NCBI GenBank assembly: GCA_021228405.1
Contig: JAJQRF010000002.1
Coordinates: forward strand, 1-64,000
From: Pyrinomonadaceae bacterium
GTDB taxonomy: Bacteria; Acidobacteriota; Blastocatellia; Pyrinomonadales; Pyrinomonadaceae
Length of the DNA: 64,000 bases
Direction of reading: 5' to 3'
Position numbers and translations under genes: made by a program. This document shows positions 1 to 64,000 of this stretch, piece by piece. Position 1 is the stretch's first letter; every line of letters starts with the position of its first letter. The notes beneath the pieces are model-generated. The model searched no databases and was not told where the DNA came from. It worked only from the letters and a program-made list of their open reading frames with translations.

Positions 1-123
1 TTAGTTGATTTTCCATGGTAAGAAAATTCTACCAATCAGCCGGTTTGTCTGTCTTTTAACTACTGATTCACATTTTAATCCGATTTTTCAATAATTCTAC
101 ATAAATTGAGAGGTAAATAAATA

Positions 124-483
124 ATGGCACGTACAAAGAAAACATCGAAAATATTGGAATCGGCAAGAACCCGTCTGGCAGGATTGAGATCGATCAGCGA
201 CACGCTCGATCTCGGCGACGACGTGAAATTGTCCGATTACGAAGCAAAGATAAACGGCACGAACGGTTCGCTCGAAAATTACAATTCGTCGCTCTCGGTC
301 GCAGATGCAAATCAGGATATTTATGAAGCGGACGAAAAAGACCTGAAAGATTATCACGAACGCATTTTGCTCGCCGTTGCCGTCAAATACGGCAAGGACA
401 GCATCGAATATCAGAAGGCGGGCGGAACGAGAAAATCGGAAAGACGCAAACCCAAAAAAGACAAAAAGCCGCCGGAAGAATAA
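124..483 (+). CDS. Conserved hypothetical protein, 119 aa
   Basis: The protein is small, soluble and highly charged, with no signal peptide or membrane segment. Its N-terminus is basic (MARTKKTSKILESARTR), the middle looks helical, and the C-terminus is a Lys/Arg/Pro-rich tail from about residue 100. The ATG follows a good ribosome binding site (GAGAGG, about 10 bases upstream). I recall similar proteins of about 120 aa with a YGKDSxEYxxAGGxRKSERKRP-like ending in cyanobacteria and other bacteria, all of unknown function. The basic tail could bind nucleic acid, but nothing in the sequence proves it. It stands alone: a hairpin follows it and the next gene is a DsbB homologue. Confidence 0.8.
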   Translation: MARTKKTSKILESARTRLAGLRSISDTLDLGDDVKLSDYEAKINGTNGSLENYNSSLSVADANQDIYEADEKDLKDYHERILLAVAVKYGKDSIEYQKAGGTRKSERRKPKKDKKPPEE

Positions 484-514
484 CCGCTGAAAGTTGTTTT
501 CGGCTGCTATAATT

Positions 515-557
515 CAAAGACGCAGAAGTTTTTATTTCGATAAACTCTGCGTCTTTG
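515..557. repeat. Intergenic hairpin after the first gene
   Basis: A 16-base arm (CAAAGACGCAGA-AGTTT) pairs with AAACTCTGCGTCTTTG around a 10-base loop, with one bulged base. It lies 30 bases past the stop codon and probably ends or protects the transcript. There is no long U-run. Confidence 0.6.
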
Positions 558-621
558 TGCATTCATTTGGTATCATTATTTGAAGTTGATGCGAAGATAA
601 ATTCGGATGTTTCGAGTTTTT

Positions 622-670
622 TTATTAATAACTCACCTTATTTTTTAACTTGTGTAAGGTGAATTAATAA
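622..670. repeat. Inverted repeat
   Basis: TTATTAATAACTCACCTTA pairs imperfectly with TAAGGTGAATTAATAA. The gap 484-725 holds only this, the hairpin before it and a short family-A repeat after it. I see no gene there. Confidence 0.55.
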
Positions 671-681
671 GACTTTTGTTT

Positions 682-710
682 GGAGTAACGCCGCCTGAAG
701 GCGTGACTCC
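682..710. repeat. Family A inverted repeat (short copy)
   Basis: GGAGT...ACTCC arms enclose CGCCTGAAGGCG. The same core recurs at 2683-2740, 52420-52475 and 61161-61255, always between genes, so this is a dispersed family. This copy sits just upstream of the dsbB-like gene. Confidence 0.6.
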
Positions 711-725
711 GAACTTGAATAATAT

Positions 726-1175
726 ATGAAAAATGCAGGACGAAATGAGGTTTCGGGGTTGAGGCGGTTTAGTCATCTTTTTGCTTATGCGGCTTGGCTG
801 ATCGCGTTGGCGGGGTTGGTCGGGAGCCTGTTTTTCAGCGAGGTGATGAGTCTTCCGCCGTGCGTTTTGTGTTGGTATCAGCGGATCGCGGCGTATCCGC
901 TCGTCGTGATTATCGCGGTCGGGATTTTACTGCGCGACGTGCGGATGAAATATTATGCACTGCCGCTTTCGGTCATCGGTTTGATAATCGCCGTTTATCA
1001 TAATCTGCTTTATTACGGCGTTATTCAAGAACCGCTCGTGCCTTGCACGGAGGGCGTTCCGTGCACTTTGCAACAGATCGAATGGCTCGGGTTTATCACG
1101 ATTCCCTTTATGTCGCTGGTGTCGTTTGCCGTCATCAGTTTGTTATTATTGTTTTATAAACCGAAGGAAGTTTAG
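726..1175 (+). CDS. Disulfide bond formation protein, DsbB/BdbC family
   Basis: This 149-aa inner-membrane protein has four predicted membrane segments. The first periplasmic loop carries the CVLC pair (C46, C49) followed by WYQR, the family's hallmark. The second loop carries C107 and C113 (PCTEGVPC). DsbB/BdbC proteins reoxidise a DsbA-type thiol oxidase and pass electrons to quinone. Length and cysteine spacing fit the short BdbC-like branch better than E. coli DsbB. Its natural partner, a membrane-anchored DsbA-like protein, lies 260 bases downstream on the same strand, but a foldback element separates them. Function is inferred from family motifs. Confidence 0.88.
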   Translation: MKNAGRNEVSGLRRFSHLFAYAAWLIALAGLVGSLFFSEVMSLPPCVLCWYQRIAAYPLVVIIAVGILLRDVRMKYYALPLSVIGLIIAVYHNLLYYGVIQEPLVPCTEGVPCTLQQIEWLGFITIPFMSLVSFAVISLLLLFYKPKEV

Positions 1176-1180
1176 AATTT

Positions 1181-1418
1181 ATCTCAAAAACAAGGCTTTA
1201 AGCCGCGTTAGCGGCACAATGAATTTAGACATGTAATTTATTGTACGGTAGAGAGTGATTAAAAAATTTGTCGCGTTAGCGACAATTGAATATTATCAAC
1301 TGTTTTTCAATCGTCACTGACGCGACGAAAATTTATTTGATTCGTCAACCGTGCAATAAATTACACGTCTAAATTCAGATAATCGCTACGCGATATTTAT
1401 TTTTACTATTTTCGAGAT
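1181..1418. repeat. 238-bp foldback (MITE-like) element
   Basis: Nearly the whole stretch is an imperfect inverted repeat about a centre near 1300. The best arms are 1221-1248 and 1349-1376, 28 bases with two mismatches. Further pairing runs outward to ATCTCAAAAA (1181) and TTTCGAGAT (1418), and inward through GTCGCGTTAGCGAC-like blocks. No open reading frame or clear target-site duplication is seen. It resembles a non-autonomous transposable or REP-like element sitting between the dsbB- and dsbA-like genes. Confidence 0.7.
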
Positions 1419-1436
1419 AGCTTCCGTTTTTTTATT

Positions 1437-2132
1437 ATGAGAAAAGATGTTCTGGTTTTAATTATAATTGCCGCCGTCGTTATTGTCGGCGCGGTGATGG
1501 GAGCGAAGTATTACCGCAGTTCGGTCGAAAATCAGCGGGTCGCGACAAGTCCTGCAAACAACGGCACGAAACCTGCGCCCGACCCGCAGGTTTTGGTGCG
1601 TCCCGACAGTCCGACGCTCGGCGCGCCGAATGCCGCCGTGACGATCGCCGAATTTCTCGACCCCGAATGCGAATCGTGCGCGGCATTCGCGCCGGTCGTT
1701 AAGAAAATGGTCGCGCAATATGACGGGAAGGTTCGATTGGTGATTCGCTATATGCCGCTTCATCCGAATTCGATCCCGGCGGCAAATTTTCTCGAATCTG
1801 CCGGAGAACAGGGAAAATACTGGGAAGCGCAGGAAATCCTTTTCAGAAATCAGCCCGAATGGGGCGAACGTCACGGCGCGCCGCCTTCGGCGCAACCCGC
1901 GAATATCGAAGCATTGTTCGAGAAATATGCGAAGGAAGCGGGACTGGACGTTGAAAAGGTGAAAAGTGCGGTCAAACAAAATCAATTTCAAGGCAAGATC
2001 GAACGCGACAAACGCGACGGTCAGACGCTCGGGGTGCGTCAAACACCGACGCTCTTTATCAACGGCAGAAAACTTTCGCGTTTGAGCGAAATCGATCTGA
2101 AAGCGTTGATCGAAGACGAATTAAAGAAATAG
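1437..2132 (+). CDS. Membrane-anchored DsbA-like thiol oxidoreductase
   Basis: The protein has 231 aa. Residues 5-24 form an uncleaved-looking N-terminal membrane anchor, followed by a linker rich in Pro, Asn and Ala. The thioredoxin-like domain of the DsbA/Thioredoxin_4 type runs from about 55 to 230. The active site is C78-E-S-C81 in FLDPECESCAAF, and the cis-proline is P204 in RQTPTLFING. It would act outside the membrane, forming or shuffling disulfides in secreted proteins, with the upstream DsbB-like protein as reoxidase. The CESC dipeptide is not the classical CPHC, so redox potential cannot be guessed. The start at 1437 gives the complete anchor. Confidence 0.87.
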   Translation: MRKDVLVLIIIAAVVIVGAVMGAKYYRSSVENQRVATSPANNGTKPAPDPQVLVRPDSPTLGAPNAAVTIAEFLDPECESCAAFAPVVKKMVAQYDGKVRLVIRYMPLHPNSIPAANFLESAGEQGKYWEAQEILFRNQPEWGERHGAPPSAQPANIEALFEKYAKEAGLDVEKVKSAVKQNQFQGKIERDKRDGQTLGVRQTPTLFINGRKLSRLSEIDLKALIEDELKK

Positions 2133-2159
2133 AAAAGCCGTAAAACCTTTCAGAATTCC

Positions 2160-2248
2160 GAACGCGGATCAGGCAGATTAGGCGGATCAGCACGGATATA
2201 TTTTATAAAAATTCGGTTGAATCCGCTTGATTCGCCCGATCCGCGTTC
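2160..2248. repeat. Family B inverted repeat (GCGGAT type)
   Basis: GAACGCGGATC at the left pairs with GATCCGCGTTC at the right, and the interior repeats GCAGATTAGGCGGATCA-like words. Related copies lie at 23222-23301, 24848-24941, 44937-45013 and 55533-55670. Confidence 0.65.
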
Positions 2249-2309
2249 AAAAAAAGATCGGTTTCTGCTTTTCTTATGAATAAAATTCAATCCAAAATCT
2301 AAAAAAGTT

Positions 2310-2669
2310 ATGGAAAATATAAACAATACGGCGGTCACGACCGAATCGGGTCTGACATATATCATTACGAAACAGGGCGATGGCGAACAGGTCAAAGCGG
2401 GGCAATTGGTGACGGTAAACTACACGGGACTTTTAACGAACGGCGCGATGTTCGACAGTTCGATCACGCGCAACGACCCGTTTTCGTTCGCAGTCGGTGC
2501 GGGAATGGTCATCAAGGGTTGGGATGAAGGTTTGCAGAAACTAAAGGTCGGCGATCACGCCATTCTGACGATTCCGCCATCCATCGGTTACGGCGCATCG
2601 GGCGCGGGCGGCGTGATTCCGCCGAATGCAACGCTCATTTTCATCATCGAAGTTCTCGGCGTGAAATAA
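2310..2669 (+). CDS. FKBP-type peptidyl-prolyl cis-trans isomerase
   Basis: This is a single FKBP domain of 119 aa with no signal peptide, so it is probably cytoplasmic. Family landmarks are VTVNYTGLLTNGAMFDSS, the PFSFAVGAGMVIKGWDEGLQKLKVGD core, and YGASGAGGVIPPNATLIFIIEVLGVK at the C-terminus. These include the Asp, Phe, Val-Ile and Trp positions that line the FKBP pocket. It would speed up proline isomerisation during folding. It stands alone between two repeats and is followed by a family-A repeat before a convergent gene. Confidence 0.93.
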   Translation: MENINNTAVTTESGLTYIITKQGDGEQVKAGQLVTVNYTGLLTNGAMFDSSITRNDPFSFAVGAGMVIKGWDEGLQKLKVGDHAILTIPPSIGYGASGAGGVIPPNATLIFIIEVLGVK

Positions 2670-2682
2670 ATCTTGGAAGCTT

Positions 2683-2740
2683 AGAGTCCCTTCTTTAGAA
2701 GGCTTTCGTTTAGCGATCAGCCGCCTGAAGGCGGGACTCT
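2683..2740. repeat. Family A inverted repeat in a convergent gap
   Basis: AGAGTCCC at the left and GGGACTCT at the right enclose TTCTTTAGAAGG and CCGCCTGAAGGCGG. It fills the gap between the FKBP gene and the minus-strand gene at 2753, and could act as a two-way terminator. Confidence 0.65.
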
Positions 2741-2752
2741 GAACTTAAATAC

Positions 2753-3451
2753 CTATTTCTTCAAAACAAATTCTCTGAAAAGATTGACCAAAGTGTTGAA
2801 GCCGAGCGAAACCGTGCCGTCGCGCAAGCCGTCCTTGTAATCGAAACGTTTCGGAAACCACACTTCGGCGGCAACGATGCTTCCCGTGTAAGTTCCGACC
2901 AGACGCGGAACTCCGACGACGCGTTTACCGTTCGTTTTGCGCGCCGTAAAGGTCGAAAGAACCGCGTTTTTGACGCGTGAACCGGGATCGCGTTTCCGAC
3001 TGCGGTAAAATCCGCTGTCGAGCTTTAATGTTTCGTCAAGCGCGTAGATCGTCGTGTTGCGAATCGCGCTTCTGCCGAGATTGGACGCGAAACGCCGTCC
3101 GAAACCTTCGGGCTTTTTGCCCCATTCCTCGGGTTCGTTGGCAAGCGTTCCGAATCCTGCGCCGATCGCATTTCCGAGAAGCGTGAACGGTCCGATGACG
3201 CTGTTGACATAGCGTTTGAAACGTTTTTCGGCATTCGGTCGGGTGTAAGCGGGAGTTTGAGCGGAAGCTGTCAGGACAGGTTCGGATATGTCTGCGGGGT
3301 TGGTTCGAGAAGCGGATTTTTCTTTTATTTTTTTACTTACAAAAGAAAAATCCTTACTCTCGGATAAATAGTTCGTCTGCGTCGTTTCCTGCGCGTTTGC
3401 AACGGAAACCGCACCGATCAAAAACAGTGCGAAAATTAGTGTTGATCTCAT
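2753..3451 (-). CDS. Secreted conserved hypothetical protein, 232 aa
   Basis: Residues 1-20 are a clear signal peptide ending in ANA-Q. A low-complexity stretch to about residue 65 follows, then a compact domain of about 165 aa with Gly/Arg-rich segments (IGPFTLLGNAIGAGF, EPEEWGKKPEGFGRRFASNLG). The EWG-x-GxGRR pattern is one I associate with secreted or outer-membrane-associated proteins common in Acidobacteriota, of unknown function. I recognise no catalytic motif. It converges on the FKBP gene, and thrC lies upstream on the same strand after a 66-base gap. Confidence 0.8.
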   Translation of the reverse strand: MRSTLIFALFLIGAVSVANAQETTQTNYLSESKDFSFVSKKIKEKSASRTNPADISEPVLTASAQTPAYTRPNAEKRFKRYVNSVIGPFTLLGNAIGAGFGTLANEPEEWGKKPEGFGRRFASNLGRSAIRNTTIYALDETLKLDSGFYRSRKRDPGSRVKNAVLSTFTARKTNGKRVVGVPRLVGTYTGSIVAAEVWFPKRFDYKDGLRDGTVSLGFNTLVNLFREFVLKK

Positions 3452-3517
3452 TAAAATTCCCTTTCTCAGTCTGTAAAATTTAGTAACCTTAATTTCATTC
3501 TGACAAAAAGAAACTGC

Positions 3518-4684
3518 TTAAGCAAAACACTCCAAATATTTTACGCCCGCGCCCGTGTTGAAAATCACGACCGTTTCGCCTTCCCCGACCAAATCCTTCT
3601 CGATCATTTCACGCAAAGCGGGCAGACACGCCGCGCCTTCGGGAGCGCAGAAAAGACCTTCCGCCGCGCCGATCTCTTTGACGGCGGAAACGAGATTTTC
3701 GTCCGAAACCGCGATTGCCGTGCCGTTTGACGCACGAATCGCGTCGAGAATCAGAAAATCGCCGATGGCTTTCGGAACGCGCAGACCCGAAGCGACCGTG
3801 TGTGCATTTTCAAATTCGTCGGCAAACCTGCTTCCAGCGTGAAAGGCGCGAACGATCGGCGCACATCCCGCCGATTGCACCGAAACCATTCGCGGACGTT
3901 TTGAATCTATCCAACCCATTTTCTCCATCTCGTCAAAGGCTTTCCACATCCCGATCAAACCCGTTCCGCCGCCGGTCGGGTAAAGAATCACGTCGGGCAA
4001 AGTCCAATCCAATTGTTCGGCAAGCTCGTAACCCATCGTTTTTTTGCCTTCGACGCGGTAGGGTTCTTTCAATGTCGAAACGTCAAACCAGCCTTCCGCA
4101 TCCTTCCGTTCGGCGACGATCTTTCCGCAATCGGTTATCAAACCGTCAACCAAAGTTACGAACGCGCCCGTTTGTTCGCATTCGACGATATTCGCTTTCG
4201 GCGTATCTTGGGGCATAAAAAGATGCGCTTCCATCCCCGCCCGCGAAGCGTAAGCCGCGAGTGCGCCCGCCGCATTTCCGGCGGAAGGCGCGGCAACCTT
4301 TTTCACGCCGAGTTCCTTCGCCATCGAAACCGCCGCCGACATTCCGCGCGCTTTAAAACTCTGCGTCGGGTTTGTCGATTCGTCTTTGATGTATAAATTG
4401 AGTTTTAAAGGAAGCGTCGCGGCAAGCCTTTCAACCTTCAAAAGCGGCGTAAAGCCTTCGCCCAAACAGACGATATTTTCAGGATTTTCGACGGGTAAAA
4501 CTTCCGCGTAACGCCATAGATTTTCGCTTCTCGTTTTCAGCGAATCTTTCGTCAGAGTTTGTTTCGCTGTTTCAAGATCGTAGAAAACAAGAAGCGGTTT
4601 TCCGCATTCGACGCAGAGATTATAAAGTTTGTTGGCTTCGTAGGTTTTTCCGCAATTGGCGCATTCGAGATGTGTCACGTTCAT
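3518..4684 (-). CDS. thrC: Threonine synthase
   Basis: This is a fold-type II PLP enzyme of 388 aa that converts O-phosphohomoserine to threonine, the last step of the pathway. An N-terminal zinc ribbon (C8, C11, C24, C27) is typical of the long archaeal and acidobacterial branch. The PLP lysine is K111 in [12 protein letters not shown] glycine-rich phosphate-binding loop, [14 protein letters not shown], and a serine/glycine segment near the end ([10 protein letters not shown]) complete the fold. No other threonine-pathway gene is adjacent, so it is not in a thr operon here. I see no leader peptide or attenuator. Confidence 0.95.
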
Positions 4685-4698
4685 AAAATTTCAGAATT

Positions 4699-4822
4699 GA
4701 CAGATTAACACAAACGAAAACGGTTTTGCCCACGAAACACACGAAAAAAACGAAAAGAAAAGCGAATTATTCTTTATCTTTTTTCGTCTTTTTCGTGTGT
4801 TTCGTGGGCAATAAATCTGTCA
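4699..4822. repeat. Family C inverted repeat (CACGAAA type)
   Basis: TGCCCACGAAACACACGAAA pairs with the mirrored TTTCGTGTGTTTCGTGGGCA, and the outer TGACAGATT pairs with AATCTGTCA. The left flank, AGAATTGACAGATTAACACA, is repeated identically near 14473-14492 upstream of the membrane-protein gene. Similar elements lie at 46942-47024 and 58996-59071. Confidence 0.65.
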
Positions 4823-4824
4823 AA

Positions 4825-5520
4825 TTATTTTGTAAGCATCGGTTTGAGTGCTTTGTAAACATTGTCGGTCATAATTTTCTCACCTTCCGCGTTCGGGTGA
4901 ATGCCGTCAGGTTGGTTCAATTCCTTTTTGAGCGCGACGTTTTCGAGCAGAAACGGCAGGAATTCGACCTTGTATTCGTCAGCGAGATCGGGAAAAACGG
5001 CTTGATATTCGCGCTGATAATCCGCACCGACGGCAGGCGGCGCGAACATTCCGCAAAGCAGAACTTTGATATTTTTCTTCTGCGCTTTTTGGATGATCTG
5101 CGCGAGATTTTTCTTCATTCTATCGACAGGCATTCTTCGCAAAAGGTCGTTTGCGCCGAGTTCGAGAATCAAAATCCGGACATTGTCCTGTTCCAAAACC
5201 CAATCGATTCTTTCCAGACCGCCTAAACTCGTGTCGCCCGAAACGCCCGCGTTCACGACTTCGTAATCGAAACCGTCGGCTTTTAATTTTTCCTGCAAAA
5301 GATAAGGATAAGATTCCTTTTCCGTCAGCCCGAAACCCGCCGTCAAGCTGTCGCCGAAAGCGACGATCTTCGGCTTATCGGTTTTGACCTGCGGCGTGAC
5401 GATCGGCTTTGCCGAAGCCTTGTTCGTGCCCTTCTGCATCTGCGAAACATCGCACGCGGAAAAGAGCGAAACCGTCAAAATAAATAAAAAACACGCGGTG
5501 AAATACTTATAAAACTTCAT
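4825..5520 (-). CDS. SGNH/GDSL esterase lipoprotein, TesA-like
   Basis: Starting at 5520 the protein has 231 aa and a lipoprotein signal with lipobox LFSAC (C23). An upstream in-frame start would bury this signal, so I reject it. The SGNH blocks are all present: GDSL with S58, the glycine in VNAGVSGDTS, GAND, and DGIHPNAEG with the catalytic Asp/His pair. The family hydrolyses acyl esters or lysophospholipids. It is divergent from an ABC ATPase and FtsX-like permease, the same order as tesA-ybbA-ybbP in E. coli. That supports the TesA call and suggests envelope lipid work. Here it is a lipoprotein rather than a soluble periplasmic enzyme. Confidence 0.88.
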   Translation of the reverse strand: MKFYKYFTACFLFILTVSLFSACDVSQMQKGTNKASAKPIVTPQVKTDKPKIVAFGDSLTAGFGLTEKESYPYLLQEKLKADGFDYEVVNAGVSGDTSLGGLERIDWVLEQDNVRILILELGANDLLRRMPVDRMKKNLAQIIQKAQKKNIKVLLCGMFAPPAVGADYQREYQAVFPDLADEYKVEFLPFLLENVALKKELNQPDGIHPNAEGEKIMTDNVYKALKPMLTK

Positions 5521-5660
5521 ACTTGCAAACTTTCTACGCTGAAATCCGTTAATAAGATGCAAAATTATGTTCACTTGTTTGCGCTTATTTCGCAAGCTAT
5601 CATTGAAACTGTTCGTCGTTGGTTGTTCGTGGTTCGTTGTTTTATTTCATTAAAACAAAA

Positions 5661-5689
5661 CTGACCACTGACCACTGACCACTGACCGC
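5661..5689. repeat. Heptamer tandem repeat (CTGACCA)x4
   Basis: Four units of CTGACCA (the last CTGACCG) lie just before the ybbA-like start. They belong to the class of heptameric tandem repeats seen throughout the window. A related GTTCGTGG/GTTCGTTG tract precedes it at 5610-5640. Confidence 0.75.
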
Positions 5690-5695
5690 TAACTT

Positions 5696-6385
5696 ATGAT
5701 CGAACTTAAAAATGTTTCCAAAGTCGTGCGCTCCGGCGCGGACGATCTGACAATTCTAGACGACGTTTCCTTTGCGATTCCCGACGGCGAATTTGTCGCT
5801 ATCACGGGCGCGTCGGGCAGCGGAAAATCGACACTTCTCGGCTTGATCGCAGGACTCGACGCGCCGAGCGACGGCGCGATTTTGATCGACAACGCCGATG
5901 TGACCAAGATGAGCGAAGACGAACTCGCAACTTTAAGAAGCGAAAAAGTCGGTTTCGTTTTTCAATCATTTCACCTGATCCCAAGCTTAACGGCGTTTGA
6001 AAACGTGATGATCCCGATGGAAATTCTCGGCTTAAAAGACGCGAAAACCCGCGCCGCCGAATTGTTAGCGCAAGTCGGTCTGACGAATCGCGGACATCAT
6101 TATCCGACCGAGCTATCGGGCGGCGAACAACAGCGCATCGCTATCGCCCGCGCTTTTTCAAATCAGCCGAAAATCCTGCTTGCCGACGAACCGACCGGTA
6201 ATCTCGATTCAAAAAACGGCGCGCATATTTTCGAGTTGATGACCGATCTGCACAAGCAAAACAACGTCACGCTCGTGCTCGTCACGCACGATCAGCATCT
6301 GGCGGAAATGGCGCAACGGCAAATCATTTTGAAAGACGGCAGACTTTTGAGCGACGCAAAAGCGACTGTTTCAAGCGAAAGATAA
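5696..6385 (+). CDS. ybbA: ABC transporter ATP-binding protein, YbbA/LolD type
   Basis: This 229-aa ATPase carries Walker A GASGSGKST (residues 38-46), a Q-loop in VFQSFHLIPSLTAFENV, the signature LSGGEQQRIAIARA, and Walker B LLADEPTGNLDS followed by the H-loop VTHD. It belongs to the MacB/LolD/YbbA group that works with FtsX-like permeases. The permease follows at 6637 and a TesA-like esterase is divergent upstream, matching the enterobacterial ybbA locus. A 21-bp repeat array separates it from the permease. The exact substrate is unknown; a lipid or lysophospholipid-related role is only suggested by context. Confidence 0.9.
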   Translation: MIELKNVSKVVRSGADDLTILDDVSFAIPDGEFVAITGASGSGKSTLLGLIAGLDAPSDGAILIDNADVTKMSEDELATLRSEKVGFVFQSFHLIPSLTAFENVMIPMEILGLKDAKTRAAELLAQVGLTNRGHHYPTELSGGEQQRIAIARAFSNQPKILLADEPTGNLDSKNGAHIFELMTDLHKQNNVTLVLVTHDQHLAEMAQRQIILKDGRLLSDAKATVSSER

Positions 6386-6395
6386 AATAATTTCG

Positions 6396-6626
6396 TCAAC
6401 AGATAAAATGAAAATATCGACTGACAAAATGATTTTATCAACCGACAAAATGAAAATATCAACAGATAAAATGATTTTATCAACCGACAAAATGAAAATA
6501 TCAGTTGATGAGAACTTTTTATCAACCGACGAAAATATTTTATCAACTGACGGAAAGAAAATATCAATCGACGAATTTTTTTTATCAATTGACGAAATGT
6601 TTTTGTCGAGCGTCGGAAATTTTTTA
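6396..6626. repeat. Tandem array of eleven 21-bp units
   Basis: Eleven consecutive units are exactly 21 bp each. The consensus starts TCAACYGACAAAATG and ends in alternating GAAAATA or GATTTTA. Neighbouring units form short palindromes such as TTTTATC-AACA-GATAAAA. Because 21 is a multiple of three, the array stays open in several frames; one frame gives a repeating seven-residue MKISTDK/MILSTDK pattern. I treat it as a DNA-level repeat, not a gene. It fills the gap between ybbA- and ybbP-like genes. Confidence 0.9.
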
Positions 6627-6636
6627 ACGCGAATTT

Positions 6637-9156
6637 ATGAATTTTATTTTTAATCTGACCTGGCGGGAAATTCGCTCATCGTGGCGCAGATTGCTGTTTT
6701 TCTTTTTGTGCATCGCCATCGGTGTCGGTTCGGTCGTCGCCCTGCGTTCGCTGATCCAGAATTTGAGCCAAGCCGTCGGGACCGACGCGCGCGCGCTTTT
6801 GACGGCGGATTTCGAGATCAGTTCGACAAGCGATTTTTCGCCGACCGACGTTCAAAAGATCGAAGAAGCCGTCGGAAGATCGACAATTATCGAAGCGCGG
6901 AACGAAGCGATCACGTCGTCGGCAATGGCAAAACCGACCGACGTAACGAACGAATCTTTTTCGCAAGTCGAACTCAAAGGCATCGAACCGCCGTTTCCAT
7001 TGGTCGGAAATTTCAAAATTTCGGGCGGCAAACCGTTCGACTTCAAGCTTTTGGAAAATAACGGTGCGGTCGTTTCGCCGCTTCTGCTCGAAGATTTAAA
7101 GATCAAGACCGGCGATAAAATCCAGATCGCCGAAGGAGTCTTCGAGATTCGCGCCACGTTCGACGAAGAACCCGGCGGCGCAAGCGGTTTCCGGCTCGGA
7201 CCGCGCGTTTTTGTCGAGAAAAAAGCCTTTGACACTGCCGGCATCACGAGCGGCGGCGGGCGTGTGCGCCGTCAGATACTTTACCGCACGTCCGACAATC
7301 CGACCGAGCTTGTCAAAACTCTGCGCGAAGCTCTGCGCGGCACGACCTTGCGGATCCAATCTTACCGCGAAACGCAGGAAAATCTCGGCGAACAATTTAC
7401 GCGGACGGAAAATTATCTTTCGCTGACGGGACTTTTGATTTTGGTTTTAGGCGGTGTCGGCGTGTGGAATGTCGCCCGCGTTTTCGTCGAACAGAAACGC
7501 AAAGCCGTCGCCGTTTTGAAATGTCTGGGTGCGTCGGGAACGAAGATCATCACCGTTTACCTGATGCAGATTTTGACGCTCGGATTTTTCGGAAGTCTGT
7601 TCGGTGTCTTTCTGGCGCAATGTTTTCTGTGGTTTGCGCGAACACAATTTAACGACGCGCTGCCTGTTTCGATGAGCTACGCGATCAATTTCGCGGTCGC
7701 GTGGCAAGGGATTTTGCTCGGCGTTTTGATTTCCCTGCTCTTTTCCGCGCTTCCTCTTTTGCAAGTCCGCAACATCAAACCGCGTCTGCTTTTGCACGAC
7801 GCAAGTGGTGAAAAGAGCCGTCTGGATTTGACGAAAACCGTTTTCGGCGCGGTTTCGCTCGTCGGACTTCTCGCGCTCGCCGCGTGGCAAGCCGGTTCGC
7901 TCAAAGTCGGCGCGTTCTTTCTCGTCGGTTTGGGCGTGACATCGCTTTTTCTTTATCTCGCGGCGGTCGCGCTGACGGTTATTTTGAAAAAACTCCGCAA
8001 TTTCGGCTCGTTTTCCGTCGCGCAGGCGATCAATTCGCTTTACCGTCCGGGCAATCAGACGCGCATTATTCTGCTTGCCGTCGGGCTTGGCGCGTTCGTC
8101 GTTTTGGCGGTTCAATCTCTGCAAATGAATCTGGTGCGCGAATTTGATTTTTCGCGCAACGAAACACTTCCGAGTCTTTTTATCATCGATATTCAGAAAA
8201 GCCAGATCGACGAATTGAGTAAACTTCTGGAAGAGAAAACGGGCGAAGCCGCCCAGACTTTGCCGACCGTCCGCGCCAGAATCGCGTATGTGAACGGCGA
8301 ACCGATCGATTATCAAAACCGCGAAACGCGTCAACAGCAAGGCAGAATCGGACGCGAATTTGCCGTTACGTATCGTCCGAATCTCGAAAAAGCCGAAAAA
8401 ATTATCGACGGCGAATGGTGGGACAAACCTTCGGACGTTCCGCAGGTGTCGATCGAAGAAGAGATGGCGCAAACTTTGAAAGTCGGTGTCGGCGATTCGA
8501 TCACGTTCGACATTTCGGGCAGAAAGGTGACGGCGCAGATCGCCAACATCCGCAAGATCGACGTGCGGAACACGCGCACCGTTTTCATATTCGTTTTCGC
8601 GCCCGGTGTTTTGGAAAAAGCTCCGCAGACATTTGCCGCCAACGTGCTGAAAAGAATCCCTGAAACCGACCGTCAAAGGTTGCAGAGAAACATCGTTGAC
8701 AAATTTCCGAACGCACAGATTTTCGACGTTGCCGACATCGTCGCGGCGGTTCAGAAATTAGTTAATAACTTCGTTCTGGCGATCTCGTTCGTCGGCAGTT
8801 TCGTTATTCTGAGCGGAATTTTAATTTTGATCGGTTCGATCGCGCTCACGAAATCGGCGCGGATTTACGAAAATGCGATTTTGAAAACCTTGGGCGCGAA
8901 ACGCTTTACTTTGGCGACGATTCTTTTTGCGGAATACGGACTTTTGGGAATTTTGGCGGGAATTATCGGCTCGACGTTTGCGACGCTTTTATCATTTGCC
9001 GTTTCTAAATATATTCTCAATATCGAATGGGAATTCGATTTGATTTTGTTCATCGCGGGAATCGTAATCACGGCGGCTTTGGTAATGATCGTCGGCGCGG
9101 TCGCTAGTTTCGACGTGCTTTTCAGAAAACCGCTCGCAACTTTGCGTTCGCAATAA
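6637..9156 (+). CDS. ybbP: FtsX-like ABC permease, YbbP type
   Basis: The protein has 839 aa. One membrane segment lies near residues 17-40, followed by a large extracytoplasmic domain, a cluster of segments between about 255 and 480, a second soluble domain, and three segments in the last 120 residues. This duplicated FtsX/MacB layout with about ten segments is that of YbbP. It would form the membrane part of the transporter powered by the ATPase upstream. Its start at 6637 lies 11 bases after the 21-bp array, with no strong ribosome binding site. Substrate is unknown. Confidence 0.88.
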   Translation: MNFIFNLTWREIRSSWRRLLFFFLCIAIGVGSVVALRSLIQNLSQAVGTDARALLTADFEISSTSDFSPTDVQKIEEAVGRSTIIEARNEAITSSAMAKPTDVTNESFSQVELKGIEPPFPLVGNFKISGGKPFDFKLLENNGAVVSPLLLEDLKIKTGDKIQIAEGVFEIRATFDEEPGGASGFRLGPRVFVEKKAFDTAGITSGGGRVRRQILYRTSDNPTELVKTLREALRGTTLRIQSYRETQENLGEQFTRTENYLSLTGLLILVLGGVGVWNVARVFVEQKRKAVAVLKCLGASGTKIITVYLMQILTLGFFGSLFGVFLAQCFLWFARTQFNDALPVSMSYAINFAVAWQGILLGVLISLLFSALPLLQVRNIKPRLLLHDASGEKSRLDLTKTVFGAVSLVGLLALAAWQAGSLKVGAFFLVGLGVTSLFLYLAAVALTVILKKLRNFGSFSVAQAINSLYRPGNQTRIILLAVGLGAFVVLAVQSLQMNLVREFDFSRNETLPSLFIIDIQKSQIDELSKLLEEKTGEAAQTLPTVRARIAYVNGEPIDYQNRETRQQQGRIGREFAVTYRPNLEKAEKIIDGEWWDKPSDVPQVSIEEEMAQTLKVGVGDSITFDISGRKVTAQIANIRKIDVRNTRTVFIFVFAPGVLEKAPQTFAANVLKRIPETDRQRLQRNIVDKFPNAQIFDVADIVAAVQKLVNNFVLAISFVGSFVILSGILILIGSIALTKSARIYENAILKTLGAKRFTLATILFAEYGLLGILAGIIGSTFATLLSFAVSKYILNIEWEFDLILFIAGIVITAALVMIVGAVASFDVLFRKPLATLRSQ

Positions 9157-9162
9157 AAAGAG

Positions 9163-9265
9163 ATAGCCGCAAAAAGGCACAAAAATCGCAAAAAAAGAAA
9201 ATGGAATGAAAAAGAAAAACCTCTTCATTCCATTTTTTGTGTCTTTTGTGCCTTTTTGCGGCTAT
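9163..9265. repeat. Long inverted repeat in a convergent gap
   Basis: A perfect 22-base arm (9163-9184, ATAGCCGCAAAAAGGCAC...) is mirrored at 9244-9265. Inside it ATGGAATGAA pairs with TTCATTCCAT. The element fills almost all the space between the convergent ybbP-like gene and the next minus-strand gene, and could terminate both. Confidence 0.75.
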
Positions 9266-9269
9266 TAAC

Positions 9270-10631
9270 TTAATTTCGCTCGAACGGATGCGCGGCTAAG
9301 ACGGTTCGCATATTGACCTGTCCGAAAAGCGTTTCGAGATATGCGCCGAAGCGGTGCAGAATCGGAACCAAATCCTTTTTGTCCTTTGTCACCAAAATTT
9401 CTTCGACGAAACGCTCCATCGTTTCCTTGTCTTTGTAAAACAGAAACTGCATCGAACCGTTCAAAAACGCTTTCAGTTGATTATGAAGCGATTCGAGCCG
9501 GAGTTTTTCGGGATTTTGCTCGGAAGTTTGTGCAGAAACTAAAATCCGATACAAATCCTGACGCAAGACGAGCGAATTTTTCAATTTCGCGTGGAAGTTC
9601 GGGAAAATCTGTTCGGGATTTATGTCGGGCTGAATCATCTGCGCGAAAACGATCAGAGTTTGCTCGAAACTGTCGTTCAGCAAAGCGTGCGCCGTTTCGA
9701 TCTTGGCGTAGATCATCGGCGCGGGACGAATCCCGACAACGCCTGCAAGTTCCTGATTATAAACCTTTTTGAGTTCGATCGAAGCCGCATAAGCCGCGCC
9801 GTCGAGCGAACCGAAAAGCTCGGCTTCTTCGTTCGGAAAACGCAAAAGGCGATTGTTTACGTAACCGATCATTTCGTGAATCTGCTCATTGACGCGGGAA
9901 AAGATGAGCAAAGTCGGCTTCAGAGGTTCGTCCGTTTTCAGCATTCTGCCGATCACGCTTAACCATTTCAAAATCCGTCCGAAACGCGGCAGGATCATCT
10001 GCAAATCGGTCTGTTCCGCAAACGGGCGGTTTTCGAGCATTTTCCGGAAAACCTCGGGTAAGAATTCTTCGCCCGACCGTTCGGCGGTTTTGATTAATTT
10101 ATCGAAAGTTTCGATGGTTTTGAGTTTTTCGCTCAGAGAATTGCTCCAGGCTGTCCATTCGCCGAATTTGAGCGGTGCGGCGCGAAGCAAACTTTCATTG
10201 AGTAGGATCGAATCCTTCAGCGCGAGCGAAAGTTTGTAAATATCGTCCGATGAAAGCTCGAATTCTTTGGTAAGCAGGGTCAAATCTTCGAGCGAATCCT
10301 TACCGAATTGCGCATTTTGCAGATTGTTTCTCTCGCGCAGGGCTTTGCCGAGCTGGAAGTTGAGTTTTGAACAGAGCAGGAGCGTCGAATGCGTCAGGCG
10401 AAATTCCTTTGTCCAATCCCGCGTCGAGGTTTTTGAGCGGTTTTCATCGGCAAACGAATGATTGCGGATATTCAGGAAACTTTCCAACCCCGAAAGCCAG
10501 AGTCCGAGTTCAAATGCCAACTCATTAACGTCCGATGCAGGAGAATTTGACACAATATTATCCACCGCAGCGTTTGCCGCAGAAATGTTCATAGAATTGC
10601 CTGTTGATGTGTGACTGACAACGACTTCCAA
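9270..10631 (-). CDS. Hypothetical protein, about 450 aa
   Basis: I do not recognise this family. The protein is predicted mostly alpha-helical, rich in Leu, Glu and Lys, with no signal peptide, no membrane segment and no obvious cofactor motif. Two starts are possible. A TTG at 10631 has a GAGGA ribosome binding site about ten bases upstream; an ATG at 10592 (MNISAANAA) lacks one. I list the longer form. It stands alone, convergent with ybbP and divergent from rdgB. A helical scaffold or regulatory role would be guesswork. Confidence 0.7.
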   Translation of the reverse strand: MEVVVSHTSTGNSMNISAANAAVDNIVSNSPASDVNELAFELGLWLSGLESFLNIRNHSFADENRSKTSTRDWTKEFRLTHSTLLLCSKLNFQLGKALRERNNLQNAQFGKDSLEDLTLLTKEFELSSDDIYKLSLALKDSILLNESLLRAAPLKFGEWTAWSNSLSEKLKTIETFDKLIKTAERSGEEFLPEVFRKMLENRPFAEQTDLQMILPRFGRILKWLSVIGRMLKTDEPLKPTLLIFSRVNEQIHEMIGYVNNRLLRFPNEEAELFGSLDGAAYAASIELKKVYNQELAGVVGIRPAPMIYAKIETAHALLNDSFEQTLIVFAQMIQPDINPEQIFPNFHAKLKNSLVLRQDLYRILVSAQTSEQNPEKLRLESLHNQLKAFLNGSMQFLFYKDKETMERFVEEILVTKDKKDLVPILHRFGAYLETLFGQVNMRTVLAAHPFERN

Positions 10632-10828
10632 GACCGGATTTTCCTCACAAAGATTATGTCGGTTCGATTAGGCGAGCGCGGTAAAAAATTCCGCTATATA
10701 TTTTATACCTTGAAGCGGGGTATTTTGGCAACGAAAATTTTCGATTTTATCGATAAATACTTTGTTTTTTTCGATTCGTAAGTTTATATTTGAATGCAAA
10801 TTCACATTTTTCGACCAAAATACATCAA

Positions 10829-11443
10829 ATGCAAACCAATAATCTACAACTGCTCGCCGCGACCAATAACAAAGGGAAAATCAAGGAATTAAAAGAACTT
10901 TTAGCCGATCTGCCGTTTGAACTGAAGGGTCTGAATGATTTTGCGAATATCAGCGAAGTCGAAGAAACGGGCACGACCTTTGAAGAAAACGCGATCCTAA
11001 AGGCAAAAGGTTATGCGAATCAGACCGGAATCTGGGCAGTTGCGGACGATTCGGGTTTGGAGATCGAAGCGTTAAACGGCGCGCCCGGAGTTTATTCGGC
11101 AAGATACGGCGGCGCAGATTCGGGCTACGATAAAAAGAACGAAATGATCCTGGCGCAAATGGCGCAAACGGGTTCTGAAAACCGTGCCGCACAATTCGTT
11201 TGCGTGATGGCAATCTCAGATGAGAAAGGCGAGATAAAACATTTAGCGCAAGGAGTTTGCCGCGGCAAGATCGCCTTTCAACCGGGCGGGACAAACGGTT
11301 TCGGTTTTGACCCGATATTCGTTCCCGACGGCTACGAAAACACTTTCGGAGAGCTTTCAAACGAAATAAAACAAAAAATAAGCCATCGTGGTGTCGCTTC
11401 CGCTGAAATTATTCGATTTTTACGTGATTTTATTATTATCTGA
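10829..11443 (+). CDS. rdgB: RdgB/HAM1 non-canonical purine NTP pyrophosphatase
   Basis: From the ATG at 10829 the protein has 204 aa and begins [20 protein letters not shown], matching the family's N-terminal substrate loop (A-TNN-GK). Other blocks are [38 protein letters not shown] with the catalytic acidic residues, and [15 protein letters not shown], ending with SHRGVA. The enzyme removes dITP, ITP and XTP to keep them out of DNA and RNA. An ATG 39 bases further upstream would add a non-conserved stretch, so I prefer the later one. It is followed by tRNA-Pro. Confidence 0.93.
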
Positions 11444-11444
11444 C

Positions 11445-11473
11445 TTGACCTATTAATTTTACGCCTGTAAAAT
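11445..11473 (+). promoter_or_regulatory. Promoter of the tRNA-Pro gene
   Basis: A sigma-70-like -35 box TTGACC (11445-11450) and -10 box TAAAAT (11468-11473) are separated by 17 bases. Transcription would begin about 25 bases before the tRNA. The -35 box starts just after the rdgB stop codon. Confidence 0.7.
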
Positions 11474-11506
11474 TCGACACTTGAAATCGTTTCTTTGATG
11501 AAACAG

Positions 11507-11583
<77 letters not shown>

Positions 11584-11710
11584 ATTATTGCGGTTTAATA
11601 TTTGGTGTTCTAAAGCCCCTATTTCAGTCCGTGTTTTTTCGGGCAAAATTTAGAGTTAAGCAGTATTTAAAATTTTTCACGAATAATTATTTGGAGGTTA
11701 AAACAAAATT

Positions 11711-12007
11711 ATGGCTTCAACGAAGCGTTTGACACAAACAGAAATTATTGGCAGTTTGGCAGAAACATCAGGCTTGAAAAAAGCTGACGTAAAAGGTTTA
11801 TTCGATGCTCTTGCAGACTTGGCGGCAAGCGAAGTTAAAAAGAACGGAGAATTTACTCTTCCGGGATTTGGAAAGTTGGTTAAAGCAACCCGCAAAGCAC
11901 GCGAAGGTCGCAATCCGGCAACGGGCAAACCGATCAAGATTCCAGCCAAAACGACTGTTAAATTCCGTCTCGGCAAAGCTATGAAAGATGCTGTTGGCGA
12001 AAAATAA
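11711..12007 (+). CDS. HU-family DNA-binding protein
   Basis: This 98-aa protein has the HU/IHF fold: helical N-terminal half (TKRLTQTEIIGSLAETSGLKKADVKGLFDAL), the GEFTLPGFGKLVK beta region, and the DNA-binding arm RNPATGKPIKIPAKTTVKFRLGKAMK with the intercalating proline. It bends and compacts DNA as a dimer. A strong ribosome binding site (GGAGG) precedes the start, and a good rho-independent terminator follows, so it is a highly expressed single-gene unit. HU versus IHF cannot be told apart by eye. Confidence 0.95.
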   Translation: MASTKRLTQTEIIGSLAETSGLKKADVKGLFDALADLAASEVKKNGEFTLPGFGKLVKATRKAREGRNPATGKPIKIPAKTTVKFRLGKAMKDAVGEK

Positions 12008-12031
12008 ACAGTAGTTTTTCTATCTTTTACC

Positions 12032-12067
12032 GACCGGTAAACCTTTGCGTTTACCGGTCTTTTTTTT
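12032..12067 (+). terminator. Rho-independent terminator of the HU gene
   Basis: GACCGGTAAA pairs perfectly with TTTACCGGTC around an 8-base loop, followed by eight T residues. It begins 24 bases after the HU stop. Confidence 0.9.
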
Positions 12068-12324
12068 ATCTGCATACCTTTGGGAAAAAAATCACAAATC
12101 TTAAAAAAAAAATGGTGACAAATTAGATTTTTTTTGTTACCATTTCCTTACAAAGTTGAAAGGCTAACCGACCCAACTATTTCTTAGCAACTTGCAGGTT
12201 GTAATTTTCAACTAATTTTTATGGAAAAGTTAGAGGCTTCTGCTTTTCCAAAAAGTTTGTTGTGATAATGAGCAAACTTAACAAGTACAAGGGGGAAATA
12301 CTAAAACAGGAAGGAGAATAAAAA
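12068..12324 (+). promoter_or_regulatory. Long, apparently structured 5' leader of the 12325 gene
   Basis: This 257-base stretch has no reading frame but several hairpins. ATGGTGACAAA pairs with TTTGTTACCAT near 12110-12142; GGAAAAG with CTTTTCC (12223-12249) around a second internal palindrome AGAGGCTTCT; and AAGTTTG with CAAACTT (12253-12279). A GGAAGGAG ribosome binding site sits just before the GTG start. It does not match any riboswitch class I can recall. A cis-acting regulatory RNA or a small RNA is possible. Confidence 0.45.
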
Positions 12325-12576
12325 GTGGCAGCAACAGCTAAAGCAATGACATTACAGGAAAGAATTTTGCAAATCGATCATATTCAGGCACGCCGTTTCG
12401 CAAAATTAAGCGGCGCAACCTTGGATATTGCAACTGAAGGAATTATCAGACATCTTCGTGCTTGTGCACGTATGGATGTTAACCCGGACGCTTCCGCGGT
12501 TCGTGAAATTATCGACGACGCATTAAACGGAAGACGTGTTTTTGCAGAAACGTCAAACGACCTTCTCGCAGCCTAA
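12325..12576 (+). CDS. Small conserved hypothetical protein, 83 aa
   Basis: The GTG start has a strong GGAAGGAG ribosome binding site. The product is an 83-aa, mostly helical soluble protein (MTLQERILQIDHIQARRFAKLSGATLDIATEGIIRHL...). It has no cysteine pair, signal or membrane segment apart from one Cys in LRACARMD. I do not recognise a family. Both ends are well defined: a long structured leader before it and a rho-independent terminator after it. This argues for a genuine, well-expressed monocistronic gene, possibly regulated through the leader. Confidence 0.75.
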   Translation: MAATAKAMTLQERILQIDHIQARRFAKLSGATLDIATEGIIRHLRACARMDVNPDASAVREIIDDALNGRRVFAETSNDLLAA

Positions 12577-12608
12577 AGCAGTTTTTATATATAAAGTAAT
12601 ACAATTTT

Positions 12609-12634
12609 GACCGTCTTTTCAGACGGTCTTTTTT
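12609..12634 (+). terminator. Rho-independent terminator
   Basis: GACCGTCT-TTTC-AGACGGTC is followed by seven T residues, 33 bases after the stop of the 83-aa gene. It lies in the convergent gap before the minus-strand gene at 12646. Confidence 0.9.
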
Positions 12635-12645
12635 TGCATTTTACA

Positions 12646-14457
12646 TTACTGCGAAGATTTTGGTTTAACTTTATAAAGCGTATATTTGCCCAAAATCTCG
12701 CCCGCATCACGCTCAAACCAACGGTCGAAATTTTTCAGAGAATTTTCGGTTTCATTAAAAACCACGAGATAGGAAATCTGCGGATTCGAGGCTTCAGCGA
12801 GGCTGAAATTGCGGGAAAATTCGGCAAAACGCTCTACTTCTTCGTCGATCTCGATCTGCGTCAGCGGGCGCGCATTCGCCGAAAGCCGCGCGTTGAACCT
12901 GTCCCAACCGAAAAGTGCCATACACGCTTCGATGTCCGCGCAACCAGTCAAAGATTTCTTCAACCAAACTTCATCTAAATCCGAATAGTAGAGTAATTGA
13001 TAGTAACGCCGTTTGTTCTCTTCCCACGAATGAAGTCCGGCAAAAACGTGCTGATGCCGCGCCCAAACGACGGGAAAAGGCGCAATGGTCGTTTGCCCGT
13101 CAGCCTGCAACGCTTCGAGATTGAGCGTTGTCTGATGTTTGGCATTTTCAATATCATTTCCTGCAAGCTCGCGTAAACGCCGATTAACGGGCATCGCTTC
13201 GTCGCGGCGGACATTGATCGAATCCCAGAAAACGGTCGTTTCACGCGCTTCGATGTAGCCCCAGACGATTGAAGTGATTCCGAGAATCGTCAGTAAAAGC
13301 AAAGACAAATACTTTATCTTCTGCAAATATTTCTGCCAGAAAATAATCGTGAGCAAAACGGCTGAAAGCAGAACGACATAATTAATTACATAAAATTCGT
13401 AATGAAACGGCTGGAGCGAACGTCCGCTCAAAACCTGCTGATTCATTACCAGAAATGGCGCAAAGGCAAACGCGGCGATAAAGTAGAATTTTTTCTCGGC
13501 AAGATTTGTGATTTTCAACAAAAGCGCGATGGCGGTAATCGCCAGAACGACGTATCCGATAATTTCGACGCTTCGCCACAGATCGGGCTGGCGCGTCAAA
13601 ACAAGCAATTGCGCCTTGTCCATCGTTTCATCGCGTTTTGAAAGAAGCAAGGCATAAGGAATCAGCGGCAACACGCAGAAAATATCCGTTATCAAAATAA
13701 ATTCGGCATTTTTCCGCCAATCTTCCGCCCGAAAGACGAACAGAAAAAGCGTCAGTCCGAACAAAACGGCGGCGGCGGCGGTCCAAACGTAGAAATATGA
13801 AAAGACGAGCACGGAAAAACACAAGCTTGCCGCGATGGAATAGATGATGCGGCTTTTTTTATTTTCCGTCTTTAAACCGTTCCACAGACAGGCAAAAAAT
13901 GCGAACATAAACGGAAAAATACTGCTCGGAATATATCTTCGCATAAACGGGAAGAACGGATATGCGACACCGCCTTCGTAAAAGCTGTTTACCGCGCCGA
14001 TCCCGATAATCAATGCGCTTCCGGCGATCACGATCAGCGTTCCGACCGCCGCCAGCCAATCGTCTTCCGTCATCGACACGATCAGCCAGAAAAGCGCGAG
14101 CGCGGTAAAAAATGCCGAGAACAGTGAAATGACAGGCATCATCTGCGAAGCCGACAATCCCAGAGTTCGCGCCGGGATCGCGGACAGATACGCCGGAAAG
14201 AACTGGATCGAAAAAAGCGATTCGGGCTGTGGAGTTTCCGCCGAATCGTCGCGTCCCGTGTATGGGTCGTTTTTGCGCGGTCTGCCGTCAATCACGGCTT
14301 GCAGATACGACGCATACGCCATTTCGTCGAGATCGCACGAAGCAAAAACGCCTTGAAAATCTGCGCCGCGCAAAGATTTGATATTGATTTGCGGATAAAC
14401 GGCAAAAACAGCCAAAATTATTCCGACCGAAATTCCTAAAAGCCAACGTTGAATCAT
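12646..14457 (-). CDS. Polytopic membrane protein, GT-C glycosyltransferase-like
   Basis: This 603-aa protein has about eleven to twelve hydrophobic segments. It has a long luminal first loop after the first segment (acidic CDLDEMAYASYLQAV near residues 42-56) and a soluble C-terminal domain of about 180 residues. Acidic residues in the first loop and this overall layout are typical of GT-C membrane glycosyltransferases that use polyprenyl-phosphate sugars. No specific subfamily motif is visible, so the enzyme call is tentative. It is a single gene, upstream of which lies the repeated AGAATTGACAGATTAACACA element. Confidence 0.6.
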   Translation of the reverse strand: MIQRWLLGISVGIILAVFAVYPQINIKSLRGADFQGVFASCDLDEMAYASYLQAVIDGRPRKNDPYTGRDDSAETPQPESLFSIQFFPAYLSAIPARTLGLSASQMMPVISLFSAFFTALALFWLIVSMTEDDWLAAVGTLIVIAGSALIIGIGAVNSFYEGGVAYPFFPFMRRYIPSSIFPFMFAFFACLWNGLKTENKKSRIIYSIAASLCFSVLVFSYFYVWTAAAAVLFGLTLFLFVFRAEDWRKNAEFILITDIFCVLPLIPYALLLSKRDETMDKAQLLVLTRQPDLWRSVEIIGYVVLAITAIALLLKITNLAEKKFYFIAAFAFAPFLVMNQQVLSGRSLQPFHYEFYVINYVVLLSAVLLTIIFWQKYLQKIKYLSLLLLTILGITSIVWGYIEARETTVFWDSINVRRDEAMPVNRRLRELAGNDIENAKHQTTLNLEALQADGQTTIAPFPVVWARHQHVFAGLHSWEENKRRYYQLLYYSDLDEVWLKKSLTGCADIEACMALFGWDRFNARLSANARPLTQIEIDEEVERFAEFSRNFSLAEASNPQISYLVVFNETENSLKNFDRWFERDAGEILGKYTLYKVKPKSSQ

Positions 14458-14628
14458 ACTTATTCGGAGTAAAGAATTGACAGATTAACACAGGAAAGAC
14501 TTTACGGAAAAAGGACAATTTGAGGATAAAAATCTCAGAAGGCGGAAAGCAAGTCCGAAACATAGCATTTACAAGTTTGCACATCTGTCGGTTAAATCGC
14601 TAAAATTGTCTGCGAGAGAGTAAAGTTT

Positions 14629-15075
14629 ATGAGTTTAAAGGATAAGATTATCAGTGATTTAACCGAAGCGATGAAGGCGAAGGATGCAAATCGCGTGTCG
14701 GTTTTGAGAATGGTCAAAGCCAATTTGATGAATAAAGAGATCGAAAAACGCGCTGACCTGACCGAAGAAGAAACGACGAAAGCCCTGCAAAATATGGTCA
14801 AACAGCGCAAGGATTCGATCGAACAATATATCAACGCCGGACGCAACGACCTTGCGGAAAAAGAGCAGTCGGAACTCGGCGAGATCGAAAAATACCTGCC
14901 GCAAAACGCCAGCGCGGATGATATTGCGCAAGCCGTAAAGGAAGCAATTGCCGAAACGGGCGCGTCGTCAATGCGCGAAATGGGTGCGGTGATGAAAGCC
15001 GCACAAGCCAAACTTGCGGGTAAAACGGTTGACGGAAAGGCTTTGAGCGAAATGGTCAAAGCTAAATTGCAGTAA
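14629..15075 (+). CDS. GatB/YqeY domain-containing protein
   Basis: This 148-aa all-helical protein matches YqeY: MSLKDKIISDLTEAMKAKDANRVSVLRMVKANLMNKEIEKR at the N-terminus, then the SIEQYINAGRNDLAEKEQSELGEIEKYLPQ segment and a C-terminal tail domain (AIAETGASSMREMGAVMKAA) like that of the GatB tRNA-binding tail. YqeY proteins are widespread and are thought to act around tRNA or amidotransferase, but their role is not settled. A rho-independent terminator follows. Confidence 0.92.
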   Translation: MSLKDKIISDLTEAMKAKDANRVSVLRMVKANLMNKEIEKRADLTEEETTKALQNMVKQRKDSIEQYINAGRNDLAEKEQSELGEIEKYLPQNASADDIAQAVKEAIAETGASSMREMGAVMKAAQAKLAGKTVDGKALSEMVKAKLQ

Positions 15076-15101
15076 GTTTTATTAATTATATTTTTATGTA
15101 A

Positions 15102-15125
15102 AACGGCGGATCATCGCCGTTTTTC
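15102..15125 (+). terminator. Rho-independent terminator after yqeY-like gene
   Basis: AACGGCG-GATCAT-CGCCGTT is followed by TTTTCTTTT. It begins 27 bases after the stop. Confidence 0.85.
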
Positions 15126-15225
15126 TTTTGAAATTCAAAAGCCTTTAATTGTATTTACCTAAAACCTTGTAATAAAATGCAAGACAGATTTTACCGACAG
15201 CAACAGCGATTTCTTTAATTTTTTC

Positions 15226-15792
15226 ATGAAAAAAAATTGGGTTTTAACTCAAGAAGCCTTTGATGCCTTCCTAAACTGGTTGTCGTCTGACCGTGAGGAA
15301 GCGGCGCGGAAATATGAAAAAATTCGCCTTAATCTGATCGTGCTTTTCGATTATCGTGGTTGCGAAAGCCCCGATCTGCTTGCCGATGAAGTCATTAACA
15401 GGGTTGCCGAGAGATTGCTCAAAACCGATGAAGCCAAACAGGTTCAAAGTCTTCAATTCATCTACGGCGTGGCACGGCATCTGTATCTTGAAGAAATAAA
15501 TAAAAGAAAACCGATCAATATCGACGATACAGTGATCGCCTCCGAACCCGATTCTTCGGATGACGGCGACCGGAACGATTGTATGAAGGATTGCTTGCAG
15601 CGTCTTGAGGAAAATGACCGCCGGCTGGTCATTGAGTATTATAGTGTTGACAAGGAAACAAAGTTCTCCGAACGGCAAAAGATTGCGGCAAACCACGGAC
15701 TCGGTATGAGCAATCTGCGGGTGAAGATAAAACGGATCAGGGAAAAACTACAGAATTGTCGAAAAAAATGTTTAAGTAGAAATAATTTGTAA
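15226..15792 (+). CDS. ECF-type RNA polymerase sigma factor
   Basis: The 188-aa protein has a sigma region 2-like segment (about residues 45-95: DEVINRVAERLL... QFIYGVARHLYLEEINKRK) and a region 4-like C-terminal part (EENDRRLVIEYYSVDKETKFSERQKIAANHGLGMSNLRVKIKRIREKL) with a helix-turn-helix. It diverges from classical ECF factors and has no TAATFDALL-like core. It is followed after 52 bases by a membrane protein with an anti-sigma layout, so the two probably form a signalling pair. The inducing signal is unknown. Confidence 0.8.
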   Translation: MKKNWVLTQEAFDAFLNWLSSDREEAARKYEKIRLNLIVLFDYRGCESPDLLADEVINRVAERLLKTDEAKQVQSLQFIYGVARHLYLEEINKRKPINIDDTVIASEPDSSDDGDRNDCMKDCLQRLEENDRRLVIEYYSVDKETKFSERQKIAANHGLGMSNLRVKIKRIREKLQNCRKKCLSRNNL

Positions 15793-15844
15793 TTTTATCC
15801 TGAACAAAACTCATTATATAAGGACGGCGAGTTTTTGAGCGGCT

Positions 15845-16645
15845 ATGAAGTTTGACGAAACAAAAATAAGAAAATATCTTTTGGACGATCTTTCTTTAGC
15901 GGAAACGGAAGCCTTTGAACTGCAAATGCTCGAAGATTCCGATGCCGAAACCTCACTCGCGCTTTGTGAACACGAACTCATCGAAGATTTTATTGACGAA
16001 AAGCTTTCAAGTTCGGAACGCGAGCTTTTTCAAAAGAATTTTCTTGTTTCAAATCGCCGTAAAGAAGAACTCGAATTTCTGCAATCCTTAAAAATTCACT
16101 CGGCAAAATCTTTCGATAATAAAAAAAAAGTTAAAGAAAAACCTTCCTTTGGCGAAACCTTGTCCGCTTTTTTCCGGCGGCGACCGTTTCAGATCGCTTT
16201 TGCTTCCTTTGCAGTTTTAATTCTGGTTGTGGGAATCTGGCGGTTTTCGGGAAATTTCACAAAGAGCGAACTGGCAAAGGAAACTTCCGCTTTGAACGAA
16301 ACAAATCTGAGCGACATTTCGGCTTATCAATCCGCGCAGATACTGACGCTGATTCCCGGCGTTTTTCGCGGCAACGACGCGGCGCAGTCGATTTCAAAGG
16401 GAAATTCAAATCAGCCGCTTCTTTTGCGGCTTGCCTTGCAGGGAAACTATTCAGCCAAACCAACCGCCGAATTATACCGCGAAGAAAATCTGCTCGTCAC
16501 GCTGAAAGATGTTCCGATCCATCAAAACACGGCAGGTTCCGAAGTGCGCTTACTGCTTCCTTCCGCCAGACTCGATAAAGGAAATTACCGCCTCGAACTG
16601 CTGTTCGGTAACGAGAAAACCGTTTATAATTTCGCCGTCGAATAA
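15845..16645 (+). CDS. Probable transmembrane anti-sigma factor
   Basis: The 266-aa protein has a cytoplasmic N-terminal part of about 115 residues rich in acidic helices (YLLDDLSLAETEAFELQML... CEHELIEDFIDEKLSSSERELF). One membrane segment lies near 118-138 (FQIAFASFAVLILVVGIWRF), followed by an external domain of about 125 residues. The N-terminus resembles the zinc-less anti-sigma domain seen next to ECF sigma genes, with no HxxxCxxC. Position directly after the sigma gene supports the call. The outer domain looks like a beta-sandwich sensor and has no recognised ligand. Confidence 0.75.
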   Translation: MKFDETKIRKYLLDDLSLAETEAFELQMLEDSDAETSLALCEHELIEDFIDEKLSSSERELFQKNFLVSNRRKEELEFLQSLKIHSAKSFDNKKKVKEKPSFGETLSAFFRRRPFQIAFASFAVLILVVGIWRFSGNFTKSELAKETSALNETNLSDISAYQSAQILTLIPGVFRGNDAAQSISKGNSNQPLLLRLALQGNYSAKPTAELYREENLLVTLKDVPIHQNTAGSEVRLLLPSARLDKGNYRLELLFGNEKTVYNFAVE

Positions 16646-16652
16646 TTTGCAA

Positions 16653-16698
16653 AAAGGAAAAGACTGCCGAAGCGTTCGACAGTCCCTTTCCTTTTCTT
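16653..16698. terminator. Two-way hairpin terminator
   Basis: AAAGGAAAAGACTGCCGAA pairs with TTCGACAGTCCCTTTCCTTT with one mismatch and one bulge. It lies between the convergent anti-sigma and dnaJ genes, and a T-rich tract follows on the plus strand. Confidence 0.7.
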
Positions 16699-16708
16699 TG
16701 CTTCTAAT

Positions 16709-17830
16709 CTAACCGAAAATATTTCTGACCTTATCGATAAAGGATTGATCCTGAAATTCGACATCTTCGATCTCGGCAAGCTGTTCGAGCAGTTTACGCT
16801 GTTCTTTGGTGAGAGTTTTCGGCGTAATAACGGTTGCGGCAACGAACAGATCGCCTTTTCCGCGTCCGCCTAAAACGGGCATTCCCTGGTTTTTAACGCG
16901 GAAAACCGTTCCCGTCTGCGTTCCGGCGGGAATTTTCAAAGGTTCTTCGCCGTCGAGCGTTTTCACGGAAATTTCCGCACCGAGCGCGGCTTGCGAAAAC
17001 GTGACCGGAACCGCCGAATAAAGATTTGCGCCCTGCCGCTCGAAGGTATCGTGTTCGGCGACGTGAATGACGACGAACAGATCGCCCGCCGGACCGCCGT
17101 TCACGCCCGATTCGCCTTCGCCCGTCACGCGCAGACGCGAACCCGTTTCGACTCCGGCGGGAATTTTGATGTCCAGAGTCTTTTCTCTTTCGACGCGCCC
17201 CGCACCGCGGCATTTTTTACACGGATTTTTGATGATCTGACCTTTGCCCGCGCAGTTCGGACAAGTCCGCATTACGCTGAAAAAGCCTTGCTGATAGCGC
17301 GTTTGCCCGCTTCCCTGACAGGTAATGCAGGTTTCGGCGGAAGTTCCTTTTTCCGCGCCTTTGCCGTCGCACTCTTCGCAGGTTTCAAGGCGCGGAATGC
17401 GAAGCTGTTCATCTTTGCCCGCCGCCGCATCTTCCAGTGCGATTTCCAGATCGTAACGCAAATCCGCGCCGCGCTGAACGTTTGAACGTCCGCGCCCGCC
17501 GCCCTGTCTGCCGAACATATCGCCGAAACCGAAAAGATCGAAAATGTCTTCGATGTTCGAGAATCCGTTCGGATCAAAGCCGAAACCTTGTCCGCCGGCA
17601 CCCGCGCCTGCCGCCGCGTGTCCGAAACGGTCGTAAGCCGCACGTTTTTGCGCGTCGGAAAGAACCGAATATGCCTCGGCGCATTCTTTGAATTTTTCTT
17701 CGGCGTGCGGGTCGTCGGGGTTTTTATCGGGGTGAAATTTGACCGCGAGTTTGCGGTAAGCGGTTTTAATTTCCTGTTCGCTCGCCGTGCGCGAAACTTC
17801 TAAAATCTCGTAATAATCTCGTTTTGCCAT
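16709..17830 (-). CDS. dnaJ: Chaperone DnaJ
   Basis: This is a type I J-protein of 373 aa. It has a J domain (residues 1-70, HPD in [10 protein letters not shown]), a Gly/Phe linker ([16 protein letters not shown]), and a zinc-finger domain with four CxxCxGxG motifs ([32 protein letters not shown]). The C-terminal substrate domains follow. It stimulates DnaK ATPase and delivers unfolded clients. It is the last gene of hrcA-grpE-dnaK-dnaJ, but a 600-base repeat-rich gap separates it from dnaK, so it may be transcribed or regulated on its own. Confidence 0.97.
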
Positions 17831-17840
17831 AATTTTATTT

Positions 17841-17868
17841 CAAATTCCAAATTTCAAACTTCAAATTA
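17841..17868. repeat. Heptamer tandem repeat (CAAATTY)x4
   Basis: Four consecutive heptamers, CAAATTC, CAAATTT, CAAACTT and CAAATTA, lie just upstream of dnaJ. Confidence 0.65.
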
Positions 17869-17909
17869 TTAAACCGTTAATTTTATTGCAAACTGCAAAC
17901 GAAAGCGAT

Positions 17910-18182
17910 GCGGACGGCGGAAAGTTCTTCGGAATTTGCGTCTGAGTCATAGGAATCCGCAAACCTTTCACGGGAATTCGCGCAAAACTCTCAAGAGTTT
18001 TTCGTTCGTTCTCACCAATCTCGCGAACATTCCGAAGAATCTTTCAAAAGCTCCGGGGAATTCGGCGAATATCTCAAAGAATCTGTGCAAAATTCCTAAG
18101 AATCTCTAAAAAATCCTTGAGAATCTTGCCGAGATTCTCAGGAACCGAAGCAGAATCCTCGGGAACCGAGCTCGGTTCCCCA
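17910..18182. repeat. Tandem array of thirteen 21-bp units
   Basis: Thirteen consecutive units of exactly 21 bp are aligned on GGAATCT or AGAATCT, with a variable middle and a TTCTCA-like end. Individual units are dyads: 18119-18140 contains GAGAATCT-TGCCG-AGATTCTC, and 18162-18181 contains GGAACCGAGCTCGGTTCC. Units at the left end (17910-17930, 17994-18035) are the most degenerate. No open frame of note crosses it. It fills much of the gap between dnaK and dnaJ. Confidence 0.88.
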
Positions 18183-18183
18183 A

Positions 18184-18239
18184 AAAGTGAGAAAATTTTC
18201 CCATAAAAAGTATGAATTTCATACATATTTTCTCACTTT
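18184..18239. repeat. Nested inverted repeat between dnaK and dnaJ
   Basis: AAAGTGAGAAAA (18184-18195) pairs with TTTTCTCACTTT (18228-18239), and inside it GTATGAATTTCATAC is itself palindromic. It could be a terminator or attenuator behind dnaK. The remainder of 18240-18431 shows only AT-rich heptamer-like words and no gene. Confidence 0.65.
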
Positions 18240-18431
18240 CACCGTTTTACAGCGATGTTTCGTTTTCAAATATGCTTTGCTTCAATTATCAGCAAACCTA
18301 AAATCTAAAATTCAAAACAAAGAGAACGCCAGTCCAACTTAATGAACTGACGTATCTTAATTTTGCGACAACGCCGAATTTTTCTCAAGTTTAAATTCAA
18401 ACTCTGCTTTCGGCTCAAATGATTTTCAAAG

Positions 18432-20237
18432 CTAAACCATTGTCAGCAGTGATTCGGTCACGCGTTTGGAGATCGCATCTACTCTGGTCAATGCCATCTT
18501 GATCTCGTCGGCATCGTCCGTATTCAACGCTTCTTCCGCGTTGTTCAGATCGGCGGCGATTTGCTGCTGCTCTTCCTGCGGGAACGATTTACCGAACTCA
18601 GCCATCGTTTTACGCGCATTTTTGATGAGCGAATCGAGGCGGTTTTTCTGCATAATGTTCTCTTTCGTCTGGCGGTCGGTTTCGACGGATTTTTCGGCTT
18701 CCATAATCAGAAGTTCGATCTCGTCCGGCGCAAGTCCCGACGAAGGCGTGATCTGCATCGCTTGTTCGAGTCCGGTCATTTTGTCCTTCGCGGAAACGTT
18801 GACGATGCCGTTTGCGTCGATCTCGAACGAAACATCGATCTGCGGAACACCGCGCGGACTCGGCGGAATGCCGACCAGCTCGAATTTGCCCAAAGAGCGG
18901 TTCGCGCTCGCAATTTCGCGTTCGCCTTGCAGAATGTGGATTTCAACCGACTGCTGATTGTCAACCACCGTCGTAAACGTCATCGTGCTCTTGAGCGGAA
19001 TCGTCGCGTTGCGCGAGATGAGTTTGACGAACAATCCGCCGCGTGTTTCCAATCCGAGCGAAAGCGGAAGAACGTCGAGCAGAACGATGTCTTTTACGTC
19101 GCCCGTCAGAACGCCGCCCTGAATCGCCGCGCCCATCGCCACGACTTCATCGGGATTGATCTCCGACGAAGGTTCCTTGCCGAAAACTTCCGTGACGGTT
19201 TGCAGAATGACCGGCGAACGGGTCTGTCCGCCGACCAGAATGACTTTATCGATGTCCTCGGTTTGCAGTTTCGCATCCCAGAGGGCTTTCTGGCACGGTT
19301 CGACCGTCGATTCGACCAAATCCTGCACGAGTTCTTCAAATTTCGCACGCGTCAAAACCGTGTTGATGTGTTTCGGTCCGGTCGGGTCGGCGGCGATAAA
19401 CGGCAAATTAATGGTCGTTTCGGAAACGGTCGAAAGCTCGCATTTCGCACGTTCGGCGGCTTCCTTCAAACGCTGTAAAGCCAGACGGTCTTCCTTCAGA
19501 TCGATGCCGTTTTCGGATTTGAAATTTTCGACCAGCCAGTTGATAACGCGTTGGTCGAAATCTTCACCGCCGAGGAACGTATTGCCCGACGTTGAAAGAA
19601 CTTCAAAAACGCCGTCGTTGATTTCGAGAATCGAAATATCGAACGTTCCGCCGCCAAGGTCGTAAACGGCGACTTTTTCGGTCTTGTTCTTGCCGAAACC
19701 GTAAGCAAGCGCGGCGGCGGTCGGCTCGTTGATGATGCGTTCGACTTCAAGCCCGGCAATCTTTCCCGCATCGCGCGTCGCCTGACGCTGCATATCGTCG
19801 AAATACGCCGGAACGGTAATGATCGCCTCGGAAACTTTATCTCCCAAGAATTCTTCCGCCGATAATTTCAAACGTTGCAAAACGATCGCGGAAATCTCCG
19901 GCGGACTGTAAACACGGTCGAGAACGCGGATATGCGCGTCGCCGTTCGGAGCTTCGACGATCTCGAACGGAACGGTTTCGCGCATTTTCTCCACTTCGGG
20001 CGAATCGAATTTGCGTCCGATCAGACGTTTGACGGCATACAGAGTGTTTGCCGCATTCGTCACCGCCTGACGCTTGGCGATCTGCCCGACAAGACGTTCG
20101 TCCTTGTCGGTGAAACCAACCACGGAAGGGGTCGTTCTGCCGCCTTCCTTGTTGGAAATGATCTGCACGGTTCCGCCTTCCAAAACCGAAACGCAGCAGT
20201 TGGTCGTGCCTAAGTCTATTCCTATTACTTTGCTCAT
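18432..20237 (-). CDS. dnaK: Molecular chaperone DnaK (Hsp70), short C-terminus
   Basis: The 601-aa protein begins [22 protein letters not shown]. It carries the Hsp70 nucleotide-binding landmarks: [16 protein letters not shown], the [14 protein letters not shown]-type adenosine motif, [11 protein letters not shown], and the linker [14 protein letters not shown]. The substrate-binding beta domain and helical lid follow. Usual bacterial DnaK is about 610-640 aa with an acidic C-terminal tail; here it stops at ESLLTMV with no such tail. It lies in hrcA-grpE-dnaK order with its exchange factor upstream, which supports a genuine stress chaperone rather than HscA. Confidence 0.96.
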
Positions 20238-20284
20238 ATTCTTTAGGTTTTACAGGGTGAATTATGGAAGAATCTGCTTAAGTC

Positions 20285-21136
20285 TTAATCTGATTCGACG
20301 GGTATATCCATCAAATCGCCGAATATATCGTCCAGGTTTCCGGTTTGCCGCCTGACTGGTGTAACGGCAACTTTAACCATCGCCGGACGAATTACCTTGT
20401 CGCCGATGCGATAACCTCTGAGAAGTTCCGCCGAAATAACATTCGACGGAAAATTCAAATTCTCTTCGGTCGCCACGGCTTCGTGAAAATGCGGATCGAA
20501 ACGCTCGCCGACAGAGGCTATCGGTTGCACGCCCATCCCTGCTAAAACTTCATTCAACTGTTGATTGACCAGCACGATGCCTTCAAAAAATTGTTTGAAT
20601 TCATTCTGAGTGCCGTCGGAAACCGGCTTGGCAAAATCCAAAGCGCGGTTCAGATTGTCGAGAACAGGCAGCATCTGGGTTGCCAGATTGCTGATCTGTT
20701 TGTGATAAGTTTCCCTTCTTTCGCGCTCGGTCCGGTTTTTATAATTTTCAAAATCCTTTTGACGGCGAAGTGAATTTTCCAGCATTTCACTGCGCTCGGA
20801 TTCCATCTTCTCGACCTTAGAAGATAATTGGCGGACTTTGCCTTCAAGCTCGGAAACAACTTTCAAATCGGGCGCAGGTTGCGGCGCGCTTCCGGCGGTG
20901 AAGGAAGATTCTCCGTTTCTTTCGATCTCGATCGACATTTCGGGAATGAAAAATTCGGGCATTTTTCTTTCATCGAACTCTGATTCACCGACCTCGATCA
21001 CCAAGTCGGGAGAAATATGCAAATCTTTCTCTTTGGCTTCGAGTTCTTTGATGAAATCGTCCACGGAAATCGTGCTTGACAGTTCGATCTCGTCCGAAAA
21101 TTCTTCGATGTTGTCCATTTCTTGGTTGGAGTTCAT
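20285..21136 (-). CDS. grpE: Nucleotide exchange factor GrpE
   Basis: From the ATG at 21136 the protein has 283 aa, long for GrpE (usually 180-210). The extra length is an acidic N-terminal extension of about 100 residues. The canonical parts follow: a long coiled coil (KVRQLSSKVEKMESERSEMLENSLRRQKDFENYKNR), the helical dimer region (LATQMLPVLDNLNRAL) and the beta domain with FDPHFHEAVATEE and LLRGYRIGDKVIRPAMVKVAV. GrpE releases ADP from DnaK. It lies between hrcA and dnaK on the same strand with short gaps. Confidence 0.95.
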   Translation of the reverse strand: MNSNQEMDNIEEFSDEIELSSTISVDDFIKELEAKEKDLHISPDLVIEVGESEFDERKMPEFFIPEMSIEIERNGESSFTAGSAPQPAPDLKVVSELEGKVRQLSSKVEKMESERSEMLENSLRRQKDFENYKNRTERERRETYHKQISNLATQMLPVLDNLNRALDFAKPVSDGTQNEFKQFFEGIVLVNQQLNEVLAGMGVQPIASVGERFDPHFHEAVATEENLNFPSNVISAELLRGYRIGDKVIRPAMVKVAVTPVRRQTGNLDDIFGDLMDIPVESD

Positions 21137-21170
21137 TAGATACAACCCTATTGATAGTTTGTTTGTTTTT

Positions 21171-22295
21171 TTAGTTGTTCGAGAGCTGCTTCGTCATCAT
21201 TTTTTCGAGAATGCGGGCGACATAGCTGACAATCGAAATCATTCGTGCGTATTCAATTCTCGTCGGTCCCAGGACGCTCAGGGTTCCGATGACCGAACCA
21301 CTGCCGATTCGGTAAGGTGCGGTAATGAGAGTGCAATTTTGAAAGGAAGGTGACGGGTTTTCACTGCCGATAGTAACCTGAACGTTTCCTTTCGCCGGGT
21401 TTTCACGTTCGACACACTCGTTCAGAATCTGCATCAAACGCGATTTTTCCTCGATAGTTCTGAGAAGCTCGCGCAGATGCTGGAAATCGGCAAAATCGGG
21501 TTTTCCCAAAATGTTCGATGTTCCGTCAACGTAAACTTCGCCGAGATTGTCTTTTTCGTCTTCGATACTTTGTGAGCAAAGTATCATCGCCGTTTGCAGC
21601 ATTTTATCGAAAAGTGCTTTTTCCTCGTGCATCAGCCGGAGAATTTTCGTCCGAATTTCCGTCAAACTTTTTCCGCTGAATTCCGCATTAAGGTAACGCG
21701 CCGTGCGGTCGAGTTCGTCTTGCGGAAGCGATTCCTTGAGCCGGATTATCTTGTTATGGACAATATTCGGCGCGGAAACGAGAACCACCAGAATCCGTCT
21801 TTCGGATAAATTCACAAATTCGATATGCTGTAAGCGGTCGTGTGCCAGGGAAGGTGAAACGACAATACCGACATTATTTGAAAGAGCCGAGAGCAATTGC
21901 GAAGTTTTTTCCATCAAACGGTCGGGAGTTTGCGATAAAATGCTGTCGTTCAAACCGAATTCTTCGCTGATGAGCCGTAAATCTTCGTTTGAAATGCTTA
22001 GAACACCGAGCATATTATCAACATAGAATCGGTAGCCTTTATCCGTCGGCACGCGTCCGGCGGAAGTGTGCGGTTGTTCAAGCAATCCGCGTTCTTCAAG
22101 GTCGCTCATGACATTGCGGATCGTTGCCGAGCTTAATCCCGAGGCGTTGGCAAATTTTTCGGCAATCGCTTTTGAACCGACCGGTTCACCCGTGATGAGA
22201 TGTTCATTGATGATCGTTGAGAGAACTATCTGCCCGCGCGAATCGGGAAAATCAAAATTTTTCTCGATTTTAAGGTTAAAATCACGGACAGCCAT
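21171..22295 (-). CDS. hrcA: Heat-inducible transcription repressor HrcA
   Basis: The protein has 374 aa from the ATG at 22295 (a GTG at 22313 would add six residues). The N-terminal winged helix includes LSTIINEHLITGEPVGSKAIAEKF and LSSATIRNVMSDLEERGLLEQPHTSAGRVPTDKGYRFYVD, the diagnostic HrcA block. The central GAF-like and dimerisation regions end with GTLSVLGPTRIEYARMISIVSYVARILEKMM. HrcA represses grpE/dnaK/dnaJ-type operons and needs GroEL for activity. No consensus CIRCE (TTAGCACTC-N9-GAGTGCTAA) lies upstream; a different dyad overlaps the -10 box instead. Confidence 0.94.
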   Translation of the reverse strand: MAVRDFNLKIEKNFDFPDSRGQIVLSTIINEHLITGEPVGSKAIAEKFANASGLSSATIRNVMSDLEERGLLEQPHTSAGRVPTDKGYRFYVDNMLGVLSISNEDLRLISEEFGLNDSILSQTPDRLMEKTSQLLSALSNNVGIVVSPSLAHDRLQHIEFVNLSERRILVVLVSAPNIVHNKIIRLKESLPQDELDRTARYLNAEFSGKSLTEIRTKILRLMHEEKALFDKMLQTAMILCSQSIEDEKDNLGEVYVDGTSNILGKPDFADFQHLRELLRTIEEKSRLMQILNECVERENPAKGNVQVTIGSENPSPSFQNCTLITAPYRIGSGSVIGTLSVLGPTRIEYARMISIVSYVARILEKMMTKQLSNN

Positions 22296-22334
22296 CGCAG
22301 GTTTGATGCACACCGCCTGAAACGGTATGCTTTC

Positions 22335-22374
22335 GCTATAAAAATGAATAGCATTTTACGGCTAACCGTGTCAA
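22335..22374 (-). promoter_or_regulatory. hrcA promoter with overlapping dyad
   Basis: On the minus strand a -35 box TTGACA (22369-22374) and -10 box TATTCA (22345-22350) lie 18 bases apart, just upstream of hrcA. The dyad GCTAT-N8-ATAGC (22335-22352) overlaps the -10 box. It is a candidate operator but does not match the CIRCE consensus. Confidence 0.5.
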
Positions 22375-22484
22375 GAAATAATTAGTTAAACTTCGTCAAA
22401 CAAAGTTAATAATAATAAACATTCGGCGAAATTTTGATCGAAAATTTCATTCAAAACCAATAAATTATTTGTCAAAAGTAATTA

Positions 22485-23222
22485 ATGAACGAAAAAATCA
22501 CGCAAATAAAAAAATTTTACGAAGAAGCCTTTCAGTCGCTCGAAAAGTCAAAACCACTGCCTTATATCGAAATCCGTTTTTATCCTTATGTCGGCATCAA
22601 TCACACGATCCGCGTCCGCGACGGCAAAATTTTCGTCCGCATCGCCGAGCTTTGCCGGGATATGCCTTCCGTCGGGCAAAAAGCCCTTGCGCATATTTTG
22701 ATCGCTAAATTGTTGCGAAAAAAAGTTTCGTCGAAAGCGCGTGAAATTTATTCGGGCTTTATCAAAACAGAGGAAATCCGCGATCGTGCACTTGAAAACA
22801 AACGAAGTCGCGGACGCAAAATAATTTCTTCCGCAAAGGGCGAAGTTTACGATCTGGACGAGATTTTCGACGACATAAACGAAGTATATTTCCGCGACGC
22901 GATCGCCAAACCCGTTTTGAGTTGGTCAACCGGAAAAACTTACCGCATTCTCGGACATCACGATTCGACGCATCAGACGATCATCATCAGCAAATCGCTG
23001 GACGACCGCAAAGTTCCGCGTTACGTCGTCGAATACGTCGTTTTTCACGAAATGCTGCATATTTTTCATCCCGTCGAAATTCGCAACGGCAGACGCATCG
23101 TGCATTCGCCGCAATTCAAACGAAACGAAAGAACATTCGAGTATATTGAAGAAGCCGAAAGCTGGATCGAAAAAAACGTGCGGAATTTGAAGAGAAAAGT
23201 TTTGAAGCAAAAAAAAAAATAG
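22485..23222 (+). CDS. SprT-like zinc metallopeptidase
   Basis: The 245-aa soluble protein has the zinc motif HEMLH at about residues 187-191, in VVFHEMLHIFHPVE. It is preceded by a YDLDEIFDDINEVYFRDAIAKPVLSWS-type segment that is characteristic of SprT-like proteases (SprT/Spartan group). A basic C-terminal tail (KRKVLKQKKK) could bind DNA. Eukaryotic members cut DNA-protein crosslinks; bacterial members are poorly studied. It is divergent from hrcA and convergent with a lipoprotein gene, with no operon partner. Confidence 0.82.
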   Translation: MNEKITQIKKFYEEAFQSLEKSKPLPYIEIRFYPYVGINHTIRVRDGKIFVRIAELCRDMPSVGQKALAHILIAKLLRKKVSSKAREIYSGFIKTEEIRDRALENKRSRGRKIISSAKGEVYDLDEIFDDINEVYFRDAIAKPVLSWSTGKTYRILGHHDSTHQTIIISKSLDDRKVPRYVVEYVVFHEMLHIFHPVEIRNGRRIVHSPQFKRNERTFEYIEEAESWIEKNVRNLKRKVLKQKKK

Positions 23223-23301
23223 AACGTGGATTTGGCGGATTAAGCAGATTTCCGCAGATATTTTTAAAATAAATCCGCTTTTATCCGCCAAATCCGCGTT
23301 C
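23222..23301. repeat. Family B inverted repeat in a convergent gap
   Basis: GAACGTGGATTTGGCGGAT pairs with ATCCGCCAAATCCGCGTTC (one mismatch) and more pairing continues inward. It fills the gap between the SprT-like and lipoprotein genes. Confidence 0.75.
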
Positions 23302-23308
23302 CAGTTTT

Positions 23309-24943
23309 TTATTGTTCCTTGGCGAATTGTTCCAAGATCGTGCCGATCAAACCGAACGGCGAAACGGTTTTGCGTTCGATGCCTTTATCGATAAAGCGTG
23401 TTTCGGTGAAAAAATTCGTCGTCATTTGCAGATTTTCGGCTTTCTTCTCGCCCAGAACTTCGACCGTTTTTTCACCCGAATCCTTTCCGAAAGTCGCCGT
23501 CAGCGATCTGCTTTCGAGCAGTTTTGCAGAAAGCGGATTTTGCGAAAAATTCTGCCCGTTTTGCTTTGCCTGAAGCGATTTCAAAACGCTTTCGTTATCG
23601 CCTGAAATAATTTTGTTTTCGATAAAAGCCACCGCTGTTTCCCCGTCCGAATCTTTCCGGATTTCGGCATTTCCCTGTTTTTCCGACGCTTTTTTAAAGT
23701 CAATTTCGGAAAAAGATTTCTTCACTTCGTCGGCATTTTTCACGTCTGCAATCAACACGGAATTTTCGCCTTCGGCATCGAATTGCACCGTAAAGATCGG
23801 CGAATCCACTGCGCTCAGGAAAATTTCGGCATCTGAAATCCCGTAATTTCCGAGCAAATCTTTGGAAAATTCCGTCAAAATACTTCCGCTCAATTTGTCG
23901 GTCTGATTTGCCGTCACCATCAACAAACTGCGCCATGCAATTTGCGGATTTTGCAAATTATAACGCGTCACGGAATAATATTCGTTCGGAATGAAAGCCG
24001 CCGAATTGCTTGATTTAGCGTCACCTGAAAGCATCGTTTCCTTGAAAACCTTTGCCGATTCCGCATCGAGCATAATCTGGTATTTATCCTCGATTCCCTG
24101 TTCGGTTTTCGCCGCCGTCCAGTAAACTTCCCTCACGGTTTTCTGCAAAATCTGCGGCAAAACACCGGCGATAAAGCTTCTGCCTTCTTCGCTGTCGGTC
24201 GCGTCGATGGCGGTCGAAATTCCCGCAATATTGGCGATCTGCGCGATGCCTTCACCCGAAACATAACCGTTTGCAAGAATATTTTCCGCTTTTTCAAACG
24301 TCTTTCCCGATTTTGCAAAACTTTCCGTTTCGCCGCGTTTGACCGCGAAAACCTTCTCAATTCCGCTTTCGTCGTTGCTGAAAAATACCAACGATTTTTC
24401 GACAAAGGCAAAAACCTTGCGTCCGTCAGTCGCCGTCCAGACGAAATATTTTCCGCCGTTTTTATCGGAAGTTTCGAGCGAAACCTCGCCGCCGTAGGTG
24501 TCGTTGACAAATTCGCCGAGCGTGTTTTCGGTAAAGGAAAGCGTTGCCGAGTTCCACGAATGCGTGTCGGCAACGGCAATGAAATGCGGTTTTACCTTGC
24601 CGACTTTTTGTTCGTCCGTGACCTGCGTTTCCGACGTTTCAAAACCCGTCACGGCAATTGCGACCTGAATATTTTTGAGTGCGGAAAAATCCGGCTTGGC
24701 TTTCGCGGCATCGGAAAAAGCCTTGCTTTCGGTCAGCGCAACGAGCGTTTTGCCGAGATCGTTCGTTTCCATATAAACGAGCGTTTCGGCAGGCAAAAAG
24801 GAGCGCAGATTGCTCGGCGGCGAACTGCAGGAAAGAAGAAGTATCAGCCACAAATAGACACAGATGAACGCGGATAAAAAGCGGATTTTATTAAAATATT
24901 TTGTAAAAAATCCGTGTCTATGCGCGTTTATCTGTGGTTTCAT
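23309..24943 (-). CDS. Lipoprotein with repeat-derived signal peptide, 544 aa
   Basis: The start at 24943 gives 544 aa, with a signal peptide ending in lipobox LLLSC (about residue 35). The mature protein begins SSPPSNLRSFLPAETLVYMETNDLGKTLVAL, a pattern of surface proteins that I associate with DUF3352-like lipoproteins of unknown role. The rest is a mixed alpha/beta protein with no catalytic motif I can name. The first 30 residues are encoded by a family-B inverted repeat (24848-24941), so the export signal seems to have come from the repeat. It is divergent from an SDR gene with only 28 bases between the starts. Confidence 0.78.
   Translation of the reverse strand: MKPQINAHRHGFFTKYFNKIRFLSAFICVYLWLILLLSCSSPPSNLRSFLPAETLVYMETNDLGKTLVALTESKAFSDAAKAKPDFSALKNIQVAIAVTGFETSETQVTDEQKVGKVKPHFIAVADTHSWNSATLSFTENTLGEFVNDTYGGEVSLETSDKNGGKYFVWTATDGRKVFAFVEKSLVFFSNDESGIEKVFAVKRGETESFAKSGKTFEKAENILANGYVSGEGIAQIANIAGISTAIDATDSEEGRSFIAGVLPQILQKTVREVYWTAAKTEQGIEDKYQIMLDAESAKVFKETMLSGDAKSSNSAAFIPNEYYSVTRYNLQNPQIAWRSLLMVTANQTDKLSGSILTEFSKDLLGNYGISDAEIFLSAVDSPIFTVQFDAEGENSVLIADVKNADEVKKSFSEIDFKKASEKQGNAEIRKDSDGETAVAFIENKIISGDNESVLKSLQAKQNGQNFSQNPLSAKLLESRSLTATFGKDSGEKTVEVLGEKKAENLQMTTNFFTETRFIDKGIERKTVSPFGLIGTILEQFAKEQ
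24848..24941. repeat. Family B inverted repeat encoding a signal peptide
   Basis: CCACAAATAGACACAGATGA at the left pairs imperfectly with the mirrored TCTATGCGCGTTTATCTGTGG at the right, with GCGGAT/ATCCGC words between. On the minus strand it encodes residues 2-32 of the lipoprotein, including the hydrophobic core of the signal peptide. Confidence 0.7.
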
Positions 24944-24971
24944 TATTTTTATGTTAAAATCCCGAATCATT

Positions 24972-25754
24972 ATGAATAAAATTTTCGCAGATAATATTTT
25001 ACAAGGTAAAGTTGCGTTTGTAACAGGCGGCGCGACGGGAATCACGGGCGGCGTGGCGCGGGCTTTTGCAGAAGCGGGCGCGAAAGTTGCGATCACTTCG
25101 CGCAAGGAAGAAAATCTGATCGCGCAGAAACAATTCATCGAAGAAAACGGCGGCGAATGTTTCGCGGTCGTTGCCGATGTGCGCGATTATGCGGCAGTCG
25201 AAAATGCGATCGCGAAAACCGTCGAGCATTTCGGCAAGATCGATATTGTCGTCAACGGCGCGGCGGGAAATTTTCTCGTCAAGCCCGAAGAGCTTTCGGC
25301 GAACGGTTTCGGAACGGTCGTCGACATCGACACGAAAGGCACTTTCAATGTCTGCCGCGCCGCGTTTGAAGAATTGAAAAAAACGCAGGGACAGATTTTG
25401 AACATTTCCGCGACGCTTCACTATCTCGCCACGCCGATGCAGATTCACGTTTCGGCGGCGAAGGCGGGAGTTGACGCGATCACGCGCAATCTTTCGGTCG
25501 AATGGGGCAGACACGGCATCCGGGTGAACGGCATCGCGCCGGGACCGATCGAAGATACCGAAGGAATGAAACGTCTTTTACCCGAACCTTTGAAAGACAA
25601 ATTAAAAAATAAAATCCCGCTTCGCCGAATGGGACAGATCAAAGACATCGAAGACGCGGCATTGTTTCTGACATCCGACGCGGCGAGTTACATTACGGGC
25701 GTAACGCTCGTAGTTGACGGCGGACAGTGGCTTTTGGGAACGAGTTTCGGATAA
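24972..25754 (+). CDS. SDR oxidoreductase, 2,4-dienoyl-CoA reductase-like
   Basis: The ATG at 24972 gives 260 aa. The Rossmann motif is TGGATGITGGVA, and VNGAAGNFL matches the NxAAGNF signature of the peroxisomal/bacterial 2,4-dienoyl-CoA reductase branch rather than the usual NNAG. The typical YxxxK is replaced by HVSAAKAG, which keeps the lysine but lacks the tyrosine, as in that branch. SDR features at the end (GIRVNGIAPGPI, ITGVTLVVDGGQ) are intact. It would reduce dienoyl-CoA with NADPH during oxidation of unsaturated fatty acids. Longer upstream reading would overlap the divergent lipoprotein gene. Confidence 0.87.
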   Translation: MNKIFADNILQGKVAFVTGGATGITGGVARAFAEAGAKVAITSRKEENLIAQKQFIEENGGECFAVVADVRDYAAVENAIAKTVEHFGKIDIVVNGAAGNFLVKPEELSANGFGTVVDIDTKGTFNVCRAAFEELKKTQGQILNISATLHYLATPMQIHVSAAKAGVDAITRNLSVEWGRHGIRVNGIAPGPIEDTEGMKRLLPEPLKDKLKNKIPLRRMGQIKDIEDAALFLTSDAASYITGVTLVVDGGQWLLGTSFG

Positions 25755-25802
25755 TTTATTTTGCCTACGAAAGGCACGAAAAGACACGAAAAAAGATAAT
25801 TG

Positions 25803-25970
25803 TTAATGGTCAATGGTTAATGGTTAAATCGAACAAATAACACGATGAACTATTAACGATTATCTATTTACTGATTAATTTTCGTATTTTTTGCTTATTT
25901 CGCGGGTAATTTTTTTCCTAAATTTATTTACGTTCTTGCAATTGACAATTAACCATTAACCATTAACCAT
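25803..25970. repeat. Paired heptamer repeats forming an inverted repeat
   Basis: Left: TTAATGG, TCAATGG, TTAATGG, TTAAATC (25803-25830). Right: TTGACAA, TTAACCA, TTAACCA, TTAACCA (25943-25970). The two heptamer runs are reverse complements of each other. A CACGAAAAGACACGAAAAA word (family C like) precedes them. The gap 25755-25975 before bshA contains no gene. Confidence 0.75.
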
Positions 25971-25975
25971 TTTTT

Positions 25976-27112
25976 ATGAACATCGGAATTACGGTTTATC
26001 CATCATACGGCGGCAGCGGCATTGTCGGTTCGGAGCTTGGGCGCGAGCTGGCGGAGCGCGGTCATAACGTCCATTTTATTTCGTCGAGCTTGCCGACGCG
26101 TTTGATCGAACTCAACGACCGCGTTCAGTTTCACGAAGTCGAAATGATGTCGTATCCGCTCTTTGAACATCAGCCTTACGATCTTGCGCTGGCGACGAAA
26201 ATGGCGACCGTCGCGCGGGCGGAAAAGCTGGATTTACTGCACGTTCACTACGCAATTCCGCATTCGATCTCGGCGATTCTGGCGCGCGAATCGATCAAGG
26301 AAAAGCGTTATGTGCCAGTCATTACGACGCTTCACGGAACGGACATTACACTCGTCGGCGCAGACCGTTCTTATCTGCCGATCACGCGTTACGGCATTCA
26401 GCAATCGGACGGTGTGACGGCGGTTTCAAAATTCCTGAAACAGGCGACCATTGAAACCTTCGATTTCGACGACATCGAAGTGATCCCGAATTTTATCTGC
26501 GGCGATCATTACAAACGTTTGCCCGATTCGCCTTTGCGCAAAGAGCTTGCGCCGAACGGCGAAAAAATTCTCGTTCATCTTTCCAATTTCCGCGCCGTCA
26601 AACGTCCGCTCGATTGCGTCGAGATTCTCGCCAAAGTCCTGCAAAAAGGCGGCGCGGCGCGGCTCGTGATGGTCGGCGACGGTCCCGAATATTCGGCGGT
26701 GCATCATCGTGCGCGGACTCTGAACGTTTTGGATAAAGTGGAATTTGTCGGCAAACAGCCGAAGATCGCCGATTATCTCGGCGCGGCGGACATTTCCCTG
26801 CTTCCGTCCGAACTCGAATCGTTCGGGCTTGCCGCGCTCGAAGCGCAAGCGTGTGAATTGCCCGTCGTCGCCTCGCGCGTCGGCGGCATTCCCGAAGTCA
26901 TCAACGACGGCGAAACGGGTTTTTTGAGCGATGTCGGCGACACGGAAAAGATGAGCGACGACGTTTTGCGTTTGATGAACGACGACGAAATGCGCGAAGC
27001 TTTCGGCAAACGCGGGCGCGAGCTTGCCATTTCGCGCTACAGCACCGGGAAGATCATTCCGCAATACATTGCCTTTTACGAAAAGATTCTGCAAGGAAAA
27101 TCGGCGGCGTAG
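25976..27112 (+). CDS. bshA: Bacillithiol glycosyltransferase BshA
   Basis: The 378-aa GT4-family protein begins MNIGITVYPSYGGSGIVGSELGRELAERGHNVHFISSS. This gives the GGSG-start and the HxVHFISS pattern specific to BshA. The LLHVHYAIPH, TLHGTDITLVG and VSKFL blocks, and the GT4 signature LLPSELESFGLAALEAQACELPVVAS with its EX7E pair, are all present. BshA joins GlcNAc to L-malate, the first step of bacillithiol synthesis. bshB and bshC are not in this window. The next gene is convergent. Confidence 0.93.
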   Translation: MNIGITVYPSYGGSGIVGSELGRELAERGHNVHFISSSLPTRLIELNDRVQFHEVEMMSYPLFEHQPYDLALATKMATVARAEKLDLLHVHYAIPHSISAILARESIKEKRYVPVITTLHGTDITLVGADRSYLPITRYGIQQSDGVTAVSKFLKQATIETFDFDDIEVIPNFICGDHYKRLPDSPLRKELAPNGEKILVHLSNFRAVKRPLDCVEILAKVLQKGGAARLVMVGDGPEYSAVHHRARTLNVLDKVEFVGKQPKIADYLGAADISLLPSELESFGLAALEAQACELPVVASRVGGIPEVINDGETGFLSDVGDTEKMSDDVLRLMNDDEMREAFGKRGRELAISRYSTGKIIPQYIAFYEKILQGKSAA

Positions 27113-27130
27113 GAAATACAAGAATTTTCG

Positions 27131-27688
27131 TTAGGGTTTGCTCAGTATTTCCCGCATTTTTTTGGAATCTTCAGCGGCGAGTTCTTTTTGACCGATTGCT
27201 TCATAAGCAGAGGCACGGACGGAGTAGAAAAAGAAATTTTCACGGTTAATCTCGATTCCCTTCGTAAAATCCTTGATGGCGGATTTGTAATCTTCCTTCA
27301 GCATATACTCAACGCCGCGATTCAGTAATGCAATTTCAAACTTCGGGTCTAATTCCAGAGCCTTTGTAAAATCGGCGATGGCTAGATCGTGCTTTTCTAT
27401 TCCCGAATACGCCGCGCCGCGCCGATTATAAGCGTCGGCAAATTTCGGATCGATCTCGATCGCTTTGTTCAGATTTATGATCGCATTCAAATAATCGAAC
27501 TTAAGCGAATACTCAACTCCGAGATCGCGAAATTTTACGGCTTCCGCATTTTCATTATCTTTTTTCGGCGGCGATACCGACAAGACCGGCGGCTTATCAC
27601 CCGATGTTTGTTTTTTGTCGTCCTGCGCCTGATTTACCTGAATAAATAGCGTCAAAATAAATAACAGCGCGATGAGATTTTTAATCAT
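27131..27688 (-). CDS. Secreted TPR-repeat protein
   Basis: This 185-aa protein has a signal peptide (residues 1-21, ending QAQ) and a short charged linker. It then has at least three tetratricopeptide repeats (AVKFRDLGVEYSLKFDYLNAIINLNKAIEIDPKFADAYNRRGAAYSGIEKHDLAIADFTKALELDPKF...). TPRs are protein-binding scaffolds, and here it would work outside the cytoplasm. It converges with bshA across 18 bases. No partner is identifiable. Confidence 0.88.
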   Translation of the reverse strand: MIKNLIALLFILTLFIQVNQAQDDKKQTSGDKPPVLSVSPPKKDNENAEAVKFRDLGVEYSLKFDYLNAIINLNKAIEIDPKFADAYNRRGAAYSGIEKHDLAIADFTKALELDPKFEIALLNRGVEYMLKEDYKSAIKDFTKGIEINRENFFFYSVRASAYEAIGQKELAAEDSKKMREILSKP

Positions 27689-27820
27689 AAATGCTCCTTA
27701 AGTCTTATAATCGGCAAAGATTGAATGAATTTTACCAGAATTATGCAAAATGTCTTGCAGACACGCATTATTTTCCCGTAGATATGTTCTTTTTTCCGTA
27801 GATATTTCCTCAAATAAATA

Positions 27821-27848
27821 AAGAAGCCGTTGATATCAACGGCTTCTT
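27821..27848. terminator. Palindromic terminator behind the subtilase gene
   Basis: GAAGCCGTTGATATCAACGGCTTC is a perfect 24-base palindrome (12-base stem), with TTCTTTTTT on its plus-strand side. It lies 24 bases after the stop of the minus-strand subtilase, whose own T-run is weaker. Confidence 0.75.
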
Positions 27849-27871
27849 CTTTTTTAGTTTTGCCTTGAAAT

Positions 27872-30800
27872 TTACGGTTCTGCCGTGAAATTCAACCCGT
27901 CGATGCTTTCGTTGACATTGACGTTTTGCGGGTTGAACGTAAATCCTTTCGCTTTGACCGATGCCGTGTAGGTTGCACCTGCGGAAACGTTTTCGATCGT
28001 GTAATAACCGAACGAATTGGTTCGCGCCGTGTATGTATTTCCGTTCGTGCCGTTCAAAACGACCTGCGCATTGCGAAGCGCGTTGCCCGAACTGTCGGAA
28101 ACGCGTCCCGCGACGGTTGCCGAAGCCGCCGTCGTCACCGCACAAGCACCGAAGATCGGACCGCGCGTGGTCAGAGTATAGTTCGCACCCGCTCCGCCGC
28201 CGACCGCGATTTCGTGCACGACGATCGTGAATTGCTGACCTGCCGTGGCATTGAAACTGACCGTCACCAATCCCGCCGTCGTCACGCCCCAATCGGCGAG
28301 ATAGTTCGACGTGACGGCGGTCGGCACATATCCCGCGCTGTTGTAAACGGCGAGATAGATGTTGTTCGCGGCGTTGTTGTTGGTCGTCGCAAGCGTAATC
28401 GTCATACAACCCGAAGCCGAAGCCGTATAGGTAAATGCGTCGTAACGTCTGCCGACCGTCGTATCCTGCAATGCCGGAGCCGCCTTCGGCGATGTGCAAC
28501 TACTGATTAAACCGTTGCGGTTCAAGCGTCCCGTCTGCGTTCCCGTCGTTGCCGTGTAGCCCGTTCCGTTCGGCGGCGCGGTCGCATCGAGCGTCGAATT
28601 AATCGTCGAAACCGCCGACGTGTCAACCGTGAAATTGACCGTCTGTGTCGGCGACGAGCCGCCTGCATAAGTGACGGTCAGGGTAAAATTGATCGGTGCG
28701 CCGCACGGGAACGAACTAATCAAGGAAAAAGCGAACGGAGCGGAATTGATGCCCGTTCCGACCGCCGCCGCAATGTTCGGATAAGAAACCGCCGAAGGAG
28801 CCAAACCGTTGGTAATTATCACGCCCGAAGTCGAAGTCGTTAAAACTGCCGAAACTGCGGTCGCATTCGTCAATCCGAGATTGTTCAATGGAATATTCAT
28901 CGTCGCGGACTCGCCCGGGTCGAGCCGTCCGTTGCCGTTTCCGATCTCGGTCACGGCAGGCGTTCCGCTGTCGAGAAACGCCGGACCCGGAACGCCGAGC
29001 ACCGCCATCGCACGAAGCGGCATAATGATTCCCGCGCCCGAATCGCGGTCGGTTCCCGCCGCTTCAATGTCGATTGCCGAACTCGTCAGCGCATTGTAAA
29101 TCTGTGTGCGCGTCGAAGCCGGACTGCCCTGCTTTAAAAGTGCTGCAATCGCGGCGGCGTGCGGTGCCGCGGCTGATGTGCCGAAAAACGGAATAAAGCC
29201 GGGCGTGGTCGTCGAAGAACCGTCGGCGGCGGTCAGATCGGGTTTCTGCAAAAGCTGTCCGCCCGTCGAAGAAACGTTTCCGGGAGTAATTGCCGAGCTG
29301 TCCGCGTTAAAGAAAATGCGGCGCGGTCCGTCCGAACTGAACTGTTCGACGACGTTTGAACTCGAATGTGCATTCGGAAAAGGTCCGAAACGCACACCGT
29401 CGAAGGTTGCCGGACCGGACGGCGTGGCGGCAACGCTGATCGTGTTCAATCCGGCATTGTGACCGTAAACGGTGCCGTTCGTCGAAGCCGTCAAAACGCC
29501 GCGATTCGTGTTCAAATGCAGAAAACGGTTTGCCGCCGCCGCTTTCTTGACGATCACGACTCTTTCACCGACCGCACGGTTTCCCGCATCTTCGAGCGGG
29601 TCTTGCGTTCCGCTTTGAACGTTGGTCGAAGACGCATTGACTGTCGTTCCCGTGCTGTTCAAGACATAAAGATCGTAATCGTTGCCCGACCCGCCGAGCG
29701 GATCAGACCATTTCAAAATAATGCGACCTGCCACGGTCAGCGCATTTTGCGTCACGCCGCCGCCGTAATTATGAACGTTGTTTCCGGTCGGAATCGGCGC
29801 AGTCGTGCCGCCGCCGTCAACGAAATCGCCTTCCCACGCGCCTGCCGTGTTGTCGTTTTTGTTTCCCGAATTTGCCGCCGACGAAAAATAAAGCGCGCCC
29901 GCCTGCGAACCGACCGTGACATCGTTGACCGCCTGCACGACGACTCCGCCGTTGGTCGAAGAAACGACCGTTCCGGCTTGCCCGTTTTGAAACGGCGTTT
30001 CATAAAAATACGAAACGTCGTCAACGATAATGTCGCATCCGGCGGTTCGCAAATCCCTTATATTCTGGGCAAAACTCGTAATACTCGTAAAAGCCGTCGC
30101 AAAATAAAGTTGTGCGCCCGGTGCGAGATCGTGAATGAGTTCGAGCATCGCCGTTCCTTCATCGCCCGATCCGGCTTGACCGGCAAGCACCGTTACGGTC
30201 GCCGGCAGATCGCCTGTTGCCTGTCTTGACGCAAGTGTGTTCACACCGTCCGACAAAACGCCGATCTTGATTCCCGTTCCGTTTACGCTCGCGATCGTTC
30301 GCGCAAGCGCGGCGCGATGCGTCGAATCGGCTTGCGAAGTAACCGTTCCCGTCAATTGATCGTCCGCCGAGAATTTCGATTTCAGAAAGTTGCGGACATT
30401 TTCGGCGCGTTGCTGAAAACTGACCGCACGATTCAAAGTTAAAACGTCCGCCGCGTTCGTTTCCGAAACGGAACTGAAAACATTTCTTGCGGGACGTTTG
30501 ACCGGTTGCGGATTTTCGTTTGCCGAGGTCATCGCTTCCTGCTTCGGCATAATGAAAATTACGTCCGCACGAGCCGCGAGATTTTCCACTTCCGAGATGG
30601 GCATCCGCGCCGTGATGCTGTGGTATTGCGGCGCGGAAAAGATGATTTCCGCACTCATTCCGCGTAAAACGGATAGAAGTTTTTCGTTGACTTTCGCCGA
30701 AATATCGACTTCGATAAAGCCGTATTCATCGACTTTCAGCCCTGTATCGAGCGTCGAAACGCCCTCGGCAATCGCCTGTCTGCGTTCCATTTTTACCTGA

Positions 30801-31087
30801 TACAGCAAGCGCGAATCGATCTTGCGCTGTGCCGGAGTGCGCGATTCTTTTTCACGGTCCAAAGCCGCGATCTGTTTCATAGCTTCGGGACTGATGGTTT
30901 TATAATCGTCCTGCGCATTCTGCGCTTTTGCTCTCATACCGTTTCCCGGAAAAAACGTTCCGCCTGACCCGACGAATAAAACGCCGAGCAAGCCAAATAT
31001 GGAAAAGAATAAAAACTTTTCTTTAAGAATTTGTCCAAATTTTGACTGGGAGCTTTTCGGATCATTAATTGATTTTCGATTTTTCAT
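27872..31087 (-). CDS. Large secreted subtilase (S8-like) with CarboxypepD_reg tail
   Basis: The 1071-aa protein has an N-terminal hydrophobic export segment (about residues 25-45), a propeptide region, the peptidase domain (about 250-660), beta-rich domains, and a C-terminal CarboxypepD_reg-like domain (about 990-1071; GRVSDSSGNALRNAQVVLNG... GYYTIENVSAG). D280 lies in KIGVLSDGVN and S638 in FFGTSAAAPHAAA. The position that would be the catalytic His reads DEGTAM with E310, a trait of a known S8-like branch. That E/D/S set resembles sedolisins. It is probably exported and degrades proteins. It stands alone. Confidence 0.85.
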   Translation of the reverse strand: MKNRKSINDPKSSQSKFGQILKEKFLFFSIFGLLGVLFVGSGGTFFPGNGMRAKAQNAQDDYKTISPEAMKQIAALDREKESRTPAQRKIDSRLLYQVKMERRQAIAEGVSTLDTGLKVDEYGFIEVDISAKVNEKLLSVLRGMSAEIIFSAPQYHSITARMPISEVENLAARADVIFIMPKQEAMTSANENPQPVKRPARNVFSSVSETNAADVLTLNRAVSFQQRAENVRNFLKSKFSADDQLTGTVTSQADSTHRAALARTIASVNGTGIKIGVLSDGVNTLASRQATGDLPATVTVLAGQAGSGDEGTAMLELIHDLAPGAQLYFATAFTSITSFAQNIRDLRTAGCDIIVDDVSYFYETPFQNGQAGTVVSSTNGGVVVQAVNDVTVGSQAGALYFSSAANSGNKNDNTAGAWEGDFVDGGGTTAPIPTGNNVHNYGGGVTQNALTVAGRIILKWSDPLGGSGNDYDLYVLNSTGTTVNASSTNVQSGTQDPLEDAGNRAVGERVVIVKKAAAANRFLHLNTNRGVLTASTNGTVYGHNAGLNTISVAATPSGPATFDGVRFGPFPNAHSSSNVVEQFSSDGPRRIFFNADSSAITPGNVSSTGGQLLQKPDLTAADGSSTTTPGFIPFFGTSAAAPHAAAIAALLKQGSPASTRTQIYNALTSSAIDIEAAGTDRDSGAGIIMPLRAMAVLGVPGPAFLDSGTPAVTEIGNGNGRLDPGESATMNIPLNNLGLTNATAVSAVLTTSTSGVIITNGLAPSAVSYPNIAAAVGTGINSAPFAFSLISSFPCGAPINFTLTVTYAGGSSPTQTVNFTVDTSAVSTINSTLDATAPPNGTGYTATTGTQTGRLNRNGLISSCTSPKAAPALQDTTVGRRYDAFTYTASASGCMTITLATTNNNAANNIYLAVYNSAGYVPTAVTSNYLADWGVTTAGLVTVSFNATAGQQFTIVVHEIAVGGGAGANYTLTTRGPIFGACAVTTAASATVAGRVSDSSGNALRNAQVVLNGTNGNTYTARTNSFGYYTIENVSAGATYTASVKAKGFTFNPQNVNVNESIDGLNFTAEP

Positions 31088-31163
31088 TTTCTACAACACC
31101 TCGATTTATTACTACTAAATTTAATCGCAACGGCAAAAACTCTTCGGTAAAGTCAAAAAATCT

Positions 31164-31191
31164 CTTCACTAAAGATTTAGTATCAGTGAAG
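31164..31191. repeat. Inverted repeat upstream of the subtilase gene
   Basis: CTTCACT pairs with AGTGAAG across a 14-base AT-rich loop. A similar CACTAAATTTCTTACTGAAA word occurs near 31293-31312. The 334-base divergent gap 31088-31421 holds these and no gene. An operator is possible but unproven. Confidence 0.4.
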
Positions 31192-31421
31192 AAAAATCTA
31201 TTCGGGGATAATAATAGAGCAATTTCGGCTTTTTAATTTTATTTCGTCGGATAAACAACGAAATATTCATAGCATAATTTCATATAAATTGTCACTAAAT
31301 TTCTTACTGAAATCCGTTCAAATCGGATTTATTTATCCGCTAAACCACTTTGCGATAAACTCTGAATGCAAAACCCTGCCGCAATTTGCAAGAAGTCTTT
31401 CGTTTGCTAACATTGTCATTT

Positions 31422-32456
31422 ATGCTCAAACGCTATATGCACAGGCGGGAACGCGAACACGCGATGCGCGACAACAATCGGATCGTGCGCGATTTCGACT
31501 GGGGAATCGAATTTATCGATCAGAACGCGAACGGACAAAACCCGCGCGAATTTTTCAGGGAATATTCAAAACGAACGGTCGCCGACAGCGACGAATTTTT
31601 CTTTTCGCCCGAAATCAAAGATTACAAACTGACTCAGGACTCAAGACTCAAGACTCAAGACTTACTAACTTGGACGAGCGGAATTAAAACGAATTCACCT
31701 GAAAACAATACGGTTTACGCGCATTATTTTCCCGTCAAGGACAATAAAAAAACCGCCGTGCTCGTGCTTCCCCATTGGAATGCGAAAGCCGGCACTTATT
31801 TCGACCTGTGCAAACTTTTCAACCGCGTCGGTATTTCCGCGCTTCGCTTAACTTTGCCTTATCACGAAAAAAGAATGCCGCCTGAACTTGAACGCGCCGA
31901 TTATCTGGTCGCACCGAACGTCGGGCAAACTCTGCAATCGCTTCGTCAATCGGTCGTTGACACGCGTTCTGCGGTTCGTTGGTTAAAAGAGCAAGGCTAC
32001 GAAAAAGTCGGGCTTGTCGGCACGAGTATCGGAAGTTGTGTCGGGTTTTTCGCTTTCGTCCACGATCTGCAAATCGACGCGGGCGTTTTCAATCACGTTT
32101 CGGGATACGTCGCCGATGTCGTCTGGCACGGACTTTCGACCTATCACGTCAAGGAAGGAATCGGACAGAATGTTTCGCTGGAAGAATTGCGTGAATACTG
32201 GCTGCCGATCTCGCCGATGGCTTATATGGACAAGCTCGCCTCGCTTCCCGAACGCCCGCAACGATACATCTACACACTTTACGACCTGACTTTCCCGATC
32301 GATCTTTCGCGCCAAATGCTTCGTGCCCTACGTGAATCAGGCGTGAAACACGACAAAGTTTCGATTCCCTGCGGACATTACACGCTCGGCGAAAAGCCCT
32401 GGGTTTACATCGACGGCTACAAAATCATTTCATTTTTGCGGAAACACCTGCGGTAA
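31422..32456 (+). CDS. Alpha/beta hydrolase family protein
   Basis: The ATG at 31422 gives 344 aa; an earlier TTG is less likely. The nucleophile elbow is GTSIGS (GxSxG) at about residues 202-207, in YEKVGLVGTSIGSCVGFFAF. It is preceded by an HWNAKAGTYFDLC segment. A late Asp (LYDLTFPID) and a His near CGHYTLGEKPWV could complete the triad. The AH-fold and Abhydrolase_18-like layout fit, but the substrate is unknown. Residues about 70-80 (TQDSRLKTQDL) are encoded by four GACTCAA heptamers, so the repeat entered the gene in frame, in a loop before the core fold. Confidence 0.82.
   Translation: MLKRYMHRREREHAMRDNNRIVRDFDWGIEFIDQNANGQNPREFFREYSKRTVADSDEFFFSPEIKDYKLTQDSRLKTQDLLTWTSGIKTNSPENNTVYAHYFPVKDNKKTAVLVLPHWNAKAGTYFDLCKLFNRVGISALRLTLPYHEKRMPPELERADYLVAPNVGQTLQSLRQSVVDTRSAVRWLKEQGYEKVGLVGTSIGSCVGFFAFVHDLQIDAGVFNHVSGYVADVVWHGLSTYHVKEGIGQNVSLEELREYWLPISPMAYMDKLASLPERPQRYIYTLYDLTFPIDLSRQMLRALRESGVKHDKVSIPCGHYTLGEKPWVYIDGYKIISFLRKHLR
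31631..31661. repeat. In-frame GACTCAA heptamer array inside the hydrolase gene
   Basis: Four GACTCAA-type units (GACTCAG, then three GACTCAA) plus GAC lie inside the coding region and keep the frame. Confidence 0.85.
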
Positions 32457-32535
32457 AAATTGTGAAAATCACATAAACCGCTTGATATTCCCGATTTGCG
32501 CAAAAAAATGTTAGAATTCCAATCAATTTTATTGA

Positions 32536-33501
32536 ATGTCCGTTATCGCCGAAAAACACCAAAATACGATTGATGAATCAGTTGCGCGTCTTCTGTCGCG
32601 GGCGGAAAATTCGCGTCGTTTGGAGTTAGCGGATTTGCGTCCTCGTGTTTCGGTCGCGCTCGAAAAATATCTGCTCCGCGATCACGAAAACGCTTCAAAT
32701 GGTGAAATACAGACATTTATCGACGAACTTCGTGCTGACGATCTGTGTTTGATCCTCGCTTGTGAAAGAGGCGACGAAACGGCTTGGAACGATCTGGTTG
32801 CCAATTTCGATGCGACGGTCAAATCGGCGGCGCGGAAAATTTCGGCAAATTCGGAAGACGCGGAAGATTTGGCAAGCTCGATCTGGGCGGAACTTTACGG
32901 CTTAAAACACGACAAAGACGGCAAATTAAAGACGAAACTTTCTTATTATTCAGGTCGCGGAAGTTTGGGCGGCTGGCTTCGCGCGGTCGTTTCACAGCTT
33001 GCGATCGACGGTTTTCGTAAACAGTCGAAGTTTGTCCAGATCGAAGAAAACCGCGAGTTTGAAAATCTGGCGAACGAATTTTCGGAAAAGACGGAAAATT
33101 CGCACGTCGTTTCACATTCCGAGAATCCGGAAGAGATTTTGTCGGAAAAACAAACGATGCGCGACGTTTCGGCGGCGTTAAAAGACGCGATTGCCGAACT
33201 CGAAGCGGAAGATAAATTGATTCTGAAACTTTACTATTTCGATGATCTGAAACTAAAAGACATCGGCGCAAGCTTAGGATTTCACGAAGCGACCGCCAGC
33301 CGCAAACTCGTCCGCGTCCAGACGGAAATTCGCAAATCGGTCGAGAGAATATTAAAAAATCAGCACGGCTGGAGCGAAAAAGAAGTTAAAAACTATCTGT
33401 CGGAAACGGCATCTAAACTCGGAATCAATTTGGAAAAATTGTTCACGATCCTGATAATTTTAACTTTCGTGCAAGAAGTTTTTGAAACGTTCGTTCAGTA
33501 A
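32536..33501 (+). CDS. ECF-type sigma factor with extensions, 321 aa
   Basis: The protein is longer than classical ECF factors (about 190 aa). After an N-terminal helical extension come region 2 (about 100-165: ILACERGDETAWNDLVANF... SSIWAELYG... YYSGRGSLGGWLRAVVSQLAIDGFRK) and region 4 (about 215-265: LEAEDKLILKLYYFDDLKLKDIGASLGFHEATASRKL) with the helix-turn-helix. The C-terminal tail is partly hydrophobic. The RGSLGGWL motif is typical of a large ECF branch in Acidobacteriota and Myxococcota. A zinc-finger membrane anti-sigma gene follows after 129 bases. Confidence 0.87.
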   Translation: MSVIAEKHQNTIDESVARLLSRAENSRRLELADLRPRVSVALEKYLLRDHENASNGEIQTFIDELRADDLCLILACERGDETAWNDLVANFDATVKSAARKISANSEDAEDLASSIWAELYGLKHDKDGKLKTKLSYYSGRGSLGGWLRAVVSQLAIDGFRKQSKFVQIEENREFENLANEFSEKTENSHVVSHSENPEEILSEKQTMRDVSAALKDAIAELEAEDKLILKLYYFDDLKLKDIGASLGFHEATASRKLVRVQTEIRKSVERILKNQHGWSEKEVKNYLSETASKLGINLEKLFTILIILTFVQEVFETFVQ

Positions 33502-33629
33502 TTGGTTCGAGCGATTTGAACCGAAGATTTTTGAGAGTTTGAAACAACGATTGACGCAGATTTACACAGATTAAATCAAAATCCGCGAAAATTGGTTTCA
33601 ATCGTTATTTCAAGTCTTTTTGTTAATTA

Positions 33630-34766
33630 ATGGAATTTGAGTTCGACAAAGAAATAGATGCGATCTTGCGAAAAGCGCGGGAAAATGAAGCCGTTTTTGC
33701 GGCAAACGTTTCCGAATCGCACTTGGACGCAGACGTGCTTTCCGCTTTTGCCGAAAATGCTTTGCCTGAAAAGTCGAAAAAACTTTACACGGCGCATTTG
33801 GCGGACTGCGACCGCTGTCGGCGGATTTTGTCGAACCTTATCTCATTAAATGCGGAAGAAGAAAGCGTTCCCGTAAAGATTGCCGAAACGTCGATCATTG
33901 AAACCGCGGTTCCCTGGTATCGAAAATTATTTTTCGGACGCAATCTGGTTTACACGATGGGCGCACTTGTTCTCGCATTCAGCGCATTTACGGGTTACAT
34001 CGTGATTCAAAATGTGTCAAACGGTTTGAGTTCCGAAGTTTCAATGGCAAATACCGCCTCGAAGCCGGTAAGAGGTCCGAGCGCAAGCGATGAATCCGTT
34101 TCTCCGTCGAATTCCGCATCGGTCGCAAATACGGCAAGCAATATGTCTGCGGTTCCGACCAATCCGGCGGCGGCAAATGCGAACGCTTCTTCGATGAATA
34201 CGGCAACCACATCGGCAACGCCGATGATTTCGGGCATCGCCAAAGATAATGACTCGTTGGCGAAAGCTCCCGAACCGATCGACCGCAACAAATCGTCTGA
34301 AGACGTAGTTAGCGGCGGCGTAAAGCCGATAGATTTGCCGTCACAACCGCGCAAAGAAGAATCGCGCGATCTGAAAAATGAAAACCCGAAACCTGCTTTA
34401 GCCCAACCAAAGATCGATGACCGTGAAGAAAGAAAAACTGTGCCCGCGCCGCCGCCTGTTGCCGCCGCCGAAAGGGATGAACAGCAGGACAAAATGGTAA
34501 CGCGAAGCACAACGAATCCTTCTCCTGCGGGAGCGGCGAAAATGGCGAAAAAGAAAGCAGACAGCAAAACCGTCAACGGAAAAACATTCAACTATGAAAA
34601 TTCCGTTTGGGTTGACAGCCAATATCGCCAAGGAATGCCACTCACAAACATTTCGCGCGGCTCAAATGAATACCAAAAACTCGACGGCGGATTAAAAAAC
34701 ATTGCCCAACAATTCAACGGAACAGTCGTCGTCGTTTGGAAAAGTAAAGCATATCAAATCCGATAA
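33630..34766 (+). CDS. Zinc-finger anti-sigma factor, membrane-bound
   Basis: The 378-aa protein has the zf-HC2/anti-sigma motif H56xxxC60xxC63 (TAHLADCDRCRRIL). A single membrane segment lies near residues 108-130 (LVYTMGALVLAFSAFTGYIVIQ), followed by a long low-complexity external linker rich in Ser, Ala, Pro and Lys. A short conserved C-terminal segment ends in VVVWKSKAYQIR. It is the partner of the sigma factor upstream. The zinc motif would hold the sigma factor inactive; the linker is probably exposed and cut under stress. The inducing signal is unknown. Confidence 0.86.
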   Translation: MEFEFDKEIDAILRKARENEAVFAANVSESHLDADVLSAFAENALPEKSKKLYTAHLADCDRCRRILSNLISLNAEEESVPVKIAETSIIETAVPWYRKLFFGRNLVYTMGALVLAFSAFTGYIVIQNVSNGLSSEVSMANTASKPVRGPSASDESVSPSNSASVANTASNMSAVPTNPAAANANASSMNTATTSATPMISGIAKDNDSLAKAPEPIDRNKSSEDVVSGGVKPIDLPSQPRKEESRDLKNENPKPALAQPKIDDREERKTVPAPPPVAAAERDEQQDKMVTRSTTNPSPAGAAKMAKKKADSKTVNGKTFNYENSVWVDSQYRQGMPLTNISRGSNEYQKLDGGLKNIAQQFNGTVVVVWKSKAYQIR

Positions 34767-34817
34767 AGTTCTTTTGTTTTCCGCGCGAATTTGTTAAGAT
34801 TTTCGAGGATTCGTGCT

Positions 34818-35057
34818 GTGATACCGTTTAAAAGATATATCAAACCGCTTGAAAACGTAGAAATTATCGCAAAGCGTTTCGGCATTAAAGAACTGAATCG
34901 CTTACGTGACAAATTCGGCGGAGAAAACTGGTGAAAATTGAAAGGAGAGGCTTTTGTCGAATTAACGGACGGAACAATTCGCTATGTCGAATTGCATTGG
35001 TATGAATGCCACGGAATCGGCAAACGAAAAATGAAAATCAAACGGTTTCTCGATTAA
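34818..35057 (+). pseudogene. Small conserved gene interrupted by an in-frame UGA
   Basis: Eighty codons from a GTG at 34818 read IPFKRYIKPLENVEIIAKR and then ...FGGENW. The frame is cut by TGA at 34932-34934, then resumes without shift as KLKGEAFVELTDGTIRYVELH. Flanking residues on both sides look conserved, and the expected residue at the stop is probably Arg (CGA to TGA is one change). So this is a recent nonsense mutation, a sequencing error, or readthrough. An intact relative would be a small protein of unknown function. The frame ends two bases before the next start. Confidence 0.75.
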
Positions 35058-35059
35058 AT

Positions 35060-35284
35060 ATGAATATTATCGGTCTTGCATTGTGTTTGGAAAATTCCGA
35101 TTGCGACGATTTAGAGTTGAATAAAGTTTATCCGATCGTTGAGTCGGAAAAAACAGATCCAGCAAACTATCTGCGTGTGATTGACGAATCCGAAGAAGAC
35201 TATCTCTATCCGAAAGAAATGTTTGAAATCGTCAATCTTTCCGCGCAAACGCAGAATCGTGTTCTGCAAAATCTTGCTGCCTAA
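35060..35284 (+). CDS. Small conserved hypothetical protein, 74 aa
   Basis: Starting at the ATG at 35060, this 74-aa protein reads MNIIGLALCLENSDCDDLELNKVYPIVESEK, with DESEEDYLYPKEMFEIVNL near its end. Proteins with the same CVENxxxxDLExxKxY and DExxEDYLYP pattern are widespread and uncharacterised, as I recall. A longer upstream reading would overlap the preceding reading frame and is not conserved. It lies two bases after the interrupted gene, so both once formed a small operon, possibly a toxin-antitoxin-like or other paired unit, which is speculative. Confidence 0.78.
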   Translation: MNIIGLALCLENSDCDDLELNKVYPIVESEKTDPANYLRVIDESEEDYLYPKEMFEIVNLSAQTQNRVLQNLAA

Positions 35285-35327
35285 AAAATCTTTCCAACTA
35301 ATCTAAATTAGCGTTAAACTAAAAGAC

Positions 35328-37307
35328 ATGAAAGTTTCGGTTTTACTTTTGTGTCTTTTATGCTTTTTCGCGGCAATTCAGACGAACGCGCAACCCGTTT
35401 GGCAAGCAGGTTTGGATTCGCAGGTTCGTTTTTATCAAACGACCGATTTCGGCATCGTTTTGGCGGGAAGCGATAATTCGCTTTTTGCCTTCGACGGGCA
35501 AACGGGCGAACGAATCTGGCGTAAAAAGACGCGCGGTTTAGACGAAACTTCGATCACGGCGGTTCCCGCAACCGATCTGATTCTGATTTCGACCGACGAA
35601 GGCGATAAATCGCGGATGGAAGCGGTCGATCTGATCTCGGGCGAAACTTTGTGGCGTTCGGACAAAGTAAAAGGCGACGTGATGCAATTGGCGGTCGAAC
35701 CGGCGCAGGATTTGCTCGCTGTCGTTCTGGTCAAAAAAGCGAAAGGCAAGATCGGCGAAGAATTCAAACGCTCACCCGTGATTCACGTTTTTCAATTGTC
35801 GAACGGGGACGAACTTTGGAAAAAAGAACTGGATTCGGACGTTCAGATGATGCCCGCAAGATTTATTGAAAACGCCGAAATTCCCTACACACTCGACAAT
35901 TATCGTCCGCCATTGATACTTGACGGCAGACTTTACGTTTTCTACGAAGGCGCGACGAGCTACGACGCACGGACGGGACGGACAGGCGAACGCGACAAAT
36001 TCAAGATCAACGAAGGCGGACTTGCTTTGACCGAAGCCGATCCCGTTTTCGATGAAAAATATCTTTACACGTCGGGCAAAGGAAAAATACGTGCGATCAA
36101 CCGCCGAACTTTCAAAACCGAGTGGGAAGCGAAGGATTTGGGCGTTACGCCCGAAATGGCAATTGTCGGAAATGTTTTATATGTCAGAACCGGCGGACAA
36201 TTTACGCGCATCAAAGACGGCGAAACGGAAGAAAGAGGCAGTTTCGGCGTTTCCGCGATCGACACGAAAAACGGTAAAACCTTATGGCGTTATAAAGGTG
36301 CGGACAAAGGTTTGACGAATTTCGTTTTCGCCGATCTAAACACCATTTTGATCGCCGACAAGGACGATCTCATCACGATCGACGCACGAACGGGCAAGAA
36401 AATTGCCAATTTTGAACACGATGTCGAAAAAGCTCAATTCGTTTTGATAAACGAACGAGGAAACGCCGTCGTCGGCGGACGCGATGAGATTGCGAGTTTT
36501 GAAGTCCGGAGTCCAAAGTCGAGAGCCGAAAATCCGTTCGAGATTCAAGATTCAAAACTAAAATTTCAAAATTCTTTTCTTGAAACCCAAAATCCAAAAT
36601 CTAAAATCCAAAATCAAGAAATCTGGCGCGTAAAACATAAAGCTCCGTCACGCGGCGTTTTTCGTGTTGTCGCAGGAATCGCACTGCGGGCGACCGCGCT
36701 TTATTTTCGTTACGGCGGACTTGCAACCTCGGCTTTGAATATCGCGCGCGGCGCGGGCATTGCGCGTTCGATTTTGGGCTTGCGTTCGTCGGGTTTACGC
36801 ACGCGTTTCGGTTCGTTCGATCTGACGACTTTGGCGAGTAATTCGGCGAAAAATTATCTTTCCGATCAGATCACGGTTTTCGGAATCGCTTCGCGCACGC
36901 CGAATTTTATAAATCGCGTCAGCGGTTTGCAGATCATCACGCCTTCACAGCTTCGCGGAAAAGTCATCAGCGGTGTTGCCGGTCGCCTTACGCCGTCGCG
37001 TGCCGACATTCAGGAAAGCATCTTTGAACGCATCGACCCGATTCGCCAGGTCGAAAAACTTTCGGATTATTTCCTGCGCCGCAAACGATTATCCGAACTG
37101 CGCGGGAATTATATGTATTTTTACACTGATCTGCCCAAGCCTTTCGACAAAAAAGGCTTGATCGGCGTAAACGTTCACACGGGCAGAGATTCGCGTTTTG
37201 TTCTGGTCAGCGACCCCGATGCGCAGTTTACGACCGACGAAACCGTGAGTTTGCTTTATTCGGCGAACGGAAATCGTTTGCAGGCGTTTGACGTTTTGGA
37301 AAAATGA
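35328..37307 (+). CDS. Secreted PQQ-like beta-propeller protein
   Basis: The 659-aa protein has a signal peptide (residues 1-21, NA-Q) and an N-terminal eight-bladed-type propeller built from PQQ repeats (SLFAFDGQTGERIWRK, VDLISGETLWRS, VSAIDTKNGKTLWRYKG, LITIDARTGKKI). A C-terminal alpha-helical part of about 200 residues follows. No PQQ-binding catalytic residues are obvious, so it is a scaffold or outer-membrane assembly-like protein rather than a dehydrogenase. About residues 392-430 are encoded by a 116-base heptamer array that was taken into the frame between propeller and helical part. Confidence 0.85.
   Translation: MKVSVLLLCLLCFFAAIQTNAQPVWQAGLDSQVRFYQTTDFGIVLAGSDNSLFAFDGQTGERIWRKKTRGLDETSITAVPATDLILISTDEGDKSRMEAVDLISGETLWRSDKVKGDVMQLAVEPAQDLLAVVLVKKAKGKIGEEFKRSPVIHVFQLSNGDELWKKELDSDVQMMPARFIENAEIPYTLDNYRPPLILDGRLYVFYEGATSYDARTGRTGERDKFKINEGGLALTEADPVFDEKYLYTSGKGKIRAINRRTFKTEWEAKDLGVTPEMAIVGNVLYVRTGGQFTRIKDGETEERGSFGVSAIDTKNGKTLWRYKGADKGLTNFVFADLNTILIADKDDLITIDARTGKKIANFEHDVEKAQFVLINERGNAVVGGRDEIASFEVRSPKSRAENPFEIQDSKLKFQNSFLETQNPKSKIQNQEIWRVKHKAPSRGVFRVVAGIALRATALYFRYGGLATSALNIARGAGIARSILGLRSSGLRTRFGSFDLTTLASNSAKNYLSDQITVFGIASRTPNFINRVSGLQIITPSQLRGKVISGVAGRLTPSRADIQESIFERIDPIRQVEKLSDYFLRRKRLSELRGNYMYFYTDLPKPFDKKGLIGVNVHTGRDSRFVLVSDPDAQFTTDETVSLLYSANGNRLQAFDVLEK
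36502..36617. repeat. In-frame heptamer array inside the PQQ-like gene
   Basis: About sixteen consecutive heptamers, such as AGATTCA, AGATTCA, AAACTAA, AATTTCA, AAACCCA, AAATCCA, AAATCTA and AAATCCA, sit inside the gene without breaking the frame. The encoded stretch is low-complexity and rich in Lys, Gln, Asn, Ser and Phe. Confidence 0.88.
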
Positions 37308-37327
37308 ACGAAACAACGATTGGCGAA

Positions 37328-37368
37328 GATTAGCACGGATTTTTTGGCAAATTCGTGCTAATCTTTTT
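37328..37368 (+). terminator. Rho-independent terminator after the PQQ-like gene
   Basis: AGATTAGCACGGA pairs with TTCGTGCTAATCT with one mismatch around TTTTTTGGCAAA. A T-run (TTTTTTT) follows. Confidence 0.85.
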
Positions 37369-37394
37369 TTAATTCTTCTTTTACTGTCAAATCT

Positions 37395-38756
37395 ATGAAA
37401 CTGAAAATTTTTGTCGCTTTTGTTATGTGTTTTATTGCCTTTGCGGAAAGTTCGCCGGCGCAGAAAAAGGAAAAACCGAATCCTGAAATCGCCAAAATGA
37501 TGAAAGAGATTTCGTCAAAAAATATCGAAGTTTCGATTCGCAAGCTCGTTTCCTTCGGGACGCGCAACACGCTTTCCGAACAGGATAATCCGGCACGCGG
37601 AATCGGCGCGGCGCGTGATTGGATTTTTTCGGAATTTCAAAAGATTTCCGCCGATTGCGGCAACTGTCTGCAAGTCGAAAAGCAGACGTTTTTGCAACAA
37701 CCGACGGCAAACAAACGCGTTCTCGAACCGACGAATCTAACCAACGTCGTGGCGACCTTGAAAGGCACGGGCGACCCGACAAGAGTTTATGTCGTTTCAG
37801 GGCACTACGATTCGATGTGCACTTCACCAAGTGACGCAAAATGCGACGCGCCGGGCGCGAACGACGACGCTTCGGGAACTGCCGCCGTGATCGAACTTGC
37901 GCGGGTGATGTCGAAACGCAAATTTGACGCGACGATTATTTTTATGACCGTTGCCGGCGAAGAGCAAGGTTTGCTCGGCGCGGCTTATTTTGCCGAACAA
38001 GCATTGCAGAATAAAATGGACATCGAGGGAATGTTCACGAACGACATCATCGGCGGCGTGACAACCTTTAAAAATGCCGCCAATCGTCAGACCGTCCGCG
38101 TTTTTTCGGAAGGCGTTCCGTCAAACGAAACCGAACAACAGGCAAATACGCGGCGCGGCACGGGCGGCGAAAACGATTCGGCTTCGCGTCAGCTGGCGCG
38201 TTTTATCAAAGAATCCGCCGATCTTTACTCGCCGAAATTTTCCGTGATGATGGTTTACAGGCGCGACCGCTACTTGCGCGGCGGCGATCATATTCCGTTC
38301 GTAGAGCGCGGGTTCACGGCAATTCGCATCACCGAAACGAACGAAGATTACGATCATCAACACCAAAACGTCCGCACCGAGAACGGCAAATTTTACGGCG
38401 ATACGCCCGAATATGTCGATTTCGATTACGTTGCAAATGTGACGAAAGTAAATGCCGTTTCGCTTGCCCGACTCGCACTTGCACCGGCGCGACCGAAAAA
38501 TGTCGGGATGGTCACGACGCGGCTCGGAAATGACACGGAATTGAAATGGGACGCTTCGACCGAAAACGATATTGCAGGTTATGAAATCGTCTGGCGCGAT
38601 ACGATCTCGCCCGTCTGGACAAATTCGCAAAATGTCGGAAACGTGACGAATTTTGTGATGAAAGGAATGTCCAAGGACAATTACTTTTTCGGCGTTCGCG
38701 CCGTCGATAAAAACGGAAACAAAAGTCCCGTGAGTTTTCCGCGTCCGGTCAGATAA
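37395..38756 (+). CDS. Secreted M28-family aminopeptidase with FN3-like tail
   Basis: The 453-aa protein has a signal peptide (residues 1-22, ESSPA-Q) and an M28 zinc peptidase domain. The ligand set is visible: H in VSGHYDSM, D in PGANDDASGTAAVIELAR, EE in MTVAGEEQGLLGA, D in TNDIIGG, and H in HQHQN near the end. A disulfide-like pair (CTSPSDAKC) sits between the first two blocks. From about residue 360 a fibronectin type III-like domain follows (LKWDASTENDIAGYEIVWRDT). It would remove N-terminal residues from peptides outside the cell. It is a single gene between two repeats. Confidence 0.9.
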   Translation: MKLKIFVAFVMCFIAFAESSPAQKKEKPNPEIAKMMKEISSKNIEVSIRKLVSFGTRNTLSEQDNPARGIGAARDWIFSEFQKISADCGNCLQVEKQTFLQQPTANKRVLEPTNLTNVVATLKGTGDPTRVYVVSGHYDSMCTSPSDAKCDAPGANDDASGTAAVIELARVMSKRKFDATIIFMTVAGEEQGLLGAAYFAEQALQNKMDIEGMFTNDIIGGVTTFKNAANRQTVRVFSEGVPSNETEQQANTRRGTGGENDSASRQLARFIKESADLYSPKFSVMMVYRRDRYLRGGDHIPFVERGFTAIRITETNEDYDHQHQNVRTENGKFYGDTPEYVDFDYVANVTKVNAVSLARLALAPARPKNVGMVTTRLGNDTELKWDASTENDIAGYEIVWRDTISPVWTNSQNVGNVTNFVMKGMSKDNYFFGVRAVDKNGNKSPVSFPRPVR

Positions 38757-38852
38757 GTCGGGCAAACTTCAGTTTGCTTTTATAAGACGGATTTTTCATC
38801 AATTTTCCCGATTCAGTTTCAAAGCGTAAAGGCAAACTGAAGTTTGCCTGAC
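38757..38852. repeat. Long inverted repeat behind the M28 gene
   Basis: GTCGGGCAAACTTCAGTTTG pairs with CAAACTGAAGTTTGCCTGAC, 26-base arms with two mismatches, around a 44-base loop. The arm core GCAAACTTCAGTTTGC is itself palindromic. Confidence 0.75.
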
Positions 38853-38863
38853 TTTTTTGGAGG

Positions 38864-38892
38864 TTGGACAAAAAAACGGAAACGCGCATAAT
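38864..38892 (+). promoter_or_regulatory. Promoter of the symporter gene
   Basis: The -35 box TTGGAC (38864-38869) and -10 box CATAAT (38887-38892) are separated by 17 bases, about 50 bases upstream of the ATG. Confidence 0.6.
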
Positions 38893-38940
38893 GTTCAAAA
38901 GTTCTATTTCTAAAAAATTCTAACAATTTCATAAAACCGA

Positions 38941-40434
38941 ATGACTAATTTTAACTGGCTTTTGGACGGAAGCATTGTCGGGCTTTATTTGCTCGTGACG
39001 ATGGCGGCGGGGCTTTACGTTCGCAAATATGTCGGCAAGGTCGAAGATTTTCTCGTTGCCGGACGCGAGATGAACGTCTATCTGGGCATTGCGAGTCTGG
39101 CGGCGACCGAATTCGGCATCGTAACCTGTATGTATACCGCCGAAGCGGGCTACAAATACGGTTTCGCGGGCGCAACGCCGGGAATCACGATGGCGATCGC
39201 GATGCTCGTCGTCGGTTTGACGGGATTTTGTATCAAACCTCTGCGTGATTCGGGCGTGATTACGATTCCCGAACTCATTGAAAAACAATTCGGTTCGCGC
39301 GTGCGTTGGGCGGCGGGTGTGGTGATCGTGCTCGGCGGTTTGCTGAATATGGGCGTTTTTCTGCGCGTCGGCGGTCAGTTTCTCGTCAAAGTCATCGGTT
39401 TGACGACAACCTCGTTTCAAGTTGCGGGTTACAACGTCGGTTATCTCGAAACGATGATGACGGTTTTGCTCGTCGGCGTGGCGGCTTACACGATCTTCGG
39501 CGGGATGCTTTCGGTTTTGATTACGGATTTTTTACAGTTCGTCGTGATGAGCGTCGGGCTGATCGCGGTAACGATTTTGATTTTGGTGAATGTCGGTTGG
39601 GAAAAGATCGTCACGACGGTCGAAACGAACTATGGCGCGGGCGGATTTAATCCGTTCGTGCATCCCGAACTCGGCTGGCAATACGTTTTATTTCAATTCC
39701 TGCTCAATTTCGCCGCCGTTCTGACGTGGCAGACGACAATCGCGCGCGTTCTCGCAGCGAAAGATACGGAAACGGGGCAAAAGATTTACACGCGCACGAG
39801 CTTTTTTTTCGTCTGCCGATTTCTGATTCCGGGCATTTGGGGAATCGCCGCACTCGCCACGGTCGGAAAAATGACGAATTCGCTCGACGCGATGCCGACG
39901 TTTCTTTCGACCTTCGTGCCGATCGGCTTGATGGGTTTGTGTATCGCGGCGATGCTTGCGGCGGATATGTCCACCGATTCGAGCTATATGCTAACGTGGG
40001 GAAGCGTCATCTACAACGACATTATGGCTCCGTTTCGCAAAGGCAAATGGTCGGAAAAGCGCGGGCTTTTCTGGAACCGCACGATCGTTGCGCTGATCGG
40101 CATTTTCCTGCTTTTTTACGGACTTTGGTATCCGCTCGAAGGCGACGTTTGGACGTATCTCGGCATCACGGGAACGATCTATCTGGCGAGCATTTCGGTG
40201 CTGTTAATTGCTTGTTGCTACTGGAAACGCGCTAATTCGTGGGGCGCGATCGCTTCGATCGTTGTTTCGGCTTTGATTCCGATCTTATTTCTGGTTTTGG
40301 AAAAAACCGATTCGACCAAAGACATCGCAAAACAGATCGGACCGTATTATTCGGGCATCGCGGCTTATGTTTTTTCGGCTCTGGGAATGATTGTCGGTTC
40401 GCTTTTGAAACCGCAAGGAGAAGCAAAACAATGA
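38941..40434 (+). CDS. Sodium:solute symporter (SSS family)
   Basis: The 497-aa protein has about 13 membrane segments in the LeuT-like SSS fold. Family landmarks are VAGREMNVYLGIASLAATEFGIVTCMYTAEAGYKYGFAGATPGI at the N-terminus and the SSS core AALATVGKMTNSLDAMPTFLSTFVPIGLMGLCIAAMLAADMSTDSSYMLTWGSVIYNDI. The substrate cannot be told from the sequence: sugars, inositol, proline and carboxylates are all possible for this family. A 42-aa membrane protein overlaps its stop by four bases, as seen next to several symporters. Confidence 0.92.
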   Translation: MTNFNWLLDGSIVGLYLLVTMAAGLYVRKYVGKVEDFLVAGREMNVYLGIASLAATEFGIVTCMYTAEAGYKYGFAGATPGITMAIAMLVVGLTGFCIKPLRDSGVITIPELIEKQFGSRVRWAAGVVIVLGGLLNMGVFLRVGGQFLVKVIGLTTTSFQVAGYNVGYLETMMTVLLVGVAAYTIFGGMLSVLITDFLQFVVMSVGLIAVTILILVNVGWEKIVTTVETNYGAGGFNPFVHPELGWQYVLFQFLLNFAAVLTWQTTIARVLAAKDTETGQKIYTRTSFFFVCRFLIPGIWGIAALATVGKMTNSLDAMPTFLSTFVPIGLMGLCIAAMLAADMSTDSSYMLTWGSVIYNDIMAPFRKGKWSEKRGLFWNRTIVALIGIFLLFYGLWYPLEGDVWTYLGITGTIYLASISVLLIACCYWKRANSWGAIASIVVSALIPILFLVLEKTDSTKDIAKQIGPYYSGIAAYVFSALGMIVGSLLKPQGEAKQ

Positions 40435-40559
40435 AATATTTCTGGCTTATTTTAACGGCTCTGGCATTGATCTGGTATATTTTCGTAACGCTTTACGTCG
40501 CCGTCAAAGGCGTTGCCGACATCAAAGGAATGCTCCGCAGATTGGCGGGAAAGGAATAA
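40431..40559 (+). CDS. Tiny membrane protein partner of the symporter, 42 aa
   Basis: ATGA overlap with the symporter stop (40431-40434) indicates translational coupling. The product is 42 aa: one membrane segment (residues 3-26, YFWLILTALALIWYIFVTLYVAV) and a basic C-terminus (KGMLRRLAGKE). Small subunits with this layout occur behind some SSS-type symporter genes. It could stabilise the transporter. No motif beyond the helix and tail is present. Confidence 0.75.
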   Translation: MKYFWLILTALALIWYIFVTLYVAVKGVADIKGMLRRLAGKE

Positions 40560-40709
40560 GAATTTGCTCATTATTTTTGGGTCAAGACTAGAAAAACGAA
40601 CATATTATCTGCCTTGGCAAGATTCGAGCGAATTATAAGCAGATGCAGTTTTGTCAAAATGCAAGAGGTTTAGCGACATTTTTAATTAAACCTTTAAGGA
40701 ACGATTAAA

Positions 40710-40865
40710 TTGGACGGGGCAGATTACTCGGTTCCGGGTAATCGTAATACGGGTGAAGGAAATCTTTCTTTTTATTCCGATGAAACGGGTATCATCAGGT
40801 CAAGCGATAAACTAACTGCAGGAGCAAATGACCCGCCAAGTAAATTACAAAATATCATCGAATAG
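40710..40865 (+). pseudogene. Remnant of a type IV pilin-like protein, C-terminal end
   Basis: An uninterrupted frame of 51 codons reads GADYSVPGNRNTGEGNLSFY then SDETGIIRSSDK and NDPPSKLQNIIE, ending at a stop. The pattern of a tyrosine after a small-residue turn, S/F-YxDExGxIRxxD and NDPP is one I know from the C-terminal domain of prepilin-like proteins in Acidobacteriota. No start, no N-terminal methylation helix and no upstream reading match are visible, so this is a degenerate fragment. The rest of the 40560-40987 gap shows nothing recognisable. Confidence 0.55.
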
Positions 40866-40987
40866 GTCTTGTGCATAAAAATAGTGTCACATTCACTTTC
40901 AGAATAATGTTTATCAATTTTAGCCTTCACAAACTCGAATAATGCCGACGCAAATTTAAGTAAACAGTTCGCAAAACTTTATTTTAA

Positions 40988-42187
40988 TTACATAAAGACT
41001 TCGGCTTTTTCTGCCAAATGCGGAAACTTTTTCAAACAATCCGCTTTCCATTTTCCGGCAAAACTTTCGCTTTCCGTTTTTCTCACCAAAGCATAAACAC
41101 TGCCGCCGAAGCCTGCACCGAAAGCCGAACTTGCAATCGCGCCAAAGTTTCTTGCCGAACGCTGTAAATAAACGGTTTCGGGCGTTTGATTTCGCAGAAA
41201 TCTTTCGGCGTTTTGCTGTGAAATATCAATTAATCCGCCGATTTTTTCGACTTCGCCGTTTTCCAGAAGCGCGGAAACTTGCGGAATAATCTCAAAATTT
41301 TCCACATAAAACTGCTCGACGCGATTGGTTAATTCTTCCTTCGGAAACGCAAAATCATTATCCGCAATAAACTTTTTCACGCCTTCTAAACCGACGTTTT
41401 CGACGATTTCCGCAAGCGTTTTTTCCGCGCCTTTCCAATTTGCGACGATTTCCGAAACAAGCCGCGAAACGCGGTTATATTTCTCCATCGCCGCGCCTGT
41501 TTTTTCTGCAATTACTCCACTCGAAGCGATCACGAAACAGTATTTTTCGGGCAAAACGATTTCCTTTTCCAGGCGAACCGGCGCAAACGAAAATTGACTT
41601 AAAACGCCCTGTTTTCCGCACAAAATCGCCGCGTGATCCTGACTTCCGCCAAATGTCCCGACACCTTTATCGCCGATCAGTGAACGATAACTTTGACCGT
41701 TCTCGACACAGCCGAGATATTCGGCAAACTCAAATTCGTTGTGAATATTCGCCCGAAATTCTTCAAAAGCTTCAAGCCCGTTTATTTTTGAAATCGCCTG
41801 AAAAACCGCGATCATAAACGCGCTCGAACTCGACAATCCGGCGGCTTGCGGCAGATCGCTCTGAAATTTTATATCAACGCCTTTGAGCTTTTTCGATTTG
41901 AAATTTCGTGCGATCCGGTGCGCCACTGTCTGCGGATATTTTCGCCAGTGTTTTTCCGAAATTGAAAGATTTTCGTCGAACCCGAACGAAATTTTTTCGC
42001 CCGAATCCGCATTTTCAAGGCTGATTAATTGATTTTCATTCGCGCAAAAACTCAAACGAAATCCGCGTTCGACGGGACAAACAAGACTTCGCCCACCGCA
42101 ATAATCCGTATGTTTGCCGAGAAATTCGATTCTTCCGCAAACAAATAAAGCTTGAATCTCAAACCCTGAATCTTGAATATTTGGCAC
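40988..42187 (-). CDS. GHMP-family sugar kinase, galactokinase-like
   Basis: The 399-aa protein begins with GTG at 42187. GHMP motif 1 is GRIEFLGKHTDYCGGRSL, motif 2 is GLSSSSAFMIAV, and motif 3 is FGAGFGGSVYALV. The set is that of galactokinase-like enzymes; galactokinase usually has PGRVNLIGEHTDY, so the substrate could be another sugar such as arabinose or galacturonate. The first 12 residues (MPNIQDSGFEIQ) are encoded by heptamer repeats. It is two bases downstream of a nucleotidyltransferase, which suggests a sugar-1-phosphate then NDP-sugar salvage route. Confidence 0.85.
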   Translation of the reverse strand: MPNIQDSGFEIQALFVCGRIEFLGKHTDYCGGRSLVCPVERGFRLSFCANENQLISLENADSGEKISFGFDENLSISEKHWRKYPQTVAHRIARNFKSKKLKGVDIKFQSDLPQAAGLSSSSAFMIAVFQAISKINGLEAFEEFRANIHNEFEFAEYLGCVENGQSYRSLIGDKGVGTFGGSQDHAAILCGKQGVLSQFSFAPVRLEKEIVLPEKYCFVIASSGVIAEKTGAAMEKYNRVSRLVSEIVANWKGAEKTLAEIVENVGLEGVKKFIADNDFAFPKEELTNRVEQFYVENFEIIPQVSALLENGEVEKIGGLIDISQQNAERFLRNQTPETVYLQRSARNFGAIASSAFGAGFGGSVYALVRKTESESFAGKWKADCLKKFPHLAEKAEVFM

Positions 42188-42214
42188 TTTTAACTTTTAA
42201 TTTTTAACTTTCTC
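42152..42214. repeat. Heptamer array spanning a gene junction
   Basis: Consecutive heptamers TTGAATC, TCAAACC, CTGAATC, TTGAATA, TTTGGCA, CTTTTAA, CTTTTAA and TTTTTAA cross the boundary between two minus-strand genes. They encode both the last residues (KLKIKS) of the nucleotidyltransferase and the first residues of the GHMP kinase. Confidence 0.85.
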
Positions 42215-42987
42215 AAGTATTCGGCGACGCTTTCAATATCGGCGCGGCTCGACAAATCCAACACGCCGTTTTCAGATTTGATGATTTTGAATCTTTCGTT
42301 TAAGTTTTCGACCGCAAACATCACGGCAGAAGTTAATTCATACTCGCCGCGCGGCGAAATTTCTATCCTTTCGCAAGCTTCAAAGATTTTCGGGGAAAAA
42401 ATCCACGCATTCATCGAAACGAACGAGTCTTCCGCGACCGTTCCGGGTTTTTCAATGATTTTCGTCAAATGTTTGCTTTCATCAAACTCTAAAACTGCAA
42501 ACTTTTCGATTTTTTCGGACGGGATATTGCTTTTTTCGATCAAACCTTTGCGGGCAAAACCGATCAATCCCGCTTCATTTAATTCGTTCAATTTTTTCAA
42601 ATCGCCGACAGGATATAAATTGTCCGAGTTGACGACCAGGAAAAGATCATCCTTTGCAAAATCCTTCGCGGCGAGAACCGCGTCAGCCGTTCCGAGCGGT
42701 TTTTCCTGCATTGCGAATGAAATGTCGAAGGGCTTTGCCGCACAAAAATCTCTGATCGCCTGATGTTCCGCACCGATAACGAGGCAAAGTTGCGAAAATC
42801 CGGCGGAAATTAGGTTTTCAAAAATGAAATCGAGCAGTTTTTTTCCTTCAAAAACGGGAACGAGTGTCTTGATTCCCGCATCGGCGAAGCGTTTTTGTTC
42901 CGGATTTAGGTTTGATTCGTCCGTTTTTGCCCGCATCCGGGTTCCGAGTCCGCGTGCAAGAATGACGGCTTTTTTGATTGAATTCAT
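42190..42987 (-). CDS. Sugar nucleotidyltransferase
   Basis: The ATG at 42987 gives 265 aa; an earlier start would add seven residues. The N-terminal block AVILARGLGTRMRAKTDESN corresponds to the LAxGxGTRM nucleotide-binding motif of sugar-1-phosphate nucleotidyltransferases, with LARG in place of the usual LAAG. VVNSDNLYPVGDL has the metal-binding Asp, and EKP and the SMNAWIF region follow. It would make an NDP-sugar from a sugar-1-phosphate. The GHMP kinase directly downstream could supply that phosphate. Specific base and sugar cannot be read from the sequence. The C-terminal KLKIKS is encoded by heptamer repeats. Confidence 0.86.
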   Translation of the reverse strand: MNSIKKAVILARGLGTRMRAKTDESNLNPEQKRFADAGIKTLVPVFEGKKLLDFIFENLISAGFSQLCLVIGAEHQAIRDFCAAKPFDISFAMQEKPLGTADAVLAAKDFAKDDLFLVVNSDNLYPVGDLKKLNELNEAGLIGFARKGLIEKSNIPSEKIEKFAVLEFDESKHLTKIIEKPGTVAEDSFVSMNAWIFSPKIFEACERIEISPRGEYELTSAVMFAVENLNERFKIIKSENGVLDLSSRADIESVAEYLRKLKIKS

Positions 42988-43196
42988 AAAGCGAAAATGA
43001 TACGGCAATTTCCCGCCGTAACAAAAAGCCGCTTAAAAAATAAGGACTTTTAAGAGAAATTTCATACGGTTTCGGCTCAATCGGCTTCAATCTCAAACTA
43101 AAATATGTTACAAAGTTTAAGTTACCAAATAAATTCCCATCCTAAATTTATTAATTTATAGAAGCTATTTCTGTAAAAATAAGGATTTTAACTTTA

Positions 43197-44912
43197 ATGA
43201 AGAAGTATTTTTTTATATTTTTGAGCATTTTTGCGCTTGCCGTTTGGGGGATTTCGAGCTTTAAGACTTCGGCGCAAAACGAGATCAAACAGACAGAAGA
43301 AAATAATCTTGTTTCGCCGAATCTGGTCATCAGTCAGTTTCAACCTGCGGGCGGAACGGCAAACGACGAGTTTATCGAACTGCACAACAACGGCGCGGCG
43401 GCTGTCGATCTGAACGGCTACCGGCTGGTTTATCGTTCGGCTTCGGGAACGAACGACGTTCTTTTTATCGAATGGACGACGAGCACCATTGTTCCGGCGG
43501 GCGGTTATTATCTGATCGCTTCGACCGCGTATGACGGAACGGTCGTGCCGAATATCACTTATAATCCGACGACCTGCACCTGCTCGATGTCGGCGACAAG
43601 CGGCGGTCTGGCGATCCGCCAGGGCGCGGTAAATACGGGCTTGATTATCGATTCGGTCGGTTACGGAACGGCGACGAACATATTCGTTGAAACGGCAACG
43701 ACGACCGCGCCGGCGGCGAACGACAGCAAAGTTCGCGGTTCAAACGGATGTGCCGACACAGACAACAATGCCAACGATTTTTCAGGCTTAACGCCTTCGG
43801 CTCCGCGCAACGCAGCAAATGTGCCGAACGTTTGCAGCGGCGGCGGAACCACGCTTTTTGCTTCGCTCGCGGCAAATCCGACGACGGTCACGCCGGGCGG
43901 TTCGACGCTTTTCACGGTCACGGTGATTCCCGCGACCACACCGCCGAGCACCGGGATCACGGTGACGGGAAATCTTTCAAACATCGGCGGTTCGGCAACG
44001 CAAACCTTCTTTGATGACGGCACGAACGGCGACACGACGGCAGGCGATAATATTTTCTCTTATTCGGCAACGCTTCCCTTAACGATCGTCGGCGGCACGT
44101 ATAACATCACCGCAACCGCAACCGACGCACAGGCACGAACGGCGAACACGAACGTAAATATTAACGTTAATGCGCCGCAGGGAAACGACGATCCGCTTCT
44201 TCTCGGAAATCCTTCAAACGCGACGACGAACGTCGCTGATGAAAACAATTACCTGATGATAAAACCGCAATACACGCTTTCATACAACCGTAGTAAGGCA
44301 ACGCCGAACTGGGTGGCTTGGCGGCTCGATACAAGCTGGCTCGGAACGGCACCGCGTCAGGACGATTATCGTCCCGACCCCGATCTGCCGAGCGGTTGGT
44401 ATCGCGTAGTTGACAATGATTATTCGGGCTCGGGCTACACGCGCGGACATATGACTCCGTCGGGCGACCGCACGAACACGATTCCGAACAATTCGGCGAC
44501 GTTCCTGATGACCAATTTCGTTCCCCAGATCGCCGAAAACAATTCGGGACCGTGGGAAGAATTTGAAACGTATTGCCGCACGCTTGCCACTCAGGGAAAT
44601 GAAGTCTACATTTTCTCGGGTCCGCTCGGCAATATTGGAACCATCGCAAGCGGCAGAATCGTCGTTCCGCAATATACCTGGAAAGTCGTTCTGATTCTTC
44701 CGAACGGCAACAACGATCTATCGCGTGTAAATAAACAAACGCGCACGATCGGGCTGGTCGTTCCGAATTTTACGCCGCTCAACATCAATGCACCGTGGCG
44801 GCAATTCCGCGTCACGGTCGATGCGGTCGAAAATCTGACGGGACATAATTTCTTTACCAACGTTCCGAAAAATACGCAGGAAATTATTGAAAAACGGCGC
44901 GATACTCAATAA
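43197..44912 (+). CDS. Secreted DNA/RNA non-specific endonuclease with lamin-tail domain
   Basis: The 571-aa protein has a signal peptide (residues 1-23), then a lamin-tail (LTD) domain (about 35-175, ISQFQPAGGTANDEFIELHNN). A beta-sandwich-like domain of about 100 residues follows, then an endonuclease_NS domain (about 340-560). The catalytic block is GYTRGHMTPSGDR, corresponding to DRGH in relatives, with FLMTNFVPQIAENN giving the metal-binding Asn. LTD domains often bind surfaces or nucleic acids. It would degrade extracellular DNA and RNA. A paralogous, membrane-anchored nuclease lies at 50603. Confidence 0.9.
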   Translation: MKKYFFIFLSIFALAVWGISSFKTSAQNEIKQTEENNLVSPNLVISQFQPAGGTANDEFIELHNNGAAAVDLNGYRLVYRSASGTNDVLFIEWTTSTIVPAGGYYLIASTAYDGTVVPNITYNPTTCTCSMSATSGGLAIRQGAVNTGLIIDSVGYGTATNIFVETATTTAPAANDSKVRGSNGCADTDNNANDFSGLTPSAPRNAANVPNVCSGGGTTLFASLAANPTTVTPGGSTLFTVTVIPATTPPSTGITVTGNLSNIGGSATQTFFDDGTNGDTTAGDNIFSYSATLPLTIVGGTYNITATATDAQARTANTNVNINVNAPQGNDDPLLLGNPSNATTNVADENNYLMIKPQYTLSYNRSKATPNWVAWRLDTSWLGTAPRQDDYRPDPDLPSGWYRVVDNDYSGSGYTRGHMTPSGDRTNTIPNNSATFLMTNFVPQIAENNSGPWEEFETYCRTLATQGNEVYIFSGPLGNIGTIASGRIVVPQYTWKVVLILPNGNNDLSRVNKQTRTIGLVVPNFTPLNINAPWRQFRVTVDAVENLTGHNFFTNVPKNTQEIIEKRRDTQ

Positions 44913-44936
44913 TTTCCCTTAAAAAATAAGCGCAAC

Positions 44937-45013
44937 AGGACGCGGATTTAATGAATCAAACAGGCTGTCACGAATCGCTCGTGAAATCCGTTAAAAATTA
45001 AATCCGCGTTCCT
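44937..45013. repeat. Family B inverted repeat
   Basis: AGGACGCGGATTTA pairs with TAAATCCGCGTTCCT with one bulge. The interior CACGAATCGCTCGTG is another small hairpin. It separates two same-strand nuclease genes. Confidence 0.7.
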
Positions 45014-45024
45014 TTTTGGTTAAT

Positions 45025-46935
45025 ATGAAAAATCTTTTCTTGTTCTGTTCGTTCTTTGCCCTTGTTTTCGTAACCGACGTTTCGGCACAAAAGAATCGTC
45101 TGATCGGCGATATTCAAGGCGAAAAAGCGGTGTCACCTTATGAAAGAGAAAACGTCCGCGTTTCGGGAATCGTCACGGCGCGTTTGAAAAGCGGCTTTTT
45201 TATTCAAACGCCCGACGACAAAGCTGATAATAATCCGAATACGTCCGAGGGAATCTACGTTTACACGAGAAGCGAACCGTCCGGCGAAGCGGCGATCGGA
45301 AATCTCGTTTCCTTAACTGGCACGGTCGAAGAATTTCGTCCGAAAGCCGAGCCGAACAGCTTGCCGATCACGGAAATTTCGATGTTCAAAGGCAAGGATT
45401 TCATTACCGTCGAATCGAAGGGAAACGCTTTGCCGAAACCCGTTATTTTAACGACGCTCGATTTTCAGCCGAACAAGATCGACCAACTCGAAAAATATGA
45501 AGGAATGCGCGTCACGGTCGGCGAATTGACCGTGGTCGCGCCGACCAACGGCAGAGTAGACGAAAAAACAGGCGCAACCGAGTCTGACGGGACTTTTTAC
45601 GGTGTCGTCAAAGGAGTCGGAAGACCGTTTCGCGAGATCGGTTTCGATCTTTACGATTACGTTTTTCTGAGCGATAAGGAAAAAGACAAGATCAAAAAAG
45701 ACACGCCGAAAATGACTCTTTTCGACCATAATCCCGAACGTCTGCGCATCGAAAGCACCGCTCAACTTGGTGCACAACCAATCGATGTAACGAGTTTTGC
45801 GGAGATCAAAAATCTGACGGGCGTGGTTCATTACGGTTATCGCGCTTACTCGATTCTGGTCGATGCGGGAACAAAACCGACCATCTCGAATCTCGTCAAA
45901 GCACAGCCTTTGCCCGCACTTAATGCCCGCCAGTTTTCGATTGCCGGAATGAATCTGGAAAGATATTTCGATGAGGAAGACGACCCGAATGTCAAAGAAC
46001 CGATCATTACCGCCGAAGGTTTTGAAAAACGTCTGAAAAAAGTTTCGCTCGCGATCCGAACTTATATGCAAACGCCCGACGTGATCGGCGTGATCGAAAT
46101 GGAGAGTCTGCCGGTTTTGAAAAGACTCGCCGAGCGCATCAACAAAGATGCGGAAGCGAATGGCAAACCGAATCCGAAATATGAAGCGTATCTGGTCGAA
46201 GGAAACGATTTCGGCGGCATCGATTCAGGCTTTTTGGTCAAATCTTCGCGCATCGAGGTTTTGGAAACCAAACAATTCGGCAAAGACGAAAAATTCAAAA
46301 ATCCCGTGTCGAAAGACGACGTTTTGCTCAATGACCGACCGCCCTTCCTGCTTCGTGCGGCGATCAAAGACACGAAAACCAATCAACCGTTCGAGTTTAC
46401 AGTGATTGCCAATCACCTCAAATCATTTCGCGGCTACACGGATGAAAAGGACGCGCCTTTCGTGCAGATGAAGAAAAAACTGCAAGCCGAATTTCTCGCC
46501 AAAGCCGTTGCCGAAAGATTGAAAAACAACCCGCAGGAAAGAATCGCACTCATCGGCGATTTCAATTTTTATCAATTTAACGACGGAATTATGGACGTGA
46601 TCGGCACAATAAAAGGCACGGCAAGCGGAAAGGATGAAATAATGAATCCTTCGACCGAAGCTGTTCCGAATCTGAATCTGACGAATCTGGTCGATCTCAT
46701 CAAAGCGAGTGAAAGATATTCTTACAGCTTTGACGGAAACGCGCAGGTTCTCGATCATTTTCTGGTCAGTCCGGCATTGAAAAATCACATTAACGGCTTC
46801 GGCTATGCGCGATTAAACGCTGATTTTCCGGAAGTTTACCGTAATGACGACACACGTGTCGAACGCTTTTCCGACCACGATGCGGCAGTTGCCTATTTCA
46901 CCCTCGACGACCTCAGCTCACCGAAAGCACAGTAA
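45025..46935 (+). CDS. Secreted endonuclease/exonuclease/phosphatase (EEP) family protein
   Basis: The ATG at 45025 gives 636 aa; a TTG nine bases upstream is less likely. After a signal peptide (residues 1-20, SAQ) comes an OB-like domain (about 30-120, VSGIVTARLKSGFFIQTPD), then the EEP nuclease core from about 310. Landmarks are VIGVIEMESL with the metal-binding Glu, FTVIANHLKS, ALIGDFNFYQF and RFSDHDAAVAYF with the catalytic Asp-His pair. The layout resembles ExeM/NucH extracellular nucleases. With the NS-type nuclease next to it, it suggests scavenging of extracellular nucleic acids. Confidence 0.9.
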   Translation: MKNLFLFCSFFALVFVTDVSAQKNRLIGDIQGEKAVSPYERENVRVSGIVTARLKSGFFIQTPDDKADNNPNTSEGIYVYTRSEPSGEAAIGNLVSLTGTVEEFRPKAEPNSLPITEISMFKGKDFITVESKGNALPKPVILTTLDFQPNKIDQLEKYEGMRVTVGELTVVAPTNGRVDEKTGATESDGTFYGVVKGVGRPFREIGFDLYDYVFLSDKEKDKIKKDTPKMTLFDHNPERLRIESTAQLGAQPIDVTSFAEIKNLTGVVHYGYRAYSILVDAGTKPTISNLVKAQPLPALNARQFSIAGMNLERYFDEEDDPNVKEPIITAEGFEKRLKKVSLAIRTYMQTPDVIGVIEMESLPVLKRLAERINKDAEANGKPNPKYEAYLVEGNDFGGIDSGFLVKSSRIEVLETKQFGKDEKFKNPVSKDDVLLNDRPPFLLRAAIKDTKTNQPFEFTVIANHLKSFRGYTDEKDAPFVQMKKKLQAEFLAKAVAERLKNNPQERIALIGDFNFYQFNDGIMDVIGTIKGTASGKDEIMNPSTEAVPNLNLTNLVDLIKASERYSYSFDGNAQVLDHFLVSPALKNHINGFGYARLNADFPEVYRNDDTRVERFSDHDAAVAYFTLDDLSSPKAQ

Positions 46936-46941
46936 GAATTC

Positions 46942-47024
46942 AGCCACGAACAAATACATAAAGACACGAAAAAGATTTGAATTATACATTTCTTTTTCGT
47001 GTTCTTTCATGTCTGTTCGTGGTT
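46942..47024. repeat. Family C inverted repeat in a convergent gap
   Basis: AGCCACGAACAAATACATAA and the following GACACGAAAAAG pair with the mirrored CTTTTTCGTG... TTCGTGGTT with several mismatches. It lies between the convergent EEP nuclease and acpS genes. Confidence 0.65.
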
Positions 47025-47403
47025 AAACTTTCTCTAAAATTATCTGCGCGACGGCGTGTTCGGTCGTGTGCGAGATGGAAATGTGAATTTTGTTCGCTCC
47101 CAAATTTTCTAACAAATTCCGCGCTTCGCCTTTTACTTTCAAGGTCGGAACGCCAAGTTCGTCGTTCAGAATTTCCATATCCTGCCACGTAATTTTCCCG
47201 CGCCAGCCCGTTTTCAGAGCCTTCAAAAACGCTTCTTTCGCCGCAAAACGCGCCGCAAAGCTCTGCGCCGCCGCCGCGCCTTTGCTCAAACAATATTCGC
47301 GCTCTTTTTCCGTGTAAACGCGTTCGGAAAATCGCGGTGTTCTTTCCAGAGTTTCGCGGATGCGGTAAACTTCTACAATGTCTATGCCAATCGAAACGAT
47401 CAT
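47023..47403 (-). CDS. acpS: Holo-[acyl-carrier-protein] synthase
   Basis: The 126-aa protein has the short AcpS signatures: MIVSIGIDIVEVYRIRETL at the N-terminus (metal-binding Asp), FAARFAAKEAFLKALKTG (Glu of the WxxKEA-type helix) and ISISHTTEHAVAQIIL at the end. It transfers phosphopantetheine from CoA to acyl carrier protein and so starts fatty acid synthesis. Its first 26 bases overlap the start of the divergent pgeF gene, so each promoter must lie inside the other gene. Confidence 0.93.
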   Translation of the reverse strand: MIVSIGIDIVEVYRIRETLERTPRFSERVYTEKEREYCLSKGAAAAQSFAARFAAKEAFLKALKTGWRGKITWQDMEILNDELGVPTLKVKGEARNLLENLGANKIHISISHTTEHAVAQIILEKV

Positions 47404-48238
47404 AAATCAGCCGTCAGAAGAACAAATTTTAGCAGAAAGCGGATTTTTTTGGCGCGAAAAAGAAGGCGTAAAAGTTTTAGTTTGCCGTAAGTTGGAAGAA
47501 AACGGATTTGCCAACGGTTTTTCAACCCGGCTCGGCGGCGTTTCGCCGTTTCCAGAAAACGATCTGAACTTAGCCGGATTCGATGAAGATTCAGCCGAAA
47601 ACATCTATGAAAACCGTCGACGGTTTCTGAATGTTTTCGATGATAAATTCACGCTGACAAGCGTTTGGCAAGTTCACGGTGACGGCGTGAAAATCGTTGA
47701 AACGCAACAGGATGTCACAGAAACGGAAGAGAAATTCGACGCGCTTGTTTCGGATTTGGAAAATGTTCTGATCGGCGTAAAAACCGCCGATTGCGTTCCC
47801 GTTCTGATCGGCGACGTTCGGACAAAAGCCTTCGCCGCCGTTCACGCGGGCTGGCGCGGAACGCTTCAAACCATTGTTCTTAAAGCTCTCGAAATAATGC
47901 AGAAAAATTTCGGCAGCAACTCACAAGAGTTGATTTGCGCCATCGGTCCGGCGGCAGGTTGTAAAAATTACGAGGTCGGGCAAGACGTTATTTCAGCATT
48001 TGAGGAAAAGTTTTCCACCTGTGGAAAACTTTTTACACCGACCCGCGAAAATCACGCTTTGATCGATTTATTCACGGCAAATAAAGACCAGCTTTTAAGC
48101 GTCGGCGTTCTGGAAGAAAACATTTTCACCTCGCCTTTCTGCACGATGGAACGCACCGATTTGTTTTTTTCATACCGCAAAGAGAAAAAAATCAACGGGA
48201 AAACGGGACGTTTGATGTCCGTGATCGGAAGAAAATAA
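47378..48238 (+). CDS. pgeF: Peptidoglycan editing factor PgeF (YlmD/laccase-domain)
   Basis: The 286-aa protein has the family landmarks GFSTRLGGVSPFPENDLNLAGF, WQVHGDGVKIVE, KTADCVPVLIGD, AAVHAGWRGTLQTIV and the late FSYRKEK with SVIGRK. These include the Cys and His residues that bind metal or substrate. PgeF removes wrongly incorporated L-serine from cell-wall precursors; the family was once described as polyphenol oxidase. The ATG at 47378 (or MPIE at 47384) overlaps acpS head to head by 20-26 bases; no later in-frame start fits the family length. Confidence 0.9.
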   Translation: MSMPIETIINQPSEEQILAESGFFWREKEGVKVLVCRKLEENGFANGFSTRLGGVSPFPENDLNLAGFDEDSAENIYENRRRFLNVFDDKFTLTSVWQVHGDGVKIVETQQDVTETEEKFDALVSDLENVLIGVKTADCVPVLIGDVRTKAFAAVHAGWRGTLQTIVLKALEIMQKNFGSNSQELICAIGPAAGCKNYEVGQDVISAFEEKFSTCGKLFTPTRENHALIDLFTANKDQLLSVGVLEENIFTSPFCTMERTDLFFSYRKEKKINGKTGRLMSVIGRK

Positions 48239-48240
48239 TT

Positions 48241-48303
48241 TCAGTAGCAGAAGCAGATGGCAGAAAATAGAATTTTGCCATCTGCTTCTGCCTCTGCCGC
48301 TGA
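48241..48303. terminator. Two-way hairpin between convergent genes
   Basis: TCAGTAGCAGAAGCAGATGG and the following CA pair with TGCCATCTGCTTCTGC...GCTGA around a 12-base AT-rich loop. It fills the space between pgeF and the next minus-strand gene. Confidence 0.75.
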
Positions 48304-48307
48304 AAAT

Positions 48308-48775
48308 TTATTTCACTCTCGCCGTCAGCGTGACTTCCTTCGATTTCGGCGGGTAGCAAACCTCGTCGGTGCAAGCCTGATAACGAACCGTGGCGCGGAC
48401 TTTGATCGTGTTTCCCTTAAAATTTGCGGGAACCGTTACGGTAAAAGGAAATGAGGTGCGACCTTCATAAACGTTGATCGCGCTTTCCGAAAAGCCGAAT
48501 TTGCGGTTTTTGCCGCGCGGATAGCTGACACCGCTGACCTTTGCGCCTTCGGCGGTTAAACGAACGGTTGTCGGAATTTGATATTCGTTTCCCGGTCGGC
48601 TCGAGTTGACGTGCAAACCGCCGGGAACGGATAAAACGATCGTTCCGCGCGCGGCTTTTCCACGTGTCACCGTTCCGTTTCCGATCGAACCCGAAACGCT
48701 CTGCGCGTTTGTCTGAAACGCACCTCCTGCTAATAGCAATAGACCGATAATTGAAATAAAAATATATTTTGTCAT
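48308..48775 (-). CDS. Exported DsbD-alpha-like (thiol:disulfide interchange) domain protein
   Basis: The 155-aa protein has a signal peptide (residues 1-24, TNAQ) and a single immunoglobulin-like domain. The ending block VRYQACTDEVCYPPKSKEV matches the conserved YQxCxDxxxCYPP motif of the DsbD N-terminal domain, with C136 and C141 as the redox pair. In DsbD this domain passes electrons to periplasmic clients. Here it stands alone, without the membrane and thioredoxin parts, so it may take electrons from another membrane protein or have a different use. The fold call is firm, the role is inferred. Confidence 0.85.
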   Translation of the reverse strand: MTKYIFISIIGLLLLAGGAFQTNAQSVSGSIGNGTVTRGKAARGTIVLSVPGGLHVNSSRPGNEYQIPTTVRLTAEGAKVSGVSYPRGKNRKFGFSESAINVYEGRTSFPFTVTVPANFKGNTIKVRATVRYQACTDEVCYPPKSKEVTLTARVK

Positions 48776-48799
48776 AACTTCCCTAAATTTGAATTTTAA

Positions 48800-49306
48800 T
48801 TATTTAACTGTAAAACTTTCAGATGTTTCTGCGATTCTCTGCGTATAATCTTCTTTTGTTTCCTGCAAAGTTTTGAATTCCATCTCATAAATTTTCCCGT
48901 TTTTCGAGATAAATTTATGCTGTTTTTCCAATGAAACCTTACCTTCCGAATTTTCGGTTTTCAATAAAAAAACGCCGCCTTCATTTTTTTCCGCAACGAC
49001 TTTGTCTGCCAAACTTTTCAAATTTTTGACGATTTCCGTTAAATTAGTCGACTCATAAACACGAACTCTAATTTCCGATTGTCTGAACTTCGCAGTGTCT
49101 TCAACGCCGTAATCCTTTGAATAAGCATAAAATGCCAAACCTTCTCTGGCATCGACGGGATTTAAAAATCCTTCGGGTTTGACGAGTGAAAAGTCAGGCG
49201 CATTGAAAATTTCGCTTTCAAACGCGCTCGCCGCACTTTTTTTGATTCTGGTCGAAACGTATGCCATCAAAGCCACGATCACGACACCGACAATAAGAAT
49301 TTCCAT
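48800..49306 (-). CDS. Membrane-anchored hypothetical protein, 168 aa
   Basis: An N-terminal membrane segment (residues 2-20, EILIVGVVIVALMAYVSTR) is followed by a soluble extracytoplasmic domain of about 140 residues rich in Glu and Lys. I do not recognise a family. The DFSLVKPEGFLNPVD... LAFYAYSKDYGV pattern has no catalytic motif. It is the second gene in a minus-strand pair with the DsbD-alpha-like protein (24-base gap), so the two may share a transcript. Its end is followed by a paired repeat in front of rlmN. Confidence 0.65.
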   Translation of the reverse strand: MEILIVGVVIVALMAYVSTRIKKSAASAFESEIFNAPDFSLVKPEGFLNPVDAREGLAFYAYSKDYGVEDTAKFRQSEIRVRVYESTNLTEIVKNLKSLADKVVAEKNEGGVFLLKTENSEGKVSLEKQHKFISKNGKIYEMEFKTLQETKEDYTQRIAETSESFTVK

Positions 49307-49318
49307 ACATTTTGAAAG

Positions 49319-49411
49319 TGAAAAATTGGAAAAGTGAAGGCGTGAAAAGGTGAAAAAGTATTAATTTATAAATCCTATAAACTTCTTCACTTTTCGCTTT
49401 TCTACTTTTCA
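49319..49411. repeat. Octamer repeats forming an inverted repeat
   Basis: GTGAAAAA, TTGGAAAA, GTGAAGGC, GTGAAAAG and GTGAAAAA (49319-49358) are mirrored by CTTCTTCA, CTTTTCGC, TTTTCTAC and TTTTCACC (49381-49411). The right arm runs into the last codons of rlmN. Confidence 0.65.
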
Positions 49412-50494
49412 CCGTCCGATCTGAATTAAATTCGGCTCGGATTTTGCCGCAAGCTGTCCGCAAGCGGCGTAAATATCGCGTCCGCGCGGCGTTCGCAAGT
49501 ATGCGTCAACGCCTTTTGATTCCAAGATTTTCTTAAATCGCTCGATCTGTTCGCGGCTCGACGGACGATATTCGAGCGGTTCGGCTGAATTATGCGCGAT
49601 CAGGTTTATTTTTACGCGCGTCAAGCCGTGTTTGTTTAATAAATCAGCTAAACTTCGTGCGTGTTCGTCCGTGTCGTTCACGCCGCCGAGCAGAACATAT
49701 TCAAACGTAAATCTTTCACCCTTCCGCAACGATCTTTCAAAGTCCTTCGCCGCCGCGAAAAGTTCTTCGATATTCCAACGTTTGTTGATCGGCATCAGTT
49801 TATCGCGCAATTCGTCGTTCGGAGCGGAAAGCGAGATCGCCAGATGCGGACGTTTTTCGAGCTTGGCAAATTCGTAAATTTTCGGCACGATTCCGGCGGT
49901 CGAGATAGTGACGCGGTTCGGAACGATAAAAAGCCCGTCTTCTTCACTCATTATACTCAACGCTTTGATAAGATTTTCAAAATTCAAAAAAGGCTCACCC
50001 GCACCCATTCCGACGAGATTCGTGCCGTGCGGAGTTTCCGCGCCGATGCCGTAAACGTCATTCAAAACAATTATTATCTGTTCGACGATCTCGCCCGCCG
50101 TCAGGTTTCTCAATAATCCCAGTTTCGCCGTCAAACAAAAATCGCATTTCAAAGGGCAACCCGATTGCGACGAAAAACAGATCGTGTCGCGCGATTCGGT
50201 CGGAATAAAAACCGTTTCGACGGGAAGATTGTCGTGCGTTTTCATCAAAAAACGGCGCGTTCCGTCCACGGAAACATAACGCGATTCGACCGTTAAAGTC
50301 GAAACCTGCGCGGCTTCATTCAATTTTTCGCGCAAGTTTTTCGGCAGATCGGTCATTTCATCAAAAGACGGCAAACGGCGTTCGTGCAAGCCTTTGAAGA
50401 TTTGCTTCGCACGATATTTCGGTTCGCCGATATTTTGGACAAATTCGGCAAGCTCGTCTTTTGTAAATGCCGTGAGATGAATTTTTTCGCTCAT
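49409..50494 (-). CDS. rlmN: 23S rRNA (adenine(2503)-C2)-methyltransferase RlmN
   Basis: The 361-aa radical-SAM enzyme has the cluster motif CPLKCDFC within SQSGCPLKCDFCLTAKLG, an SAM-binding MGAGEPFLNFENL block, and the GLTRVKINLIAHN and RTPRGRDIYAACGQL endings. The C-terminal Cys of AACGQL is the methyl-accepting cysteine. RlmN methylates A2503 of 23S rRNA and A37 of some tRNAs. It is a single gene, divergent from a nuclease, and its upstream neighbour gap carries no clear signal. Confidence 0.95.
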   Translation of the reverse strand: MSEKIHLTAFTKDELAEFVQNIGEPKYRAKQIFKGLHERRLPSFDEMTDLPKNLREKLNEAAQVSTLTVESRYVSVDGTRRFLMKTHDNLPVETVFIPTESRDTICFSSQSGCPLKCDFCLTAKLGLLRNLTAGEIVEQIIIVLNDVYGIGAETPHGTNLVGMGAGEPFLNFENLIKALSIMSEEDGLFIVPNRVTISTAGIVPKIYEFAKLEKRPHLAISLSAPNDELRDKLMPINKRWNIEELFAAAKDFERSLRKGERFTFEYVLLGGVNDTDEHARSLADLLNKHGLTRVKINLIAHNSAEPLEYRPSSREQIERFKKILESKGVDAYLRTPRGRDIYAACGQLAAKSEPNLIQIGR

Positions 50495-50602
50495 TGCTTT
50501 TTTATTTTAACGTAATCTGCGCCCAAAACGCACAAATGCTTTTCCCGAAAATTGTGCTAAAATCGTGTAAAATCTTTTCTGCAAACATTTCCGTGATTTC
50601 TT

Positions 50603-51508
50603 ATGAATAACAAAACACTTATCGGCGGCGCAATCGCTCTGGGCATCATCGTTTTGATTTTGATAGTCTGCTTCTGGGTTGGCAAGAAAATTAACGACAC
50701 GATTCGCGGAACGGACACCACGACCGTCAATGAGCCGACAGGTCAACCGCAAAACGCGCCGAGCCTGCCGCAAAATGCCGAACAAGCGCAGAAAGTTTAC
50801 CTTGCGCTCGGAAATCCTTCAAACGCAAGCACCTCCGATCCGAATAATTATATGCTCGTCAATAATTATATGGTGATCTCATACAGCCGCGACCGCGGAA
50901 TCCCGAATTGGGTTGCGTGGCGCGTGACCAAAGCCGATCTGGGACAGCTCGACCGTGAAGACTCTTTTCGTCCCGACGACCGTTTGCCGAAAGGCTGGAC
51001 GCGCATCACGCCGACCGATTACACGGGAAGCGGTTTCGATCGCGGACACGTTTGCCCGAACGCCGACCGTTATTCAAGCCGCGAAGCCGCCGATTCGACA
51101 TTTGTGATGACGAATATGACACCGCAGACGGGCGATCTCAATCGCGGTCCGTGGCAAAAGCTCGAATCGTATCTGCGTTCGCTCGTGACACGCGGAAACG
51201 ACGTTTACATTTACGCGGGAGTTTACGGCGAAAAGGGAAAAATTAAAAAGAAAGTAACGATTCCGACCAATAGTTGGAAAATTGCCGTAGCAGTTCCGTC
51301 AGGTTCGGACATTTTATCAGCCAATGAAAAAACGCGCGTGATTGCCGTCGATATGCCGAACGTGAAAGGAATTCTAAACGCCGATTGGTATTCTTACCGC
51401 ACGACCGTCAATCAAATCGAACAAAATACGGGCTATAAATTCTTTTCGACACTTCCTCCGAATGTGCAGAATGCTTTGAAATCGAAAGCCGACAACGTAA
51501 CGAACTGA
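50603..51508 (+). CDS. Membrane-anchored DNA/RNA non-specific endonuclease
   Basis: The 301-aa protein has an N-terminal membrane segment (residues 8-28, GGAIALGIIVLILIVCFWVG), a short linker and an endonuclease_NS domain (about 70-295). The catalytic motif DRGHVCPNADRYSSRE is canonical, with the metal-binding Asn in VMTNMTPQTGDLNRG. It is a paralogue of the nuclease domain at 43197: both share LGNPSNAxT... PNWVAWR. Being anchored rather than secreted, it would act at the cell surface. A short membrane protein starts two bases after its stop, so the next genes form an operon-like run. Confidence 0.9.
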   Translation: MNNKTLIGGAIALGIIVLILIVCFWVGKKINDTIRGTDTTTVNEPTGQPQNAPSLPQNAEQAQKVYLALGNPSNASTSDPNNYMLVNNYMVISYSRDRGIPNWVAWRVTKADLGQLDREDSFRPDDRLPKGWTRITPTDYTGSGFDRGHVCPNADRYSSREAADSTFVMTNMTPQTGDLNRGPWQKLESYLRSLVTRGNDVYIYAGVYGEKGKIKKKVTIPTNSWKIAVAVPSGSDILSANEKTRVIAVDMPNVKGILNADWYSYRTTVNQIEQNTGYKFFSTLPPNVQNALKSKADNVTN

Positions 51509-51510
51509 TT

Positions 51511-51867
51511 ATGAATGAATTAGGACGTAAAACTTTTTTCTGGTATCGCGTTTACTGCGCCGTTCTGACTGTTTTATATCTTTTGGTCGCAGGAATGGGA
51601 ATCGCGCTTGCGGTCTTTCAGCCCGAGGTTCCCGATTACAGACCGCAGGAACTGCTGATAATGGGAGCAATTTACGCGGTCATCGGCATTTTTCTTTTTC
51701 TTGTTTTTGCGGTTGCCCTTTTTCTGCCGCCGAAGCCTTACAACTGGATCGTCGGAATCGTGATGATGGCAATCGGAATGACAAGCTGTTGTTTTTTGCC
51801 TTTCGTGATTCCGCTTTTTATTTATTGGCTAAAACCTGAAACCCAGGCGTTTTTCGGACGTAAATAA
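51511..51867 (+). CDS. Small membrane protein, 118 aa
   Basis: The product has three to four hydrophobic segments (LTVLYLLVAGMGIALAVF, ELLIMGAIYAVIGIFLFLVFAVALFL, WIVGIVMMAIGMTSCCFLPFVIPLFIYWL) and little else. It starts two bases after the nuclease stop and six bases before the next gene, so the three genes are probably one transcript. I do not recognise a family and see no functional motif apart from a CC pair in the last segment. Confidence 0.7.
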   Translation: MNELGRKTFFWYRVYCAVLTVLYLLVAGMGIALAVFQPEVPDYRPQELLIMGAIYAVIGIFLFLVFAVALFLPPKPYNWIVGIVMMAIGMTSCCFLPFVIPLFIYWLKPETQAFFGRK

Positions 51868-51873
51868 GAAATT

Positions 51874-52407
51874 ATGAAAAAACTTCTTGTTCTGTTTCTG
51901 CTAACTTTTACATTTTCGATCAATCTGACGGCGCAAACCAAAGAAGCGAATCCGGCGGACGTGGCTTCGATCGATGCGATCATCAGAGCCGTTTACGACG
52001 TGATTTCAGGAGATGCCGGGAAAGCACGCGATTGGGACAGATTTCGCACGCTGTTTCATAAAGACGCGCGATTGATTCCTTCGGGCAAAAATCAAAAAAC
52101 CGGCGTGATCGGCGCAACCGCTCTACCGCCCGAAGATTACATCAAACGCGCCGAACCGAATTTTCTGAAAGACGGATTTTTTGAAAAGGAAGTCGCCAAC
52201 CGCAAAGAGATTTACGGCAACATCGCGCACGTTTTTTCGACCTACGAATCTTTCCGAAAATCCGATGAAAAGAAACCTTTTATGCGCGGAATCAATAGTT
52301 TTCAGCTTCTCAACGACGGCAAACGCTGGTGGATCGTGACAATCTTCTGGCAAGCCGAAACACCCGAAAATCCGATTCCGAAGCAATATCTGAAAAGTAA
52401 AAATTAA
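51874..52407 (+). CDS. Secreted NTF2/SnoaL-like protein
   Basis: The 177-aa protein has a signal peptide (residues 1-20, LTAQ) and a compact alpha+beta domain of the NTF2-like/DUF4440 type. It starts ADVASIDAIIRAVYDVISG and has RTLFHKDARLIPSG, AHVFSTYESF and RWWIVTIFWQAE blocks. Such domains can bind small ligands or catalyse simple isomerisations; no catalytic residues are identifiable. It is the third gene in a run starting at 50603. A family-A repeat follows its stop. Confidence 0.75.
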   Translation: MKKLLVLFLLTFTFSINLTAQTKEANPADVASIDAIIRAVYDVISGDAGKARDWDRFRTLFHKDARLIPSGKNQKTGVIGATALPPEDYIKRAEPNFLKDGFFEKEVANRKEIYGNIAHVFSTYESFRKSDEKKPFMRGINSFQLLNDGKRWWIVTIFWQAETPENPIPKQYLKSKN

Positions 52408-52419
52408 ATTATTCGCCTA

Positions 52420-52475
52420 GAGTCCTGCCTTCAGGCTGCAATCTATCGGCAAAAAGCCTTTTGAAAAATGGACTC
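52420..52475. repeat. Family A inverted repeat
   Basis: GAGTCC...GGACTC arms (52420-52425, 52470-52475) enclose TGCCTTCAGGC and AAAAAGCCTTTTG. It lies between the NTF2-like gene and the tetR-like gene. Confidence 0.6.
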
Positions 52476-52509
52476 TGAACGCAAATTTATTTCGCACATA
52501 ATTTTTCAC

Positions 52510-52538
52510 TTGACACCTATCACTTAACACTGTTAATT
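52510..52538 (+). promoter_or_regulatory. tetR promoter with operator-like dyad
   Basis: The -35 box TTGACA (52510-52515) and a weaker -10 box TTAATT (52533-52538) are separated by 17 bases. The dyad TTAACACTGTTAA (52524-52536) sits between them, where a bound repressor would block polymerase. A near-identical site lies at 53161-53175. Confidence 0.6.
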
Positions 52539-52546
52539 TATATTTC

Positions 52547-53143
52547 GTGGTGAGAAACCGTTTACATAGCGACAAAGAGATTCTGCGGCAGGAAATAATG
52601 GATGCGGCGCGGGAAATGTTTGTCGCCGAAGGTTATCAGAGCGTTTCGATGCGGAAAATAGCCAAGAAAATCGGCTATTCGGCAACGACAATCTATCTTT
52701 ATTTCAAAGACAAAAACGATCTTCTCAATCAGCTTTGCGAACAAACTTTCTTTCGTTTGGCGCAAAATATCACGGCGATCTATCATCTGTCGGACAATCC
52801 ATTGGAAAAATTGCGCAGCGGAATGCGCGAGTATATTTATTTCGGGCTGAAAAATCCGAGTCAATATACATTGGTTTTTATCACGCCTTTGCCGCGTGAT
52901 TACGAACCGACCGAAGTAAATACGGGCGAAGCCGCCTTCGACACTTTGCGGCAGGTCGTGAGCGAATGCGCTTCCGCTAACTTGCTCAGACAAAACGACG
53001 TTGAGGTCGTCAGCCAAACGCTTTGGGCAGGGCTTCACGGATTAACTTCGCTTCTGATTCAACACGGCGGATTTGATTTTGTCGAGCGTGAATTGCTGAT
53101 CGGCAATTTGATAGATACTTTAATTACGGGCATTAAAGCCTAA
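52547..53143 (+). CDS. TetR/AcrR-family transcriptional regulator
   Basis: The GTG start gives 198 aa. The N-terminal DNA-binding domain is typical (EIMDAAREMFVAEGYQSVSMRKIAKKIGYSATTIYLYFKDKNDLLNQL), with the helix-turn-helix followed by YLYFKDK. The C-terminal ligand-binding part is all-helical and not conserved. Its own promoter holds a TTAACACTGTTAA dyad, and an almost identical dyad lies upstream of the next gene, so it probably represses itself and the quinone-reductase operon. The ligand is unknown. Confidence 0.9.
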   Translation: MVRNRLHSDKEILRQEIMDAAREMFVAEGYQSVSMRKIAKKIGYSATTIYLYFKDKNDLLNQLCEQTFFRLAQNITAIYHLSDNPLEKLRSGMREYIYFGLKNPSQYTLVFITPLPRDYEPTEVNTGEAAFDTLRQVVSECASANLLRQNDVEVVSQTLWAGLHGLTSLLIQHGGFDFVERELLIGNLIDTLITGIKA

Positions 53144-53160
53144 AAATTTTTTAACCCAAA

Positions 53161-53175
53161 CTTAACACCGTTAAG
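53161..53175. promoter_or_regulatory. Second operator-like dyad, upstream of the quinone reductase
   Basis: CTTAAC-ACC-GTTAAG is a perfect 6-base-arm dyad with a 3-base spacer, 25 bases upstream of the ATG at 53201. It shares CTTAAC-N3-GTTAA with the site in the tetR promoter. Confidence 0.6.
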
Positions 53176-53200
53176 TCAATTATTTAAAGTTGAGGTAATT

Positions 53201-53782
53201 ATGTCAAAGAAAGTCTTAATAATTTTAGGTCATCCAAATAAGGAAACTTTTTGCGGAAGTTTGGCGGAAAGTTATAAAAAAGGCGCGTTAAAATCAGGCG
53301 CGGAAGTTAGGGAAATATCGATTTCGGATTTAGAGTTCGATCCCGTTCTGCATCGCGGTTACAAAGAAATTCAGGAGCTTGAGCCTGACCTGGTTGAGGC
53401 GCAAGAGCTTATCAAATGGGCGGAACATCTCGTCTTTGTTTATCCGACGTGGTGGGCAACGATGCCCGCGCTTTTGAAAGGATTTATCGACCGCGTTTTT
53501 CTGCCGGGTTTTGCCTTCAAGTATCGGGAAAATTCGGTGTTCTGGGATAAATATCTGACCGGAAAATCGGCGCGGATGATCGTCACGATGGACGCGCCCG
53601 CGTGGTATAACTTTCTGGTTTACGGCAACGCCGGACAGAAAGCGATGAAACGCGGAACGCTTCAATTTTGCGGAATAAATCCCGTCAAAGTAACTACGAT
53701 TGGCGGCGTTAAAGGTATGAAAAAAGAACAATTGACAAATTGGCTGACGAAGGCGGAAAAGTTCGGAGAAAGTTTGAGGTAA
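53201..53782 (+). CDS. NAD(P)H dehydrogenase (quinone), flavodoxin-like
   Basis: The 193-aa flavoprotein starts VLIILGHPNKETFCGSLAESYKKGA, the N-terminal FMN-binding pattern of the KefF/MdaB/YwrO group. VFVYPTWWATMPALLKGFIDRVFLPGFAFKY is the family's most conserved block. It would reduce quinones by two electrons and protect against electrophiles. It is preceded by an operator-like dyad and a TetR gene, and is followed closely by two membrane-protein genes, so it leads a small regulated run. Confidence 0.9.
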   Translation: MSKKVLIILGHPNKETFCGSLAESYKKGALKSGAEVREISISDLEFDPVLHRGYKEIQELEPDLVEAQELIKWAEHLVFVYPTWWATMPALLKGFIDRVFLPGFAFKYRENSVFWDKYLTGKSARMIVTMDAPAWYNFLVYGNAGQKAMKRGTLQFCGINPVKVTTIGGVKGMKKEQLTNWLTKAEKFGESLR

Positions 53783-53790
53783 AAAAAATT

Positions 53791-54219
53791 ATGACGGCAG
53801 ACAAAATATTTTCGATCGCAAATACGGTTGCTCTTTTGAGTTGGATTCTTTTAGTTTTTGCGCCGCGTTGGGTCGGCACCCGCAAACTGATTCTTTCGGG
53901 TGCGATCCCGCTTTTGCTTGCGGTCGCTTATTTCTTTTTGATCGTTTTATTTTTCGGCAAAGCCGACGGCGGTTTCGATTCACTGGCAAATGTGATGAAG
54001 CTCTTTACGAACGAATGGGCGGTTCTGGCGGGTTGGATTCATTACCTTGCGTTCGATCTTTTTGTCGGCATCTGGGAAGTAAAAGACGCGCAAAGCCGTA
54101 ATATTTCGCATTGGTTCGTGATTCCCTGTCTGATTCTGACGTTTTTGCTCGGACCGATCGGCTTCCTGCTTTACAGCATCCTGCGCTTTTTCTTAGCAAA
54201 AGAGGTAAAAAATGATTAG
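53791..54219 (+). CDS. ABA4-like (DUF4281) membrane protein
   Basis: The ATG at 53791 gives 142 aa with four hydrophobic segments. The block GWIHYLAFDLFVGIWEVKDAQSRNISHWFVIPCLILTFLLGPIGFLLY matches the DUF4281/ABA4 family (conserved WxHYLxFDLFVGxW and GPxGFLLY). Plant ABA4 is needed for neoxanthin formation; bacterial members are unstudied. An upstream in-frame start lies inside the quinone-reductase gene and is not conserved. It sits between the reductase and another membrane protein that overlaps it by eight bases. Confidence 0.8.
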   Translation: MTADKIFSIANTVALLSWILLVFAPRWVGTRKLILSGAIPLLLAVAYFFLIVLFFGKADGGFDSLANVMKLFTNEWAVLAGWIHYLAFDLFVGIWEVKDAQSRNISHWFVIPCLILTFLLGPIGFLLYSILRFFLAKEVKND

Positions 54220-54982
54220 AGAACTTTTTGAAAACCAAAAACCTTTAATGGTTTCAGGCGCGATTTCGTTTCTTTGCTTTGCGATTCTGGCAGTTGTTTC
54301 GCTGTTCGACCCGACCGAGATTTTGGGAATTAACCGCTGGATCAAACCGATGAAATTTTTCGTTTCGGTTGCGGTTTTAAGCTGGACGACCGCCGTTTAT
54401 CTGAAATATTTGCGCGGTTATGACAGGTCGTCGCGCTTTATTTCGTGGACGATGATCGCGGTCTTTTTCGTCGAAATGTTCATTATCGTAATGCAGGCAC
54501 TGCGCGGCACGACTTCGCATTTCAATACGAAAACGCCTTTTGACGGGATGCTTTTCGCAATTATGGGAGTCGCCGTCGTAATTAATACTTTGCTGTTGGT
54601 TCACTTGCTTTTTCTTTATTTCAAAGCCGAGATCGAACTGCCGCGCTCGATCATTTGGGGAATCCGTTTCGGGATAATTTTGTTTCTCGCTTCGTGCATC
54701 GAAGGCGGCTATATGTCGCAACATTTATCGCACAGCGTCGGGGTTGCCGACGGCGGAAAAGGTTTGCCGCTCATAAATTGGTCAACCGAAGGCGGCGATT
54801 TGCGCGTTGCGCATTTTGTCGGGATGCACGCATTTCAGGTCGTTCCGTTTTTTGCTTACACGCTCGAAACTTACAAAATAAAGAATTCGACTGCTTTGAC
54901 GGCTATTTTCGCCATTCTTTATTTTATTTTTTTCACGTTCGTTTTCTTGCAGGCTCTATACGGCAAGCCTTTTATCGGGTAA
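54212..54982 (+). CDS. Polytopic membrane protein, 256 aa
   Basis: The protein has about seven hydrophobic segments and conserved-looking polar spots inside or beside them (INRWIKPMKFFVSVAVLSWTTAVYLKYL, SHFNTKTPFDG, GYMSQHLSHSVG, RVAHFVGMHAFQVVPFFAY). Several His residues near the last segments could bind heme or metal, but I cannot name a family. It overlaps the ABA4-like gene by eight bases, a sign of translational coupling. It belongs to the TetR-controlled run by position. Confidence 0.75.
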   Translation: MIRELFENQKPLMVSGAISFLCFAILAVVSLFDPTEILGINRWIKPMKFFVSVAVLSWTTAVYLKYLRGYDRSSRFISWTMIAVFFVEMFIIVMQALRGTTSHFNTKTPFDGMLFAIMGVAVVINTLLLVHLLFLYFKAEIELPRSIIWGIRFGIILFLASCIEGGYMSQHLSHSVGVADGGKGLPLINWSTEGGDLRVAHFVGMHAFQVVPFFAYTLETYKIKNSTALTAIFAILYFIFFTFVFLQALYGKPFIG

Positions 54983-55077
54983 TTTTAGAAATACTTATTT
55001 TGTAATCCTTACTTTTTAATAAATTTTAATTTCAGATTTTAGCGGCGCGATGAGGTAAACTTTTTGTAAGACGAACT

Positions 55078-55533
55078 ATGGCAGAACATATTTTAGAACG
55101 CAAACAGATCATCAAACGTCCGCGCAAGGAAGTTTTCGAGTTTTTCGCCGATGCGGGAAATCTCGAACGCATCACGCCGCCGGAACTGAATTTTCAGATC
55201 ATCACGCCGCAACCGATAGACATCAAAAAAGGCGCATTGATCGATTATAAATTAAAACTCCGCGGCATTCCGATCACCTGGAAAACCGAGATCACACAAT
55301 GGAATCCGCCGCACGATTTTATCGATTCGGCATTGAAAAGCCCTTACAAACAATGGATTCATCTGCATACTTTTGAAGACGGCGCAAACGGCGAAACGAT
55401 TATGCGCGACATCGTGCGCTATCGTCTGCCGTTTGAACCGCTCGGCGACATCGCGCATTTCTACGTCAAGAAGGAGTTGGCTTACATTTTCGATTATCGT
55501 TATAAGGTGATCGAAGAAATTTTCGGGAAGTAG
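55078..55533 (+). CDS. SRPBCC-family ligand-binding protein
   Basis: The 151-aa protein has the START/SRPBCC pattern: HILERKQIIKRPRKEVFEFFADAGNLERITPPELNFQIITP, then a beta-rich core with WKTEITQWNPPHDFIDSALKSPYKQWIHLHTFE and a long C-terminal helix. The fold encloses a hydrophobic pocket for lipids or other ligands. Close relatives are small proteins of unknown function. It follows the membrane-protein gene after 95 bases and may be part of the same run. A family-B repeat follows it. Confidence 0.84.
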   Translation: MAEHILERKQIIKRPRKEVFEFFADAGNLERITPPELNFQIITPQPIDIKKGALIDYKLKLRGIPITWKTEITQWNPPHDFIDSALKSPYKQWIHLHTFEDGANGETIMRDIVRYRLPFEPLGDIAHFYVKKELAYIFDYRYKVIEEIFGK

Positions 55534-55670
55534 AACGCGGATTTGGCAGATACGGCAGATTGGCGCGGATCAATTACTAAAAAAAAGAGATTTTTTTGCG
55601 TGCTCTTCCGCTTATTTATCGGACAAAAATCAATCCGCCTAAATCTGCATAATCCGCCTGATCCGCGTTC
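55533..55670. repeat. Family B inverted repeat in a convergent gap
   Basis: GAACGCGGATTTGGCAGAT pairs imperfectly with the mirrored ATCCGCCTGATCCGCGTTC. The element fills the whole gap between the SRPBCC and dapF-like genes, overlapping the dapF stop codon by one base. Confidence 0.75.
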
Positions 55671-56482
55671 TAAAATTCAAAAAAATATTCGCCCGTAAAG
55701 ACGAGATCGGCGCGACCTGTAATCATCATTTCGCCGTCTTCGCGCCAGACGGCTTCGGTCGTTCCGCCTTCGGCGTGAACGGAAACATTTCTGCCTGTTT
55801 TCCCGACAAAGTTGGACGCGACCGCTGCCGCGATCGAACACGTTCCCGATGATGAGGTTTCGCCCGCGCCGCGTTCCCAGATGCGGATTTCGATATTATT
55901 TTTGTCAACGGGCTTCACGAAAACGACATTCGTCCGATCCGGAAAATACGAATGCGATTCGGTTTCTTTTCCGATTTCGCGCCAATCGAGCATTTCAAAA
56001 TCTTTGACAAAAAACACACAAACCGGATTCCCGACATCAAGCGTCACAACCAAAAATTCTTCGTTTTTAACTTTTAATTTTTCATTTTTAATTTCTTTAG
56101 GCGTTCCAAGCTCGGCAAGAAACCAGAAAGTATCGTCTTCGCGTTTCAAAAATTGGTAATTCTTTACGCCGCTCCTGGTTTTTAATTTGAGATTCAAATC
56201 CGTGAAAAGATTTTCGTAATAAAGAAAAGCAACCGCACAACGCGTTCCGTTTCCCGAAAATCCGGCTTCGCTTCCGTCCGGATTGACGATGCGACATTCG
56301 TAATCGGCTTCGCCGTCGAGCTTTTGTAAAACCGCGATGCCGTCACCGCCGACACCTGAATTACGGTGACAAATTCGTTTTGAAAATTCGCCGAGATCGT
56401 TTATCCAACCGATCTCTTCGTGCAAAATAACTATGTAATCATTTCCGAAACCGTGAAATTTGCTGAATTTTATTGGCTTCAT
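55670..56482 (-). CDS. dapF: Diaminopimelate epimerase-like protein
   Basis: The 270-aa protein has the DapF layout: two similar halves, MKPIKFSKFHGFGNDYIVI at the start, and the first catalytic Cys in SGNGTRCAVAF. The second catalytic site, normally GAGETxACGxG, reads GAGETSSSGTCSIA, so Ser appears at the usual Cys position. Enzyme function with that change needs testing. DapF converts LL- to meso-diaminopimelate for lysine and cell wall. Residues around EIKNEKLKVKNEE are encoded by heptamer repeats in frame. A copper-binding lipoprotein gene precedes it with a TAATG overlap. Confidence 0.85.
   Translation of the reverse strand: MKPIKFSKFHGFGNDYIVILHEEIGWINDLGEFSKRICHRNSGVGGDGIAVLQKLDGEADYECRIVNPDGSEAGFSGNGTRCAVAFLYYENLFTDLNLKLKTRSGVKNYQFLKREDDTFWFLAELGTPKEIKNEKLKVKNEEFLVVTLDVGNPVCVFFVKDFEMLDWREIGKETESHSYFPDRTNVVFVKPVDKNNIEIRIWERGAGETSSSGTCSIAAAVASNFVGKTGRNVSVHAEGGTTEAVWREDGEMMITGRADLVFTGEYFFEF
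56061..56095. repeat. In-frame heptamer array inside dapF-like gene
   Basis: TCGTTTT, TAACTTT, TAATTTT, TCATTTT and TAATTTC follow each other inside the gene. They encode a Lys/Asn/Glu-rich loop between the two halves. Confidence 0.7.
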
Positions 56483-56877
56483 TAGTTTGTTTTTTTGATG
56501 CTGATGATCTTTTCCTGCCCGAAATTTTCTTCTAAAACGAAATCAACCTTGTCGCCGACCTTTAAGACCTTCAATTCCGCTTTTTCCTTGACGAAAAACT
56601 CCATCTTCATCGGCGGCATCACGTCTTTTATTTCTTCGTGGTCGAGTTCGACCGAACCTTGGTCGAGATTTATCTTCGTGACAATGCCTTTGCCGTTCGC
56701 AATTTTGATCTTTGTCGCATCGGGCGTTGAAACGGGAAAAGAGGAATTTGAATTAGTCGGCGCAATCGAAGCCGCCGGCAAAGGTTTTACGTTTTGATTT
56801 TTCGTTTCCGAAACAGTTTGCCGACAAGCCGAAACCGTCAAGCTCAAACACAGCAAAATCAAATATTTTCTCTTCAT
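56482..56877 (-). CDS. CusF-like copper-binding lipoprotein
   Basis: The 131-aa protein has a lipobox LTVSAC (C18), a linker of about 40 residues, and a small beta-barrel domain. GIVTKINLDQGSVELDHEEIKDVMPPMKMEFFVKEKAELKVLKVGDKVDFVLEE matches the CusF/CopK-like family, including the Met pair of MPPMKM and the preceding His. Such proteins chaperone Cu(I) or Ag(I) in the periplasm. No copper pump is adjacent. Its stop overlaps the dapF-like start (TAATG), so it is probably co-transcribed with that gene by chance of position. Confidence 0.86.
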   Translation of the reverse strand: MKRKYLILLCLSLTVSACRQTVSETKNQNVKPLPAASIAPTNSNSSFPVSTPDATKIKIANGKGIVTKINLDQGSVELDHEEIKDVMPPMKMEFFVKEKAELKVLKVGDKVDFVLEENFGQEKIISIKKTN

Positions 56878-56897
56878 CGCTTCATTTCCTTTTTCGT

Positions 56898-58988
56898 TTA
56901 CTGCCTTCGCGCCGCCGGAGCGGGAACGATTTTCATCGTCATTTTTTCCGTGCCGCGCATAATCACGATCTCGTATTCTTCACCCGCTTTCAGATCGCCG
57001 AGAACGACCATATAATCCTGCACATTGCGGACTTCCTTTCCCGCAAGTTTGACGATCTTATCGCCGCCTTTTAACCCGGCTTTGTCGGCTGGCGAGCCTG
57101 TGCGAACGCCGTCGATCAGCATTCCGTCGGTCGAATCACCGTAGCCCGGAACGGTTCCGAGCGAAACGTTGATGTTCATTCTGCCGCCCATCATTCCCGC
57201 AGATTGCGCAACTTTATAGGTCGGTTTTGTCGGATTTACGTCAACCGTCTTGACGAGTTCGGAAACAAAATTCGCAATCTTCAAAACGCCCGCGTAATTT
57301 ATTTTTTCCGGTGTGTCCGAAGGTTTGTGATAATCTTCGTGCGTTCCCGTGAAGAAGAAAAGAACGGGAATTTGCTTCCCGTAAAACGATGCGTGGTCGG
57401 AAGGTCCGAAACCATCTTCGCTGAGTTGGAGATTAAATGAAAACGGTTCAATATAATCTTTATTTACCTCGACAACTTCATTTTTAACAGGTTTATTTCC
57501 GGATTCTTGAGCAATTTTAACGACATAAGCCAACTTTCCGCTAGGAACTGTTCCTGAAAGAATTACAGTGCCGTTCTGAATGTCAGCACTTACATTGTTG
57601 TAAGATTCATTCTTTAATTTTGCTTCGATTGATTGTTTTAGCTTTAGATTTTCTTCGCCGACAGTTTCAATTTTTTCTTTATTTTTTGCTACCTTTCCTT
57701 CAACCAGACCTTTCCATTCACTCGCCGAACCGATTCCGCCGACGGTTAATTTCTCGTCTTTCAAACGCCCGATCATATCCATATTGAACATTGCAACGGT
57801 TTTATCGAGCGGGAAAACGGGATTGTTGACGTAGAACTTTGAGCCTAACAAGCCTTCTTCTTCGCCGCCGAAACCGATAAAAATTATCGTGCGTTTATTT
57901 TTCTTTTCTTTCGCAAACTGACGCGCAAGCTCGATCAATGCGGAAGTTCCCGAAGCATTATCGTCCGCGCCGTGATGAATCGCGGTCGAATTTACCGCCA
58001 GACTTCCCTGTCCGCCTTTGCCGAGATGATCGTAATGCGCGCCGATGACGATCGCCTCTTTTTTCAACTGCGCGTCGTTTCCTTCCAGAATTCCGATGAC
58101 GTTATAGGCTTCGGTTTGTTTTTTGACGAGATTTACTTTGAATCCGACGATCGCTTTCGTATTTATTTCAACGATTACGCGAAAAGCCGCGTCACCGTTG
58201 GCGGAAAGGATTTTTTCGATCTCGCCGACTTTCGCTTCGGTCGTGCCGAAAATGTCGGCGGCGGTCTTGCGCGACACAAGAATCGTCGGAAGCGCGGCTT
58301 CGCCCGTCGTCTGATCGTATTTCAGCGCGGCGAGATTGTCGTTTTCGAGATCGCTTTCGCGCGTTATCAAAAGCAACCCGGTCGCGCCTTTGTCTTTGGC
58401 TATCTTCGCTTTTGAATGTGCGTTGAAACGCATAAAAGGCGAACGCGGATTTCCGCTGTTGGGCGTTCCGTCAAAGGCGATGACGACTTTGTTGCGAACG
58501 TCGAGATTTTTGTAATCGTCGTAGTTTTGTTCCGTTGCAGCGACCCCGTAACCGACAAAAACGATTGCGCTGTCGGTAATTTCTCCGTTCGGCGAAAACC
58601 CGACCGGCTTAAATCCGGCTTTCCCGTCAAAAGTCATCCTTTGCCCGTCGTTTTTGGCGACATCAAGCGTAAAAGCATTTCCCGAATCAGCCATCGAAAC
58701 GCCCGAAATATAAGGAAAAGGCTGTAGAAAATTGCCGACCTGTTTTCCCTTCGCGTTCGTCTGCAAATTTCCCGGTTTCAGCTTGTATTGCGCAAACATA
58801 TTCGCGACATAACCTGCCGCCGAAGTCGCACCCGTTTCGCCCGTTCGCCGACCTTCGAGCTGATCGGAAGCGAGATAGACGAGATGTTTCCGAATATTCG
58901 CTTCGGCTTCGGTCGGTTTTGCCGTCTGCGCCGAAACGGTGAAAACGAACGATAATAAAAGAAGAAAACTGAAAATTTGCTTTTTCAT
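56898..58988 (-). CDS. Secreted M28 peptidase with PDZ and an inserted BON-like domain
   Basis: The ATG at 58988 gives 696 aa; a TTG three codons upstream is less likely. After a signal peptide (SAQ) come a PA-like region, the M28 domain with zinc ligands in VIGAHYDHLG, GADDNASGTSALIELAR and GGEEEGLLG, and a C-terminal PDZ domain (about 605-690, GMLIDGVRTGSPADKAGLKGGDKIV). Between the WKGLVEG and FNLQLSEDGFGPSDHASFY blocks of the peptidase sits a BON-like domain (about residues 432-512: KQSIEAKL... VSADIQNGTVILSGTVPSG). Its DNA is about 35% GC against about 52% on both sides, so it looks like a recent insertion. Confidence 0.88.
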   Translation of the reverse strand: MKKQIFSFLLLLSFVFTVSAQTAKPTEAEANIRKHLVYLASDQLEGRRTGETGATSAAGYVANMFAQYKLKPGNLQTNAKGKQVGNFLQPFPYISGVSMADSGNAFTLDVAKNDGQRMTFDGKAGFKPVGFSPNGEITDSAIVFVGYGVAATEQNYDDYKNLDVRNKVVIAFDGTPNSGNPRSPFMRFNAHSKAKIAKDKGATGLLLITRESDLENDNLAALKYDQTTGEAALPTILVSRKTAADIFGTTEAKVGEIEKILSANGDAAFRVIVEINTKAIVGFKVNLVKKQTEAYNVIGILEGNDAQLKKEAIVIGAHYDHLGKGGQGSLAVNSTAIHHGADDNASGTSALIELARQFAKEKKNKRTIIFIGFGGEEEGLLGSKFYVNNPVFPLDKTVAMFNMDMIGRLKDEKLTVGGIGSASEWKGLVEGKVAKNKEKIETVGEENLKLKQSIEAKLKNESYNNVSADIQNGTVILSGTVPSGKLAYVVKIAQESGNKPVKNEVVEVNKDYIEPFSFNLQLSEDGFGPSDHASFYGKQIPVLFFFTGTHEDYHKPSDTPEKINYAGVLKIANFVSELVKTVDVNPTKPTYKVAQSAGMMGGRMNINVSLGTVPGYGDSTDGMLIDGVRTGSPADKAGLKGGDKIVKLAGKEVRNVQDYMVVLGDLKAGEEYEIVIMRGTEKMTMKIVPAPAARRQ

Positions 58989-58995
58989 AAAATTC

Positions 58996-59071
58996 AACCG
59001 CGAATTTATACGAAGGAACCACGAAGAAATTTCGGAAAAACTTCGTGCGATCTTCGTGTTCCTTCGTGGTT
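58996..59071. repeat. Family C-like inverted repeat
   Basis: GAAGGAACCACGAAG pairs with the mirrored CTTCGTG...TTCCTTC in part, and AACCGCGAA with TTCGTGGTT. It lies between two minus-strand genes. Confidence 0.6.
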
Positions 59072-59081
59072 ATAATTTTTT

Positions 59082-60119
59082 CTACCAAACCCAATCGGCG
59101 ATGAAAACGTTTGTGTCGCCCGTTTTGGCGGCGTTGCGGTTCGACGCGAAAACGAGTTTTTTGCCGTCGGGCGAAAACATCGGGAAACCGTCGAACGATT
59201 CGTTAAATGTGATACGTTCCAAACCCGTGCCGTCAACGTTTATGAGCGCGAGATCGAAATTTCGTTTGCGCGGGTCGTTGGCGAAATAGTTCGTGCAGAA
59301 AATTATTTTCTTGCCGTCAGGCGTAAAAAACGGGGCGAACGAAGCCGCGCCGAGTTTTGTGACCTGGCGTTTATTCGTGCCGTCGGCGTTCATCACCCAA
59401 ACTTCAAAATTGTTCGGTTCGATCAAGTCTTCCGAAAGACGCAGTTTGTAGCGCGCGATTTCGGCTTCGGTTTTCGGATGATACGAACGGTAAACGATCT
59501 GTTTGCCGTCAGGCGAGAAAAACGCGCCGCCGTCGTAGCCGAGTTCGGTCGTCAGCCGTTTGACGTTTTTCCCGTTAATATCCATCGAATACAGATCGAG
59601 ATCGCCGTCGCGCGTCGAAGTAAAAATTATCTTTTTGCCGTCGGGCGAAACGGTCGCTTCGGCATCGTAGCCTTTCGTCGTCGTGAGCGGTTTGATGTTT
59701 TTGCCGTCGGCGTTTGAAACGTAAATGTCGTAATCGGGATAGATCGCCCAAACGTAGCCTTTCGAGTAATCAGGATTCGGCGGACATTCCTTTTTGCCCA
59801 TAAAGGTCGAAGCGTAAAGAACTTTTTTGCCGCCTTTCAGGAAATACGAGCAGGTCGTGCGACCTTCGCCGTTTGAAACCATTTTCAAGCCCGAACCGTC
59901 GGCGTTCATCGTAAAAATCTGGTCGCATTGCAGGTTGTCGCGTTTCGATTGGAACGAGAGCTTTTTGCCGTCGGACGAAAAATAGGCTTCGGCATTTTCG
60001 CCGCCGAACGTTAATTGTTTGATATTTTTCAAATGCTTTTCGCCTTCGACGGCGAGATTTTGCGCGTTTGAAACAGTAAACAGACTGATAGTTAAAAGAA
60101 AAATAGCCAAAAATTTCAT
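59082..60119 (-). CDS. Secreted TolB-like (PD40) beta-propeller protein
   Basis: The 345-aa protein has a signal peptide (residues 1-19, SNAQ) and at least six PD40 repeats (SSDGKKLSFQSKRDNLQC, SPDGKKIIFTSTRDGDLDLYSMDINGKNVKRLTTELG, SPDGKQIVYRSY, TPDGKKIIFCTNY, SPDGKKLVFASNRN). This is the TolB propeller module. It lacks TolB's N-terminal domain and is not in a tol operon, so it is probably a stand-alone surface or periplasmic scaffold. It lies upstream of the M28-PDZ peptidase on the same strand. Confidence 0.88.
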   Translation of the reverse strand: MKFLAIFLLTISLFTVSNAQNLAVEGEKHLKNIKQLTFGGENAEAYFSSDGKKLSFQSKRDNLQCDQIFTMNADGSGLKMVSNGEGRTTCSYFLKGGKKVLYASTFMGKKECPPNPDYSKGYVWAIYPDYDIYVSNADGKNIKPLTTTKGYDAEATVSPDGKKIIFTSTRDGDLDLYSMDINGKNVKRLTTELGYDGGAFFSPDGKQIVYRSYHPKTEAEIARYKLRLSEDLIEPNNFEVWVMNADGTNKRQVTKLGAASFAPFFTPDGKKIIFCTNYFANDPRKRNFDLALINVDGTGLERITFNESFDGFPMFSPDGKKLVFASNRNAAKTGDTNVFIADWVW

Positions 60120-60310
60120 AAATTTAAAAGGTTACAGATGAATCGTAATGATCGAATTTTTTTCTGCAAAGGTTTTCAATAAAATCCTTACGCAAAATTT
60201 CCTGACTTATATGCAGATTTTACAGGAAAACCGCGAAAATCTCACCTTTGCCGTTGAACAGGTTTTATAAACTGCATCCAAAACCGCCTGAAAATCGAAT
60301 TCTATTGCGT

Positions 60311-61138
60311 ATGAGATTTGAAACGAACAAAGAAGTTCTGGATTGGTATGAGCGTCAGCCGCGTGTGTTGACGGATGAATTTATCGGGAATATTAACTGG
60401 CGCGACGTAAAAAATCATCCGCTCGATGCGCGGTTCGTTCCCGTTTTGCTGTATATGCGCGATGTCGAAGCCCTGACCGATGTTTATTACAAGGAATTGC
60501 TCCGCACGCCGACGGGCAAAGACCCGATCATCAGTAAATTTATGGAACGCTGGAACGTCGAAGAAGTGACGCACGGCGAATTGATAAACCGTTTCCTGAA
60601 TGAAGCCGGAATTGAAACCGACGAAAAATGGCAGACGCAGGTTAAAAAGCAGGTTTCGCGCTTTTACACGATCAATTCATACATTTTAACGACGCTTACG
60701 AATCTCGTCGGCAAACAGTTTACGGCAACGCATATGACGTTCGGCGCGATCCACGAAATGTCTACGGGACAAGGCTACCGGCGTTTGATGAAGCTGGCGG
60801 ATCATCCCGTTTTGACGGAGATTTTAACGGGAATTATGCGCGAAGAATCGGCGCATACACGGTTTTACGCAAACATCGCGCAGTTGGAACTCGGAAAGAG
60901 TCCGTTCGCTCAAAAGGTTGCGCGTTTCGTCGTCAACAAATTCTGGTCGCCCGTCGGTCAGGGCGCGAAGCCGAAAAAACAGACCGATTACACGATCGCC
61001 ACGCTTTTCAACGGCAAGGAAGGTTTGGATTGGATCGAGCGCAATGTTTCGCAAAAGATCAGAGCCTTTCCGGGTTTCGACGGTTTGACGAAGATCACCG
61101 ACACGATCTCGAAAATTCAAAATCGCAAATTTGCTTAA
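60311..61138 (+). CDS. Acyl-ACP desaturase-like di-iron protein
   Basis: The ATG at 60311 gives 275 aa; a TTG at 60248 is less likely. The two di-iron motifs are EEVTHGE (about 80-86) and EESAHTRFY (about 182-190), each ExxH, in a helical bundle of the ferritin-like type. Sequence between them (SYILTTLTNLVGKQFTATHMTFGAIHEMSTGQGYRRL) fits bacterial acyl-ACP desaturase (FA_desaturase_2). It would insert a double bond into acyl chains or act on a related substrate. No ferredoxin gene is adjacent. A family-A repeat and a 21-bp array follow. Confidence 0.82.
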   Translation: MRFETNKEVLDWYERQPRVLTDEFIGNINWRDVKNHPLDARFVPVLLYMRDVEALTDVYYKELLRTPTGKDPIISKFMERWNVEEVTHGELINRFLNEAGIETDEKWQTQVKKQVSRFYTINSYILTTLTNLVGKQFTATHMTFGAIHEMSTGQGYRRLMKLADHPVLTEILTGIMREESAHTRFYANIAQLELGKSPFAQKVARFVVNKFWSPVGQGAKPKKQTDYTIATLFNGKEGLDWIERNVSQKIRAFPGFDGLTKITDTISKIQNRKFA

Positions 61139-61160
61139 ATGCTCGATCAGGCAATTAATA

Positions 61161-61255
61161 ATTCAGAGTTCCGCGTTTAGAGTCCCTTCTTTAGAAGGCT
61201 TTTCGCGCAACGATTGCCGCCTGAAGGCGGGACTCTAAACGCGGAACTCTGAATT
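61161..61255. repeat. Family A inverted repeat, long perfect copy
   Basis: Perfect 26-base arms at 61161-61186 (ATTCAGAGTTCCGCGTTTAG...) and 61229-61254, around TTCTTTAGAAGGC and GCCGCCTGAAGGC hairpins. It lies behind the desaturase-like gene. Confidence 0.85.
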
Positions 61256-61270
61256 CTTGATTTTGTATGA

Positions 61271-61417
61271 CTGTTCGATGTCCTCAATAGCTAACTGATG
61301 TCATTAGTTGACCAACTAACGCTGTCAGTTGGTCAACTAATGCCGTCAGTTGACCAACTAATGGCATCAGTTGACCAACTTTTATCGTTTGTTTGCCAAC
61401 GGATGTCATTAGTTGGT
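61271..61417. repeat. Tandem array of seven 21-bp units
   Basis: Seven consecutive units of exactly 21 bp have the pattern CAACTAATGNCNTCAGTTG followed by AC or GT. Joined units form dyads such as GGTCAACT-AATGCCGTC-AGTTGACC. The fifth and first units are most degenerate. A partial unit runs to about 61429, six bases before the stop codon of the convergent DUF4139-like gene. Confidence 0.88.
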
Positions 61418-61434
61418 CAACAAATCACGAAAAT

Positions 61435-63099
61435 TTACCGCCGCACGTAGATTTTATAGGTGTAAACGATTTCCTTTTCGCCGCCCGGAATCGTCAGATT
61501 CCATTTGATGACCGAATTCGGATTAACGGCTTGCAGATTCAAACCTTCGCGGGAAATTCTGCCGTTTTCGGCGGCTGAAACGGCTTCGCCGACGAAATTG
61601 CGCGTCAGCACTACCTCGACGGGTTCTTTTTTGATGTTGCGGAGTTTTATTTTGCCTTCGACGGTGACGAGATCGAAATTATAATCGCCGCCGCCGTAGC
61701 GCAAAGTCTTTTGTTCACGCGATTTTTCTTCCAAAACGTGCGTTCCGATAACTTCGGTCGCGGGCGTGACGCGCAGAATGTTTTCGCCGCCGATCGGCGT
61801 GAACGAAAGCATATCCTGTCCGAGCGGTTTCCATTCGCGGAAGGAAAGCGCGGGCGCGGTCGTCCACGGCATTCCCGTCTGATTTTTAAGTTTCAGGGCA
61901 TACCAAACCTTGCTCGAAAGGTCTTGCATCAGCGGAACTGAGTTGGAACTGTTGGAATAATCCAAATACCTGCGCTGTGTTTCGGGTGCGTCGTTGAGCG
62001 TCCATTCAAAAACTTCGCTCGCCGGAACGGTCAGCGAAAACAGGCGGTAACTCGCGCGTTGACCTTTTTTCAGATTGACCTGATTTGCCTGATACAGAAA
62101 AAGCTGTTCGGCGGAAAACGTGTTCGTTTTTTCTTCTTCCGAACTCGTCGGCGAAACTTCTCTCGATTTTGTATCATCGATACCGGCATAATCGGCGGTC
62201 TGCGCCATAATCGCATTTGAATAAGAATCGCGCCGACCGCGCCCCGCGCCCGTGTCGAAATAGCTCGAAACGCCCGCAAAAGCCGTGTTCATCGAAAGCG
62301 GCGACATCGAATCTTGAAACAGAAAATGCGGCACGCCGACAACGAAAAAGACTTCCGAGTTAGTCAGATCGGTCAATTCGTTAATCATCACCGCTTCGAG
62401 TTCGAGCTTCGCTTCCTTGACGGGCGTTCCTTTGACCTCGACGCGGTAAGACGGAATCCAGCGAATTCCGCGTTCGAGCGCGGCAACGCCGAGATTTATC
62501 CTTTCGCCGTCCTTCGCGCCTTCGACTTTGACCGAAAGGCGGTTTTCCTTGCTCACTTTCGGTTTTTCAGTTTTCGGCTGTCCGAAAAATTCGATGTTTC
62601 TGAGTGAATTCGCGGGAAAAAGCATCACGCCCGTTTCGGTTTTCAGCGAAATTACGATCTCCTGTTGCTGATATTGATTTTCGGACGTGCGGACAAAGGA
62701 AAAATTACGGTTGCGGCTGAAAATTTCGTATGTTCCTTCGTAAGTTTTGGTTGTGTTGTAATCGACAAAGCGAATCCGCGAACCTTCATTTGCCAGAAGC
62801 AGTTCGCCGATGTCAACCACGCGTTCGCTTTCGCGCTTTTCAGATTCGGACGCAACGAGCGACATCACTTTCACGTTCGGTGAGGTCGAATATCCCCAAA
62901 CCGTGCCGAGCACGCCGACGGGCAAATTCGTCGTGTATGCCCAACCGTCCGACGCTTGCGCTTCGCCTTCACGATACGTGAAAGCATAGCCGTTCTTAAA
63001 AACGGCAACGCGTTTCACTTCGGGCGAAAATATCGTTTGCGCCGAAAGCGGATTGATAAAAAGACCGAAAAACAGCAAAACGGCGGAAATTTTCTTCAT
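61435..63099 (-). CDS. Secreted DUF4139-like protein, 554 aa
   Basis: The ATG at 63099 has a good ribosome binding site (GGAGAAA) and gives 554 aa; a TTG four codons upstream is less likely. A signal peptide (residues 1-21, SAQ) is followed by a small beta domain, then a larger domain with INLGVAALERGIRWIPSYRVEVKGTP and an ending block LTRNFVGEA... VIKWNLTIPGGEKEIVYTYKIYVRR. That pattern (xxGIxWxPxYxV and the final GxxxxxxYxY) is that of DUF4139/MuiA-like proteins, whose role is unknown. It stands alone at the end of its strand run. Confidence 0.78.
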   Translation of the reverse strand: MKKISAVLLFFGLFINPLSAQTIFSPEVKRVAVFKNGYAFTYREGEAQASDGWAYTTNLPVGVLGTVWGYSTSPNVKVMSLVASESEKRESERVVDIGELLLANEGSRIRFVDYNTTKTYEGTYEIFSRNRNFSFVRTSENQYQQQEIVISLKTETGVMLFPANSLRNIEFFGQPKTEKPKVSKENRLSVKVEGAKDGERINLGVAALERGIRWIPSYRVEVKGTPVKEAKLELEAVMINELTDLTNSEVFFVVGVPHFLFQDSMSPLSMNTAFAGVSSYFDTGAGRGRRDSYSNAIMAQTADYAGIDDTKSREVSPTSSEEEKTNTFSAEQLFLYQANQVNLKKGQRASYRLFSLTVPASEVFEWTLNDAPETQRRYLDYSNSSNSVPLMQDLSSKVWYALKLKNQTGMPWTTAPALSFREWKPLGQDMLSFTPIGGENILRVTPATEVIGTHVLEEKSREQKTLRYGGGDYNFDLVTVEGKIKLRNIKKEPVEVVLTRNFVGEAVSAAENGRISREGLNLQAVNPNSVIKWNLTIPGGEKEIVYTYKIYVRR

Positions 63100-63190
63100 A
63101 TTTTTCTCCAATTTTCTCTAAGTTAGACAAGATTTGAACGAAAGGATGCGGCAGCCTTGCAAATTAGTTGTATTTGTCAGGATAAATTAT

Positions 63191-63218
63191 TTGCAACCGA
63201 AAAACTTATTAGTATAAT
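63191..63218 (+). promoter_or_regulatory. Promoter of the toxin-antitoxin pair
   Basis: The -35 box TTGCAA (63191-63196) and -10 box TATAAT (63213-63218) are separated by 16 bases, 18 bases upstream of the antitoxin ATG. Confidence 0.65.
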
Positions 63219-63236
63219 TTGATTGGAGCAAATTAT

Positions 63237-63458
63237 ATGACTTTAACTATCGAAATAGAAGCTGTTAAGCAAAAATCCTTAGAGAATATTGCCGAACAAA
63301 AAGGCAAAAAGATTAACGAATTCGTAAGCGAGATTCTCGATGATTATTTGCGGCTGAACCTTGTCGAAAATAAAGAAATAAAAGCCTTAATGAATCTCTC
63401 CGAAACTTCATTCAATGAATGGGATAATGAAGAAGATGCCGTCTATGACCACTTATAA
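63237..63458 (+). CDS. Antitoxin of a MazF-type pair
   Basis: The 73-aa protein starts with ATG at 63237 behind a GGAG ribosome binding site. It is acidic and helical (MTLTIEIEAVKQKSLENIAEQKGKKINEFVSEILDDYLRLNLV). Residues 1-40 fit a ribbon-helix-helix or similar antitoxin DNA-binding part, and the acidic tail would wrap the toxin. It overlaps the toxin start by 14 bases, the usual antitoxin-toxin order. The call rests on context. Confidence 0.78.
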   Translation: MTLTIEIEAVKQKSLENIAEQKGKKINEFVSEILDDYLRLNLVENKEIKALMNLSETSFNEWDNEEDAVYDHL

Positions 63459-63783
63459 AAAATGGGAAGTCGTTCTTGTTCCGTTCCCTTTCACCGATTT
63501 AAGTTCTGTCAAACGCCGTCCGGCACTCGTCGTTTCGCCCGATAATTATAATGCCGATAAAGATGTCGTGATTGCTTATATCACGAGTCAAATAACTTTA
63601 TCACCGCGCATCGGCGATTACGATTTACAAAAATGGAAAGAAGCAGGTTTGCCGAAACCTTCAAAAATCAGAATGAAATTTGCCACGATAGATAAAAACA
63701 TTATCGTCAAAACAATCGGAAACCTCGAAAAGATTGACAGCGATGAAATCGAAAAAACGATTCTTTCCTTTTTCAAATCATAG
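63445..63783 (+). CDS. MazF/PemK-family toxin
   Basis: The 112-aa protein has the MazF/PemK pattern: WEVVLVPFPFTDLSSVKRRPALVVSPDNYN at the start (conserved PF-DxxxxKxRPALV), then VVIAYITSQITLSPRIGDYDL and PSKIRMKFATIDKNIIVKTIGNL. The RPALV and T-S residues are those of the RNase active site. It would cut mRNA at short motifs. The ATG at 63445 overlaps the antitoxin stop; earlier ATGs would add an antitoxin-frame stretch. It converges by six bases with the next gene. Confidence 0.9.
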   Translation: MTTYKKWEVVLVPFPFTDLSSVKRRPALVVSPDNYNADKDVVIAYITSQITLSPRIGDYDLQKWKEAGLPKPSKIRMKFATIDKNIIVKTIGNLEKIDSDEIEKTILSFFKS

Positions 63784-64000
63784 TTTTCTGTAAACTTCGA
63801 CACCGTTTTTGAATTCGACGGCGAGTTTGCGTTCCGTTTCGGCGTAATCGAGATGCGCGATCGCTTCGGAGATCGCCAGAAAGCGGTGAACGTCCTTTTC
63901 GATCGCTTTCGGGAAAAGCTTCTGCGCAAGATCGAAAGCATTGATGCCTTCTTTGGTGACAAGCGAAATCACGTTTCGCTGACGTTCGTCGATGGCGCGA
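63778..64000 (-). CDS. C-terminal end of an MBL-fold metallo-hydrolase (partial)
   Basis: Only the last 74 codons are in the window; the start lies beyond 64000. The sequence RAIDERQRNVISLVTKEGINAFDLAQKLFPKAIEKDVHRFLAISEAIAHLDYAE matches the C-terminal helical domain found in MBL-fold hydrolases of the glyoxalase II-like LACTB2 type (helices with LFP and the SEAIAHLD motif). The zinc-binding domain itself cannot be seen, so the call is tentative. Its stop overlaps the end of the toxin gene by six bases. Confidence 0.72.
   Translation of the reverse strand, partial: RAIDERQRNVISLVTKEGINAFDLAQKLFPKAIEKDVHRFLAISEAIAHLDYAETERKLAVEFKNGVEVYRKL

Follow-up and report, generated by a model that had tools for sequence, protein, structure and literature searches.

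An AT-rich BON-like insert in the catalytic core of an M28-PDZ peptidase: site, spread and base composition

In a soil-type member of the Acidobacteriota, a gene for a peptidase of the M28 type is interrupted within its catalytic core by a segment whose base composition differs sharply from that of the rest of the gene. Where did this segment come from, and what does it do for the enzyme? We addressed these questions in the 64,000-nucleotide stretch of DNA that contains the gene (hereafter, the window). The original prediction was that an AT-rich BON domain had been acquired recently from another source and could tether the enzyme to the membrane.

Position and identity of the insert

The gene and the parts of it considered here are listed below.

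56898–58997, minus strand: M28-PDZ peptidase gene carrying the insert, an ORF of 699 aa with Pfam PA, M28 and PDZ domains
57699–57785, minus strand: left M28 flank, from the zinc-ligand motif NMDMIGR up to LVE (N.DM.GR invariant in a 26-sequence alignment)
57438–57698, minus strand: whole inserted loop, residues 434–520, between conserved LVE and FNLQL (alignments of 60+ orthologues)
57468–57665, minus strand: BON-like module within the loop, residues 445–510 (profile of standalone BON proteins, E = 1.2e-22; Pfam BON)
57393–57437, minus strand: right M28 flank of sequence FNLQLSEDGFGPSDH, which includes the final His zinc ligand (its S and D do not vary in the 26-sequence alignment)

The length of 699 aa counts from a TTG; translation more likely begins at an ATG three codons downstream (58988). 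The protein begins with a hydrophobic, signal-like N-terminus and has the order signal-PA-M28-PDZ, with Pfam detecting PA, Peptidase_M28 as two stretches, PDZ and BON. Its closest solved folds are the M28 aminopeptidases 2ek8, 6hc6 and 8acr. The same domain order and the same five zinc-ligand motifs characterize family M28 proteins with PA and C-terminal PDZ domains (PF04389, PF02225, PF13180), and relatives of this type are known in Acidobacteriota, Ignavibacteria, Planctomycetota and other groups. All five motifs (HYDH, DDNASG, GEEEG, NxDMxG and SDH) are intact in the window protein and in three other carriers of the insert, and GPSDH of the right flank is preserved in every carrier. The intact zinc motifs suggest that the enzyme is probably active, and its predicted activity is that of an aminopeptidase. 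The zinc-ligand role of NMDMIGR is assumed here from established knowledge of M28 enzymes. Two further forms of the gene were observed in the family: in G012 (L056:1-3400) it occurs as a tandem duplicate with an identical loop between the zinc motifs in both copies, and in G023 (L045) the orthologue is only 465 aa long, most of the PA region being gone and the zinc motifs and PDZ domain being retained.

The insert splits the M28 core between the NMDMIGR (NxDMxG) and GPSDH (SDH) motifs. Other M28-PA-PDZ proteins have either no insert at this point or, within the family, loops that are not BON, whereas the window protein has a BON module there. The gap between the two motifs is 126 residues in the window protein; among M28 relatives that belong to other families of the class it is mostly 46 and in some cases up to 67, and insert-free relatives in the class have a loop of about 7 residues at the site. 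When 25 M28 proteins, mostly from other phyla, were aligned with the window protein, all but one were free of any insert, the sole exception (L062) being a protein of the same family with a short loop. Among orthologues the loop ranges from 0 to 104 residues, and the site is hypervariable. The predicted splitting of the M28 core by a BON-like module was borne out at the sequence level, by the standalone-BON profile and by Pfam scores close to the cut-off. The limits first proposed for it, 57453–57695, were a few residues too narrow for the insert proper, at about 57438–57698, which encloses a BON-like core at 57468–57665.

A Pfam scan placed BON at residues 453–507 (E = 1.1e-4, 22.9 bits), and a six-frame search with PF04972 gave 26.8 bits for the insert stretch and 27.5 bits with its in-frame neighbours included; single scans of the window insert (22.9–26.8 bits) therefore lie at the edge of the cut-off of 27. 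Scores for the inserts of the other carriers were 30.2 bits (G062), 23.9 bits (G019) and 15.6 bits (G005), and a standalone BON lipoprotein encoded in the same genome itself falls under the Pfam cut-off (22.2 bits). A separate profile was built solely from standalone BON proteins of this genome and its relatives, with the inserts left out, and 20 shuffles of each loop were used as the null (best shuffled loop, E = 0.018). It matched exactly four M28 loops, with E values from 1e-13 to 1e-22, the window loop among them; no other M28 orthologue loop beat the shuffled loops.

Compared with solved structures, a profile of the insert found its best genuine BON matches in DolP (7a2d, E = 0.005) and OsmY (8rjx, E = 0.06). 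These nearest solved BON proteins, DolP/YraP and OsmY of E. coli, have two BON domains and no enzyme, whereas the insert is a BON-like module within a peptidase. Profile matches in the PDB to designed pentatricopeptide proteins were rejected as sums of many weak repeats in which no single stretch passes. AF2 modelling of the protein, with an alignment of relatives that have no insert, produced a helix and a hairpin in the BON part and a remainder below pLDDT 50. Folded alone, the insert reached pLDDT 58.6, and a fold search with this model returned no match. Support for the BON identity of the insert comes from sequence, not from structure.

Many of the non-BON loops across genera (e.g., L013, L017, L128 and L042) contain a recurrent P-V/I-V-V-G/S-A-N-G-x-x-V stretch. 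The idea that the PIVVGANGRPVVT stretch of non-carrier loops is a remnant of the BON hairpin was rejected, as no non-carrier loop outscores shuffled loops with the standalone-BON profile. In the open-access literature, none of the papers listed by searches for BON together with M28, or for domain inserts in M28, describes the BON-M28 combination.

Distribution and age of the insert

A sample of 119 genomes of the host family, which we take to be Pyrinomonadaceae, was searched with a profile of the flanks plus the insert. The profile matched in 69 of the 119 genomes, and the full insert was found in four: the genome of the window (G000), G005, G019 and G062. These carriers represent four genera and have the insert at the same site, and sister species in genera g6 and g18 are without it. 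A phylum-wide search of 396 genomes recovered the insert in G000 and G019 alone. Two neighbouring genes were used to follow the locus.

55670–56482, minus strand: dapF, with BLAST matches beside the M28 gene in G005, G019, G062, G070, G071, G032 and G013
59082–60119, minus strand: TolB-like beta-propeller protein, labelled from its sequence and not by a family search, with a 79–83% identical neighbour in G005, G019, G070, G071 and G032

The M28 gene lies beside dapF in all four carriers, and non-carriers keep this neighbour too; the TolB-like neighbour is present in full in G005, G019 and several non-carriers. Presence or absence of the insert is therefore a difference between alleles of one orthologous gene. 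A gene for a small secreted protein, CusF-like to judge by its sequence, separates dapF from the M28 gene in the window (56482–56877, minus strand); in G071 and G032, too, the M28 gene has a match to it alongside.

Pairwise identity among the four carriers is 23–38% for the inserts and 56–66% for the M28 cores. The inserts form one clade (support 92/89, just short of the program's star level), within a group (95/94) that includes the small BON lipoproteins of the family. By profile match and joint clade, these lipoproteins have the same C-terminal BON module as the insert, but they are standalone, secreted and outside any enzyme. The copy in the same genome (C4:456910-457260, 117 aa) is 43% identical to the window insert, and its GC3 of 36% is less extreme. 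Its gene adjoins a small-protein gene (contig C4; L002:1105-1476 and 1495-1848), the product of which has a BON-like N-terminus and a LysM C-terminus and, to judge by its sequence, resembles E. coli Kbp. Several relatives (L174, L179, L181, L185, L169 and L171) encode, near the BON lipoprotein gene, a secreted protein of about 300–360 aa that ends in the same BON module, which suggests that the C-terminal BON is a portable module in this bacterial family.

According to the core tree, all carriers belong to one 24-row clade (support 100), yet they are scattered within it, G005 being sister to the non-carrier G071 (support 99). The BON label must change four times on this tree, with well supported branches forcing at least two of the changes; more than one gain or transfer may therefore have occurred. 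When the core of the four carriers alone was considered, the insert topology was not rejected (AU p = 0.35). An old single gain with many losses fits these results, and exchange within the family also fits, but recent import into the window genome does not.

The explanation that we favour, and consider reasonably probable, combines an old gain of BON in the ancestor of a subclade, then inheritance with losses or passage between relatives, with a role in docking or gating and not as a lipid anchor. The ancestor of one subclade of the family would have gained, probably once, a BON domain related to the family's own small BON lipoproteins. Its point of entry would have been a loop of variable length that separates the fourth zinc-ligand motif from the fifth in a secreted M28-PDZ aminopeptidase. 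Thereafter the insert would have descended with the orthologous locus, with many losses, or relatives would have passed it on to one another.

Another account, in which the insert moves among relatives by recombination through the conserved flanks and derives from unsampled AT-rich family members, appears unlikely to us, though it deserves some weight. It agrees with the presence and absence of the insert within genera g6 and g18, with the changes required on the core tree and with low GC3 that spills into the conserved right flank in three carriers. However, the insert topology is compatible with the core, no insert is present in the two M28 genes of non-carriers that are AT-rich (G064 and G070, GC3 about 38%), and a GC3 of 22% is below that of any M28 gene sampled in the family.

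More doubtful still is the recent acquisition first proposed, i.e., a late transfer of the BON segment from an AT-rich donor, into each carrier separately or once into the window genome. In its favour are the marked bias towards AT at synonymous positions (z = −4.8), the patchiness of the spread and a divergence far greater in the insert than in the core. Nevertheless, the prediction was not supported: the insert recurs at this site and at an orthologous locus in three further genera, the four copies make up a single clade with 23–38% identity to one another, and they group with the family's BON lipoproteins. Orthologues do carry the insert, only patchily, and it is equally AT-rich in two of the three others; several non-BON loops at the site lean towards AT as well. 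The search for a donor was likewise unproductive, as the best protein copy in the same genome was 43% identical, no close copy was found in the sampled phylum, and a DNA search of the same genome for a donor or second copy gave only 34-base chance matches.

Base composition of the insert

The sharp AT-richness first reported, about 35% GC, was confirmed, with 34.6% GC at 57480–57719; the 52% given for both sides is slightly high close to the insert, where the immediate flanks have 43–48% GC, more distant parts of the gene having 50–54%. At codon positions 1, 2 and 3, the insert has a GC of 48/27/23%, compared with 54/39/56% elsewhere in the gene. GC3 of the insert versus the rest of the gene is 23.5% versus 55% in G000, 28% versus 52% in G005, 22% versus 52% in G019 and 45% versus 51% in G062. 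Among the 13,912 coding windows of 81 codons in the 64-kb stretch, the insert is the only cluster with GC3 ≤ 0.30.

The number of GC-ending codons expected was derived from the amino acids that the insert encodes and from codon usage in the gene outside it. With 19 such codons seen in the window insert and 39 expected (z = −4.8), amino-acid make-up was rejected as the cause of the low GC3; the corresponding z values are −3.6 in G005, −4.6 in G019 and −1.25 in G062. Weak conservation was rejected for G000, G005 and G019, in which variable core codons have a GC3 of 0.53–0.57, as high as conserved ones. Recency, amino-acid make-up and low conservation fail to account for the GC3 of 22–28% in three of the four inserts. 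A donor is probably not the source of the AT bias; its signature would have had to outlast protein divergence to about 30% identity.

The lean towards AT extends beyond the BON inserts. Among non-BON loops at the same site in the 24-row clade, 14 of 18 are below the GC3 of the rest of their gene (Wilcoxon p = 0.008), e.g., 0.25 versus 0.59 in G071 and 0.23 versus 0.52 in G013; it is not clear in the rest of the family (p = 0.08), and both p-values are optimistic, the related genes not being independent. In the three AT-rich carriers, GC3 across the first ten codons of the conserved right flank (30 codons in total) is 0.23 under the gene mean.

GC content has been linked to recombination in bacterial genes (Lassalle et al., PMC4450053), and core genes are reported to be higher in GC than accessory genes (Bohlin et al., PMC5303225). 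We favour the reading that the AT bias arises because whatever raises GC elsewhere is locally missing, for example through scarce homologous recombination and hence little GC-biased gene conversion in a segment that strains do not share; recombination would presumably be reduced in such a segment. More tentatively, it is possible that an inserted domain can long keep its own base composition, a strain-variable segment and some ten flanking codons escaping the GC-raising force, as would be expected were bacterial GC-biased gene conversion dependent on homologous sequence that strains share. Against a local absence of this force, insert GC3 in G000 and G019 is lower even than the 36% GC of the window's non-coding DNA (p = 0.01 and 0.003), which mutation bias alone would not produce.

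These two low values leave room for selected codon use, in which rare AT-ending codons are kept to slow translation or to keep the mRNA open while the inserted domain folds. The bias is kept in three genera despite protein divergence and is independent of amino-acid make-up and of conservation, as this account would have it; however, G062 is without the bias and short domain-free loops at the same site lean likewise (G071, G013), and we consider the account improbable.

Possible role of the module and wider meaning

In sequence, the insert lies between the fourth and fifth zinc ligands, a region that we take, from established M28 structure, to be near the substrate cleft. The BON module would then lie on the same side of the catalytic domain as the active site, where it would serve for docking or gating. 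This is the most likely role for it, proposed with modest confidence: it may bind another envelope component or limit the substrates that reach the zinc site.

Anchoring of the peptidase through anionic phospholipid, the tether first envisaged, went unsupported and is very unlikely. DolP, which with OsmY gives the best genuine BON matches to the insert profile among solved structures, does bind anionic phospholipid, by means of Trp127, a residue of the extended first helix of its BON2. DolP BON1, which lacks W127, did not bind, and the authors of that study conclude that BON domains are not generalist lipid binders (PMC7806268). All four inserts are without any Trp that could be the counterpart of W127, and the first insert helix is rich in Glu and Lys. 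Lipid tethering is rated less likely than docking or gating.

The case described here is an ordinary domain insertion plus one interesting compositional puzzle. In the BON-M28 protein, nature provides an instance of domain insertion into a catalytic core that leaves the metal motifs in place. It also carries a warning, namely that a patch of sharply raised AT within a gene is not necessarily a sign of recent horizontal transfer; here three genera share the patch, and their inserts have drifted apart to about 30% identity. If escape from the GC-raising force is the true reading, such AT-rich patches would mark segments variable in presence and absence, not recent transfers, and if they arise because segments that strains do not share go without gene conversion, they would allow the bacterial gene-conversion hypothesis to be tested within single genes.
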